Shown here: positions 1 to 64,000 of the stretch, piece after piece | Position numbering within the stretch: the first letter of the stretch is position 1 | How the letters are laid out: every line of letters begins with the position of its first letter | NCBI GenBank assembly: GCA_014898415.1 | Contig: RCTD01000016.1 | Coordinates: 1,398,900 to 1,462,899, forward strand | DNA: 64,000 nt | From: Stromatinia cepivora | Taxonomy: Eukaryota; Ascomycota; Leotiomycetes; Helotiales; Sclerotiniaceae | Direction of reading: 5' to 3' | The notes under the pieces: generated by a model | Told to the model about the DNA's origin: nothing | Seen by the model: only the letters and a program-made list of their open reading frames with translations | Database searches by the model: none | Translations under genes and position numbers: made by a program

Positions 1-162
1 GGCATTTTTGGTCGTATAGTTGCTTTGTGGATGACTTCCGAAATGATGGTGGATGATTCGTTTCTCCATCCCGTTGTGGAGATTCTTGGTTATGCTTTAG
101 AGTATGTATCAAAGTTGCAGCGGAGAACGTTGCCTATGCTGTCGTCATGGTTGCGATACTAG
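1..162 (+). CDS. C-terminal end of an unidentified protein (partial, runs off left edge)
   Basis: Frame 1 is open from the first base to a TAG at 160-162, giving 53 residues that include FGRIVALWMTSEMM and end in LSSWLRY. The composition is normal for fungal coding sequence, and the frame ends where the DNA turns AT-richer, as at a 3' gene end. I do not recognise the family. Because the start lies outside the window, this could also be a chance open frame of 162 bp. No intron is needed to keep it open. Confidence 0.4.
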   Translation, partial: GIFGRIVALWMTSEMMVDDSFLHPVVEILGYALEYVSKLQRRTLPMLSSWLRY

Positions 163-422
163 ATACAACAGGTGATTTAGACGACTACTTTACTTGAAGT
201 ACTTACTCCAGCCTTTCATATTTCGAGAGTAAGGCTTACTTAAAAGAATTGAGAGTGGATAAACGAGAGAAACTTTGTATATGCATCATACGCATCATTT
301 CATGATATATTGGTCTATATTCTCGCAATAAAATGAACTATTCCCTTTTAATCTAATATGTGGCCGTGGTCCGATATAAAATTCTGTCCTTCATAAATTC
401 ATCATCAACTATAATTCATAAT

Positions 423-2041
423 TCAATCATCCCTCGTATATGTAGACCACTGTCTCCACTTCTCTCCATATCTCATAACCAATAATGGCACAGGTGCCAC
501 CACCAGACATACTCCCGAAATGATCATAAATCCCCATCCATATCCAAGCTCATCAGTCAATGGTCCAACGACCAATGGTAAAAACGTACTCGTCAAACAC
601 CTCGTAATGAGTACGGCCGTCAAAGCACTTGCCGAATAGAGTCCAAACGCATCTACCACATAAGCCATAAGCGGAACCATGCCCGTTAAAATAGCAAAAC
701 CTTGGAGGCCGACCAAAAAAAGAAGCAAGGCAACTGGCCATTCATTTGCGGCAGTCCATCCAAAAAGAACGATGGAGATTGGAAGGATAAAAGCACTGAT
801 TACAGTGAGAGGCATTCGGTACTCTGGATTTGATTTATTGTTGTTTTTAGTCCGGAAATAGATATAGATTCGGTCTATAAGCACATTGCAAACAAAGACG
901 GCAATAGCTGATCCGACACCTATTTGTGTTAGTCAGATATATGGATTAGAAGTAATTTGATCAAATACTTACTAAAAGCGAAGAAAGAAGAACCAATTGT
1001 CGCCGGAGGAAACCCATAGACATTCTTTAGGACCTCGGGTAAGGTTGTCGACATAATGTAATAGAATGTAAACATAATTGCGCCATAGAACGACAAAATT
1101 TGCAGCACGAAAGATCCTCCAAATACAGCTGCAGGCCTTTTGATAGCCTTCCATATCGCAACCGCCGTATGTTCACACTCTTCCTCTACTACAGCTTTAA
1201 GTGCAAGATCGTCATTATCCTTTTGTAACCTTGTAATTCTTCGCTGCAAGATACGGGTCTTGTACGTCTCCCGGAGTAGGAAAACAAAACTAAGCTCACA
1301 AACTCCAGCCATACCAGCCGCAAACCAAAGAACATTTCTCCACCCAATCGATTGAGCAATTGCTCCTGTGATAGCAGGTCCAATAGCACCACCTAAAAGT
1401 GGTGCAAGCATCAGTGTTGCCATTGCTGAACCTCTTTGGTCAGGTGGTAACATATCGCCAATGATGGCCGGATTGAGGACATTAGACGCAACAGCGCAAC
1501 CAGTCATGAATCTTGACAAAATGAACAGATGAGATGTTTGACTACTGGCTGCAACGACTGTCCAGATGATAAAAAGAACATTTGCAACGTTAAAAACGGC
1601 CGCTCGACCATAGACTTCGGAAAGTGGGGCAATGAGTAAAGGACCAGCTGCTTCTCCGAGTTCCCAAATGGTAACAAGAAGGACGGATGCGGATTTGGAT
1701 TCTCGGCTCTCGAGATCAAGGATGATTTGTCTGGCGATAGGAACTACACCGATGCAGGTGAATGTACTGATGAAGAGTTAGAGATTGGATTCTTGGTTGA
1801 ACGTGGGGGTTGGATGAAATGCATACACTGTGAATGCCATGAATGCTAAAAGTAAAGTTACTCCATTGTGATAAGCTTTTGGCCATTCTAATGGATTTTC
1901 CGGATCTCCACCGGGATTGAAATCAATTCTATGATCAAAAGAATCATCATTTGGAATGTTCACATCGGGAATATATGGATATTGCCCGGCTGCGGTTGTA
2001 GGCGGCGGTACCGGTGCAAGGAGTGGCCGGGTCTCGTCCAT
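423..2041 (-). CDS. DHA1-type MFS multidrug transporter, three exons, intact
   Basis: Exons are 2041-1827, 1766-973 and 919-423, totalling 1506 nt and 501 residues. Intron 1 (1826-1767, 60 bp) runs GTATGC to CAG with a CTAAC branch site. Intron 2 (972-920, 53 bp) runs GTAAGT to TAG with CTAAC. Splicing restores ..AFTVTFTCIGVVPIAR.. and ..SFFAFSVGSAIAVFV... The protein has a hydrophilic N-terminus (about residues 1-58) with the PENPLEWPK motif common in fungal DHA1 transporters. About twelve hydrophobic segments follow, with WELGEAAGPLLIAPL and the motif-A-like LSEVYGRAAVF near residues 120-130, then IGDMLPPDQRGSAM. A charged central loop (ITRLQKDNDD) separates the two halves. Family members are plasma-membrane proton antiporters exporting drugs, toxins or polyamines; the substrate here is unknown. 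A DNA transposon lies about 100 bp upstream. The apparent internal TAA at 1778-1780 lies in intron 1, so the gene is not broken. Confidence 0.9.
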
Positions 2042-2141
2042 CAGATGGTATATAATGTAGGTGAGTGAAGTAGACCAAAAATGGGTGGTGTATAGAAAAA
2101 TTGAGGTTACTAGAATTCTCCAGTTACTCCTTATATATATA
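2042..2141 (-). promoter_or_regulatory. Truncated upstream region of the MFS gene
   Basis: Only about 100 bp separate the ATG (2041) from the terminal inverted repeat of the neighbouring transposon. A TA-rich stretch (about 2131-2144) sits at the junction and could act as a TATA element. Any more distal native promoter has been displaced to beyond 4332. Promoter activity is inferred only from position. Confidence 0.4.
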
Positions 2142-4332
2142 TAACCGATTTCCCTACATCATGCACGACCCCACATCTTGCACGCACTTTTAATTTTATA
2201 AAATATCAATTACTATGGATGGATATAGCGATGATATACCTTCAGAGGCCTGTATAGAGCTTGCATTAGCTCAAATTAAAAAGGAAGAGTATTCTAAATA
2301 TACTCAAATAACAAATTTCTTCAAAATCAATCGTTCAATACTTTTTCGGCGTTATAAAGGCAAAACTACCTCCTGCAGTATTGTATATATTGAAACTCAT
2401 TAATCTTTTTCAAAAGAGCAAGAAGAAATTTTAATTGATCAAATTAATAAATTGATATAAAGATCTATACCCTTTACAAATTGTATAATCAAAAACCTTG
2501 TGGAAAAGATTATAAACCGTTTTTTAGGGAAGAACTGAACAGTAAATTTCGTGAAAAAATATAAAACATATCTTCAAAGTCGGTATCTCTGATATATTGA
2601 TAATTTATATATAAAAGCTGATAATGTTGTTGTATTTGAGTATTTTTATGATCTGGTTTGAATTATTTTGTATTGTTATTAAATTTTATTATTTAAAAAA
2701 ATTATATTAATATCTTTCTTTTTTTTATTTAGTTGATAAAAGTAATTATAAAATATAATATATTATCTAAGAATATATACAATTGGGATGAAAAGGGCTT
2801 TATAATTGGTTTAAGGAGGATTATAAAGAGGATAATGAATGTTAATGTATATGATTATAATAGAGCTACGAAAGTTAAATAGAATAGATCGAAAGAGTTT
2901 ATTATCCTTTTAGTATATATATATATCGATGGTATAGTTATTCCATCTATTCTAATTTATAAAAGGGAATCTGGAGATCTACAGGATACATGGGTTAATG
3001 AGATAAGAATAAAGGATCAGGTTTATTTCGGAGCTTCAAGCAATGGATGGTTGTCGAATACATTTGGCCTCATTTAGTTTAATAAAATCTTTCAATGCTA
3101 TACTTATTCAAAAACAAGGAAAGAATATCGTCTATTGATTATAGATAATCATTCTAATCATATAAATATAGAATTTATATCGAAATATAATGAATTGAAG
3201 ATCATTTTATTGATTCTCCCTTTCCATTCTATATATCGATTTCAACTTTTTGATATAAACTATTTTCTTCCTTTTTCGATGAATTATAATATAAAACTCA
3301 ATAATCTAATATACAAAAGCAAAAGTATTGTTGGAATATCGAAATATAATTTTTGGATGATATTTAAGATTGCTTAAATTCAATCTACTATTATTTATAA
3401 TATCCTGAAATCTTTCGAAAAAGCCGGTATTTATCTTATAAATAAGAACATTACTATTCGCAATATCGAACCAGAACAAGCTTTTATATCATTTATATCG
3501 ATACAATTCACAGGGAATAAAATAAAGACATCATATACGATTAAAACTTTTCGTTATCTCAAATTAGAGTTTCGCCTCAAACAGGATCCCGATATCATTC
3601 AGAAACTTTTTAAGATCGTATTTATATATACAATTAATATTAATATCCAATTATATAAAGCAAAAGATCTAGAAGAAGTTTTGAAGATCGAAAGAAAGAA
3701 AAGAATCTATTCTAAATATTTAAATCTAATAAGGGAAAAGGGCAGAAATGCTTTTTTATATTCCCCCTTACAAATCGAAAAAATTAGAATCTATCAATCG
3801 ATAAAAGTATTAGCTATTGAATAGAAAAAGGAAATTAAAAAACAAAAGAAAACCGAAAAGAAAATTGAAAAGGAATAAAAAAATAAAACGATTAAAAAGA
3901 AAATAGTATAAAGGAAAATCGATTATCAAATTATATATAATACCAAAGAGGGGGTAAAAAGAGCTTGAAAATCATTAATATCTTTTATTAAAAGAATACA
4001 AATAATTCAAAAACATTTTTCTATTATAGATTTAGTATCTCAAGAAACTATAAAAGATCATAACATTATAAAGATTGATAAATCAATAATGAAAGAAAAG
4101 AAAGGGGTATTACATTCAAAAGCTGGATGATATATCAAGGTTTCATCGAAATTGAAAATATAAAGGTTTTTTAATTCTATAAGATAATACTACATCTCTT
4201 TATTACTCAAAAAGAATTATAGCTTTATATTTTATAATTTATAATTAATATCGAATTTTGAAGTAATCGTAATAGGAATATAAGGGGTGTGCAAGATGTG
4301 GGGTCGTGCACGATGTAGGGAAATCGGTTATA
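2142..4332 (+). mobile_element. pogo/Fot1-like Tc1-mariner DNA transposon, RIP-degraded
   Basis: Terminal inverted repeats of about 43 bp bound the element. The left arm (about 2142-2184) begins TAACCGATTTCCCTACATC. The right arm (about 4288-4330) is its reverse complement with about two differences (for example CATG versus CGTG). TA dinucleotides flank both ends, as expected for TA-target insertion. Inside is one transposase reading direction (plus) with CENP-B-type helix-turn-helix and DDE_1 similarity. Length is about 2.2 kb. Stops occur where Gln or Trp codons are expected (TAA/TAG), the signature of C-to-T or G-to-A mutation. Confidence 0.85.
2215..3960 (+). pseudogene. Inactivated pogo/Fot1 transposase
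   Basis: The frame starts at ATG 2215 with an N-terminal helix-turn-helix region (EACIELALAQIKKEEYSKY.., 62 residues to a TAA). It continues past the stop with EQEEILIDQINKL. It resumes around 2780 with YNWDEKGFIIGL (first Asp of the DDE catalytic triad) and KRESGDLQDTWVNEI. LIIDNHSNHINIEFI (from 3135) carries the second Asp, and LILPFHSIYRFQLFDINYF carries the third, with HSTHRLQPLD expected in active relatives. A basic Lys/Glu-rich tail follows to about 3960. Several in-frame stops, including a TAA after IFKIA (3377), and likely frameshifts mean no active enzyme is encoded. A short intron around 2650-2730 is possible. Confidence 0.8.
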
Positions 4333-5346
4333 TCTACATGTCGATATCAATTATGAATTTACTCGGCTATATTTATAATCTACTAAACTACATGTCGTCC
4401 CACAAAGCCAAGGCCATTAGGGCGTAATGACAGCGAATAGCCATTAGCAATCATCAAGTCTGTGAGCCAAAAGTGGTGAGTCAAGCCACTTTCTTCTCCA
4501 GCCACAACCTAATAAAAACTTCCAGTACGGACTGAACTATAAAATAACCATATCAATATCATATCCACGAATCATTTTGATCACAATTCTACCCCCGTCG
4601 ACACTCCCTGATTTGCTGAGATGTTGTGACTGATTTTGGAACAAAAGATGTATCTACATCCACTTTCCTAGTCGACTTTGGAAGCACAGTACCGGGCTTC
4701 CTCTTTAGCCTTGATATAGCATCTAGACACTTCTTTGTTACCAATGGTGGTAGCGACAGGCTTTATCATCTCACAATACACAACAGGTTGCCAGCCAGAT
4801 GTCAATGCGTTGCGGGGTATTGTGCAGGATCGCAAGAGTGCACAGCAGTGTTACTGGTGTATACTCGCTGGTGGCAGGTATTCAGGGTTTATGCAAATAG
4901 ATTAAGGGATACGTTGAGAGATGTCTTCTCTACATTTCTCATTTTGTTCTACTGCTCATGATCAAGAGTCCCCCCCCTTGCAGGAGTGAGCGTGTGTTGG
5001 GGTTATGGAGTTTCCAATGTGGGTCTAAGTGGACCGGCCATATGAGTGGAGTCAAAAATACTGCGGATAGTATCAATGATGACAGTGTTAATGATGGGAA
5101 AGTTTCTTTGAAGAGGATCTATATACATAAAAGAGTCATATTATTGAATTGGCTCTATATATAAATAACAGGAGCGAAATTAAAGAAATAAAAGTATGTG
5201 GTAGTAGATCAACACTCCATTCAATTGAACTAATAGCGGGCAAAATTATTATCTATGAAGGTAAATGCTACTTGACGAGCAAGCATGAAAATCCGAAATT
5301 TATGTCAAAAGAAGAGAATGAATAAACGCAAAACGCAAAAAGAAAT
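4333..5346. other. Unassigned intergenic sequence
   Basis: About 1 kb of moderate base composition. Two short open frames (4626-4961, 111 codons; 4958-5164, 68 codons) show no recognisable domain and no supporting splice sites, so I do not call genes. A run of seven C lies near 4970. Confidence 0.5.
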
Positions 5347-5419
5347 CGCCTCGGGAGGGTCTCGAACCCTCAACCTTGGGCTTAAAAGGCCCACGCGCTA
5401 ACCATTGTGCCACCGAGGC
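5347..5419 (-). tRNA. tRNA-Lys (anticodon UUU)
   Basis: Read on the minus strand, the 73-nt cloverleaf has acceptor GCCTCGG paired perfectly with CCGAGGC and discriminator G. The anticodon stem TGGGC/GCCCA closes loop CTTTTAA (anticodon TTT). The T stem GAGGG/CCCTC closes loop TTCGAGA. There is no intron. A T-rich polymerase III terminator (TTTCTTTTT on the minus strand) follows directly. It should be functional. Confidence 0.95.
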
Positions 5420-6796
5420 AGATCATGTGACGTTCTGATTTGTCTTGTGAGGATCGCTTTAAGTAAAACTATATTGGGAACACAACAGTACGAGCAATAT
5501 TTTTCTTACCACCATCATCCAAGGAGATGATTTTGATGGCTGGAGTTGCAATTGATGATTTGAAGATCACCGGGTAAATAGACATTGCTGTTATTTCCTC
5601 GATGCCTTGTCAATAACTCATCATTTTCATCGTCATGAGAACATATTTATATGAGGCGGCATGGGTATATTGTGCGATGGGGAAAGCAACACTGCTTCCC
5701 GTGAACTCAAACCGCTTGAGATAAATTTCTGAAACACCCATAGGATGAGAATGTGACTTCTTATTTTGTCCATATTTTATTTTGCTGCTATCAATGTTCT
5801 ATAGCAATGCTGTCATTTCAACGGCTAGACTATTCATTGTATACTATGTGTATGAATTTTGCTCAAGCAGCTCTTAACTCAACGTGATTTCCTGGCTAGA
5901 TACCGAGTATGTTGTATACTGAAAAGTAGCATATATATCTTTTCTTGTATTATCTGATAGTATGTAAAGATATGATAGAATTCTTGTATTCTTTATGAAA
6001 GGGTTTTTTTCTCTCGATTAGTCTTAATTCACTGACATTTTGTAGATTTTGTAGATATCTCGACAATTCCGTGATCAACAGATATGCAATTAAACATCAT
6101 TAGCGCCATCCATATATAAAATATCTTCATTTTAGTTGAGCAAAGGATCTTCGATCTTCAAAACTGCGCTTCCAATAACTACCGGAGGCCCTGAGTGGAG
6201 TGCGAAAAGGATGCATATGGGATGAACACTCGAGTTTATTCGTTGTTCAAAATTGATGCCGGTATTCAAGCTCAATCAATTCTTGAATTCATCCTGAAGA
6301 TTTTGGTTCATCTCAGGGTCGTTACCTGATTGACTGCTCCAATCTATCTGATTTTTAAGTTTGAATTCACCTGAGCATTGGGTTTATGTCAATATCTAGA
6401 ATAATATCTGTCCCTTACAATATAGAGGATGAACAATTCTCGACTCCCCCAACGTATGGACATTCTTGCCTTTTCAAGGCTATCGGAATATCTTCTTAAC
6501 TGAGTAAGCTTTGGAAGGTAAAAAAAAGGTCAATATTTCGATAGCTAATGAAAATCATCCCGGGATAATTGATATCATGATTTGGAGAAAACAAAAACAA
6601 GAGGGGACATTAATGGTTATGGAAATGGAATGAGAGAAAATTGGCACGTCAAAAAACCCTGGCGGCTAGGCAGAAGCCCCAATGTGAAATCGAAATCGAA
6701 ATTGAATTATTTGATGTTTGAGGTCATCTCATTCCTTAGTCAAATTTCATAGAGTAGCCTAACTAAAAAGCCAGGGAGAAGGCTATTCTCATTCTA
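5420..6796. other. Unassigned intergenic sequence
   Basis: No open frame with family resemblance, no RNA fold and no repeat match elsewhere in the window was found in this 1.4 kb. Confidence 0.5.
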
Positions 6797-6822
6797 GGCA
6801 CCTATGAATGAGCATAGGTGCC
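6797..6822. repeat. Perfect 10-bp inverted repeat (hairpin)
   Basis: GGCACCTATG and CATAGGTGCC are exact reverse complements separated by AATGAG. No T-run follows and no gene is adjacent, so a terminator role is not supported. Confidence 0.6.
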
Positions 6823-6987
6823 ACTCAAACGTATAGATCGATGTAAACATATCTATCCCTAGTAATTCTCAATCACAGGGCTCCTACACATTCGATGTTT
6901 GACTGCATGTCAACAATGACTCCATGAAGGAGTCCACGGACAAGTGGCCTGTGATTTACAATGAGTATTATAGATTGGAGAGGAAAA

Positions 6988-7075
6988 AGGAGAGGAGGTG
7001 GTCTCGAACCCTGAAAATCAAGTTGGGATTACTTCCAATAGCGGCGGCCTATGCGAGCTAAACATCTACTCGCTT
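6988..7075 (-). other. Degenerate tRNA-like sequence with A- and B-box motifs
   Basis: On the minus strand TTAGCTCGCATAGG resembles a polymerase III A box and GGGTTCGAGACC a B box, spaced as in a tRNA gene. TTGGAAGTAATCCCAA between them could form an anticodon-like hairpin. The T stem pairs only at two or three positions and no convincing acceptor stem forms. A tRNA relic or SINE head is the best reading; a functional tRNA is unlikely. Confidence 0.3.
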
Positions 7076-7548
7076 CTTTCATAGGTTACTTATAACTTTG
7101 GTGAAGGGAAGAGAGTGACATGCCACTTTCGGACTGCTTTTTTTTTCATGATAGAGAGCATTCCTACGAAAAGAAGGGACACGCATAGCCGGGATTCCTC
7201 AAGGTCTTTCATGGTACCAGCTTTAGGTCTGCCCACCTGATTCAATGATATACAGTGGCAAACATTAGAAAGGTAATATTTTATTGGTTCTAATCCTGTA
7301 TTATTAAGGGCTTCAATAGCTATTCAATAATCCCAAAACAATGTTATTCTGACCTTTCTTTACATTTGTCAAGACTTTCCGCTGTGACAAAATAATAGGG
7401 GAACATGCTTGTTGGGTGCGCGGACCTACGGACCATATAGCTGGTTCATTTGACCAAATGTGGTTGTCTCTTTGTTTCAATGTGAAGAATGTAAGGGAGA
7501 AGTGCTGCATGTATAGTATGTATGCTTCACCATAATTTGACCTGTCTG

Positions 7549-7650
7549 CTACCTCAAATCGAACTTTTCAACAAAGAGACGGAGTCCATTTATCAACGTG
7601 TCCAAAAATCTATCAACAGACGCTCAATGATCAATGAGCCTGCCTTACAC
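7549..7650 (+). repeat. Dispersed ~100-bp repeat, uninterrupted copy
   Basis: The segment from CTACCTCAAATCGAAC through CTGCCTTACAC is a diverged copy of the sequence that flanks the second gypsy element (33048-33075 joined to 42460-42523). Shared blocks include CTCAAATCGAACTTT, ACAAAGAGAC, CATTTATCAAC, CAAAAATCTATCAACAGA and AATGAG with CTGCCT. Here it is uninterrupted, so it represents the related empty site. Its parent family is unknown. Confidence 0.7.
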
Positions 7651-8020
7651 GAAACATGAATACCGATTCTTTTGTATCGTTATCGTGTGGCAAGGTTTGG
7701 ATAAGCGTTAATTTCATAAGTAAGGTAGGGTATTGGATGCGGTAAGCTACTGTGGCTTGGTTACTGAAGGCACCATCACGAGAAGATCTCAGGGTCACAC
7801 TGAGCAGATCCTTAATTCGGGCAGGCAAATGACTGAATTGAAAGGAAAGATAACTAATAACTAATTAATGGAGAGCCAGCTTGCACGTAATGTGGATTTG
7901 GTCATAAGTAGATTGGTGGTTGTGCTTTTTGAAAGGAAAAACAACTTTTCATTCCGAGTAGGAGTCCTGAAAATCAACATGAAAAAAGATCCTCCTCCTC
8001 ATCCACTAATCCACTACGGA
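7651..8020. other. Unassigned intergenic, downstream of the lectin gene
   Basis: This is probably the 3' untranslated and intergenic region of the minus-strand lectin gene. Nothing else is recognisable. Confidence 0.4.
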
Positions 8021-9214
8021 TCATGCAGGGATAACAGTAGCACCATACTTCCATTTCCCGTTGGAATACACCATCGTGCCCACATCATTCTCAGGTTGCT
8101 TCTTCCTGTAGAACAAGGTAATCTCATTCCTTTCTGATGTACAGCCCAACTTCGAGCCTGAGAAGAAGTCGGTCACATCGTCCTGTTTCTTACCATCCTT
8201 ATAGTGCATGATCTTGTGCTTGTTGTTTTTGTCAAATCCAGCAAAGAATAGATGGACGCATCCGTCCTTGGTCATGGTGCAGGCAAGTGGTGTTGGGTTT
8301 TGATATGGGGGCTGAACCTCCTCTTTCTTGACGTAGACGCCTTGATCTGTAGAACAATTAGCTTAGAAATCATTGTCACATTGGCACGGGAACATTGCTT
8401 ACCATGCCAGTCACCATCTTTATACTCATATAGACAGATGCTGCCGTCACGATGCTGGAAAAATACCTGAACAGAAGGTAAGTGAGTGAATTTAGGAATA
8501 GATATAAATATAGGGAAAAATTGATGACCCACTTTGATGTTCTTGTTCGAGATCTCGCAGGCTAGAGAGGTTCCCTGAAGCGCCTCGTCCTGTTTCTCAT
8601 GAAGAATTCTCTGGAAATACCAATCCTTCCCTTCTGAACGTCGAATTTCAGCAATGCCAACTTCGCCATTTTGTTCTCTTTGATTGGATTTAGTCAACTC
8701 ACAAAACCAAGATATAGATTATGACTCACTGTGTAAAGTAAACCCACTGCGATCCATTCACATTCCAGCTGCTATTTTCATTGAATGCTCCACCTGTTAA
8801 TCTTGAGATTAGATCTGGGCGTTTCTTGATATCATCAGGAACCTTGACATCCGTCCAAATTGGTGTTTTCCCCTCTAAATGCTTGACTTTCTCCATCAAT
8901 TGTCTATCCTTGTTCATATAAAGAACGTGAATCTGCAATTTGTCAGCCAATATAGGAATGAACATCGAAAACCCAAAACGTACTGTGGGTCCCTTCTGGA
9001 AGCCTGGGTCTTTGTCTACATAGTAGCATATCATCGGAGAGCCGCTGATCTGTGCATCTTGAGCGATGATGGAATCTTGAAAAACCCAAATGCTACCACC
9101 ATCTGGAGATCGCGCTTCACGGATTACGTTTGTAGGGTAGGGTTCCTGGAACATGAGATGCAAAATATCATCAGGGGCAGAAGTGCAAGCAAGCTCTGTG
9201 GTTTCAAGAGACAT
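8021..9214 (-). CDS. Fungal fucose-specific lectin-like protein, four exons, intact
   Basis: Exons are 9214-8730, 8677-8533, 8466-8403 and 8346-8021, totalling 1020 nt and 339 residues. Introns are 8729-8678 (GTGAGT..AAG), 8532-8467 (GTGGGT..CAG, frame-neutral, so it could be retained) and 8402-8347 (GTAAGC..CAG). The product shows the degenerate blade repeats of the Aleuria aurantia lectin-type six-bladed propeller. Each blade has an aromatic strand plus a DG turn: SPDGGSIWVFQDS, QWVYFTQENGEVGIAEIR, VFFQHRDGSICLYEYKDGDW, DGCVHLFFAGFDKNNKHKIM and TMVYSNGKWKYGATVIPA. Family members are about 310-340 residues and bind fucosylated glycans. No clear signal peptide is visible, which fits the cytosolic or unconventionally secreted members. 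Which blades keep binding Arg/Glu residues cannot be judged by eye. No operon-like partner is nearby. Confidence 0.8.
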
Positions 9215-9612
9215 TGTAGCGTTATTGATGGAATCAACTCAGGTTAAATTGATATGAAAATGAATAAAGATAGATATCGAAGCTTTGTTCATTCTTTCAC
9301 AGAAATCCAAAGGGTATATATAGAGGATTTTGAATTGTCCAATGTTGAAGGTCTGCACCTTTCAGCCCGAGAGATGAGGGGAAATGTCTTGGCCTTTCAG
9401 CCGTACCATGGATTACAATTCATTCTTCTGTTTTCCTACATCATTTAATAAAGGTAACTACTTGCTCATTCTTAATATTGCAACTCATACTTCTCCTACT
9501 ACAAGATCTAAACCCCATATTCTCCTCATCTTTCCCTCATTTTCTCTTTGGCTTAACCTGATCATACGATACTACAGACAATCAAATTTGCTCTCACAAT
9601 CACGATATTACT

Positions 9613-9942
9613 TGTGGATGCTTTGGGAATGCTGGCTTCTTCATGCAACCAGGTTTGAATCAACACTATGAACAAGCCGAGAAGGCTCATAAGATCGTAT
9701 TCAAATGAGGGGCAAATGCATACACGAAGATGTTGAATGGTTTCCCTTCATCTCTCGGGCTGGTTCCAAAAGTTCGGTTGCCAATGGAATGTCCGCTTTT
9801 TATTGATGGTGATATTCAACTGCAGGATGATATTGAAATTACAGAAGTGAGGTCTTTAAAAGTCTCCCATTACTATGTTCAACCTTTACATTTTCTTGCC
9901 CCGCATTATTATAGCAAACTCAAGGCTTTTGCCCAACCTTAG
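9613..9942 (+). pseudogene. Unidentified gene fragment with one in-frame stop
   Basis: One frame reads FGNAGFFMQPGLNQHYEQAE..KIVFK, then TGA at 9706-9708. It then continues GANAYTKMLNGFPSSLGLVP..HYYSKLKAFAQP to a TAG at 9940-9942. Residue composition on both sides of the TGA looks protein-like and the frame is unchanged, suggesting a nonsense-disrupted exon of a lost gene. I do not recognise the family, and a chance frame is possible. Confidence 0.3.
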
Positions 9943-10813
9943 AAAAATGCTGCAATACCCTGATATATAAAGTAATGGAGATAATTCGGTCCCATTTATA
10001 TAAAAGTTTTATAGAATTTTGTTCCCATCTCGAAGACAAACATTGACACACGGATTTGGCAAGGCTTGAGTCTGCCATTGTCGAAAAACGTTAAAACCAC
10101 TAGTAATAAGAACGACGAAACAATAATCAATTGGTAGAGATGCAGATTGTCATGGTGTACAATCGAGGAGTGAGCTGACATCCACCGATGAAAGCCTCCT
10201 CTCGTGTATGTCGTGATACTAACTGATACCACTATGACTCGTATCATTGAGGAGAAATTGTCGTCATCAAAAGTTCTTCAATGCTAAAACGTTGGAGGCT
10301 TGACACACAGGAACTAGATATCGAGGCTTGGACATTTTAATGGTTGACTGCAACTTTAAATCTCCTCTTATCATATGTAATAAATGTACAGATATAACCT
10401 GCCGATATCATAATGAATGATTCAAATCACTTGAGATTTGTAAATCAATTATCATTATGTAATAGAATTGAAGTATCAAATCAAACAATTCGAAAGAACG
10501 GGAAAGAACGGCTCATAAATATTCACATGGTAAAGATTGTTTACACAACATTGAATTGGTGAAAGAGGGGAAAACGAAAGTACACTCCCGATTGGTGATT
10601 GGTGATTGGTAATGTAAGATACCTTTACTCACTTTGGACCACACTGGACCGGCACACCGCAGACGCACATTTGAATTATTTAGTGGTATTAATTCGAAAT
10701 CAAGAGGTCTTTATCTTGTTTCGATAGAATCTATATATTTTTCTTTGGTGGGCGAACATCTTAGATCTAATCCTCTTTTATATTACAAAAACACTTATAC
10801 TCATATATATAAC
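9943..10813. other. Unassigned intergenic, transition to AT-rich DNA
   Basis: No gene is supported. A short triplicated ATTGGTG motif lies near 10590-10612. Base composition falls steeply after about 10780. Confidence 0.4.
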
Positions 10814-11022
10814 TAGCTTCCAAAACATGATTTTTTTGTATTTCGTTAAACTCCTAAATGATTAAAATCTTAAAATTCAATCGATGACGAAATCAAATCG
10901 AATTTAAATGAATTCTTTATAATATAATTACTAATCAATTCTATTATATTCAATATAAATCTTAATGAATTTTGAAATATAATTATTGATATAATTTTTT
11001 GAAATACAAAAACTAGAAGCTA
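10814..11022. repeat. Possible small inverted-repeat element (MITE-like)
   Basis: TAGCTTC followed within 20 bp by TTTTTGTATTTC (10814-10844) recurs inverted as GAAATACAAAAACTAGAAGCTA (11001-11022; arm of 22 bp). The left arm has about nine extra bases between the two matching blocks. The interior is AT-rich and noncoding. In sequence this AT-rich the support is modest. Confidence 0.3.
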
Positions 11023-12343
11023 ATATTTTTAACTTCATAAACTTCGAAATATCATACTTTTTATCACTCACTTTTAATTAAATTAATATAATTTTAAAAT
11101 CAAATTCTTTTCGAAATAATTAAATTATTAATTGATAAAAACTATATCTTCAATTTCAAGAATTATACTAACTTTATTATGAAATTAAAGATATTGAAAT
11201 ATTCTGAATTGATTGATTTCAATGAAAAATTTATAAGATAAAAAGTTATATTTTGAAAGTTAGTTATATATATAAGTGTAATATTATAGTAGAGACTATA
11301 TAGATCAGAACTTTTCTCGGAAAAGTTATATATGATTTTTAGAATTTCTTAAAATATTAAAATACTTCTTGAAACAATCAATAAAATAAAATTGAAAAAG
11401 ATATTAAAATAATATCAATTATAAATTTTTTAATAATAATAATAATAATCCTCCGGAGAACGAACTACGAGGTAGGTTTTGAGATACAAGAAAAATCATT
11501 CGAGGAGTAGAAGCGATACGAATTATTTTTCAGACACCGAGGGGCCGAACTCAAGACTCGTTTAATCTTTTATACTATATAAAAATTTAAAATTATAGTA
11601 CTTCATACGCATCCACGAACTTTGATTCGAAATATCACGTGTAATCTTTCGAAATTAAGAATAATATTAATAAAATAATTATAAGTATTAAATCTTTTAA
11701 ATAATATAATTTTTGTATTCATAAGATATAAAATTATTTATTAATTATTAATTAATAATTATTAGAGGTTATGTATTTATAAGGTGATAAACTTTATAAT
11801 ATAGAAATAATAGTTCAGAGATTATAATGAAATAAATAAGTATGAAATTATAATAGTAAAAAAAGAGTTATATAATGATATTATATTGTATATAGATAAT
11901 AATACTGAATAATATTAGATATAGATTCTTAATCTTCAATATTGAGAGTATAATTTTCCTATATATCTTTTCTGAATTCTTCTATATATTAATATTTTAT
12001 TTTCATTTGTTGATTTAAATAAAAGTTTATTATTCTAATTATTTTGATTAGTATTATAAAGGTTCTTTATTTGAATACTCCTGATATTCGATTAATTAAA
12101 TTTCTTTATTTGAACATCTCTAAATTCGATAGTTTCGTGTATATTAGTAAATTCATAGAATTTAAATTTATATTTGTATATCGAATAATTAGATTATATA
12201 TAATATATTAATGAATTTAATCAATTTGATCAATTTGATCAATTTGATCAATTAAATTAATCAAATTGACTAAATTAATTAAATTGATTAAAACGGTCTA
12301 ATTGATTATATTGATTATATTGATTTTATTATTCAGAATAAGT
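11023..12343. other. Very AT-rich sequence, no gene
   Basis: This is probably old RIP-mutated repeat DNA. A short island of mixed composition (about 11450-11570) contains AATCCTCCGGAG and CACCGAGGGGCC but shows no coding or RNA signature. A run of TTGATCAA-type microsatellite lies around 12215-12310, like the one near the 3' end of the gypsy elements. Confidence 0.5.
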
Positions 12344-12348
12344 ATAAT

Positions 12349-12514
12349 TGTTAACTTTTGGTACGGGAAGTAGTAGTATTGTTGATTATATAAGTTGAAC
12401 TAAGGATCTATTATTCTAATAGAAATAGAATTGAAGTTATTCCCAAATATGATCTGTATATTATTGTGATTACATAATCTTAATTCTAATCCTATAATAG
12501 TCTCATTTCCAACA
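12349..12514 (-). repeat. F1 LTR (downstream LTR in transcription sense)
   Basis: This 166-bp copy matches 14329-14494, 28942-29107 and 32463-32628 apart mostly from transitions. Confidence 0.9.
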
Positions 12515-14328
12515 CTCCCTTATTAAGAATATCCTATTCGATCCTCCTAAATTACTAATCCTAACATTTTCTTGAATTTTTCGAAAACAATCCTTACATA
12601 AAACTTCGTTATTCCGTCGATAACTATATTATATATATTGATATAATTAATAACGATTTTCTCCTTTTCTATCAAATCCCTAATGAAATAATAATTGATA
12701 TCTATATATTTGAATCATTCATACAAATATAAATTCTTAGTTAAAACTAAAACACCCTAATTATCATCAAACATCTGAATCATATCTCTGTTCTTTTCAA
12801 TATAATTTGATTTGAATAAATCTTTGAGTATTTATACAATCTATCTTCTTTGTTTATTGAATATTATTATTATAATATATTCTGATTCTATATTAGAAAT
12901 AACCATAAACATTTGTTTCTTGTTAATCTATAATATAAAACCTTTATAGAATATTACAATTTTCCCTAAAACACTTTTCCGATTATATTTGTTATTCATT
13001 CAATTTGTATTTATATATATCTTTATTATATTATCAAATATATTATATTCTTTACAAATATCAGATTGTACTCCCTTTGATCCGAACCATAACTTTTGTT
13101 TGATTATTAATCATAGATATCATATCAGATTCTTCAAAATTATAATATAATATTTTACTAGTTTTGCTATAAATTATAAAAATCTTCCAATTGAGAATAC
13201 TATATCTAATCAAATATACACCATTGAATAAATCACACTTCCTATTCATTATTAATATTCATTCATATCTATTAATTCATCATCATCAATTATTAACCAG
13301 AAATAAATATAATCCATTATTAACAATTTCTTAACTTGATATTATCTATATATAATACCATATTTGATTAATATAACATCAAAATATTCTTCTTAATCTA
13401 TAATTAATATATATACTTTTCTATTATAAATAACCCTAACATTTAAGATCTTACTAATCTCCCCTAAATTCTTAATATTAAAACAAACTAATAGCTTTTC
13501 ATCGAATTAAATAATTTGCAATAATATATACAACATAATAACAATATCATTAATATATATCAATAATATTATATCATAATCTTTAGATATATACAAATAT
13601 AAATCTACCAAACTTTATATAAAATCTATATCTAAAAGTTCTTTCTTTAATAATAAACTTCAATCCCTTTCAATTTATTTCAAATTATATAGATTTCGTA
13701 GGATTCGTAATATATATTCCTTTTCGATTTTAATATTTTAAAATAATTCGAAATAGATTTCTTCCTTCAAATATAATTCAATAAAAATATTTTTGATATT
13801 GAAATATAAGTATTCCAAATTTTCTTTTGTAATAATAATTAAGAATAATTTGAATATATTTAACTTTATTATTGATACAAATATTTTGTTATAATCTTTT
13901 CCTAATACTTAATTGAACCTTTGAATCACTAATCTTATCTTGAATTGTTTTATTTTGTTATTCTTTGTTTTAATTATAAATATCTATTTCATCGAAACCA
14001 GATTATTTCCTTTAGGGAATATATATTCTTCCCAAATATTATTTTGAATCAAAGATATAATTTCCTTTTGGATAATTTCCTTTTATTTTTCAAAATATCC
14101 TTAATTCGATATTGCTTCCTTATAAGTTCTTAGTATTTTGATTCCTAGAATTTCTTTGATCGAATATATTATACCTTTTGTATTGTTTATATTTATTAAC
14201 GAAATCATGAAATCTGAAACGATTTTATTTTTAATATAAAGATTTATCTTATAAATAATTGGAATTGTAATTATAATATATTCTATATTTTCTTGAGTTT
14301 TGATCTGTATAAATATTATAATCAATAC
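12515..14328 (-). pseudogene. F1 copia pol, reverse transcriptase/RNase H part
   Basis: This segment aligns along its length with the F2 copy (14495-14717 plus 16975-18572). The F2 copy retains the copia RT block with DIKNAFIESHLKEKIYLEPF and LYNLKQTERDWN. Many stops occur in all minus frames. At 14328 the reading continues at 29113 once the inserted F2 element and its duplicated AATAC are removed. Confidence 0.75.
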
Positions 14329-14494
14329 TGTTAAGTTTTGGTGCAGGAAGTAGTAGTATTGTTGACTATATAAATTGAACTAAGGATCTATAATTCTAAT
14401 AGAAATAGAATTGAAATTATCCCCAAATATAATCTATACACCATTGTAATCATATAACCTCAATTCTAATCCTATAATAACCTCATTTCCAATA
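14329..14494 (-). repeat. F2 LTR (left)
   Basis: 166 bp, beginning TGTTAAG and ending CCAATA (CCAACA before RIP) on the plus strand. Confidence 0.9.
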
Positions 14495-14717
14495 TTCCCT
14501 TATTGAGGATATCCTATTCGATCCTTCTAAACTATTAATCCTAACATTTTCTTGAATCTTTCGAAAGTAATCCTTATACAAGATTTCATTATTCTATTAA
14601 TAACCATATTGTATATATTAATATAACTAATAATGATTTTCTCCTTTTCTATTAAATCCCTAATGAAATGATAATTGATATTTATATATTTGGATCGTTT
14701 ATATAAATATAGATTCT

Positions 14718-16974
14718 TGTTGGATTTTGGATCATACCGTATATCTAAGCATGGGACTATACTATAATGGGATTAGCCTGTATGTGATTCTACCGAATCA
14801 CATAACCTGTATAATAGCTTCTAATTAGATAATCTTATAAAAATAATGCTTTCCCATCTATTCAATATAATTTGTTAATAGGTTATAAGCCCAGATTCTG
14901 TATATCATTGTATAATTTAGGGTTAATCTTTCAGGGTAAAAGATCAAATCCTTGATAGATTTAGTAGAATAAATAAACAAGGTTGATACAATTAAGCGAG
15001 AAAGCCCGCTATATTAAATATATCTGTAAAATGGAATCGAATAAAATCATAGATTATTCAATGGACAAGCAAGGAAGTTTGTTATATTAAATATATTAGC
15101 AAAATTGAATTTCAATAATATAGCTAATACGGGAAAACCCGTTTTAGGAAATTATTTAGATAGAAGATGCTATTTTTTTATATCCTTTTTTTGACAATTC
15201 GAAAATCAATTGATTCTTTCAATATCTTTTTTTTCTTTCGGAAGTTTCTTTGTTTTGAAATAAATATTCTATAAAGCAAAGTAAGCTTTTCGAAACCTTT
15301 TTAGATAAGATTCGAATATTCCTGTTCTTTGAATACTTTTGATCCTTATATAGTTGATAGATTCCCTGTAGAAAATTTAATAGGAGTATTGGAAATTATA
15401 TTTTTAATATAGTTTTTTAAAGAATTATGAAATCCATATTTGTTTTTGTTTTAGATATTTTGAGGATTTGTCTTCAAAATCTATTATATCTTTTTGTTCA
15501 GTTTTAAATAATTATAAATTTATTTTGCTTTTTGATTCTATTGAAATAAACTTATCAGCAAAATTTAAGACAGTCTTAAATTTTGCTTTCGGTATAGATT
15601 CAGGATCTACAGAAATTGACTTTTGAATTGGAACCTTTGGAATGATGGATTTGATATCTAAAGTATTCTTGGAATTTATTATATTATATTGAAGAGATAT
15701 TACTATTTTTGTTTTGAAAAATAATGCTTCTATTTTAGAGAAGTATTCTTTATATTCTTTTTAGGGATTCTCTATTAATATTTAACCCTTTCTTTAATCA
15801 TTATTTCTTTATATTGTTATTAATATCTTCGATATCTTTTTGTTCTTTTTTTTTATAATTATAATTATCAGTTTCATTATCTTTTGATATATTGCTTATT
15901 ATATATTACCTCAATTCTATTTTGTTCTTATCTTCAGATCAATATTATTTCGTTATATCTTCATATTCAATGTTTACAACAATAACTATACTAACAATCA
16001 TAAAAAAAAAGGAAAATATCCCTGATAAGGAAACCAGAGATGGAACTAGAAGCGATTACAAGAGAAACTGGAAATGGAATCAAAAAAGGAGATTGTATAC
16101 CGAAAAATATATAAAGCGATATATTAGAAGAAATAAACGACTACATTAATAATAAAAGAATGTATATCCAAATAAAAGGAGTATTAGGCTCTATTATATA
16201 ATATATAGAGATCACTAGATATTTAACCAAATATAATATTAGAGATTAACAGATATCATAGCTTTTTGGAGCTGATAGCCAATAAAGCTTACCAACTAGT
16301 ATATAAAGACCATTAATACCTAAACAAGTATAGTATTAGAGGTCGATAGATATAATGATTCCCTGAAGCAAGAACTACTAGTTAGTAGCCTACCAATCAT
16401 CCTGACTGATAACTAATTATACTTTTACTACAAAAGGAAGAATTATGAATATAACTTTATAAAATATATTGTTTTATTAAAAAGAGACATCTATACTGCA
16501 ATATAGGGTCAAAAACTCTAGCCCAATATAATTAAAGGATTGAAAGCAGGAGAGATGGATTTCCTTTAATTTTTATTATGAAAAAAGGAATACTGATTAT
16601 CCTTTAAAGATTATTATATTATCATAAAACAATCATTCTATTCGAAATAATCTTATTAAATCTTGAATCTTAAAAGATTTAGTAAAGGAATGATTATTCA
16701 ACATTATTAGCTTTTTATTTCAAACTAACATTGCTCAACTCGATTTAAACCAATTGTGGTATTTATAGTTTAGCCCTTTCTGCTTTTATATATATTACGC
16801 TTCTAAAGGAATATTGGATTTTGGATTATACCGTATATCTAAGCATAGGACTATACTATAATAGAATTAGCCTGCATATAATTCTACCGAATCATACAAC
16901 CTGTATAATAGCTTCTAGCCAGATAACCTTATAAAAATAATGCTTTCCCACCCACTCAATATGACTTGTTAACA
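14718..16974 (+). mobile_element. Non-autonomous copia-type LTR element C, inserted in F2
   Basis: LTRs of 163 bp lie at 14718-14880 and 16812-16974 (TGTTGG..TTAACA), with target duplication ATTCT (14713-14717, 16975-16979). A primer-binding site GGTTATAAGCCCAG (14881-14894) directly follows the left LTR. It matches, with one RIP change, GGTTATGAGCCC, the complement of the initiator tRNA-Met anticodon loop. A purine run (AAAGGA) precedes the right LTR, so the element reads on the plus strand. The 1.93-kb interior has no pol gene. It shares the segment about 15430-15668 with the copia pol linker of F1/F2, in antisense. The second copy is D (38586-40894). Confidence 0.85.
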
Positions 16975-19053
16975 ATTCTTAATTAAAGTTCAAACACCCT
17001 AATTGTTATTAAATATCTAAATTATATCTCTATTCTTTTCAATATAATTTAATTTGAATAAATCTTTGAGTACTTATACAATTCATCTTTTTTATTTGGT
17101 AAATATTATTATTATAATATATTCTGATTCTGTATTAAAGGTAATTACAAATATTTATTTCTTGTTAATTTACAATATAAAGCTTTTATAGAATATTACA
17201 ACTCTCTTTAAAACATTTTTTCGGTTATATTTGTTATTAATTCAATTTATATCTATATATATCTTTATTATATTGTCAAATATATTATATTCTTTATAGA
17301 TATCAGATTGTACTTTTTTTAGTCCAAATTATAATTTCTGTTTGATTGTTAATTATAGATATCGTATCAGATTCTTCAAAGCTATAGTATAATGTTTTAT
17401 TGGTTTTATTATAAATTATAAAAATCTTTCAACTAAGAATACTATATTTGGTTAAATATATATTATTAGATGAATTACACTTCCTATTCATTGTTGATAT
17501 TCATTTACATCTACCAATTCATTATCATCGATTGCTGGCCAGAGATAGATATAATCCATTATTGACAGTTTCTTGGTTTGGTATTGTTTATATATAATAC
17601 TATATTTGATTAATATAATGTTGAAATATTCTTCTTGATCTATAGTTAATATATATACTTTTTTATCGCGAATAACTTTAATATTTAGGATTTTACTAAT
17701 CTTTTTTAGATTTTTGATATTAAAACAAACTGATAACTTTTTATCGAATCAAATGATTTACGATAATATATATAATACAATAACGATATCGTTGATATAT
17801 ACCAGTAATATTATATTACGATCTTTGGATATATATAGATATGAATCTATTAAACTTTATACAAAATCTATATTTAAAAGTTCTTTCTTTAATAATAAAT
17901 TCCAATCCCTTTCAGTTTGCTTCAAATTATATAGATTTCGTAGGGTTTGTAATATATATCCTTTTTCGATTTTGATATTTTGAAATGGTTCGAGGTAGAT
18001 CTTTTCCTTCAAGTGCGATTCAATAAAGGCATTTTTGATATCGAAATATAAACATTCCAAATTTTTCTTTGCGATAATAATTAGAAATAATCTGAATATA
18101 TCTAATTTCATTATTGATATAAATGTTTCATTGTAATTTTTTCCTAGTATTTGATTAAACCTTTGAATTACTAATCTTGTTTTGAATCATTTTATTTTAT
18201 TATTTTTAATCTTGATTATAAATATTTATTTTATCGAAATTAGATTACTTTCTTTAAGGAATATATATTCTTCCCAAATATTATTTTGAATCAAAAATAT
18301 GATTTCCTTTTGGATAACTTCCTTTTATTTTTCAGAGTATTCTTGATCCGATATTGTTTCTTTATAAATTCTTGGTATTTTGATTTTCAAAACTTCTTTG
18401 ATCGGATATATTATACCTTTTGTATTATTTATATCTATCAACGAAATTATAAAATCTAAAACGATTTTGTTTTTGATATAAAGATTTATCTTATAAATGA
18501 TTAAAATTGTAATTATAATATATTCTATACTTTCTTGAGTTTTGATCTATATAGATATTATAATCAATACCCTTATAATCTTGTTTTCCTGTTTTTCTTT
18601 AGGATTTTGTTCTATATCTTTTTTCCGTTTTTGTATTAGATATTTTAAGGGTTCGTTTTCAAGGTTTATTATATCCTTTTATTCGATTTTAAATGATTAT
18701 GGATTTATTTCGTTTTTTGATTTTATTGAAATAAATTTATCAACAAAATTTAAGATGATCTTAAATTTTGCTTTTAGTATAGATTCAAGGTTTGTAAAAG
18801 TTGATTTTTGGATTGGAACCTTTGGAATAATAGATTCGATATCTGAAATATTTTTGGAAAAAGATTCTTGATTTATCTTTTAGATATTGTTATTTTTATT
18901 TTTATTGTATATTAATATTAATATATCTAATTTATTTGATTTCAATTCGATAATTGGGATACTTGATATAATTATTGAATTCAGTATAATATCTATTGAA
19001 GAGAATATTTGGAATGAAGGTGATATAGATATTATATTTGATATTAAAGATAG
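16975..19053 (-). pseudogene. F2 copia pol: RT and connection segment
   Basis: The minus strand at 18111-17857 preserves an 84-residue copia RT block. It contains LECLYFDIKNAFIESHLKEK (variant of the usual xxDVKxAFLxGxLxExIYM block) and LYNLKQTERDWN (variant of LYGLKQAPRxWN). Upstream in sense, 18541-18911 encodes the acidic integrase-RT connection region (the segment also present in elements C and D). The flanks contain many stops. The gag and integrase parts continue at 26089-28941 on the other side of the gypsy insertion. Confidence 0.85.
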
Positions 19054-19335
19054 TGTCACGAATCGTGAACCACAGGAGGCTAACCACGTGATACCTCTTA
19101 TCTCCCATATCAATTTATGAGCTGATCATCTGTGTGCATACGTTATGAATCATACGATTTAGTATGGTAAAATGGTAACTCTAATAATGCTTATGCACAA
19201 CCCTGCAGTCTATAAATGAATATTTGTGTATATATATCTAATCACTCTTTACAAATCATAATTCTTTAGTTGTAGATTCTAAAGAATATAATTGATCCTG
19301 TTTATTCAGCTTTATTATGGCTTTTGTGCGTTATA
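19054..19335 (+). repeat. 5' LTR of gypsy element A
   Basis: 282 bp. The first ~76 bp keep GC-rich words (CCACAGGAGGCTAACCACG) identical to the 5' LTR of element B, while the rest carries RIP changes. Confidence 0.9.
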
Positions 19336-19419
19336 TTATCTACAACTTATTTACAAGTATCCGGCTATCTAATGACCTTTTAAATAATATTTCATTTTAA
19401 TAATACCTTTTTAGATGAA

Positions 19420-22400
19420 CTTTTACAAATATTATATTCAGAGGAAGAAGATCTATTCCAATCTAATCGATGAAGATATAAACACTTTTAGAAATGTATT
19501 ATCATTTTCATAATACAACGAATTCCTTCTCCTATATGCTCTGAACCTTCGAAAGCATATTCTGAGGAACCCTTTCCTTCTCCTCAATTATTTCAACAAT
19601 CCTTCGAAGAAAATATGAATACAGGATTGGATAATGTTATTATTGAAAGAAAGAAGATTGGTAAAGAAAAGATTCCAATATATAAAGCCGATATTCTCAG
19701 CAGTTCAATTGTTTCTTCCGAATCACTATTACAATTACAAGATTTTTATATAATGGTTATAAATTTGAAAGAGAAGAATCGATAATTGAAAGTTATAATA
19801 ACAACGAATTCTGCAATAATACAATCTCCTTTTGAACCCTAAATAATATTTATACAGGTATTTAAATCAATAGTAGTATTTGGGATTCCCTTTATTCCCT
19901 TAATCGAAACCCAAGGATCTTTATTTAAACAAACCTGAAGATCCCAAAGTCAAAGGAAGAAAACTTTAATCAAACAATCTAATTATTAAGGGCTTTTCGA
20001 GGATTCTCTTTCCCTTTCAGAAAATAACGATTCATTTAATAATTAAGGGTCCCTTTATTCAAGAAGTCGATCTAATTGATCAAGATTGTATTCCTGTATT
20101 AATTATAATTTGTAGTAAAATGCATATATACCAAAACTTATAAATCTTATTACTAAATTTAATAATAATATTGAATCTAAAGTTAATTTGTAGTAATTAT
20201 TAGTTATAAAATGATTTAAACTGTATACTATATCATTTAAAAGTGAAATGTAATGTTGTGTATATATAATCGATCAAACCGAATCGGAAGTATAAGTATA
20301 TTATCATGCTTTTTATATATGAGTGCTCCGATTCATGGTATTCGAATTGGTCGAACAATTTATAGTGATCTATCGGAACCCGATTGAAGTCGATAATACT
20401 TGTTCTCAATACAAGATATAGATTATACCTAATACGATTCGATATAGCAACTTTTTAGAATAATATAGGAAGTTCAGATTACTTGTTACCCAAATAGAGA
20501 TTATCGATGATAAGGTCCTATTTAGAGATCTCGAATGGAAGATTTCCGATTTTCTTTTGTAAGTGGTAACAATATTTATCAAGGATTGCAAGACTATAGA
20601 AGAACTCGTGAATATATTTACTAAAATAAATCAAAATGAAATTTCATTACAAAAATGAAATCGATATTGTATTGATCGAGAAGCTTTTGTAGTTACTTGT
20701 AAACCAATGGTTATTACAAACCCCTTATAACCCTTTCGGAATTTTAATAGCTTCAATTTTGGAACCTTTATATTCCCGAAACCATTTCCATTCTGGAATA
20801 CCCCTCCCGGATATACTGGCCTTATTGTACTCAATAATTATTCGAACTTCAAATACTCATCGTTTTCTCCCTTTCCTGGAGCAGTATATATATCGATGCT
20901 TTGTATCGATAACCTTAATGAGATCGAGATGGTACAAAAAGAAGTAGAAGAATTCGAAGAATATCGGGATGCCGAAAAAGACTTTAGTTTAGAAGTTACA
21001 ATTGAAATCATACAGAATACCCGCTTAGAAAAAGAAAAGTATTTAAAACCAAATGTTTAAACTTCATTTCTATTCTAAGTATTATATAGGATATGAGATT
21101 TCTTGATCTAATCAAGCTTATAGGAGAAAAAGCATTTATCCTCCCCTATAACCTTTCGAAAAATAGTTATATTTATCGATTAAAAGTATTTATTGACTTT
21201 GGAGTAAATAGATTTGCTTTTATTAATATTATACTTCTTATTTATTTATTTCTTATATTTAAATTTAAAATTATATTGTTTGAAACTTCAATTAAAATTA
21301 AAGAGTATAATGATATACAAGGCCATATTATTACCTATTTCATATTCCTTAATTTAATGGTCGATAATTGTGAATAATCTTTTGTCCTTTTCTTTATTAC
21401 TGAATTAAGAAATTATAATGTTATTTTAGGTAGATTTTGGTTATTAGAGATTCGAACGAAGTTTGATTGTTTCAATAAACATCTTGAATGGTTTAAAGAG
21501 AGACCCTATATCATCTTCTATTCGAATAATTTCTTTGTTATTCAATCATCCTTTTGCAAATGGAAGATTGATCGATTAATCCAACAAGATGCTGATCGAT
21601 GAAATGATCAATTCGAAGAATATTGGAATCGAAGAAATTCACAATTAAACAGATCAATTGTAATTGATAATATATAATAAAAACCTTCAAATATAAATGT
21701 AATATAGATTTTTGTTGAAAAGGAAGAGGTTCTGATTCCTTTCAAGTTTAATCCATTTCCTTTCCAACCAATCACATCACCATTGTAGATCTACGAATGC
21801 CTCCTCTGTATATCGCCCGAAGTCCTCGATTTATATGTATTCAAACCCGATAAGTTTCAATTAAAATACAAGAGAAATGAACAAATTGAACTTTTTATTA
21901 TTACTCTGAAAAAACTCGATGATGTGATAGACTTTTAATGGAACGAACGATATATGGAAGAGAGAGTGCTAATTGCCTTAATCGAATTCAAGAATACGAA
22001 AGTTCGAAAGAAATTTGATCGAGTATTAACCAAAATCGATTTAGAATCTGAAATACTATCTGAATATCGATAATATCATTGAATTTTTTTTAAGTATAAA
22101 TCAAATATTTTGCTTTCTAATCGATCTTATAATTATAAAATCATATTGAAAAGTAAAGGAGAATAAGTTTTGTATTATAATCCGTTTTATAAGATGTTCT
22201 TAAAACAATTGGAAATCGTTAAAGAATATATTATAGATAATTTTAATAAAGGTTTTATTGAATCTAATTAAGTTTTTTATATTGTACCTATTTTATTCGT
22301 TAAGAAACCCAATGGTAATTTGAGGTTCTGTATAAACTTCAGATTATTGAATTCCTTGATATATAAGGATCGGTATCCCTTCCCTTCTTGGTTTTCCGGT

Positions 22401-25040
22401 GTTAAGATCTTTATCAAACTCGATATTCGTCAAGCTTTTTATCGTATAAGAATGGATCCTGCTTCGGAAGAGTATACTACTTTCCGAATCCGATACGGAT
22501 CATACAAATACAAGGTCATATTATTCGGATTAATGAATAATTTTGTAATCTATTAGTATTATATGAATAATGTTTTATTCAATTATCTAGATATCTTCTA
22601 TACAATATATCTCGATAATATTCTAATCTATTTTGAGAACGAAGAAGAGTATCAAATTTATATCAAATTAATTCTTGAATGATTAGAAGTTATTGATCTA
22701 CAAGTAGATCTCAAGAAATATAAATTCAATGTTATATATATCAAATACTTGGGTTTTATTATCTTTATTAAAGGAATAAAAATGAACCCTGAAAAAATTA
22801 AGGTAATTGAGAATTGAACCTTTTCGATAACAATGAAAAAAATCCAATCATTCTTTGGTTTTTGCAATTTTTATCGATAATTTATTAAGGACTACAGTAT
22901 AATAACGAAACCTTTCAACGAACTCATTAAAGCAAATATTAAATTCATATTCAACGAAGTATACCAAAATGTATTCAATATTTTAAAGAAAAAGCTTATC
23001 TCTGCTCCATTCCTGCAATACTATAATCACCGATTCCCTTGTATATTTGAAATAGATATATCCGATGGAATAGTTGCTAGTATATTATCACAATAGCATA
23101 ACGAAGATTGATTTCCTATAGCTTATTTCTCCAAAACCATAATTGCTATTGAACTGAACTACAAAGTTCATAACAAGGAAATACTATCAATCATTCGATC
23201 TTTCAATTATTAGAAAACGGAATTCATCAATTCACTATATAAAATCAAGGTTTATACCGACTATAAAACCCTCAAATATTTCATGATTACTAAAACTCTC
23301 AATATCCGATAAATTTGCTAAACAGAAGTTCTAACTGATTATAATTTCATCATTATATACTGCCCTGAAAAAGATAACCCTCTCACCGACACTTTAACCC
23401 GTCGGACCGACGAATTGGACCTCCAGAACCATATCAAGAAGAAGAATCGCCTCCAATAGCTTATTAAAGATAATCAAGTTAATACCGAAATTATAAAAAA
23501 AGTCTTACAAAAGCATTACTTAGATGAAACAACAATTACTAATATCGATTTGAATGAAATCATTCCTCGATTCGATTTAATTAACTATATCATTGAAGCA
23601 AACAAAACTACAGATAGCTTATTAGCACTTAGAATATAAGCTACCCAAGGTCATAAGTATATATCACTCCAAAATAATCTTTTGTTTTACAATAACCATC
23701 TAATAATACTTAACGTCGATAACCTTCGAATTTACCTGATTCGTGAAATCTATAATTCCGTTTCCATTATTTATTCTAATACAAACAAAATCTACCTTTT
23801 ATTATCTCAACAATATTATTGGTCCAGAATGTATAATATTGTAGCCAGATATATATACAATTATTATATCTACAAATATAGTTCCGTTCTATACAATTGT
23901 ACCCCTGATTTATTATATCCATTTTCGATTCCTAATCGAGTATAGCAATATATCATTATAGATTATTATAGCTTTAATAAGAATAAATATAGATATAACA
24001 ATGTTTTAATCATTATTGATCGATTAACAAAGTAAATTATCTCTATATCTTATTACAAATCAATCGATGTTCGAGCTCAAATATAACTATATCTTTATTA
24101 TATATATCGATATTATAATCCCTTTGATATTATAGTATCGAATTGCGGCCCTCAATTCATATTACAATTCTAGAAGGAATTCAGCCAAATCCTAAGAATC
24201 GATCTCAAACTATTCACTATTTACCATCCCCAAATCGATAATCAAATTGAGATCTATAACCAATACCTTTAATAACAATTAAGGCCGTTTGTTAACTACT
24301 ATCAAAATGATTAATCAGAATTCCTATCTATAATGGATTACGCACAACTTACTCTTCTATACAATTCCTTAGAAGAGTTTATACCCTATAAAACTCTATA
24401 CAGGTATACACCGAAATATACATAGAAATAAAAGGAAAACGCTAATAAACTAATAAACAATATAAATATACATAATGCCTGTATATACACAGAACATAAT
24501 AGATTAGCTTTCACACAAACGAAAAAAGGCTTATTGTATATCTAAACCAAAATATCGAAATCCATAAATACTTACCAGTATAAAGTCGATTTCGATATCG
24601 AAGATTATATATAATTCAATATGAAGAGTTATCCTACCCAAAGATTATTTAAGAAACTGGATTTCCCAATTCAAGAAAGATTCAAGATCATTGATCGATC
24701 TGGAAGTTCTTTCAAACTCGAATTCCCGATTACGATGAAAATTCATTCTGTTTTCCTTCCAGATCGATTACACAAAATATATAACGATCCTCTTCCTGAT
24801 CAAATATTCGAATTATTTCCGTTTATTAATATAACTGGTAATTCGGAATGGGAAGTGGAGAAGGTTTTAATAGTAAAGAAAGTACGAAAAACCCTATTAT
24901 ATAGAATTTCGTGGTTTAATAACAATATCGATTTTACCTGGTATCCTATTTTCGATTTTAAAATATTATTGTATCTCCTACACAATTTTCATCTGGTCAA
25001 TCTAATATTGTCTGGTCCTCCTAATCGATTAATTGATTGA
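19420..25040 (+). pseudogene. gag-pol of gypsy element A, RIP-inactivated
   Basis: In order: a gag-like region (about 19420-21050). Next comes a retropepsin-like region (about 21180-21450, VFIDFGVNRFAFINIILL, where DxGxxxxF is kept). RT follows (22180-22900) with FCINFRLLNSLIYKD, KLDIRQAFYRIRM and the catalytic box degraded to IYLDNILIY (second Asp lost). RNase H (about 23040-23450) has FEIDISDGIVASILS. The integrase H2C2 region (23682-23945) has YYWSRMYNIVARYI. The integrase core has VSNCGPQF. A chromodomain-like C-terminus (24621-25040) has [21 protein letters not shown] residues, [14 protein letters not shown], and a conserved GPPNRL end. Numerous TAA/TAG stops fall where Gln or Trp is expected. 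Confidence 0.85.
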
Positions 25041-25806
25041 ATAAAGTTTTATAAGAGTAAAGAGGATAATTATAATTATATAGATAACGATTCATTTATA
25101 AAATTAAGGGAAAGAAAAGTATTCTTCAATATAGCAGATTAGATGTTATAATTTTATAATAATATGTATATATATAATCGTGAAAGAATCGAAAACCCAT
25201 ATAAATTCGAGAGAATTTGATTATATATATATATGGCCCGAACTTTATACAACAGACGAACTATTATCACCAAGATAATATAAAGGTAATATATTTCAAA
25301 AACTCATGCTTATAATCATTTCAAAAATCATACAAAGGGAAGCTTGAATATGGTAAGAACGAAATGTAACATCACCCCTATCGATTTCGTTCAATTTGGT
25401 CGATTTGATCAATTTGGTCAATTTGGTCGATTAACTTGATCGATTTCGGAATTGACCATATTAACCATCCATTATTATTATACTATAATTCAACCTCCTT
25501 CTCTTTTCTATTGAAGCTTTTTCCTTTCAGAAGTTCCCCAAATCAAGGAGAATATGAATCAATATTAATTTAATCAATTGATGAACGATTTGATCGATTT
25601 GGTCAATTCATTCGTCATTTTGGTCAATTTGGTCGATTAATTTGGTCAATTTGGTCAATTTCCAGTAAATTGATCAAATCAATCAAAATGATCAATCTAA
25701 TTAATTTAAAGCTTATGAATCTTTACAAAACCTAATTTCCGATGAAATAGTAATAGAATAGAGAAATGAAATGCTCGAGGGCGAGTTTTTCCGAAGGGGG
25801 GGGTAG

Positions 25807-26088
25807 TATTATAAATTGTAAATCATAGAAGGTTAATCATATAATACCTTTTATCTTTTATATCAATTTATAAATTGATCATTTGTATATATATATTATA
25901 AATCATACGATTTAGTATAGTAAAATGGTAACCCTAATAACGCTTATATATAACCCTGCAGTTCATAAATGGGTATTTGTATATATATATCTAATCGTTC
26001 CTTATGAGCTATAGTTCTTCAGTTGTAAATTCTAAAGAACATAATTGACCCTGTTTATTCAGCTCTACTACGGCTCTTGTGCATCACA
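25807..26088 (+). repeat. 3' LTR of gypsy element A
   Basis: 282 bp, same length as the 5' copy. It begins TATTATAAATTG where the 5' copy has TGTCACGAATCG, all differences there being transitions. Confidence 0.9.
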
Positions 26089-28941
26089 GATAGAAAAGGT
26101 GCTTTATTTATTATTGATTTATTATAAGATTTTCGATTTGATTTATATTCTTTATTTCTTGTAAATCTGATTTACAATTTCTTAATTTAAGATCCAAATC
26201 TTCTTTTCAATGAAATTCATTTATAATTACTCTGTTTGATCGAAATATATAATCTAGCTTTGGAGAATATACTTTGATATATTTATTCATAACTTTTAAA
26301 TATCTTAGGAATATACTGATTCTCGAAATGTTTCGTAATTTATTATATCTTTACCTTTTTAGAATAATCTTAAGATTGATATAAATATAACATTTGCTTC
26401 CCTAGATTTTGTATATCTTTATATTTGATATTATACTTATAAAAGCTTTTGTAGAGGATCGATTTATTCTGTTCATATCAGGATTAATACTAATACGATT
26501 CCTGATATAAATATTGTATTCTATAGTTTTATTTCAAAACTTTAATGATAATCCAGCTTCTTTTAGTATTATTTTTATATTTATTTTTATAATTTTTATA
26601 TTCTATTCTGCAAATCTGTTTTGATATAAAAAAACAATTATTATAATTTCGGATCATATATTTAATAATTATTCATAAATAATTTATCGGAATTCCAATA
26701 TATTGTTAGTTCTGATTATAATAATCTTTTCTCCAATGATCAATTCTATCTCCTTTTTTCAAATTTTCAATATTTGAATTATATCGTTTTTTTGTTTAAA
26801 TAATATAATCCAATTTACTTTTGTATAATTATCAATGATCAATATAAAATAACGATTCTTTCGAATCGATTTTAGGAATAATTTTGTAATATCGAAATAT
26901 ATAAATTCGAGTCTTTTTGATTTATACAGATTCAATTACTTCGGAATACGATTAATCATTTTGATGAATATATACATTTCGCAGATATCTAATTTAATTA
27001 GGATCTTTATTGATTTGGTTATATTGAATACCTTATATAGATTCTTAATCTTATTTGGGCTTAGATAATTGAATCTTCGATATTATAATAGATATCTTTC
27101 TTTTTTTTTGAATATTAATTCGTTATTGATATCTTTGATATCATCAATTATCTTTGAAGAAAAGCCTTTTTCCTGATCATTTTGATATATATTCAAATAA
27201 AGAACTATATCCTTGTATACTTTGGTTATATATAAAACCATATATATTCTGTTTTGCATTCTAATATAAATAGCTTTCTTATTATTCTTCTTGAAATATA
27301 TATAATGAAAATTGAATTCCTTTTGTAATCCTATTTCGCAGATCCTTTTTCTTGACAATAAGTTTACTCCTAACCCTGGTATATATAATACATTTGAAAA
27401 TAGTATCTTAGAATTATCTTTATATATTATATCTATTAAATTTTAATAGCAACAATATATCACTCCTTTATTAATCTTTATCTTTTGTTTAATAATAAAA
27501 TCTATTGATCTGAATAATAAAGATTGATCAGATATATATAAAGAAATATCTATATTGATATATTATTTATTAAGGGAAGCTTTATTAATAATTTCCTTTA
27601 TCAAATTATAATCTTTCTTTATTATATCCTTAATATTGAAATCTGATTCAGAAATATTGTTAACAAAATATACTTAGTTTTTCTTGTTAAAATGAACCTT
27701 CTTCAGATTCGATAATCCCCTTCTCTTTTGATAACAAAAGTAACTACAAAGGAGTTTATTGATTCGTATTAAATATAAATAATCTTATATATAATAATCT
27801 TTCTTTTAATACAAATCACAAATATTATTTAGGATCTCGAAATCTGATTTTTGATATTAAAAAATATATCTAGATCCTTTCATAATTTGTATTCGCTTTA
27901 ATCTATCCTTAAAACAAAGTTCTTTAATTTACAAATACTTAATCTTATTATCGATACTAAAACTGATTTGGATATCCAATATATTCATTATTTCTTGATA
28001 ATCGATTAAAAGATTATATATTAAAACCAAAAACAAAATAGTATTTTGATATATTAATTAATAATTTTCATTTGTAATTTCTAATTTCCTTTTATACTTT
28101 TTCAATTTATCTTAGATTTCGATAATAATTATATTGGAATAAATATTGGATTGAAATTTGAAGTTCTGGATTATCGTTATATATATATTGATTATGATTA
28201 TATTGATTCTGGTATATTTTGATTTAAGATATCTCCAGAATATATATACTGTTGAATATTTATCGGTAAAGGCTTCATCATCATTATTAAATATTGTACA
28301 AATATACGATAATATATTCGCTTTATCCTTTAAGTATTCCAATTTCAATTCGATATTGTAATATATACGATTATTGATTTCGTAAGCAAATACTGTATTG
28401 AATCCTATAATCTATATATATTCATTTAATATTTGATTAATTATATAAAACTATTCTTTCCCTTTTAATTATATTTTCGTTTGTTTGAATTATCATTCAT
28501 GGTTGTTTTGATCGAGCTTCGAAAGATTGTTTGATTTCGATATTGTAAAGGTTTCTTGTTGTTTGATAAATATCGAAAATAATCTTCAGGTTTTTAAGAC
28601 AATCTTAAAAAATATACAGCAAATAGATTCGGAATAATAAAGAAATATAAAAATAAAATAATAAGAAAATTCGTAAAATCGTATTGTAATATATTTTCTT
28701 GTAATTATACGAATTTGCTCTTCGTTTTTGTTATAATTCTGTATCAATACTATACAGACTGCTCTTCGCTCTAATCTATAATATTATGAATTATAAACTG
28801 TATTATCGTATTTCAATTCTGCTTCGATAATACTATATGAAAACTTTGATTTTCATTCTGTTTTATCTTTATTAACTATACTAATCCTTTTTCGATTTGC
28901 TTTGTTTTCTAATTATTATTGTGTAATTGGATTTTATAATC
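26089..28941 (-). pseudogene. F2 copia gag/integrase part
   Basis: The minus strand at 27358-27083 retains 91 residues of the GAG-pre-integrase/integrase-head region (IGLQKEFNFHYIYFKKNNKKAI..IYMVLYITK). It is homologous to 30984-30694 in F1. Integrase-core remnants lie to the left (26100-27080) and gag remnants to the right (27400-28900), all with multiple stops. Confidence 0.75.
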
Positions 28942-29107
28942 TATTAAGTTTTGATATAGAAAGTAATAATATTGTTGATTATATAGATTGAATTAAGGAT
29001 CTATAATTCTAATAGGAATAGAATTGAGGTTATCCCTAAATATGGTCTGTGCATCATTGTAATCACGTGACCTCAATTCTAATCCTATGATGGCCTCATT
29101 TCCAACA
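28942..29107 (-). repeat. F2 LTR (right; upstream LTR in transcription sense)
   Basis: 166-bp partner of 14329-14494, followed by the AATAC duplication. Confidence 0.9.
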
Positions 29108-29112
29108 AATAC

Positions 29113-32100
29113 TCTTATAATTTTACTTTCCTGTTTTCCTTCAAAATCTTATTTTATATCTCTTTTCCGTTTTTATATTAAATATCTTAAAGGTTTGTTT
29201 TTAAAATCCATTATATCCTTTTATTCGATTTCAAATAATTATAGATTTACTTCGTTTTCTGATTCTACTGAAATAAATTTGTTAACAAAATTTAAAACGA
29301 TCTTAAATTTTATTCTCAATTCAGATTCAGAATTTGCAAAAGTTGATTCTTAAATTGAAACCTCTGAAATAATGAATTCGATATCTGAAATATCCTTAGA
29401 AAAAGATTCTTGATTTATTTTCTAAATATTACCATCTTTATCTTTATCGTATATTAATATTGATATATCTAATTTATTTAATTTCAATTCGACAATTAAG
29501 GTGTTTAATATAATCACTGAATTTAATATAATATTTGCAAAAAAAAACATTTTGAACAAAGATAATATAGATATTACATTTGATATTAAAAATAAAGAAA
29601 ATGTCGAAAATAAAAAAGATATTTTGTTTACTATTAATCTATTATAAAGTCTTCGATTTAATTTTACATTCTTTATTCCTTATAAATCTAATTCACAATT
29701 TCTTAATTTAAAATTCAAATCTCCTTTTCGATAAAATTCATCTATAATTATTCTACTTGATCGAAATATATAACTTAACTCTGGAAAATATACTTTAATA
29801 TATTTATTTATAACTTTTGAATATCCTAAGAATACACCAATTCTCGAAATATTCTGTAATTTATTGTATCTTTACTTTTTCGGAATAATCTTGGAATTGA
29901 TATAAATATAACATTTGTTCTTTTAAACTTTATACATCTTTATATTTGGTATTATATTTGTAAAAGTTTTTTTAAAGAATCGATTTATTCTATTTATATC
30001 AAAACCAATATTAATACAATTCCTAATATAAATATCATATTTTACAATTTCATTCCAAAATTCTAATAATAATTTAGTTTCTTTTAGCATTACTTTTATA
30101 TCTACTTCTATAATCCTTATATTCCATTCTACAAATCCGTTTTCATATAAAAAGACAATTATTATAACTTCGAATCGTATACCTAATAACTATTTATAAA
30201 TAACTTGTAGAAATTTCAATACGTTGTTAATTTTGATTATAATGATCTTTTCTTTAATAACCAATTCCATTTCCTTTTTCTAAGTTTTCAATATTTGAAT
30301 TGTATTATCTTTTTGTTTAAGTAATATAATCTAATTTATTTTTATATAATTATTGATAATCAATATGAAATAATAATTCCTTCAAATCGATTTTGGGAAT
30401 GATCCTATAATATCGAAATATATAAATTCGAATCTCTTTGATTTATATAGATTCAATTACTTTGGAATACAATTAATCATCTTGATAAATATATATACTT
30501 CATAAATATCTAATTCAATTAAGATCTTTATTGATTTAATTATATTGAATACTTTATATAGATTTTTGATTTTGTTTAGATCTAGATGATTGAATTTTCG
30601 ATATTATAATAAATATCTCTCTTTCTTTTTAAATATTAATTTATTATCGATATCTTTAATACTATCGATTATTTTTAAAGAAAAGACTTTTTCTTAATCA
30701 TTTTGATATATATTCGAATAAAGAATTGTATTCTTGTATCCTTTAGTTATATATAAAATTATGTATATTCCGTTTTGTATTCTAATATAAATAACTTTTT
30801 TATTGTCCTTTTTAAAATATATATAATAAAAGTTAAATTCCTTTTGCAGCTCTATTTCGTAGATCCTTTTTCTTAATAACAAATTTACTTTTAACCCTAA
30901 TATATATAATATATTTGAAAATAATATCTTAGAATTATCTTTGTATATTATATCCACTAAACCCCAATAACAACAATATATCATTTCCCTATCAATCTTT
31001 ATCCTTCATTTGATAATAAAGTTTATTAATCTAAATAATAAAGGTTAATCAAATATATATAAAAAAGTATCTATATTGATATATTATTTATTAAAAGAAA
31101 TCTTATTAATAATTTCCTTTATCAAATTACAATCTTCTTTTATTATATCTTCAATATCGAAATCTGATTCAAAGATATTGTTAACAAAATATATTTGGTT
31201 TTTCTTGTTGAAATAAACCTTTTTTAGATTTAATAATCTTTTTCTTTTTTGATAATAAAGATAATTATAAAGGAATTTATTGATTTATATTAAATATAAA
31301 TAATCTTATATATAATAATTTTCCTTTTAATACAAATCATAAATATTATTTAGAATCCCGAAATCTGATTTTTGATATCAAAAAGTATACTTAGATTTTT
31401 TTACAATTTATATTCGCTTTAATTTATCCTTAAAACGAAATTCCTTAATCTATAAATACTTGATCTTATTATCGATACTAAAATTGATTTAGATATTTAA
31501 TATATTTATTATTCTTTAATAATCGATTGGAAAACTATATATTAAAACCAAAAACAAAACAATATTTTGATATATTAATCAATAGTTTTCATTTATAATC
31601 TTTAATTTCCTTCTATACTCTTTCAATTTATCCCAAACTTCGATAATAATTATATCAAAATAAATATCAAATTGAAAATTGAAATTCTAAATCATCGTTA
31701 TATACATATTAACTATAACTATACTGATTCTAATATATTTCGATTTAAAGTATTTCTAAAGTATATATACTATTAAATATTTATCGATAAAAACTTTATC
31801 ATTATTATTGAGTATTATACAAATATATAATAACATATTCGTTTCATCCTTTAAATATTCCAATTTCAATTCAACATTATAATATACACAATCATTGATC
31901 TTATAAACAAATACTATATTGGATCTTATAATCTACATATATTCGTTTAATATTTGATCAATTATATAAAACCATTTTTTTCTTTTCAATTATATCTTCA
32001 TTTATCTAAATCATTATTCATAATTGTTTTAATCGAACTTCGAAAAATTATTTGATTCCAATATTATAAAAGTTTCTTATTGTTTAATAAATATCAAAAA

Positions 32101-32462
32101 TAGCCTTCAGGTTTTTAAAACGATTTTAAAAAATATACAACAAATAAATTCAGGATAATAAAGAAATATAAAAATAAAATAATAAGAAAATTTATAAAAT
32201 TATATTATAATATATTTTTTTATAATTATACAAATTTACTTTTTGTTTTTATTATAATTCTATATTAATACTATACAGATTACTCTCCATTCTAACCTAT
32301 AATATTGTAAATTATAAACTATATTATTATATTTCAACTCTACTTCAATAACACTATATAAAAATTCTGATTTCCACTCCGTTTCATTTTTACTAATTAT
32401 ATTAATTCTTTCTCGATTTGCTTTGTTTTCTAATTATTACTGTATAATTAGATCTTATAATT
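29113..32462 (-). pseudogene. F1 copia gag/integrase part
   Basis: The minus strand at 30984-30694 encodes YWGLVDIIYKDNSKILFSN and ILYILGLKVNLLLRKRIYE. These match the GAG-pre-integrase pattern in which a YLPGLKVNLLS-like motif precedes the integrase zinc finger. It aligns along its length with 26094-28941 of F2. Sequence 29113-29460 continues the connection segment interrupted at 14328. There are stops in all frames. Confidence 0.75.
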
Positions 32463-32628
32463 TATTAACTTTTGATACAGGAAATAATAGTATTATTGAT
32501 TATATAAATTGAACTAAAGATCTATTATTCTAATAAGAATAGAATTGAAATTATTCCCAAATATGATCTATACACCATTGTGATTACGTGATCTCAATTC
32601 TAATCCTATGATAGCCTCATTTCCAACA
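32463..32628 (-). repeat. F1 LTR (right; upstream LTR in transcription sense)
   Basis: 166 bp, ending CCAACA and followed by the ATAAT duplication. Confidence 0.9.
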
Positions 32629-32633
32629 ATAAT

Positions 32634-33047
32634 ATATATAGATTTTTGTATTATAAAATGATTAATAAGAGTTATATTGAAATGATTAATAAGAGTTTTT
32701 TATTATTTAATAATAATAATACAAATATAAATCTTGTTAATTATATATAATTTTAAAATTTAATATAGAAGTTATTATAATATAATATTGATTTGTTATT
32801 TAATTAAATATTAAATATTAATAAAAAATCTTTAAAATTTATAAAAAAATAAGAACTTTTGAATAGTATATTAATATTATTAATTAATTTTAAAATTTGG
32901 GATTTAAAATTTAATATTTCATATTACTTTAAATATTTAAAATTATTAATTAAAAAAACAATTAATATTTATTTCTTTGTTTAATATAAGAAATATAAAA
33001 GAAGAGTATTATATATATATTATATTTTAATTTAATCCGTTATCTCA
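32634..33047. other. AT-rich spacer, no gene
   Basis: Low-complexity AT sequence between F1 and the repeat that hosts element B. Confidence 0.5.
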
Positions 33048-33075
33048 AATCGAACTTTGACAAAGAGACAAGCGG
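33048..33075 (+). repeat. Left half of the ~100-bp dispersed repeat split by element B
   Basis: CTCAAATCGAACTTTG and ACAAAGAGAC match 7552-7580. The repeat is cut at the AGCGG duplication and resumes at 42460. Confidence 0.65.
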
Positions 33076-33357
33076 TGTCACGAATCGTGAACCACAGGAG
33101 GCTAACCACGTGATACCTCTTATCTCCCATATCAATTTATGAGCTGATCATCCATGTATATACATTACAAATCATACGATTTAGTATAGTAAAATGGTAA
33201 CCCTAATAATGTATACATATAATTCTGCAATCTACAAATGGGTATTTGTGTATATATATCTAATCGCTCTTTACAAACCATAGTTCTTCAATTATAGATT
33301 CTAAGGAATATAATTGACCCTATTTATTCAATTCTATTATAGCTTTTATATATCATA
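33076..33357 (+). repeat. 5' LTR of gypsy element B
   Basis: 282 bp. The opening ~76 bp are identical to the 5' LTR of A. Confidence 0.9.
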
Positions 33358-33419
33358 TTATCTACAATTCATTTATAAGCGTTCGGCTATCTGATAGCCT
33401 TTCAAATAATACCTTATTT

Positions 33420-36400
33420 TAATAATACTTTCTTAGATAAACTTTTACAAATGTTATATTTAGAGGAAGAAGATCTATTTCGATTTAGTTGACGAAGATA
33501 AACCCTTTTAGAAGTATATTATTATTTTCATAATACAACGAATTCCTCCTTTTATATGTTTTAAACCTTCGAAAGTATATTCTGAGGAATTCTTTTCTTT
33601 TCTTCAATTATTTCAACAATCCTTCAAAGAAAATATAAATATAGGATTGGATAATGTTATTATTGAAAGAAAGAAAACTGATAAAAAGAAGATTCCAGTA
33701 TATGAAATCGATATTCCCAGTAATTCAATTGCTTCTTTTGAATTATTATTACAATTATAAAATCTTTATATAATGGTTATAAATTTAAAAAAGAAGAATC
33801 GATAATTGAAAGCTATAATAACAATGAGCTTTATAACAATATAATCTCTTTCTGAATTTCAAGTAATATCTATACAAATATCCAGATCAACAATAGTATT
33901 TGGGATTCTTTTTATTCCCTCAATCGAAATTCAAGAATCTTCATCCAAGCAAATCTGAAGATCCTGAAATCAGAAAAAGAAAACTTTGATCAAACGATCT
34001 GATCACCTGGAGCTCTTCGATAAGTCTCCTTCCCTTTCAGGAAATAATGACCCATCTAATAATCAGGGGTCCTTTTACTCAAGAAGCCAATCTAATTAAT
34101 CAAGATTGCATTCCTGTGTCAATCACAATTCGCAGCAAAATATATATATATCAAAACCCATAAATCTTACTATTAAATTTAACAATAATATTGAATTTAA
34201 AATTAATTTGTAGTAATTATTAATTATAGAATGATTCAAATTATATATTATATTATTTAAGAATGAAATATAATACCGTATATATATAATCAATTAAACC
34301 GAATCGGAAGTACAAGTATATTATTATATTTTTTATATATAAATACCCCGATTCACAGTATTCGAATTGATTGAACAACTTGCAGCGATTTATTAGAACC
34401 CGATCAAAGTTGATGATACTCGTTTTCAATATGAAATATAGATCATATCTAATATAATTCGATATAGCAATTTCCTAGAATAGTATAGAAAGTTTAAATT
34501 ACTTACTACCCAAATAGAGATTATCAATAATAAAATCCTATTCAGGGATCTCGAATAAAAGATTTCCGATTTTCTTTTGCAAACAATAACAATACCTATC
34601 AAGGATTACAAAATTACAAAAGAATTCGCGAATATATTCATTAGAGTAGATCAAAACGAAGTTTTATTACAAAAACAAAACCAATATCATATTGATCAAA
34701 AAACCTTTATAACTACTTACAAACCAACAATTATTACAAATCCCTTATAATCCTTTCGGAACTTTAATAATTCCAATTTTGGAACCTTTATATTCCTGAA
34801 ACTATTTCTACTCTGGAATACTCCTCCCGGATATATTAATCCCGTTATATCCAATAATTATTCGAACTTCAAATATTCATCGTCTTCTTCCTTTTTTAGA
34901 ACAATATATATATTAACACCTCATATCGATAATCTCAATGAGATCGAAACAATATAAAAAGAAACAAAAGAATTCAAAGAATATCAGAATACTGAAGAAG
35001 ACTTCAGCCCAAAAACTATAATTGAAACTATACAGAATGCCTGTTTAGAAAAAGAAAAGCATTTAAAACCAAATACTTAGATTCCGTTTCCATCTTAAAT
35101 GCTATACAGGATATAAGATTTCTTGATTTAACCAAATTTATAGGAAAAGAAGCATTCATCTTTCCCTACAACCTTTCGAAAAATGATTACATTTATCGAT
35201 CAAAAGTACTTATTAATTCTAAAACAAATGAATTCGCTTTTATTAATACTATACTCCTTACTTGTTTATTTCCTATGTTTAAATTTAGAATTATACTGTT
35301 TGAAGTTTCAATTGAAGTTAAAGGGTATAATAATATATAAGATTATATTATTATCTATTTCACATTCCTTAATTTAACGGTCGATAATTATAAACAATTT
35401 TTTGTCCCTTTCTTTATTATTGAATTAAAGAGTTATAATGTTATTTTAAATAGATTTTGATTATCAAAGATTCGAACAAAACTCGATTGCTTCAATCAAT
35501 ATTTCGAATGATCTAAAAAGAGACCCTATATTATCTCCTATTCGAATAATCTCCTTATTATTTAATCATTCCTTTGCAAATGAAAAATCGATTGATTAAC
35601 CCAACAAAATACTGATCGATGAAATGATCAGCTCGAAGAATATTGGAATCGAAAAGATTCACAATTAAACAAATCAATTATAATTAATAATATACAATAA
35701 AAACCTTCAAATATAAATATAATACAAATTCTTATTGAAAAAAAAGAAATCCTGATTCCTTTCAAATTCAATCCATCTCCTTTTCAATCAATTATATTAT
35801 CACTACAGATCTATAAATACTTCCCCTATATATTATCCGAAATCTTTGATCTATATACACTTAAACCCAATAAGTTCCAATTAGAATATAAAAGAGATAA
35901 ACAAATTGAATTCTTTATTATTACTTTAAAAGAATTCGATGATATAATAAACTTCCAATGGAATAAACAATATACAGAAAAGAGAATATTGGTTACCTTA
36001 ATTGAATTCAAGAATACAAAAGTTCGAAAGAAATTCGATCAAGTATTAACCGAAATCGATTCAGAATTTGAAATATCATTTAAATATCGATAATATTATC
36101 GAGCCTTTTCCAAATATAAATCAAATATTTTGCCTTCTAATCGATCTTATAATTATAAAATCATATTGGAAAATGAAGGAGAACAAATTTTGTATTACAA
36201 TCTGTTTTACAAGATATCTTTGGAATAATTGGAAATTGTTAAAGAATATATTATAAATAACTTTAACAAAAGTTTCATTGAATTTAATCAAGCCTTTTAT
36301 ACTGTACTCGTTTTATTTATCAAGAAACCCAATAATAGTTTGAGATTCTATATAAACTTTAAATTATTGAATTCCTTGATATATAAGGATCAATATTCTT

Positions 36401-39400
36401 TTCCTTTGATTGACAAAACGCTTTTTTGGTTTTCTGATGCTAAGATCTTTACCAAACTCGATATTCGTTAAACTTTCCATTATATAAGAATAAATCCTAT
36501 TTCGGAAGAATATATTATCTTTCGAACCCGATATAGATTATATAAATATAAAATCGTATTATTCGGATTAACGAATGATCCCGCAATCTATTAATGTTAT
36601 ATGAATAATATTCTATTTGATTATTTAAATATCTTCTGTATAGTATACCTCAACGATATTCTAATTTATTCTGAAAACAAAGAAAAGCATCAAATTCATA
36701 TTAAATTAATTCTCGAATGATTAGAAACCATTGGTTTATAAACGGATCTCAAGAAATACGAATTTAATATTATATATACCAAATATTTAGGTTTTATCAT
36801 TTTTATTAAAAAAGTAGAGATGGATTTTGAAAAGATTGAGATAATTGAGAATTAGATTTTTCCGATAATAATGAAAAAGATCCAATCATTTTTTGGTTTT
36901 TGTAATTTTTATTAATAGTTCATTAAGGATTATAATATAATAACAAAACCTTTTAACGAATTCATTAAAACAAACGTTAAATTTATATTCGATGAAGTAT
37001 ATCAAAATATATTCAATATTTTGAAGAAAAAGCTTATCTCCGTTCCGTTTTTATAATACTATAATCATCGATTCCCTTGTATACTCGAAACAGATGCATT
37101 CAATGAAATAATTACTAATATATTATCATAACAATATAACGAAGATTGATTTTCTGTAATTTATTTCTCCAAAACTATAATTGTTGTTGAATTGAACTAC
37201 AAAATTTATAATAAGGAAATACTATCAATTATTTGATCTTTTAATTATTGAAGAACAGAACTTATTGGTTCATTATATAAAATCAAGGTTTATATTGATT
37301 ATAAGGTTTTTGAATATTTCATAATTATCAAGACTTTCAATATCCGATAAGTTCGCTGGGTAAAAGTTCTAATCGATTATAATTTCATTATTATATATCG
37401 CCTTGAAAAAGATAATCCTTTTGCTGATACTTTAACCTGTTGGATCGACGAATTGAACCTTCAAAATTATACCAAGAAGAAGAATCACCTTTAGCAGTTT
37501 ATTAAAGACAACCAAATTGATACCGAAATTATAAGAAAAGCTTTATGAAAGCATTACCCAAATAAAACAACGATTATTAATATCGATTTAAATGAAATCG
37601 CTCTTCAATTCGATCTAGTTAATTATATTATCGAAGCAAATAAAATTATAGATAGTTTGTTAGTATTCAGAATGTAAACTACCCAAGGTTATAAGTATAT
37701 ATTATTCCAAAATGACTTTTTGCTTTACAATAATTGTTTGATGATATTCGATGTCAATAATCTTCGAATTTATTTGATTCGTAAAGTCTATAATTCTGTT
37801 TTTATTGTTTATTCTAGTATAAGCAAAACCTACCTTTTATTATTTCAACAATATTATTGGCTCAGAATGTATGATATTGTAATCAGATATATATATAATT
37901 GTTATGTTTGCAAACGCAGTTCTGTTCTATACGATTGTACCCCTGGTTTATTGCATTCATTTCCGATTCCTAATCGAGTATAGCAATATGTTATTATAAA
38001 CTATTATAGTTTCAATAAAGATAAATACGGATATGATAACGTTTTAATCATTATTGATCGATTGATAAAGCAAGTTATCTCTATACTTTATTACAAATCA
38101 ATCGATATTCGAGTTTAAATACAATTATATTTTTATTATATATATCGATATTATAATCCTTTTGATATTATAATATCGAATCGCAGCCCCTAATTCATAT
38201 TACAGTTCTGGAAGGAATTCAGTCAAATCCTAGAAACCGATTTCAAATTATTCATTGCTTATTATTTTCAAATCGATAATCAAATTGAGATTTATAATCA
38301 GTATTTTCAATAGCAATTAAAACTGTTTGTTAACTATTATCAAGACGATTGATCAGAATTCCTATCTATGATGGATTACATGTAATTTATTTTTCTATAC
38401 GATTTTTTAGGAGGGCTTATACTCTATGAAACCCTATACGGGTATGTATCGAAATATGTATGGGAATGGAAGGAAGACGCTAGTAAGCCAACAAACAATA
38501 TGAATATGTGTAATGCCTGTATATATACAGAATACAATAGATTAGTTCTTATGTAAGTGAAAGAAGGTTTATTATATGCCCAAATTGTTGGATTTTGGAT
38601 CATACTGTATATCTAAGCATGGGACTATACTATAATGGGATTAGCCTGCACGTGATTCTACCGAATCATACAATCTGTATAATAGTTTCTAGCTAGATAA
38701 CCTTAGAATAATAAGGCTTTTCCATCTATTCAATATGATTTGTTAATAGATTATGAATCTGGGCTCTATATATCATTGTATAGTTTAGGGTTAATCTTTT
38801 AGGGTGAAAGATCAAATCCTTGATAGATTTGGTAGAGTAGATGAACAAGGTCGATATAATTGAATAGGGAAATTTGTTATATTAAATATATTGATAGAAT
38901 TGAATTTCAATAATATAATTAAAACAGAAAAGCTTGTTATACTAAATATATTGGTAAAATTGAATTCCAATAATATAGTTAGTACAGAAGAATCCGCTTT
39001 AGAAATTACTTAGACAGAAGATGCCATTTTTTTATATTTTTTTTCTGATAATTCGAGAATCAATCGATTCCCTCGATATCTTTTTTTCTCTTTCGGAAAC
39101 CTTTTTGTTTTATATTAATGGTAATGATAAGAAATAAATACTTTGTAAAGCAAAGTAAGCTTTTCGAAATTTTTTTTCAGAATAAGATTTGAATATTTCT
39201 GTTTCTCGAATATCTTTGATTCTTATATAATTGATAGGTTTTTTGTAGAAAATCTAATAGGAGTGTTGGAGATTATGTTTCTAGTATAGTTTTTGGGGGA
39301 GCTATGAAATCTATATTTGTTTTCGTTTTAGGTATTTTGGGAGGTTCATTTTCAAGATTTATTGTATCCTTTTGTTCGGTTTCAGATGATTGTGGATTTA

Positions 39401-41400
39401 CTTTGTTTTTGATTTTATTGAAATGGGTTTATTAATAAAATTTAAAATGGTTTTAAATTTTGTTTCTGGTATAGATTCAGGGTCTGTAGAAGTTGATTCT
39501 TAGACTGGAATCTTTGGAATGATGGATTCGATATTTGAAGTATTTTTGGAAGAAGATTCTTGGTTTGTTTTTTGGATATTGTTATCTTCATTTTCATTGT
39601 ATCTTATATTATTTGTATTGGGGAGATATTATTGTTTTTTGTTTTGAGGAATAATGCTTTTGTTTTGGGAGAGTGTTTTTTATATTCCTTTTAGGGATTC
39701 TTTGTTAGTATTCAATTTTTTTTTTGACCATTATTTTTTTATGTTGTTGTTGATATTTTCGATATCTTTTTGTTTTTCTTTTTGTAGTTATGGTTGTTAG
39801 TTTTGTTATCTTTTGATGTATTGTTTATTGTGTATCATTTCAATATCATTTTGTTTTTATTTTCAGATTAGTATTATTTTGTTGTATCTTTATATTCAAT
39901 GTTTACAATGATAATTAAATTGATAATTATAGGGGAGAAGGAGAGTATCCTTGGTAAGGGAATCGGAGATGGAATCGGAGACGATTACAGGAAGAGCCGG
40001 AGGTGGAATCAGAGGAGGAGATTGTATATCGGAAGATATATAAAGCGATATATTAAGAGGAGTGAACGATTATATTAGTAGTAGAAAGATGTGTATTCAA
40101 ATAAAAGGAGTATTAGGTTTTGTTATATAGTATATAGAGATTATTAGATATCTAGTTAAATGTGGTACTAGAGGTCGATAGATATTATAGTTTTCTAGAA
40201 CTGGTAATAGTTTATTAGTTAGTATATAAAGATTATTAGTATCTAGATAAGTATAGTATTAGAGGTCGATAAATATAATGATTTTTTGAAACAAAAGTTA
40301 TTAGCTAATAATTTATTAATTATTCTGATTGATAATTAATTATATTTTTGTTATGAAGGGAAGAGTTATGGGTATAACTTTATAAGATGTATTGTTCTAT
40401 TAGAAAAAGGCGTTTGTATTATAATATAGGGCTGAAAGTTCTAATCCAATACGATTGAAGGATTAAAAGCAGGAGAGATGGATTTCCTTTAATTTTTATT
40501 ATGAAAAGAGGGGTGCTGATTATCCTTTAAAGATTATTATATTATTGTGGAGCGATTATTCTATTCGAATTTTGTTAGATCTTGGGTCTTAAAAGATTTA
40601 GCAAAGGAATGATTATTTAATGTTATTGGCTTTCTATTTTCAGGTTAATGTTGCTTAGTTTGGTTTAAATCAATTGTGGTATTTATAGTTTAGCCTTTTT
40701 TGCTTTTATATATGTTATGCTTTTAAAGGAGTGTTGGATTTTGGATTATATTGTATATCTAAGTATGGGATTATACTATAATGGGATTAGTCTGCATGTG
40801 ATTCTACCGAATCACATAACCTGTATAATAGCTTCTAACCAGATAACCTTAGAATAATAAGGCTTTTCCACCCACTCAATATGACTTGTTAACACAAATC
40901 AAGATATCGAAATCTATAAATGTTTATCGGTGTGAGATCGATTTCGATATCGGAGATTATGTATAGCTTAATATAAAGAGTTATTTTATTCAAAGACTAT
41001 TCAAGAAGCTGGATTTTCCAATTCAAAAAAGATTCAAGATCATTAATCGATCTAGGAGCTTTTTCAAGCTCGAATTTTTGATTACAATGAAAATTCATTC
41101 TGTTTTCCTTTCAGATCGATTATACAAAGCATATAACGATCCTCTTTCTGATTAAATACTCGAACTACCTCCACCTATTAATATAATTAGTAATTCGGAA
41201 TAGAAAGTGAAGAAAATCCTAACAATAAAGAAAATACAAAAAACCCTATTATACAGAGTCTTGTAGCTTAATAACGATATCGATTTTATTTGATATCCTA
41301 CTTCCAATCTTAAAATATCACCGCACTTTCTATACGATTTTCACCTGACCAATCCAACATTACTTAATCCTTTTAATCGATTAATTGATTGAATAAAACT
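33420..41400 (+). pseudogene. gag-pol of gypsy element B, RIP-inactivated and split
   Basis: Homologous block by block to A. RT (36229-36900) has VLFIKKPNNSLRFYINFKLL and a catalytic box changed to VYLNDILIYSE (first Asp lost). The integrase H2C2 part (37720-37983) has YYWLRMYDIVIRYIYN followed by YVCKRSS. The chromodomain-like tail resumes at 40900-41400, after element D. Stops are frequent in all frames. Confidence 0.8.
38586..40894 (+). mobile_element. Non-autonomous copia-type LTR element D (second copy of the C family)
   Basis: LTRs of 163 bp lie at 38586-38748 and 40732-40894 (TGTTGG..TTAACA), with target duplication CAAAT (38581-38585, 40895-40899). The primer-binding sequence GATTATGAATCTGG at 38749 is the C-family site with RIP changes. 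AAAGGAG precedes the right LTR. No pol gene is present. The segment about 39306-39604 matches the copia connection region in antisense, as in C. The two family members are intact in outline but unlike in mutation direction: C is rich in A substitutions, D in T/G. Confidence 0.85.
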
Positions 41401-42177
41401 TTATAAAAACAAAAAGGATAATTATAATCATGTAGATAACGATTCATCTATAAAATTAAGAGAAAGAAAAATGTTCTTCAATATAGCAGATTAGATGTTA
41501 TGATTTTATAATAGTATATATATATATAATTGTAAAAGGATCGAAAATCTATACAAATTCGAAGGAATTTGATTATATATATATATAACCCGAGCTTCAT
41601 ATAATAAATGAGCTACCACCACTAAGATAATACAAAAACAATATATTTCAAAAAACTCATGCCTATGATTATTTCAAAAATTATATAAAGAAAAGCTTGA
41701 ATATAGTAAAAACGAAATATAATATCATCCCTATCGATTTCGTTCAATTTAATTGATTTGATTAATTTGATCGATTAATTTGATCGATTAATTTGATCGA
41801 TTAATTTGATCGATTTCGGAATTAATCATATTAACCACTCATCATCATTATACTATAATTCAACCTCCTTCTCTTTTCTATTGAAACTTTTTCCTTTCAA
41901 AGATTCCTCAAATCAAAGAGAATACAAATCAATGTTAATTTAATCAATTGATGAACGATTTAGTCGATTTGATCAATTCATTCGTCATTTTGGTCAATTT
42001 GATCGATAATTTTGATTAATTTGATTAATTTCCATTAAATTGATCAAATCAACCAAAATGACTAATCTAATTGATTTAAAGCTCATGAACCTTCACAAAA
42101 CCTGATTTTCGATGAAATAGTAATGGAATAAAAGAATGAAACACTCGAGAGCAAGCTTTTCCAAAGGGGGGGAGTAG

Positions 42178-42459
42178 TATTACGAATCGTGAATTATAGA
42201 AAGTTAACCATATGATACCTCTTATCTCCTATATCAATTTATAAGCTGATCATCCATATATATATATTACGAATTATATAATTTAATATAATAAAATAGT
42301 AACTTTAATAATGTATACATATAACCCTACAATCTATAAATGGGTATTTGTGTATATATATCTAATCGCTCCTTACAAGCCATAATTCTTCAATTGTAGA
42401 TTCTAAGGAACATAATTGACCCTGTTTATTCAGCTCTACTACGGCTCTTGTGCGTCACA
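42178..42459 (+). repeat. 3' LTR of gypsy element B
   Basis: 282 bp; keeps the end CTCTTGTGCGTCACA unmutated. Confidence 0.9.
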
Positions 42460-42530
42460 AGCGGGGTTCATTTATCAACAGATCCAAAAATCTATCAACA
42501 GACAGACCCAATGATAAATGAGGCTGCCTC
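42460..42530 (+). repeat. Right half of the ~100-bp dispersed repeat split by element B
   Basis: TTCATTTATCAACAGATCC, AAAAATCTATCAACAGAC and the GAGGCTGCCTCACAC tail match 7584-7650. Confidence 0.65.
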
Positions 42531-42643
42531 ACACAACTAATAAACCAATCAATCAACCGCTAAGCCGCCCACATTCGCCTCACAATACACATGATATCGC
42601 AAAAAACTCACCTCTCGAGTCCAAGATGCAAAAGTTTCTCATT

Positions 42644-42796
42644 TGACAATTGAGGGATTCGAACCCTATTGAGATTTATTAGTTAGTGTACTCAGGAATA
42701 ATTAGCTGTGATTGCTTACCTCGCTCTTTCGAACCAGTAAATTGCTTGAATCAGGTCAGCCTGAAACTGGCGCCATAACCACTCGGCCAAATTGCC
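42644..42796 (-). tRNA. tRNA-Leu (anticodon CAG) with anticodon intron and a GT-AG insert in the T stem
   Basis: On the minus strand acceptor GGCAATT pairs with AATTGTC (one G-T pair), with discriminator A. The D stem is GCC/GGC. The anticodon stem CCAGT/ACTGG closes loop TTCAGG plus T after removal of an intron of about 20 nt at 42738-42757, directly 3' of the anticodon-adjacent G. That intron contains CCTG, able to pair with the anticodon region, as usual. The long variable arm has TTC/GAG. The T stem is interrupted after GAG by 54 nt (42719-42666) and then resumes GG, loop TTCGAAT and CCCTC. Deleting exactly those 54 nt gives GAGGG/CCCTC. The insert starts GTAAGC, contains CACTAAC and ends CAATAG. 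The A box (TGGCCGAGTGG) and B box (GGGTTCGAATCCC) are intact. A TTTT terminator lies 11 nt downstream, and no TTTT occurs inside the gene. Function as a tRNA depends on removal of the insert. Confidence 0.85.
42666..42719 (-). other. Spliceosomal-type intron candidate within tRNA-Leu(CAG)
   Basis: 54 nt, GTAAGC at the 5' end, branch-like CTAAC with 17 nt to the 3' end, terminal AATAG. It sits at an AG|G proto-splice junction (GAG|GG). Size and signals match the nuclear mRNA introns of this window (47-95 nt). It has no strong self-fold and no match elsewhere in the window that I can see. Confidence 0.6.
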
Positions 42797-44094
42797 AACT
42801 ATTGTATGTCGTTCTCGCGCTTTTGAGGGCATATAATATATACAGTGCCATTTTGAGGCAAAGATTTGAAGAGAAAGATTAGACGTTGATTTTAAAAGAA
42901 AGGATGTTAAGTTTTTTTTCGGTCTTGATATTTTCGATATGTCTGTATAAGAATCTAATAGTCTTAAAATTTAATAAATATATATCTATTTCATATCTAG
43001 AGAATGAAAAATATATTTGATAATAGTTTAAAAGTATATATATAAATTTTATTTTCTTATTATTATTATATCGTCTGAATTATTAAATCATATATAAGAT
43101 ATTTTCATCTAGATATAAATAAAAATCTTGAGATATTAAATATAAAAAAAGAATCGAAAATATAAAATTAAAATAAGATTAATATTTTCTATTGTATTTT
43201 TTGTAAGAATCACAAATGATAAAGAATCAATTAGTTTTAAAATAATAATAAAACTTTTCATTGTTTTTTTTTTCTTTTAAGAAAATTCTTTTTTTAAGTT
43301 TAATAAAAAGCGATATCAGAATGATAATAAACCGTCGATTATATGTTATAATTTAGTAAATATAGAGATTTTATAAAGTTTTCCAATCAAATAACAATAT
43401 ACTTGTGTTTAATATTAAAATCACTTTCTTATAGAGTTTTCTAACTTTATAAATAATATTCTTTTAGCAATCGTAGTATTTTTAACTTAGTTATTGAAAT
43501 TGAATTGAATTTATTAATATAGCAATTAATCAATCAAGAAATATTAATTTATTTTTATTATATATATTATAAGAAATTATTATAATAAGATTTATAAAAA
43601 AAGTTTTTTTTAATTCCTATTCAGATTATCTTTATTTATAATATATTTGTAATAATAGTTTCATTCAAAATATAATAAAGAATCAATTTATCTATATTAG
43701 AGAATAATAAACTATTATATAATATATAATAAAGTTGAATCTTTTATAGTTCTTATAGAGGGGATTGAAACCTAAACGAATGAAAAGCTCTGCTCAGAGC
43801 AGGTATAAAAGATAACGTTCTGAGATATTAATATCGGGATCGTTATACTATTCATTGATTTATATTTTATTATAATATTTCTCATATAGTTATTTAAAAA
43901 TTATTTATATAAAAATAATAATTTTATTAAAATACTCTGAATATAAATCTTCTTCAAAAAATATTTCGAGAAATTTTTTGAATTTGCTTTGCAAATAGAA
44001 AATATCTATAATTCATTTATTTTATATTATAAACTTTTCAATTATAAACATTTTAATTTTCATTTTCTTCACTTATATATCTCAATCCAATTGC
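42797..44094. other. AT-rich sequence, no gene
   Basis: Strongly AT-rich from 42890 onward. A short palindrome GCTCTGCTCAGAGC lies near 43788. No family recognised. Confidence 0.5.
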
Positions 44095-44534
44095 AAATAA
44101 TATATCCGGCTGTATTCTCGCATCCTATCTCAACACCCTCAATATTATTCAAGATCTTAATCTTCCTCTTAAAATCCTTCTTCTCCAATACTATCTTATA
44201 AATAATATCTACATATTACAAAACTCCCTTCTTTCATTTAATATCTTCGATACATCCAGTAACTAAATCCTGAGTATGCTCATTAATAGTATAACTATCA
44301 CTTCACGTCTCATTCCTCACTCAGGGCTATCATACAATGGCGTTATTGATGTACTTACATGATTCGATAGCTCATCCTGATTTCTGGCTGGTTATTATAG
44401 AGGATGAATCAATAAGAATCTCGAAATGTTATATTTCTAACAGAACCAAACTCGCGGATCTATACACTCTAAAGGAACTAGAAATACTTCTTATATATAT
44501 TTTTCATTTTTTTTTGCTCTTTCTGGAAAAATAA
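44095..44534 (+). pseudogene. GMC oxidoreductase remnant
   Basis: 44100-44280 aligns with 60927-61105 of the downstream GMC pseudogene. It encodes SGCILAS..-type FAD-domain residues (frame ATATCCGGCTGTATTCTCGC), KILL, NNIYIL and SFNIFDTSS. Farther on, 44337-44534 reads MALLMYLHDSIAHPDFW and VIIEDESIRISKCYISNRTK. This resembles the segment after GGSSAIN in GMC enzymes (MYxRGSxADFDxW..DESW). Frames change and stops occur, so it is a fragment. Whether the two blocks come from one gene or two GMC paralogues is uncertain. Confidence 0.55.
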
Positions 44535-44635
44535 ATATATCCAAAATAAATTAATAAATTCTTTATATTCTTCAATTAATAATCTTCAAAATCTATATAT
44601 TTTTAAAGATTATTATACTCTCTAATTCTTTAAGA

Positions 44636-44707
44636 TTTGAATTAAAATTATTAGTTTTGAATTAAAATTATCAGTTTTGAATTAAAATTATTAATTTTAA
44701 ATTAAGC
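44636..44707 (+). repeat. 20-bp tandem repeat, about 3.5 copies
   Basis: The unit TTTGAATTAAAATTATTAG and variants recur with exact 20-bp spacing (ATTAAAATTA at 44641, 44661, 44681, decaying at 44701). Confidence 0.7.
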
Positions 44708-46111
44708 TTTTTTAAATTATTATATATTTGAAATGATTAAATATATTATATAAAATATTATTCTTATAATATAATAATAAAATAAATAATTTAAATGAAA
44801 AAATATATTCAAAAATTCGGATATAATTAATAATAATATTTACAAATGATTAATAATTGATTATAATATATATATATATACTTCGAAATAATTAAAGATT
44901 CGTTTTTGTTCAATCCGGATTGGTTTTGTATGATTTCTAAATATTGAGAGTTTTGTTTTTTGATTTTTATTCAACAAATATATATATATGATATTCTTCC
45001 TATATAAATTTGAGGTCCTTTTAGAAAGGATTCGGAAATCCGTAAAGGAAGTATTTTAAGGTCCCTTAGGGACAGCCTTATCAATTCCTATCGAGATTCG
45101 AGATGCTGTCAGCACGGTAACTATCCCTGCTAGAAGATGAGTTCTCCACCGTGAAAGAAGGGATGGATCGAGTACGGGATGACACTTCCGGGAAATTTTA
45201 TATTGGAAGGAGTAAGGAAGGAAGCTTCACCGCCACTAAGGTGCACTGCATCTAAGTATATCTCACGAGTTCGAATTATTTTATCATATCCCTATCTGTA
45301 TATCAAAATGGAAAAAGGTCATGAAAAATGGTCGCTGATGCGAATGACAGGTCGGTCGGCACTAATTATAGATATTTAAGCCTTATAGAATACCGTAATA
45401 AGCACTGTAAGATCAGCCTCCCAATAATAAACCTTGAAATTATCATAAAATCAATACAATCCATTCAGTAGGTACGTATTGTAAAAGTATTCATAATGAA
45501 CGATATGGCCATCGTATCAGACCAAAATCTAATCGGAGACCCCGCTTTCAAATCAATGACTTCGCTCCTCTCATGCAATTAAAAACTTATCAAGCGAACA
45601 TGACATGTCCTAAAGATTGCGATTGCGATTGCGATTACGATTGCCGCACCCCACTTCTCATTTAAATCCCTGTATCTATATTTTTTTCATGCTCATTTAG
45701 CTGACTGAGGTACCTTCCGAGTTTCCTTCGTACACGTCGTTCCAATGTGTGCGACATCCATCTTCATCATTTGCATTTTGACATCATTTCATTTGTTTGT
45801 TCGTCCGAAAAGTTCCCACTATTGAACTGAAACTGACGGCGACTGATAAATATATTACCATTCGATTTTGTAGACATAAAGTTCTATATTTTAATATAAA
45901 CCCGGTACATACAAATTGGAAATAAAAGGAGATCTTAAATTGACTAATCAATTTTATTGAAGAATTTATTATTGAATGCATATAGTAGCTGTGTGGATAA
46001 GAAGCACAATAGTTTATGTGGCCTAATCACAAAAGTTTGACACATAGCAATATTGATTCATACAAACCGCCACTAGCATCAAATGAAGCAAACAACTTGA
46101 TAAGCTACCAA
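44708..46111. other. Unassigned sequence with a hexamer microsatellite
   Basis: 44708-45000 is AT-rich. 45000-45780 is of mixed composition without a recognisable gene. A (GATTGC)n microsatellite of about five units lies at 45615-45645. Short frames such as 45179-45379 have no family resemblance. Confidence 0.45.
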
Positions 46112-46183
46112 GCTTCTGTGGTCCAATGGTTAGGATTCCACCCTTCCAAGGTGGAGGTTCGTGTTCGATTCACGGCAGTTGCA
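46112..46183 (+). tRNA. tRNA-Gly (anticodon UCC), acceptor stem imperfect
   Basis: The anticodon stem CCACC/GGTGG closes loop CTTCCAA (anticodon TCC). The T stem TCGTG/CACGG (one G-T) closes loop TTCGATT. The D arm GGTCCAATGGTTAGGATT is typical of fungal tRNA-Gly. The acceptor GCTTCTG versus CAGTTGC leaves U-U mismatches at pairs 3 and 4, and the discriminator is A. A TTTTCTTTTT terminator follows. It is probably still transcribed, but two acceptor mismatches are unusual and it may be a pseudo-tRNA. Confidence 0.8.
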
Positions 46184-46279
46184 TTTTCTTTTTGCATTTT
46201 TGCATGTTTTTACGGCTTCTATATGAGTAGGTATTCGTTGATAAGGAGAGGTTGCTTTCGTCTCGCTACTGATTTAAGG

Positions 46280-46316
46280 GTTCTTCTGTCTCTCGTTCGA
46301 TTCACGGCAAGTGCAT
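46280..46316 (+). repeat. Partial duplicate of the tRNA-Gly 3' half
   Basis: GTTCGATTCACGGCA, then AGTGCA, repeats the T arm and 3' acceptor strand of the tRNA-Gly 128 bp upstream. CTTCTGT just before it resembles the tRNA 5' end, as if a copy had lost its middle. Confidence 0.55.
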
Positions 46317-46535
46317 CTCTTCGTTTTTGGGGGGATATATCTTATAATTCAGTGAGAAGGTTGGGTTTACAAGCCGTAGTAGGCATTAGGAACTTCAGCT
46401 GAAGGCCGGGCTTTTTACTTTTTTCGTTTTTTTTAATGCTAGCAATCTTAAAAAATAATGAAGGGATATTTTGTTTTCCTTTTTTTTTATCGGTGGTGCG
46501 GGGTTCAGCTGCAATTTTGTGCGGGAACTAATGTA

Positions 46536-48565
46536 CAGAAGAACTTGGCTATACCGGACTGGGATATACCGGAATCTTGGATATACCGGAATTTTTTCTC
46601 CTTTTTTCCGAAATTTATATGGGAATACCGGAATTTCGATGAAAACCGGAATACCGGATTGAATTGACTGAATTCCGGTATAAACCTTTATTATTGATTA
46701 ATATATTATATACTAATAAAGATGAATCTTCGAATATAACAACATTATCATCATTATCATTATCGTCATCGAAAAAGCCGAAAAGAATCGATCACTATAA
46801 CCCTCAAATCAATTCATCAAATCAACAAAAAAAAACTTTAAGAATATAATAACAGGATCCTAAATATAGGAAAAGAAAATATGATAATATAATAGTATAA
46901 TACAAAACTCAATATAATATAAAATTAAAGAAATCGATTATTAGTAATCTTTTAAATACAAAATTCGAATAATTCGATCAAACAGAATTCATATAATACA
47001 AATTAAATCAATATAAAACTCAACCTCCTACATACCCTACTTTCGAAGAAATTCTATTTAAATAACAGATTCGATATAATTATTACCCTGATACAAAACC
47101 TATTATAAACAATATTTTACATTTAAAAACTATAGAATTCTAAAAAAAGTTTCCTAAATATAAGAATAAACCTTTATCATTTGATGAGGGGAAGATTTGG
47201 TCAATTAGCTTTATTAATGGTTTTAAAAGATATAATTCTATACAAAAAAGATATCGATTTGATAAGGAAGTTTCTATAAATATAAACCCTGAATCAAAAG
47301 CTATAATAGAAGAGATATAATATATTACAATTTCATACAATACAGATGATATCTATAATTGCAATGAAACAAGGGTTTTTTGAAGAGATAGACCAGATTG
47401 CACACTTTTTATATTCGAATCTGCCGGCAGAAAAAAGGAAAAAGTTCGATTTACAATACTCCTTATTAGCAATTCTATAAACATTTATAAGCTCCCCCTA
47501 TAGATTATTAGAAAAGTATATACTCTATAAGCATTTAGAAGATCAAAATTGACAATTCTTGATAGCTTAAAAATAAAATATCAATCAAATTCAAAATCCT
47601 GAATGAATAATAGGATTTTCGCTGAATATCTTATATAATTTGATAAGATTATAAAACAAATGAAAAAGAAGGCTTTGTTTATTATGAACAACTTCTCTAT
47701 ATACAAATTAATTGCCATTATTCTTCTTGAAATTGGTAAACTACACAATACAAAGATTATATAGTTGCCCTCAAATTCTACATTTAAATTTCAATCTCTT
47801 AATCAAAACATTATACAGAATTGAAAGTTCTATTTATAACAACGAATTATCAGATTCATAATTGAATACTTTGATAATAATCTGAATTATTTTAAAAAAC
47901 TTGATATTCTAAAAATGATTAGATAGGGAATATTAGTTTGGGAAAATATCAAAACAAATACTATTTCGAATTGCTGGAATAAATTATAATATATCGATTT
48001 GGGATTGCAACCTTCGATATTATTAACGATATAACAAGATTCTGAAAAGGCTTTAAAGTTTTTACACCTCACTTTAATATAATTAAAACATTAAGGCATT
48101 ATAATTAGTATCCCCGATATACAAAAGTATATTTCACCTTATTCAAAATATATTATTGAAAGCAATAACAATCTGAATACTCTAATTGATAATATTATTT
48201 AAATTAAAAAGATAATTAAAGAAGATAAAGAAGATAACAAAATAAGGAAAAAAATTGAACCTTCTATCAATGATTTTAAAACTTTTGAAATTATTCAGAT
48301 TCTAATTAAATATCAAAAACAGTAAAATGTTCCTGATATAAATCTAATTAAAAATTTATACAAAAAAAAACATAAAATAAAACTTAAATCTGATCAAGGA
48401 AGAATACAAGATATTATACTAAATTACTTTAATATAGAATAAAGTTGATGATTTTAAGCCGCATAATATTGATGCCTTGATACCTTACCATTTTTATACC
48501 GGAATCTTGGATATACCGGATTTGATTAGTCGAAAATCTCAGTCCGGTATAACCAAGTTCTTCTG
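46536..48565 (+). mobile_element. pogo/Tigger-like DNA transposon, RIP-degraded
   Basis: Terminal inverted repeats of about 27 bp begin CAGAAGAACTTGG and end at GGACTG (left 46536-46562, right 48539-48565; one C/T difference). TA duplications sit at 46534-46535 and 48566-48567. The left subterminal region holds about seven ATACCGG(A) motifs and the right several more. The interior carries a DDE_1-type transposase remnant. Length is 2030 bp. Confidence 0.9.
46664..48440 (+). pseudogene. pogo-like transposase remnant
   Basis: On the plus strand, from about 47340, the frame reads DDIYNCNETRVF (the YNCDETGLF catalytic Asp changed to Asn), LFIFESAGRKKEKVRFTILL, KKALFIMNNFSIYKL (second Asp of LLMDNFSAH changed to Asn), IIWLPSNSTFKFQSLNQNII (third Asp of PLDQGII changed to Asn) and GILVWENIKTNTISNCW. 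Asp-to-Asn and Trp/Gln-to-stop changes all fit G-to-A or C-to-T RIP. All three catalytic acids are lost, so the enzyme is dead. Confidence 0.8.
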
Positions 48566-49937
48566 TAGTAAGAGTTCTGGTCCGGACTCATCGCACACTA
48601 AGCGAAATCACATCAAAATTGACGATTTTTCAGCTTTTCAAATCCTTGTTATTTATATGAAAACTTAAGATAATTTATTAAAATCTGTATTTATATAAAG
48701 ATAATTATTCAGAAGTCATTAAATATTTTTCTATATTTTTATTTTGAAATTATATATATTCGAAATCAAAAAAGTAAAAAAATTCCAAAAAATCGCTTAT
48801 TTTTTATAGGAAAAACATTATATATTTGAAATTTTGAAAAATTTGAACTTTAAATTAGTATAACTTTTGAACAAAAATTGCAAAAAATAAAAATAAAATT
48901 TTTTATAATTTAATTATATTTAATTATCATATTGCGAAATTTCAGATATTTTTATTTAATATTGAAAAAGTTATTTGATATTTAATTTTGTATAAGAAAA
49001 TATGGTCTTTGTAGGGATTCTATCAAGAATTCGAATGGTGTACGATGAGTACATTCCAGAACTCTTACGTACTATAGCGAAGCTAACGAGGTATAGTAAA
49101 TATAGGTTTCATTATCTTTTTCGACAATATCAAACTAATCGTAGGCTTTCTAGCCCACCCCCCCCCCCCCCCCCCCCCCCCACTTGGTACATCTTACACT
49201 TCAAAACCCTTAGAGGGAGTTGGTCTCATATAATGGCCATTTCGACCAATGAAAGGCCGTCCAGAGAGATAGAGGACGTCGGGCGGCTTTCGCACTTTGG
49301 CGGCCTGATTTGCGTCCACCTGCGTTTCGATAAGGTTGAATTATGTACTTTTTCTGGATCGTAAAGCCTTATGACAGATTTATAATAGATGAATTCGTAT
49401 AGAAACTGACTTGGATTACATTGTATTTCTCGCTTGTGTTTTTAGAAGAAAAGCAAAAGCAAAACCCAAAGAACTAATTGACTTACAAACTTATTAATCT
49501 AATTATATAAATATAAATAAATATATAGATTACAAATTTGTATCTAAATTATATTAAAAGAATTAATTTGAAGGATAATTTATAAAAGAAGTAATTTTTA
49601 AATATTAAATTATTTTTCGAATTTAAATTCAAAAATAGAGCTATTTATTCATTAATTTAAAATAAAAAATTTATATAGATTCAATATTAGATTATCAATT
49701 GAATTATAAATTATTGTCATATTTAAATAAGAATTATATCATTTGAATATCAAATTTTATAGAATAATAGTTATTAATTATTGAAATTTAAATAAATGAA
49801 ATTAAAAACTATAAAAATCCTTTATTTTAAATATTTTGAAAGTTTCGATTTAATTTTGATAAAGTTTTATAATTTTAATTTCATATAGAAATAATTTGTA
49901 TATTTGTTTATAAAATTAATATCTGAATAGTCTTATA
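48566..49937. other. AT-rich spacer with a poly(C) run
   Basis: An uninterrupted run of 24 C lies at 49158-49181. The 120-codon frame at 49002-49364 through it (a Pro run) has no family resemblance and is not called. The remainder is AT-rich. Confidence 0.5.
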
Positions 49938-50711
49938 AGTCAATTACTCTACTTTTAGACCACCTCTCCTTTAGGCTACTTTTTCACACCAAAAATTACA
50001 AAAATCAATATTTTTAACTTTTTTATTTATAAATATAATTTCTTGAAATTTTGAATATAGATTTATTACTTATATAATAAAAGATTCTAAAAATTTCAGA
50101 TTTTTCATAATTTTTTATATTAAGATATTTAAAATTGAATTTTCGAATTTTAATTTATATACAAATTAAAAAAACACAAAAATCTTTAATAACTTTTCAA
50201 CAAAAATAGTTGAAAATAAAATATTAATTTTTTTGAAATCTTTGAATCAAATTTTTGAATTTTAGAAATCACAAATAAGATTTTATATATGTTTTTTTTA
50301 GATTTTACAGGGATTAAAAATACTACGATATTTAATAAAAGATTTTCAATAATTTTAAATTTATATTGTAAGAATTTTTAGATTTCTAGATCTTTAAATA
50401 TCTTATAAAAATTTATATTTTATTTTTAATAATTTTTATTGACAAGTTATTCAAAATTTTGAAGTTTTTCAATTTGTATATAAATTATATATAAATTAAA
50501 ATCGAATTTTCAACCTTGAAAATTTCAATGAAATAATAATTGAAAATTATGAAATTTTCAGGATTTATTTATATCTATATAATGAATCTATATATAAAAT
50601 TTTAATCATTTATATTGATTTATTAAAAAATTATTAATAGATGAAAATCATGATTTTTGATATAAAAGGATGACCCAAAAGAGGAGTGGTCCAAAAGTAG
50701 AGTAGTTGATT
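49938..50711. mobile_element. MITE-like element with ~40-bp terminal inverted repeats
   Basis: The left end (49938-49976, AGTCAATTACTCTACTTTT then AGACCACCTCTCC) is matched, inverted, by 50672-50711 (AATCAACTACTCTACTTTT then GGACCACTCCTCT). TA lies on both sides (49936-49937, 50712-50713). The 774-bp interior is AT-rich with no transposase. The TA target suggests a Tc1/mariner-type helper. Confidence 0.7.
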
Positions 50712-50956
50712 TATTTTATAAATTGATATTCAAATAATTATTTCAGAAATGGAGTCTAATTTGATACTATTTTAATTTCCTTCCAAGATCAGATTTCACA
50801 AAATCTATACGCCAAATGAGCTTTTACATCTCAGCTTATATCCCATTTGATTCATTCGAATAAAAATTAAAATGAGTAATTTAATTTTGAATGAATAAAA
50901 GAAAAGACTGAATAAAGAAACAAATGAAAAAGTAAAAGAAGCCCATTTAATGTCCA

Positions 50957-51118
50957 AAATACTCTTAATATTTGAAATGCTCACAATATCTCAAATGATT
51001 TGAATGACTCAAATGCTTTCGATATTCGAAATGCTTTGGATGTCTGAGGTACTTTGAATGTCCGAAGTGCTTTCAATATTTACAACACTTTGAAAGTGCG
51101 AAAGGCTTTGAATGCGTT
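50957..51118 (+). repeat. Degenerate 18-bp minisatellite, nine units
   Basis: Units fit the consensus AAATGCTTTGAATGTCCG (for example AAATGCTTTCGATATTCG, AAATGCTTTGGATGTCTG, AAGTGCTTTCAATATTTA) with fixed 18-bp spacing. The period equals six codons, but the frame E-M-L-x-M-S contains TGA stops. Confidence 0.75.
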
Positions 51119-52181
51119 GAGGTAGCTATTTAGTTACTTATTAGTATTGGTATAATGTAACCGATATATTAAGACTAACTCGATTATTTCTTTGTGTCTA
51201 TATAATTTGATACGTATTAGCTGATGTCACATCTACTGGATCAATATATAGCTTAGAGGGTCATTCAATCATCAAGATGATATATATCAGACTACTTGCT
51301 AGGATGAACTTACTGTACAATTTGCTGGGTTCTAAATTATAAAAGGTCGATATGTGCAACTGAAACGTTGGAATTCTATTATGACTAACTGTTCTCCCAC
51401 CGTTCGCTGGCTTGAAAGAAGAACAAATTAATAAAATTGAAAAAGTTTATTTATTATTTGATAAAAATCATAAATTATTTATAGTTTTGAAGAGTTGAAG
51501 AATTAAAAAAACTGAAGAATTAAAAGGTTAAAAGATTAAAAGATTGAAAAATCTTTTAATGTTATTAATCTAAAAATGATTTTAATGATAATTTGGAATC
51601 GTATATGAATTGAGATTCGATATTGTGTAATGAGATTTGAAATATATCATTTTAGTGCTATATGGATCAGGATATCAGTAGAATATTGATATCTTGTTTC
51701 CATAGAGAGTTCGAAGAATGGAAAGTAAGGTTGTACTTCAATGCACAGAGAGTGAGCAACTGATCAATATTCTTGCCCTACTAGTTTTACTGACTCGTAT
51801 TCAGTCAGGAAATCATTTCATCGAAGTAAGTTTTGATTCCTCATTAAAATCTCGACCGGGATACCCAACGGACTTATCAAACTGCAGCTTGTGTCTGTGC
51901 TGGAAGCTGAAAGATGGCCAGGACAAGTGAGTCTTAATATCCAGGATTACAATACGATACTAACAAGTAATTATATGGAAAGCTTGATATTGTAGTCAAA
52001 CGGTAGGATAATATATTATCTAATTGAATTTGAGAGAATACGAACTGAATTTAATTAGGGTGAAGAAAGACAATTTGATCTATGTCTAGGCTGCGCAGAA
52101 ATAACCTGCTACCTACGGGTACCTGCGGATAATCCGCCTTATGGATTATCCATTAGAGATACTATCTGTTTTGTGGATTAT
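51119..52181. other. Unassigned sequence
   Basis: A 70-codon frame at 51718-51930 has no recognisable domain. An inverted motif around GGATAATCC (52125-52150) is present. No gene is supported. Confidence 0.4.
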
Positions 52182-53225
52182 CTATTGAGATTTTAAAATA
52201 TCCCCATCTACAGCCATAGTGATGTAAGTAGCATTTGCTAAAACGGGCATGTAGAGACTATTCGAATTGTCAATGAATAGCTCAACTATTCAAGTAGAAA
52301 AGAAAACTTACGGATTGATAATGCCCACTATATTTATATCCGCAGCACTAGTGAGGGAATTGAAATTTACAGGTACAGATGGTCCATGATCTGTTTTGAT
52401 GTCGATTGAGATGAAATTATTTGTATGTGTACCCCCGACTAACTTGTGGATTGATACTCTAAAATCTTGTTAGAAAATTGCTCGGCTGCTTATAGATAGC
52501 AAAACAGGCTAGAAGGTTAGTCTAATACATACTCTGAAAAGTTCCCACATATGGAAAGATACCTACAAGCTTGTAAAGCTGGAAATGTAACATTCAAAAC
52601 TGGTGTTTGTATTCATGCATTTTGACATAGGGATTGACTGCTGGATAATAATCTGGGATGAATTTTCCAGAGACCTAAAATCTATACTGTTAGTCCATTT
52701 AGATTAGCATTGGATGCTTACTTGGGTATTTCCCCATATATAGACTTCGCCTAATCCAGAAAATTCAACATACACAGAAATATTTCCCTTCAGCGTTACC
52801 ACCCCCGCACTTTTCAACTCCGGAACCCTATCCTTATTTAAACTGACCGTTACATCCCCCACATTCTCTAAGGTACCCATAGATACGAAATCTAAATCCT
52901 AAAGCACCTGATCGAGATCTAGACTACCTAGATATTTCAGATCATCTAGTACAATAGAAATCAAAGTAGGAGGACTAAGATCATTGTAGATGGATATAGA
53001 GTTTATAATATTTGTAATATTGAAAAATAAAAAGAAAAAGGAAAAGAAGCTGAGGAAAATGAAGGAGCTCTGGACAGAGGTGGGGAAGGTGTCGCGGTTG
53101 AGGATATTGGTGAGTTGGGAGGGTTCGTGGAGGGTGGTGGTGCTGTTTGTGAAGGTATAGTCTTTTGCATGGGAGTAGGCGAAGAGAGCAGCCACTGCTA
53201 CTAAGTTCATGAATGAGAAGCTCAT
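52182..53225 (-). pseudogene. Secreted ECM33-like cell-wall glycoprotein gene, disrupted
   Basis: The frame starts at ATG 53225 with a signal peptide (MSFSFMNLVAVAALFAYSHA). Leucine-rich L-domain repeats follow: SISIYNDLSPPTLISIVLDD, LKYLGSLDLDQVL, then an in-frame TAG. The frame resumes unchanged with DLDFVSMGTLENVGDVTVSL and VYVEFSGLGEVYIWGNTQ. An intron (52721-52675, GTAAGC..TAG) precedes VSGKFIPDYYPAVNPYVK. The frame then shifts to VLNVTFPALQACRYLSICGN, VSIHKLVGGTHTNNFISIDI and a final ITMAVDGDILKSQ. Ecm33-type proteins are GPI-anchored or secreted wall proteins with such repeats. One nonsense codon and at least one frameshift argue for a pseudogene. I infer the family from repeat style, so ECM33-like is tentative. 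Confidence 0.5.
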
Positions 53226-54181
53226 TTTGCTAGCCTCTGGTTAAAATGTCGCTGTAGTAAAGAGTAATGGATATAAAAATGACGAACTCCCTGTGAACTT
53301 CCACAGAATATTCCCAAATCAATCAAAAAATGGAGGAAATACCGACCTTTTACATTAATACATCACTACATTACATTCTACACTCATCAAAAAGCCTAAC
53401 TCTCAGCCCTAAGGCACAGTAAACATTCCCACAGTCACAACCTTAGAACCCACGAAACGCAAACACAACCACCAACTTTTCCACCCGCCTAAGAAGAACA
53501 ATATCTCCCGTCCATCTTTCCAAATCTCCAAAAATCATAAATATCAACGTAACAACAAACGAAACATTTAGACCGTGCCCCTTCCTTCCCCTATCTAGCG
53601 CCAATCATCCGTACTCGCTTAATACATGACAATCGCAGGTGTTGGTATTATCGAAGATGAAACGTTTCTTGGCAAAAAGATGGTGGCTGTGCTGGTTGAG
53701 CTGATGCTGTTGGTTTTTGAAGGTATGAAATGTATGGGATTGGATTTTGGTTGTTAAATTTAGACGACGGTGTGGGGGCTGATGATGAGGTTCACGTGTG
53801 AGCAGTGACGTCCTGGGGAAATGGCTGGTAGAACTATTCCTTGATTGAGAAAAAATTGGGTGTTGAAAATTGAGCTACAGAGGTTCCTAAGTTACTACCT
53901 TGAACAGAGACGTTTTAAAGTAGATAACTGTTTTGCCAGTCACTATCTTGGATTATCCATTGTCTCAATCAAAAACAGACATTGAAATGTCAATATCGGT
54001 CAATTATTCTTTATTAATGAAGAGAATTCCTGTACTTGAGAGGTCTTCACTCAAAGGCGCCAGTTTGATGATTGTTGCGGGAAGAATTATGACAAGCGTA
54101 AAGAACATCGTGTTGTGAAATAAATAGGTCGAAATACGTGCGTCCCGATAGCACACTACAAAGGGGAATAGGAATAAAAAC
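53226..54181. other. Unassigned intergenic sequence
   Basis: C/A-rich in 53390-53600, presumably upstream sequence of the minus-strand gene. No gene is supported. Confidence 0.4.
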
Positions 54182-54402
54182 TTATTAGATTATATTATAA
54201 AGATTTCAAGTAAAAAACTAATAGAATAAATAATAATTTAAATTATATATAAATAATATATAAAAAGATTAACAAAAAATAATTGATTATTCAAAGAAAA
54301 AAAGAGTAGAGTTCTTTTTTTATATCTAACTATAAAGGATTATATAATTATATGATTATAAACTAACTACGTATTAGGCCTCGATATCTCGATTCTCTCA
54401 CA
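54182..54402 (-). repeat. Dispersed repeat, possible solo LTR (copy 1)
   Basis: Matches 60163-60374 along about 210 bp (AGATTATATT, ATATAAAAAGATTAA, TATATCTAA, CTACGTATT). On the minus strand it begins TGTGAGAG..ATATCGAGG. Copy 2 begins TGTTGTGGGATGTCAACG, as an LTR would. No flanking duplication was identified. Confidence 0.5.
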
Positions 54403-54638
54403 GTATGTAAAGATTTGACTAATTAGTTCCACGTAAAGGAAATACTTGACAATTAATCGGAGAATCACTGAAGACATCAGGTACAGTTAGTTCACAATTC
54501 TTTTCGACAAAGATCATACTCAAATTCAAAAACAAATTCATACCGCGCCGCTAACTTCCCCGACATATAGTGCAGATAGCTCGGAACCATAACTAAGCTG
54601 ATACAGAGACCAACTCTTTTAAGTCCACGACCACTGAA

Positions 54639-56916
54639 CTAGATGATGGTGACTTCAGCATCCTCCCATTCCGGTGAGTCCCAGGCGCCGCGAATCATGA
54701 AGCATCCAACCTTACGAAACAAAGACTTTTCCAAATTCCTCTCCTTGACTGGAAATAAGATGAGACCACGTGCTTTCAACCATTCTTCCTCTTTGGTTTC
54801 AGATATTAAAAATAGTTTAAGCTTGCTATCCACGATTCTGCCTTCGAAGTCTTCAAGAGAGGAGATCCAGTCAGTGAAGTATCGGGTGTAACCCCAGTTC
54901 TTCCTTTGATATGGCACACCTGCTGATTCATCATTTTCATCCTTCATACAGCAAGAATATTCAACCACGCAACGTTTATAAGCACCCTCTTCGTGGATTT
55001 CGATTTTTGGAATATGGTCACAATCAAGGGAGACCCAGGGCAGTTTTCGAAGCTTTCCAGCGAGTGTTATAGATGATCCTGGCTTGATAGCGACTGTAGC
55101 ATCTGAATCTTCTGAAACAGGTTCGACATTGTAGGCTACTAATTTACAGAAATTTGTTTCACGCAATCTTGGCGGGAGTTGTTGGCATGCATTGAGAGAC
55201 TCCCAGCTCCAAGATGGAGCGAGGTATTTTTCTGGATCAGAATGTTCTCTTAAAAGCTTATTATATGACAGAGATGGGGCAAAGTTAATCAGGAGTAGCT
55301 GATCTCCAAGAGAAACATCCGCAGAGAGCCAAATACCAGCCAAATATGTCGCTGACTCCCCCCTGTCTTTCTTTGTTTTAGCCACTGATTTGACAAATCC
55401 GGGAATTGCTGCGAGTCTATCGCCAGGGTTGTTCAATCGTCTCTTAGAGTAGTCCGTAGCCAAGAAAGACCAATCCTTAAGGTCGTTGTTCGGAAATGCT
55501 GTACAAACACGATGCGCGTACTCGCCATACTCGCCAAATTCTGTCAATTCTCGGCAGTGACGTCTGAGATGCAGCGTGTATTTGTTAAACATAAGTAACC
55601 TTTGAGACAGGTATTGCTCGTGCCATACCCATCCTCGGCTGTTCCATCTAGAGTTTTTCAGGGGATCCAAGAACAAGCTGCTGCTGTCTGAAATAAGGAT
55701 TATCGTAAGATTGCCTGCAATATCTGGATGTAGAGAAGACTTGAATCCTATTTTGATTGAATGATTATATCTAGGATAAAACAGACTTTCGTGACAAGAA
55801 TAAGGTACAGCGGCTGCAATAGTCATCCATGCGTGAATAAATATCTCTCCTATCGTTATCGATTGTTTGGCCCAGTCCTGGCCATTATCACCCTCCTGAA
55901 TGATGCAGAGGGTGTCAATCTAAAGATAACGCACGCCAAGCTCTCCGGCCACATATATTACATCCCGGAAAACGATTGGCATGCTCGTATCCATGGGTAT
56001 CTGCTTTTTGCATTGCTCAACCGTCTCTTCTGTGGTTTTGAGGAGCTTTCCATCAGAATCGGTGCCCCAGCAGTAGCTCAAGCAAATATATTTTAGTGTA
56101 GGAGCATTTTCTGGCAGGTAAATCGTTTTAGAATCGACTAATCTGATAAAAGAATTATTTTCACCTTTGCTTCCGATGTCTAATAACCGAGAGGGAACGA
56201 ATTGTGACTGAAAGGGAAAAACTGGAACATTCAAAGCTAACAGCGCACTCTTCGATCCAGTGTTGAACAATCTTAGTCTTCCTTTCCGTCAAGTTTCTAC
56301 TTCTAATGGTATCGTTAAGATGCGTGCCATTCTCGACATAAGTCTACCACTACAGTAAGCATACATATATGAGCTGGTGCCCTTGACCTGCTATGCTAAC
56401 CCGCCTGACGTGCCGCAACATGAAACCGGATTTTGTGATCTCCATGAAAAGGGTGGTAAAGGGTAAGACTGAGAGATTTCAAATGAAAGTACAAAGGGTC
56501 GTATTTGTCTTTGGCCCATAAATATTGCACCTGAAAGCTAGCTTGCGGCGTCGATTTCTGCCACAAATCAAATTGACCGAAAGCTTTGTTGAACTCGCCT
56601 TTGACCTTGCAGCAAAATCTACACTCATCCGATAATTCGGGTAAAAGTGGTGAAGTGATAAATCGACGCTCATCTTGGGTACCGGCCCCAACCAAAATAG
56701 CGTTTTCACAGCCGGAAAAGAAAGCCTAGCTTTACCACCCTCTGGCGATATCTCAAGAGCACCGCCAGCCCTCGCATCATCCAATATGAAACTTTGCGCA
56801 CATGTTTCACACAAGGAACCGTTTGTTATGTTGGCAGCAATACCGTCATCACTGGAATCCTCCTGCTGCTGTAGACCTGTGTTTTGTATTAGATCCATGT
56901 TCCGTTGTAGATCCAT
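54639..56916 (-). pseudogene. HET-domain (heterokaryon incompatibility) gene, disrupted
   Basis: The N-terminal block (56916 leftward, GSLCETCAQSFILDDARAGG) is in one frame. ELSDECRFCCKVKGEFNKAFG (56695-56396) is in a second. The HET core, FVPSRLLDIG..IRLVDS..YICLSYCWGTDSDG..PIVFRDVIYVAGELGVRYL (56270-55923), is in a third. In the core frame a TAG at 55922-55920 replaces the Trp expected in the RYLWIDTLCIIQE motif. The same frame then runs 395 codons from ATG 55826 to 54639, with IGEIFIHAWMTIAAAVPYSC and RGWVWHEQYLSQRLLMF (variant of the RxWxxQE motif). HET proteins trigger cell death after fusion of genetically different hyphae. Two frame changes (one may be partly an intron at about 56397-56345) plus the nonsense codon indicate loss of function; the C-terminal half is otherwise well preserved. 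Confidence 0.8.
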
Positions 56917-58336
56917 CTTATATTTTCAACTACCACTCAGTCAATTGTGGAAAAAGTATATGAATCCCTACGACAATACCAAGAAGTGTTTGAGAATATT
57001 ATGGCGATGTAATCTTGTAAGCCATTCTAGAAGCAACAAAAGCAAAGTAAATCCTTGCGGCGAACGGCCCAAATGTAATTGATGGGTTAAGGCACACATG
57101 AACTACACGGGATCCAGCAGATAAAAGCCTTATTGTCCCAGCTCATATGGAACAATGCGATGCAGCCGAACAGTGCATGGTATATTCGGTTTATTTTAGA
57201 CATTCATTATGTGTATTGATTATAGAAGGTCTTCTAATTCTTCTTCAATCACAAGGCACAAACTTACAGTTGTTCAAATACAACATATTTCAGATTTGTT
57301 GGCATACATCGACAATATACTAGTGGAACGTCACCATTCCATGCAACAAAAGCTGTCTCGACTAGAAATGTCATTTAAGGCTACAAACACAATTTAAGCT
57401 TTCGATACGAATCTCATGGTTGCAGAGGTGGATGTCTGGTTAGCACAAACTTGGAGGCAAAGAGTCATTCTAAGAAGAGTTGAGGAATCAACTATTCCCT
57501 AAGGCAAAGAACGTTAAGTCAACAAAGCCCGAGGGCCTCTCAATAAAGCAACTATTTCATGGAGGAACAAAAGTAACATGGACATTCACAAGTCAGGCTG
57601 ATGTTAATGAGGAGTGTTAAGAAAAGAACTTGGATCTTGTCAAACATTTGTAATACTTTTACAACAACACAGTATATTATCATATATTTTCTATCGTTTG
57701 TGTCTCTTTGGTGAAGTGAGAAAATGGAGAAAATGACATGGACTTCACAGCTTCCTGTCTAGAAATATCGAAAAATACCTGAAAGCTAGACTATCATGCT
57801 CATTTGACTAATATCTCACTATTTAACCATTTAACTACCAGGCTTAGCTTATTTCACTATAACAAGGCTGAGTCTATCAATCCGCGGCTTATTGGCCCAA
57901 AAATTGAAAGTAAATAATTCAAAAAGGGGTTAGCACCTCTGGTCCAGTTATTTCCCCAACTTTTTTTACACAAGATATCTTCCAAAAGTCAACACTCAAC
58001 TAGAATCTATCAAGACGGAAGCCTTTTATATCCTAGGGGCTCACTTCTTTATATCACAGCTTATTGCCGAAGGCCCCTCAGGTAACGTCACTGGAGATGC
58101 AAAGACCACTCTATGGTAAGCATTAAAGTTTATCTTCTGCCGCAGAAGTTGCATTTTTTGAAATAACGATTTTGATTCCCTCTTTTGGGAAGATCTTATA
58201 CTAATTGAACGAGTAGTGATAACCAGCACCGTGGTACGCCAAAGTATCTCGGAAACTTAGGTCTTAGTCGCCGTAGTTGTAAGTATTCATTCTCCTCCTA
58301 TTTCACCCCCTCTTCTGACCAACTCCATCATCACAG
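56917..58336. other. Unassigned intergenic sequence
   Basis: A 62-codon frame at 57209-57397 is unremarkable. No family is recognised. Confidence 0.4.
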
Positions 58337-58730
58337 GCTTCGGTGGAGCCATACCAAAGAGCCTTCACATCACACGAGAAACGACTGTGCACATCCCTTC
58401 CGAGAAATTTCAGCTTTGAGATTAGGCCAAGACGATAATGATCCCGAGTACGATTCCAGCGAGCAGTTGGAGGGAATACAGAGCGGGAAGCAACGATCGA
58501 GGAGTAAGTGGTCCATCTTTCACAGACTCTTACTTCACACTACTCAACTGCACATCTATTGAACTCTAATCACACACTTTCTAAATTATCAATTTCTAGG
58601 CCTACAACCTCGAATTCGCTTTTGTCACGGTTGGGGATGGAACGAATTCAACACTGCAGCTCAATCCTGTGCTACTATCAAATCTCGAGGCATATTCAAA
58701 TCGAGGATCTCGTCTCCTCTTCATTGGTAA
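58337..58730 (+). CDS. Possible spliced small gene of unknown function (partial model)
   Basis: Removing GT-AG introns 58279-58336 (GTAAGT..CAG) and 58505-58599 (GTAAGT..TAG) leaves a continuous frame. It contains SHTKEPSHHTRNDCAHPFR, LGQDDNDPEYDSSEQLEG and RFCHGWGWNEFNTAAQSC, and ends SSPLHW and TAA at 58728-58730. The three-piece consistency and good splice signals are suggestive. No in-frame ATG is visible in the upstream exon (frame closes near 58210), so the start is unknown and the gene may be a remnant. The family is not recognised. Confidence 0.3.
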
Positions 58731-58759
58731 CTATCAAGCTCAAACTGGGCCTCAGATGA

Positions 58760-60162
58760 AGGTTCTGCCGATTGTCGGGCAGAATCAAGGTTCTCTGCTA
58801 GAGTTAGATATCAGCTAATTTGCTCCTGCGCCGTTCCAAGACAAGTAGATGGGCCACCTTACTTCGAGGAATATTTGCTGTTGAAGTACCTAATATTTTA
58901 GGAAAGAAACAAGGAAGCAGGAAGCAAGAAGAACAACGGTGGTTACTTTAAAGGGTTCTGCCTAAATTATCAAGACCAATGGGTCAGATTCTATCATGGG
59001 CCAGAAACCTGGTCATGCAGTATGGTAGCAAAATTAAAGGTCATCATGCCACTTCTCAACACATTAACCAGCTTATTCACGTTATATGCTGTTTTAGATA
59101 TTGTATGCTGTTTTAGTCGGTGGTCTGTCTGGCTTGGTTACTTCTCTCAATGCTAAAACCAAATCATAACATAGCCAGACATACCACCAAGTACGACAAG
59201 GCATTCTGCAATACTTCTGTAACATAAACGGCTAAATAATGTTCAACTGCCTGCCATTCATTTCTTTTCATCTAATTTGTGATATTGAGGCTCTTAAAGC
59301 CAGAATGCTATAATACGAGAGGCACAAACAATTTAGTGAGACATATATGAAAAATTGCTAAGTAAATTATAGGAGTCTAGATTACTAATGACTAGAGCAT
59401 ATGTAATACTTAACATTTAAAAATGCCTGCAAACCATATTATTCCCAAACTCTAATTTCCAAACCTTTTCCACAAACTTTTTCGACAACCAATAGAAAAT
59501 TATACTCAGTCTCACGAAATCAAGTTATACACCTATCCGAGTGACCGCCAGATAAGATTGCTAAACCAGCGATCAAACCCAGATTAGGGCTCAAATTGCT
59601 GTTGTCTTGGTTACCCGAACTCATGCACAGATTGATAAATAAGTCCTCCCTCTAACTCTAACCTTAATTCTGTAGAATTGATACCTTTGTCTCTATGAAA
59701 CAATTCAGAACTGAACTAGTTTCACAGATCTGCTGTCTTTCTTGTTTTGCTTTGTGTTTTTAAGATGTAGGAGTATCAGCAACACCCGGTTGTATTGAAA
59801 AATTGTTGTTTTTGCAAGTCACAACTTCAGGTAAAGACTGGGAAGCTCTACTAATCATATTCAATGGTTTAGAATCTGCTCCTCTGACTTGTTTGATTAC
59901 TTGTTATACCACTTTCTGGTTTCCAAAATGTTGTAAGTTATCTTTAGCTCCTTCTAATGATTTCAATGTGTCATCACTAACAGTGTAAAAAATAGGTTCC
60001 CCTCAGTAATGTCTGTTGTGGAGAGATTAGTCTTCAGCTATGGTGTCTCTCACGACCATTGTGACAACAAGCTCATCGGGGGTATGCATTATCTTTTCTT
60101 CTATCGGGTAATTAGATTTACCATGCCTGACCTCTTTCTAGAAAATTCTTATCAAATGAGAT
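58760..60162. other. Unassigned intergenic sequence with an imperfect inverted repeat
   Basis: GGTGGTCTGTCTGGCT (59119-59134) is the near-exact reverse complement of 59173-59188, and the match extends a further six bases imperfectly. TATGCTGTTTTAG is duplicated just before it (59087-59117). No gene is supported. Confidence 0.45.
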
Positions 60163-60374
60163 TGATCAGATTATATTGTAAAGGTTTCAAATAGTAGAAT
60201 CAATAGAATAAACAATGATTTGGATTATATACAAATGTATATAAAAAGATTAATAAAAAAACAATTAATTATTCAAGGAAAAGGAGAACGGAGCTCTTTA
60301 TATCTAATTATGAAGAGTTATGTGATCATATGACTACGAACTAGCTACGTATTGGGCGTTGACATCCCACAACA
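60163..60374 (-). repeat. Dispersed repeat, possible solo LTR (copy 2)
   Basis: About 212 bp, matching 54182-54402 but with fewer transitions (for example AGCTCTTTATATCTAA, GAACTAGCTACGTATTGGG). Confidence 0.5.
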
Positions 60375-60742
60375 ATAACAACACTAAGCACAGTCAATAT
60401 CAGACAAAAATAGTTAGATCAAATCGATTATGAATTTACTACTACTACTATTATCAGAAAAAATGGGATTAACACAATGGCTGCATTTAGAATCAATTAT
60501 AGGAAGTTAATTGTTGATGTTGGCTGTTGGAAACCAACAGTCAGCCAACAAATACCAATTTCCATTCACTACACCATGGCGGGCCACCATGGTAAGAGGA
60601 AAGTATCTTTCTGTTTTGACTTCTGTTTCTTCTATTTAGACTGTCTATTTTTCTACAATTTTTTATTAAGTTGTATTTACAACGAACATTTCTTATGTGG
60701 TTATCTACAAGCTATCCGAAATAAAACAGTAATTACATCAAG

Positions 60743-62916
60743 ATGCCCTTGCCATGGCCCTTCTCCAAAAAGTATCCCGAGAAACCCCCCGAATTCGCAA
60801 ATGCAAAGGAATACGATTATATAATAATAGGAGGTATGTATCATCCATTTTCCATAGAATAAATTCTCCAAGTACAAATATCCCAATTTCCATTTCCCTA
60901 TTCACATACACTTCAACTGTAGACAGTATATCCGGCTGTATTCTCGCATTCTATTTCAATGCCCTCAATACCCACAATCATTCTCCTAAAATCCTTCTCA
61001 TCGAATGTGGCCCTATAAACAATATCTATATATTACGAATCCCTTTTTTATCATTTAATATCTTTGATGTATCTACGGATACTAAATCCTGGGTATACGA
61101 ACTAATGAATCATTGTAACGAACAATAATCCCTTGTTTTTCGCATTGATGTAATGGATGATGCGAATAGAGTTAATAGTGAAGTGTATATTCGTGGTATA
61201 AAGGGAGATTATGAAATGTGGAAGGAGATGGGGAATGAGAAGTGGGGGTGGGAGGATTGTAGAGCCTGTTTTTAGGAGGGTAGAGAGAGTGGTTGGGGAG
61301 GATGGGGAAAAGGCAATGGAGAGGGGGAGAGGGATATGTGGGGGGCGGGCTATGAAACGGTTTGGCTATTGGGATTGGGCTTGGAGAGCGCAGAGAATGT
61401 GAGTTTGGTACCCTTTGTATCGATATCGTGTTGGTTGAATGAAATATTTTGCTAATCACTGCATGTATAATGAAAGGTTTGCAGACGCAGCTGAAATAAT
61501 GGGGTTCTCCCGTATTTCAGATACAAACGTGGCGGATGCACCAATTGATGGATTAGCTATGTTATACAGCACAATCAGCGAAGATGGAAAGCGAAATTCC
61601 ACTTTCCATTCTTTTCTTCCTAGAGAAGTTGCTTTGGAGAGAGAAAAAAAATTGACTATCTGTACTAATACCACGGTTCATCGAATTGTGTTTTCAGATG
61701 AAAATGGAGTTCCCCGCGCTGATAAAGTTATCTTTGGAAGTTCGCATCCAAAATCTTCGAGGATCTTTGAGGCTAGAGTAAAGAAGGAAGTTATCATTTG
61801 CTCTGGTGCGCTAGGTTCTCCACAAGTTTTAATGTTAAGGTATGCGAATTTCGTATCTCGAGATTCGAATAAGGGAGTCTAACATTTGAGTTCAGTGGTA
61901 TTGGGTCCTCGTGAACATTTGGAAGAACACAATATCAAAGTCATACATGATTTACCTGGTGTTGGCTCTAATTTAGTAAGTTTTCCCCCCCTATAATAGA
62001 CGATTGAACTCTTACTAATCAGAGACCTTAGACCGATCATCCAAGTATACCTGTTGCATGGGAAGTACCAATCGAAGAATCCATCACTCGAGTCGTAGTA
62101 TCTCCCTTAAAAGCCGTTGTCGAACTCGGCAAGTATCTTCTCTTCGGAACCGGAATCATGAGTTTTCCATCCCAAACACTAAGCTTCTTCATCCGATCCA
62201 AATCCCTCAACGAAGATGCCACCGGACCACTCATCAAACAATTTCCATCCTCAGATACACCCGAATCCGCAAAAACCAAAATTGAAAATATTCATTTCAC
62301 AAACTCAGAAGACCTGATTCCAGACATCGAACTCATGCCCCTACCCACAAGCGCCATGGACGATATGGAAGAACGACAATCCAGCTTCTCCAAAATAGGA
62401 ATCTTCTGCATCCTCGCCACAATCTGCAATCCTCAATCCCGCGGTAGCGTTCGTCTGACATCCTCATCCCCCCATTCATTCCCGGCCGTCGATTTCGGAA
62501 TATTATCTCACCCAAACGACTTGATCATAGCGCGACGCGCCGTGCATCTCGCCCTCTCATTCGGCAAAACCATGCTTTCCTCGGGTTTCCCCCTCCTCCG
62601 TCCCATCACCTTCCTATCCGAAAACCAGAATCTCGATATCGAGAATGGAAATCAAGAACAGATGGATCGATTCATACGTCATAGGGTCCGAAATACTTTT
62701 CACTATGCATCGACATGTCGGATGGGTTCTGAGAGCGATGAAGAGGCGCCAGGGGTTGTAGATGGCGAGTTACGTGTTCATGGGGTGAGGGGTGTTAGGA
62801 TCGCAGATACGAGTGTTTTTCCTAGGATTGTGAGTCATCATCCTATGGCTCCTGCGGTGATGGTTGCGGAAAGATGTGCGGATTTCATCATGGATGATGC
62901 GGAGAATAAAGATTAA
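60743..62916 (+). pseudogene. GMC oxidoreductase gene (FAD-dependent), disrupted
   Basis: The start ATG at 60743 reads MPLPWPFSKKYPEKPPEFAN then EYDYIIIG. An intron (60834-60922, GTATGT..TAG) follows, then SGCILAFYFN and KILLIECGP. The nucleotide-binding GxGxxG is changed (GGGTSG-type to GDSISG). After NHCNEQ a TAA interrupts. The same frame continues SLVFRIDVMDDANRVNSEVY and IRGIKGDYEMWKEMG, matching the GxVxGGSSxxNxMxYxRGxxxDY region with its glycines lost. A frame change occurs near 61270 and another by 61439. FADAAEIMGFSRISD through GALGSPQVLML then follows. Introns at 61840-61895 and 61976-62031 flank GIG..EHLEEHNIKVIHDLPG, which contains a one-base insertion near 61906. The C-terminal domain (62032-62916) is intact, with HYASTCRMG and HPMAPAVMVAERCADFI. 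The family oxidises alcohols or sugars; this copy is dead. Confidence 0.8.
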
Positions 62917-63524
62917 AGATTGAGTGAGAGATTGAATATAGTCATGCAGATGATAATCTTCCTAGTCTAGAGTAGAAAGAGATAAGAGTATGTATTACGA
63001 CTAGATGCGTTTCAAAGTATCTGCCGAAGTAATATGAGGTCATTTTCAATGTATCAGAAAACGATCATGCAGTTCCAACGATGAATTTCCTGTTGAATTT
63101 TCGATCGTGGCTGTAAGGTTCGATGGCCGTGATGGCTTGATGTCATATTGCGTCTTTTCCCTCTTATCTTTAACTTATCATCGATGATTCACTGATAATC
63201 GTTCTTAAGAATCCTTCGACTCATTGTGCATAGCTGTATCCACACCACTACTAACATTCATACACTATCTATGTAGCGCGGAGGAATATCTCCACTCAAT
63301 CATCTCGGTTCATAACCTCAAAGAGGAGATCAATAAGCTGACATAAGACTTGATGATTTCGTAAGGTAGACATTATTCCGTGAGGCTCAACGTTGACCTA
63401 GAGGCTAGAGCCTAGTAGCTGATCTTCTTCATCCAAACCTCAAAGCCACGAAATTCTAGAACCTCAACGCCTTCCCGATGTCCCGGGTATTTCCTAAAAC
63501 TTCATCAAACCCTCATTCCCACGA
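62917..63524. other. Unassigned intergenic sequence
   Basis: 3' flank of the GMC pseudogene and upstream DNA of whatever lies beyond. Nothing recognisable. Confidence 0.4.
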
Positions 63525-63860
63525 ATGAACCGAGAAAACGAAACGGCGAAACCGCACCACTCAGCCCATCACCATCCATACCCTCCCTACCTTTCCACCC
63601 ATCAAACCATGACCCTTGCCTCTGCAACATCACCACCAACAAACGTAGCACGAAAACAAGCTCAAGCTGACAGCATTACCCCCCTGTACCATCCATTCCA
63701 ACATCTACCTACAGCCTATCCCCCCACAAACCAATCCCCACAACGAATACACAAACCTAGTTACACCGAGTTCACTACACACTACTACACCGTACACCAG
63801 CACGCACAAAATCCCAGCTACCACACCAGTTCGTCCATCCCCCATCAAAACGGACCCTGA
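63525..63860 (+). CDS. Hypothetical His/Pro/Thr-rich open frame
   Basis: 111 codons, ATG to TGA, low complexity (HHSAHHHPYPPYLSTHQT, PTAYPPTNQSP). The DNA is C- and A-rich, which produces such residues by chance. No domain, signal peptide or splice evidence. It could equally be 5' untranslated DNA of a gene to the right. Confidence 0.2.
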   Translation: MNRENETAKPHHSAHHHPYPPYLSTHQTMTLASATSPPTNVARKQAQADSITPLYHPFQHLPTAYPPTNQSPQRIHKPSYTEFTTHYYTVHQHAQNPSYHTSSSIPHQNGP

Positions 63861-64000
63861 ATGCATACAGAGAGTAAAGCCCCTCGTCTCTGCTCCCCAA
63901 ATCCTAGTCCTACCCCCATACTCCCAAGCTTATCTCGCCCTATATATCCCCTCCTCCTCTATCATCCAATCAATCCCCGTCAAACCACATCCCAGGGTCA

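Follow-up and report, generated by a model that had tools for sequence, protein, structure and literature searches.

We found that a nuclear tRNA-Leu(CAG) gene of Stromatinia cepivora (Sclerotiniaceae, Leotiomycetes) carries, besides an ordinary intron in its anticodon loop, a 54-nt insert at the border of variable arm and T stem that, judged by its sequence, is very likely a U2-type spliceosomal intron. The gene is of class II and occupies positions 42796-42644 on the minus strand of the window, by which we mean the whole 64,000-nt stretch of DNA analyzed here. It is probable that the insert is a U2-type intron at AG|G in a gene transcribed by RNA polymerase III (Pol III) and that the spliceosome takes it out, and likely that removal of the insert is followed by use of the tRNA. 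Transcription of the gene, spliceosomal splicing, charging and translational use of tRNA-Leu(CAG) are steps that we infer from the features described below.

A previous sequence-only reading of the window had described a complete class II tRNA-Leu(CAG) gene with an anticodon-adjacent intron at this place. Our searches confirmed this observation, and the coordinates were right: the Rfam tRNA family (RF00005) matched the gene with 34.3 bits (E 4.8e-05; gathering score 29), the match spanned the whole model, and in the alignment the surplus bases fell between the anticodon and T arms. The gene is one of three Rfam tRNAs in the window. The call that ARAGORN gives for the locus, a tRNA-Cys(ACA) with a 73-nt intron, is a miscall, and at default settings the program does not list the tRNA-Leu(CAG) gene. 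Exon 1 (42760-42796, minus strand, as are all features of the gene) has 37 nt and runs from the 5′ strand of the acceptor stem to G37. It is followed by a canonical 20-nt anticodon-loop intron, CTGACCTGATTCAAGCAATT (42740-42759), in which CCTGA is complementary to the TCAGG found in the anticodon loop and can pair with it. Exon 2 (42720-42739, 20 nt) holds the end of the anticodon arm, the variable arm, which is identical in tRNA-Leu(TAG), and GAG; next comes the intron-like insert (42666-42719, 54 nt, GT...AG, 31% GC); and exon 3 (42644-42665, 22 nt) consists of GG, the T loop, the 3′ strand of the T stem, the 3′ strand of the acceptor stem and A73. When both introns are removed, a 79-nt product results, in which 7/7 acceptor pairs (one of them G-U), 3/3 D pairs, 5/5 anticodon pairs and 5/5 T-stem pairs are formed; the gene without its introns thus has the cloverleaf, the class II arm, A73, G37, the A and B boxes and the terminator.

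The A box, TGGCCGAGTGG, lies at 42779-42789 and the B box, GGTTCGAATCC, at 42655-42665. Upstream, a TATA-like element, TATATATTATAT, is found at −35 to −46 (42831-42842), and downstream a TTTT terminator followed by GC (42630-42633) starts 10 nt past the gene. A TATA match within 60 nt upstream, scored with a simple pattern, is shared by 29 of 67 distinct host tRNA genes, and a run of at least four T starting within 30 nt downstream by 52 of the 67, the window gene being counted in both cases. TTTTGC within 40 nt downstream occurs at 27/67 of these genes, that of the window (42633-42628) included, a raw frequency for which the background rate was not computed. Kept boxes, acceptor stem and terminator, together with the absence of TTTT from within the gene, had already been noted from the sequence and were found as described; the absence of TTTT from the insert is weak evidence, because 45,878 of the 83,892 54-mers in the surrounding AT-rich block also lack it. 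Decayed stems, boxes and terminator, which would mark a tRNA pseudogene, were not found in this gene, and recent loss of function is still compatible with its structure.

The insert begins with the 5′ splice site GTAAGC (42714-42719), preceded by AG of the exon, contains the branch site ACTAAC (42682-42687), whose branch A at 42683 lies 17 nt before the last intron base, and ends in CAATAG with the 3′ splice site TAG (42666-42668); the start, the CTAAC at 17 nt and the end are all present as the sequence-only reading gave them. Further branch-like words occur in the insert at 36 and 13 nt. The fungal branch consensus is reported as RCTRAY, located 6-36 nt from the acceptor (PMC5832005), and the insert contains such a word within this range as well as GT...AG ends with the GTRNG of fungal 5′ sites. 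We then estimated how often such signals arise by chance on both strands of the AT-rich block, using a full filter (a GTRNGY start, an RCTRAY word whose A lies 6-36 nt from the end, and a terminal AG) that was drawn up from the fungal consensus after the insert had been seen. The full signal set was present in 1 of 83,880 block 54-mers, and that one was the insert itself. The looser set of GT, RCTRAY and AG was present in 7/83,880, and GT...AG ends alone in 132/83,880. Allowing any of four adjacent registers, these frequencies become about 5 in 100,000 (all from the insert), 3 in 10,000 and 0.6%, respectively; allowing segment lengths of 40-80 nt, 7 of 3,437,440 segments pass the full filter. 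The looser figures are the fairer ones, because the filter is post hoc and is passed by only 3/6 introns of the host.

These six introns, assigned from DNA and protein matches, belong to three genes for GMC oxidoreductases in this genome and were read from exon matches and the DNA. Joining the exons around the two introns on contig C31 reproduces the species' own protein P0024 exactly, and two other introns keep an open frame in homology; the remaining two are those of the GMC oxidoreductase gene of the window, which occupy corresponding places but enclose an exon with a frame change. The six are 56, 56, 70, 63, 74 and 57 nt long and start with GTATGC, GTAAGT, GTATGC, GTACGG, GTTTGT and GTATGC; they end in CAG or TAG and have 38-40% GC. 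Their branch-like sites lie at a distance of 11-16 nt from the 3′ end; one site, TCTAAC, falls outside RCTRAY, and one intron has a second site at 8 nt. The insert comes close to this very small sample but lies just beyond its edges: it is 2 nt shorter than the shortest intron, its branch distance is 1 nt above the longest, and its GC content is lower (31% versus 38-40%). The chance test, the likeness to host introns, an uninterrupted paralogue and the lack of a bulge-helix-bulge (BHB) motif together make the identity of the insert as an intron well supported.

The paralogue, a tRNA-Leu(TAG) gene at C24:546911-547008 (G000), carries TTCGAAAGAGCGAGGGTTCGAATCCCTC uninterrupted, and once the insert is taken out the window gene is identical to it over these 28 nt. 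The junction reads GAG|GTAAGC...CAATAG|GG, placing the insertion at AG|G. Exact removal restores GAGGG/CCCTC at the border of variable arm and T stem, so that here too the sequence-only reading held, with five of five T-stem pairs formed and the 28 nt of tRNA-Leu(TAG) regained. Because AG precedes both breakpoints, four removal registers (−2, −1, 0 and +1) are equivalent and yield an identical product; GT-AG ends are obtained in register 0 only. The statement that the T stem is split after its third base therefore describes one of four equivalent registers, and it is too strong in another respect, since in the uncut sequence the last bases of the insert and GG pair with the 3′ T strand at 4/5 positions. 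To judge from this pairing, the T stem of the uncut sequence is weakened, not destroyed. Among 57 distinct ARAGORN-called tRNAs in the retrieved loci, the T stem at its normal place has 5 pairs in 49 and 4 pairs in 8, the latter being the window gene and 7 tRNA-Gln genes. The precursor may thus be able to fold a near-normal T arm, which could help end processing and could also hide the 3′ splice site.

We searched the 55.7-Mb assembly for a second tRNA-Leu(CAG) gene with exact patterns and with patterns of the 5′ half that allowed 3 mismatches at most, and found none; a tRNA-Leu(CAG) whose D arm is very different would be missed in this way. Several intact tRNA-Leu(CAG) genes elsewhere, which had been named among the signs of a dead copy, thus did not turn up in the pattern searches. 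Besides the window gene, the 5′-half patterns matched Leu(CAA) at four places and Leu(TAG) at one. Leu(AAG) and Leu(TAA) did not turn up; with an exact D-arm pattern for Leu(NAG), CAG and TAG alone were recovered, so that this pattern can miss members of the family. A tRNA family search of the genome, in which 63 of 3,161 candidates were scored, gave at least 62 matches and missed the window gene, so that its result is a lower bound and not a census. The tRNA-Leu(CAG) gene need not be essential, because tRNA-Leu(UAG) might read CUG by wobble, as in yeast.

To look for comparable inserts, we searched the genome for GTAWG...YAG (41-71 nt) directly before a T-loop word. The 17 places found represent background, because the reversed pattern gave 19. 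Within these 17 loci, Rfam recognized the window gene as the only tRNA and gave, besides, one microRNA match below the threshold; among the 17, the window gene is the single case of a tRNA with a GT-AG insert at the T arm. The single U6 match above the cut-off (47 of 5,334 candidates scored) was uninterrupted, and neither the U6 search nor the T-arm pattern search revealed a second intron in a Pol III gene of this genome. A near copy of the insert was not found in a whole-genome DNA search, in which common words were skipped, and the retrieved DNA held no copy either, the longest other match being 13 nt. The lack of a near copy makes it less likely that the insert was copied from a donor intron very recently. 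An introner-like element, which would have many near-identical copies in the genome, or a copied intron was considered as well and rejected, as the genome search and the retrieved DNA returned only the insert itself.

The window forms the final 64 kb of a 1.46-Mb contig in an assembly of 48 contigs. Its AT-rich block (10001-52000) has about 25% GC, and the flanks have about 40%. The tRNA-Leu(CAG) gene sits within a small island of 37-47% GC (42400-42799), and the DNA within about 1 kb of the gene has mostly 9-27% GC, apart from one 100-base bin of 37%. The 3′ flank (42400-42640) is GC-rich for the block (0.37-0.45), and no Rfam family matched it up to E = 1. A tRNA-Gly(TCC) gene at 46112-46183 (plus strand), also in the AT-rich block, has an identical counterpart on contig C32 (L054), so intact tRNA genes survive in the block. 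The dinucleotide ratios of the block, about 1.3 for (CA+TG)/(AC+GT) and 0.83-0.87 for TA/AT, do not indicate damage by RIP when set against thresholds for such ratios. Exact patterns had 0 matches in viral contigs and in genome contigs, sets that include no relatives of this genome.

In the model that we favor, Pol III would make one precursor carrying both introns. Of the two, the 20-nt anticodon intron would fall to the tRNA endonuclease and ligase and the 54-nt intron to the spliceosome, whose action would restore GAGGG-CCCTC at the variable arm and T stem. The model is supported by the pairing of the stems after removal, by the intact A and B boxes, and by the host-like TATA element and T-run. 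Against it count the location of the 3′ splice site AG within a potential T stem of the precursor, where it could be hidden, the fact that the case is single, and the intron-free state of the sole U6 above the cut-off. On balance, we lean slightly towards the further proposition that maturation of this tRNA needs two splicing systems. The fungus would then rely on the spliceosome for its tRNA-Leu(CAG), of which the searches found no other gene, and hence for part of its CUG decoding. The sequence-only reading had proposed that the tRNA is either matured by the spliceosome or silent; the intron identity on which this proposal rests is now supported by sequence, while removal and a live tRNA are still inferred.

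The main rival explanation retains the spliceosomal-type intron and makes the gene silent, with the insert never removed and the tRNA lost. An intron insertion alone would leave the splice signals intact, the case is single and lies in a block of about 25% GC, and a tRNA-Leu(UAG) gene exists whose product might read CUG. This explanation nevertheless seems to us rather unlikely, given that the stems, the boxes, the TATA element, the T-run and the pairing of the anticodon-loop intron are intact amid DNA of mostly 9-27% GC, that the searches showed no donor nearly identical to the insert, so that the insertion does not look fresh, and that the patterns found no intact replacement gene. We think it very improbable that the insert is an ectopic tRNA intron of the kind present in Cyanidioschyzon or archaea, which the tRNA splicing endonuclease would cut. 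The enzyme is presumably available in the host for anticodon introns, but a BHB structure, in which a 3-nt bulge at each junction borders a central helix of 4 bp, could not be drawn for the insert: over 9 offsets, at best 2/4 pairs of the central helix formed, as against 3/4 for the anticodon intron, which makes this comparison a weak discriminator. In addition, GT, a branch site and AG are all present, and the tRNA endonuclease is not known to need any of them.

If the insert were kept in the mature RNA, as a giant variable arm, this would agree with the 4/5 pairs of the uncut T arm, a number that 7 tRNA-Gln genes also show out of the 57 distinct tRNAs tested. Such retention would enlarge the variable arm from 11 to about 65 nt, however, whereas the arms of the Leu(TAG) and Leu(CAA) paralogues are of the ordinary kind, and it would leave the splice signals unexplained; we regard it as the least probable of the explanations considered. 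Finally, the signals could be due to chance, either in an arbitrary intron-like insertion or in a Pol II transcript whose intron overlaps the tRNA. The frame ahead of the insert is open for 84 codons from stop to stop, and, when four registers are allowed, the bare GT...AG ends should occur in 0.6% of inserts. Set against this are the rarity of the full signal set (1/83,880) and of the looser one (7/83,880) and the exact restoration of the tRNA upon removal, and a chance origin appears highly unlikely. We therefore retain removal by the spliceosome as the preferred explanation.

One close parallel is U6 snRNA, which reportedly carries a spliceosomal intron in Schizosaccharomyces pombe and other fungi (Tani and Ohshima 1989; Canzler et al. 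2016; both cited in PMC5832005). The S. pombe U6 gene resembles the present one in encoding a small Pol III RNA with an mRNA-type intron and differs in that the RNA is not a tRNA; the U6 gene found in S. cepivora is uninterrupted, unlike that of S. pombe. Ordinary eukaryotic tRNA introns are like the gene's own 20-nt anticodon intron, and the 54-nt insert differs from them in position and signals. In Pezizomycotina, spliceosomal introns have been described in structured non-mRNA, namely U3 (PMC5832005) and rRNA (PMC8527467). The U3 snoRNA introns of fungi are similar to the insert in being GT-AG introns with RCTRAY in a structured small RNA, at a branch distance averaging 15 nt, and differ in the RNA concerned, in their average length of 92 nt and in a strong preference for CAG over TAG; in Sclerotinia sclerotiorum and Botrytis cinerea, interrupted and uninterrupted U3 copies are both reported to be present (PMC5832005). 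The nuclear rDNA of lichen ascomycetes is described as containing ectopic spliceosomal introns (Bhattacharya et al. 2000, cited in PMC8527467), and yeast is stated to have removed such rDNA introns from Pol I transcripts (PMC8527467). These introns are alike in being spliceosomal and in residing in a structural RNA not made by Pol II; they differ in that the RNA is rRNA and the polymerase Pol I (PMC8527467).

Introns at unusual tRNA positions are described for Cyanidioschyzon merolae and the Guillardia nucleomorph. In PMC3978253 they are treated as BHB or endonuclease type, although many ectopic introns of Guillardia nucleomorph tRNAs are said there to be without a defined BHB; the insert analyzed here differs by its GT-AG ends and branch site and has no BHB. 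Non-canonical tRNA introns are treated in PMC8450103 for archaea, and according to a review of 2026 (PMC13149111) tRNA splicing does not depend on the spliceosome. At the places where a Pol III review (PMC10498592) mentions introns, introns in Pol III RNAs are not treated. No nuclear tRNA with a spliceosomal intron was found among the top-ranked open-licence literature, a body outside which most subscription journals lie. We conclude that a spliceosomal intron in a structural RNA is known and that one in a nuclear tRNA would be new within the literature covered. If the proposed splicing is true, one RNA is cut by both splicing systems, and a short and tightly structured Pol III transcript can reach the spliceosome. 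It would also show that tRNA genes can acquire and retain introns and that programs for finding tRNA genes can pass over such cases, as the tRNA-Cys miscall of ARAGORN illustrates. Confirmation would mean that the machinery of messenger-RNA splicing helps to make a transfer RNA.

Several further observations were made in the course of the searches. Seven of the 17 T-arm pattern loci (L103, L105, L108, L109, L110, L113 and L116) share a recurring stretch that starts with TCGAACCCTA and ends with TTAAATCATAC; it holds no Rfam tRNA and is a dispersed repeat. In the window, a GMC oxidoreductase gene at 61700-62900 (plus strand) has two introns at the places of those of its paralogues and a frame change in the exon between them, and is either a broken copy or an assembly error. 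Among the tRNA matches listed, the two longest others (loci L071 and L022) have their inserts in the anticodon loop. The tRNA-like gene at L071 (101-250, minus strand) has an insert of about 80 nt there and several mismatched pairs. At L022, two neighboring tRNA-like genes (968-1162 and 1501-1635) have inserts of great length in the anticodon loop; the identities given by ARAGORN, Gln(CTG) and Pyl(CTA), look wrong, and only the gene at 1501-1635 scores above the Rfam tRNA cut-off, with 57 bits.
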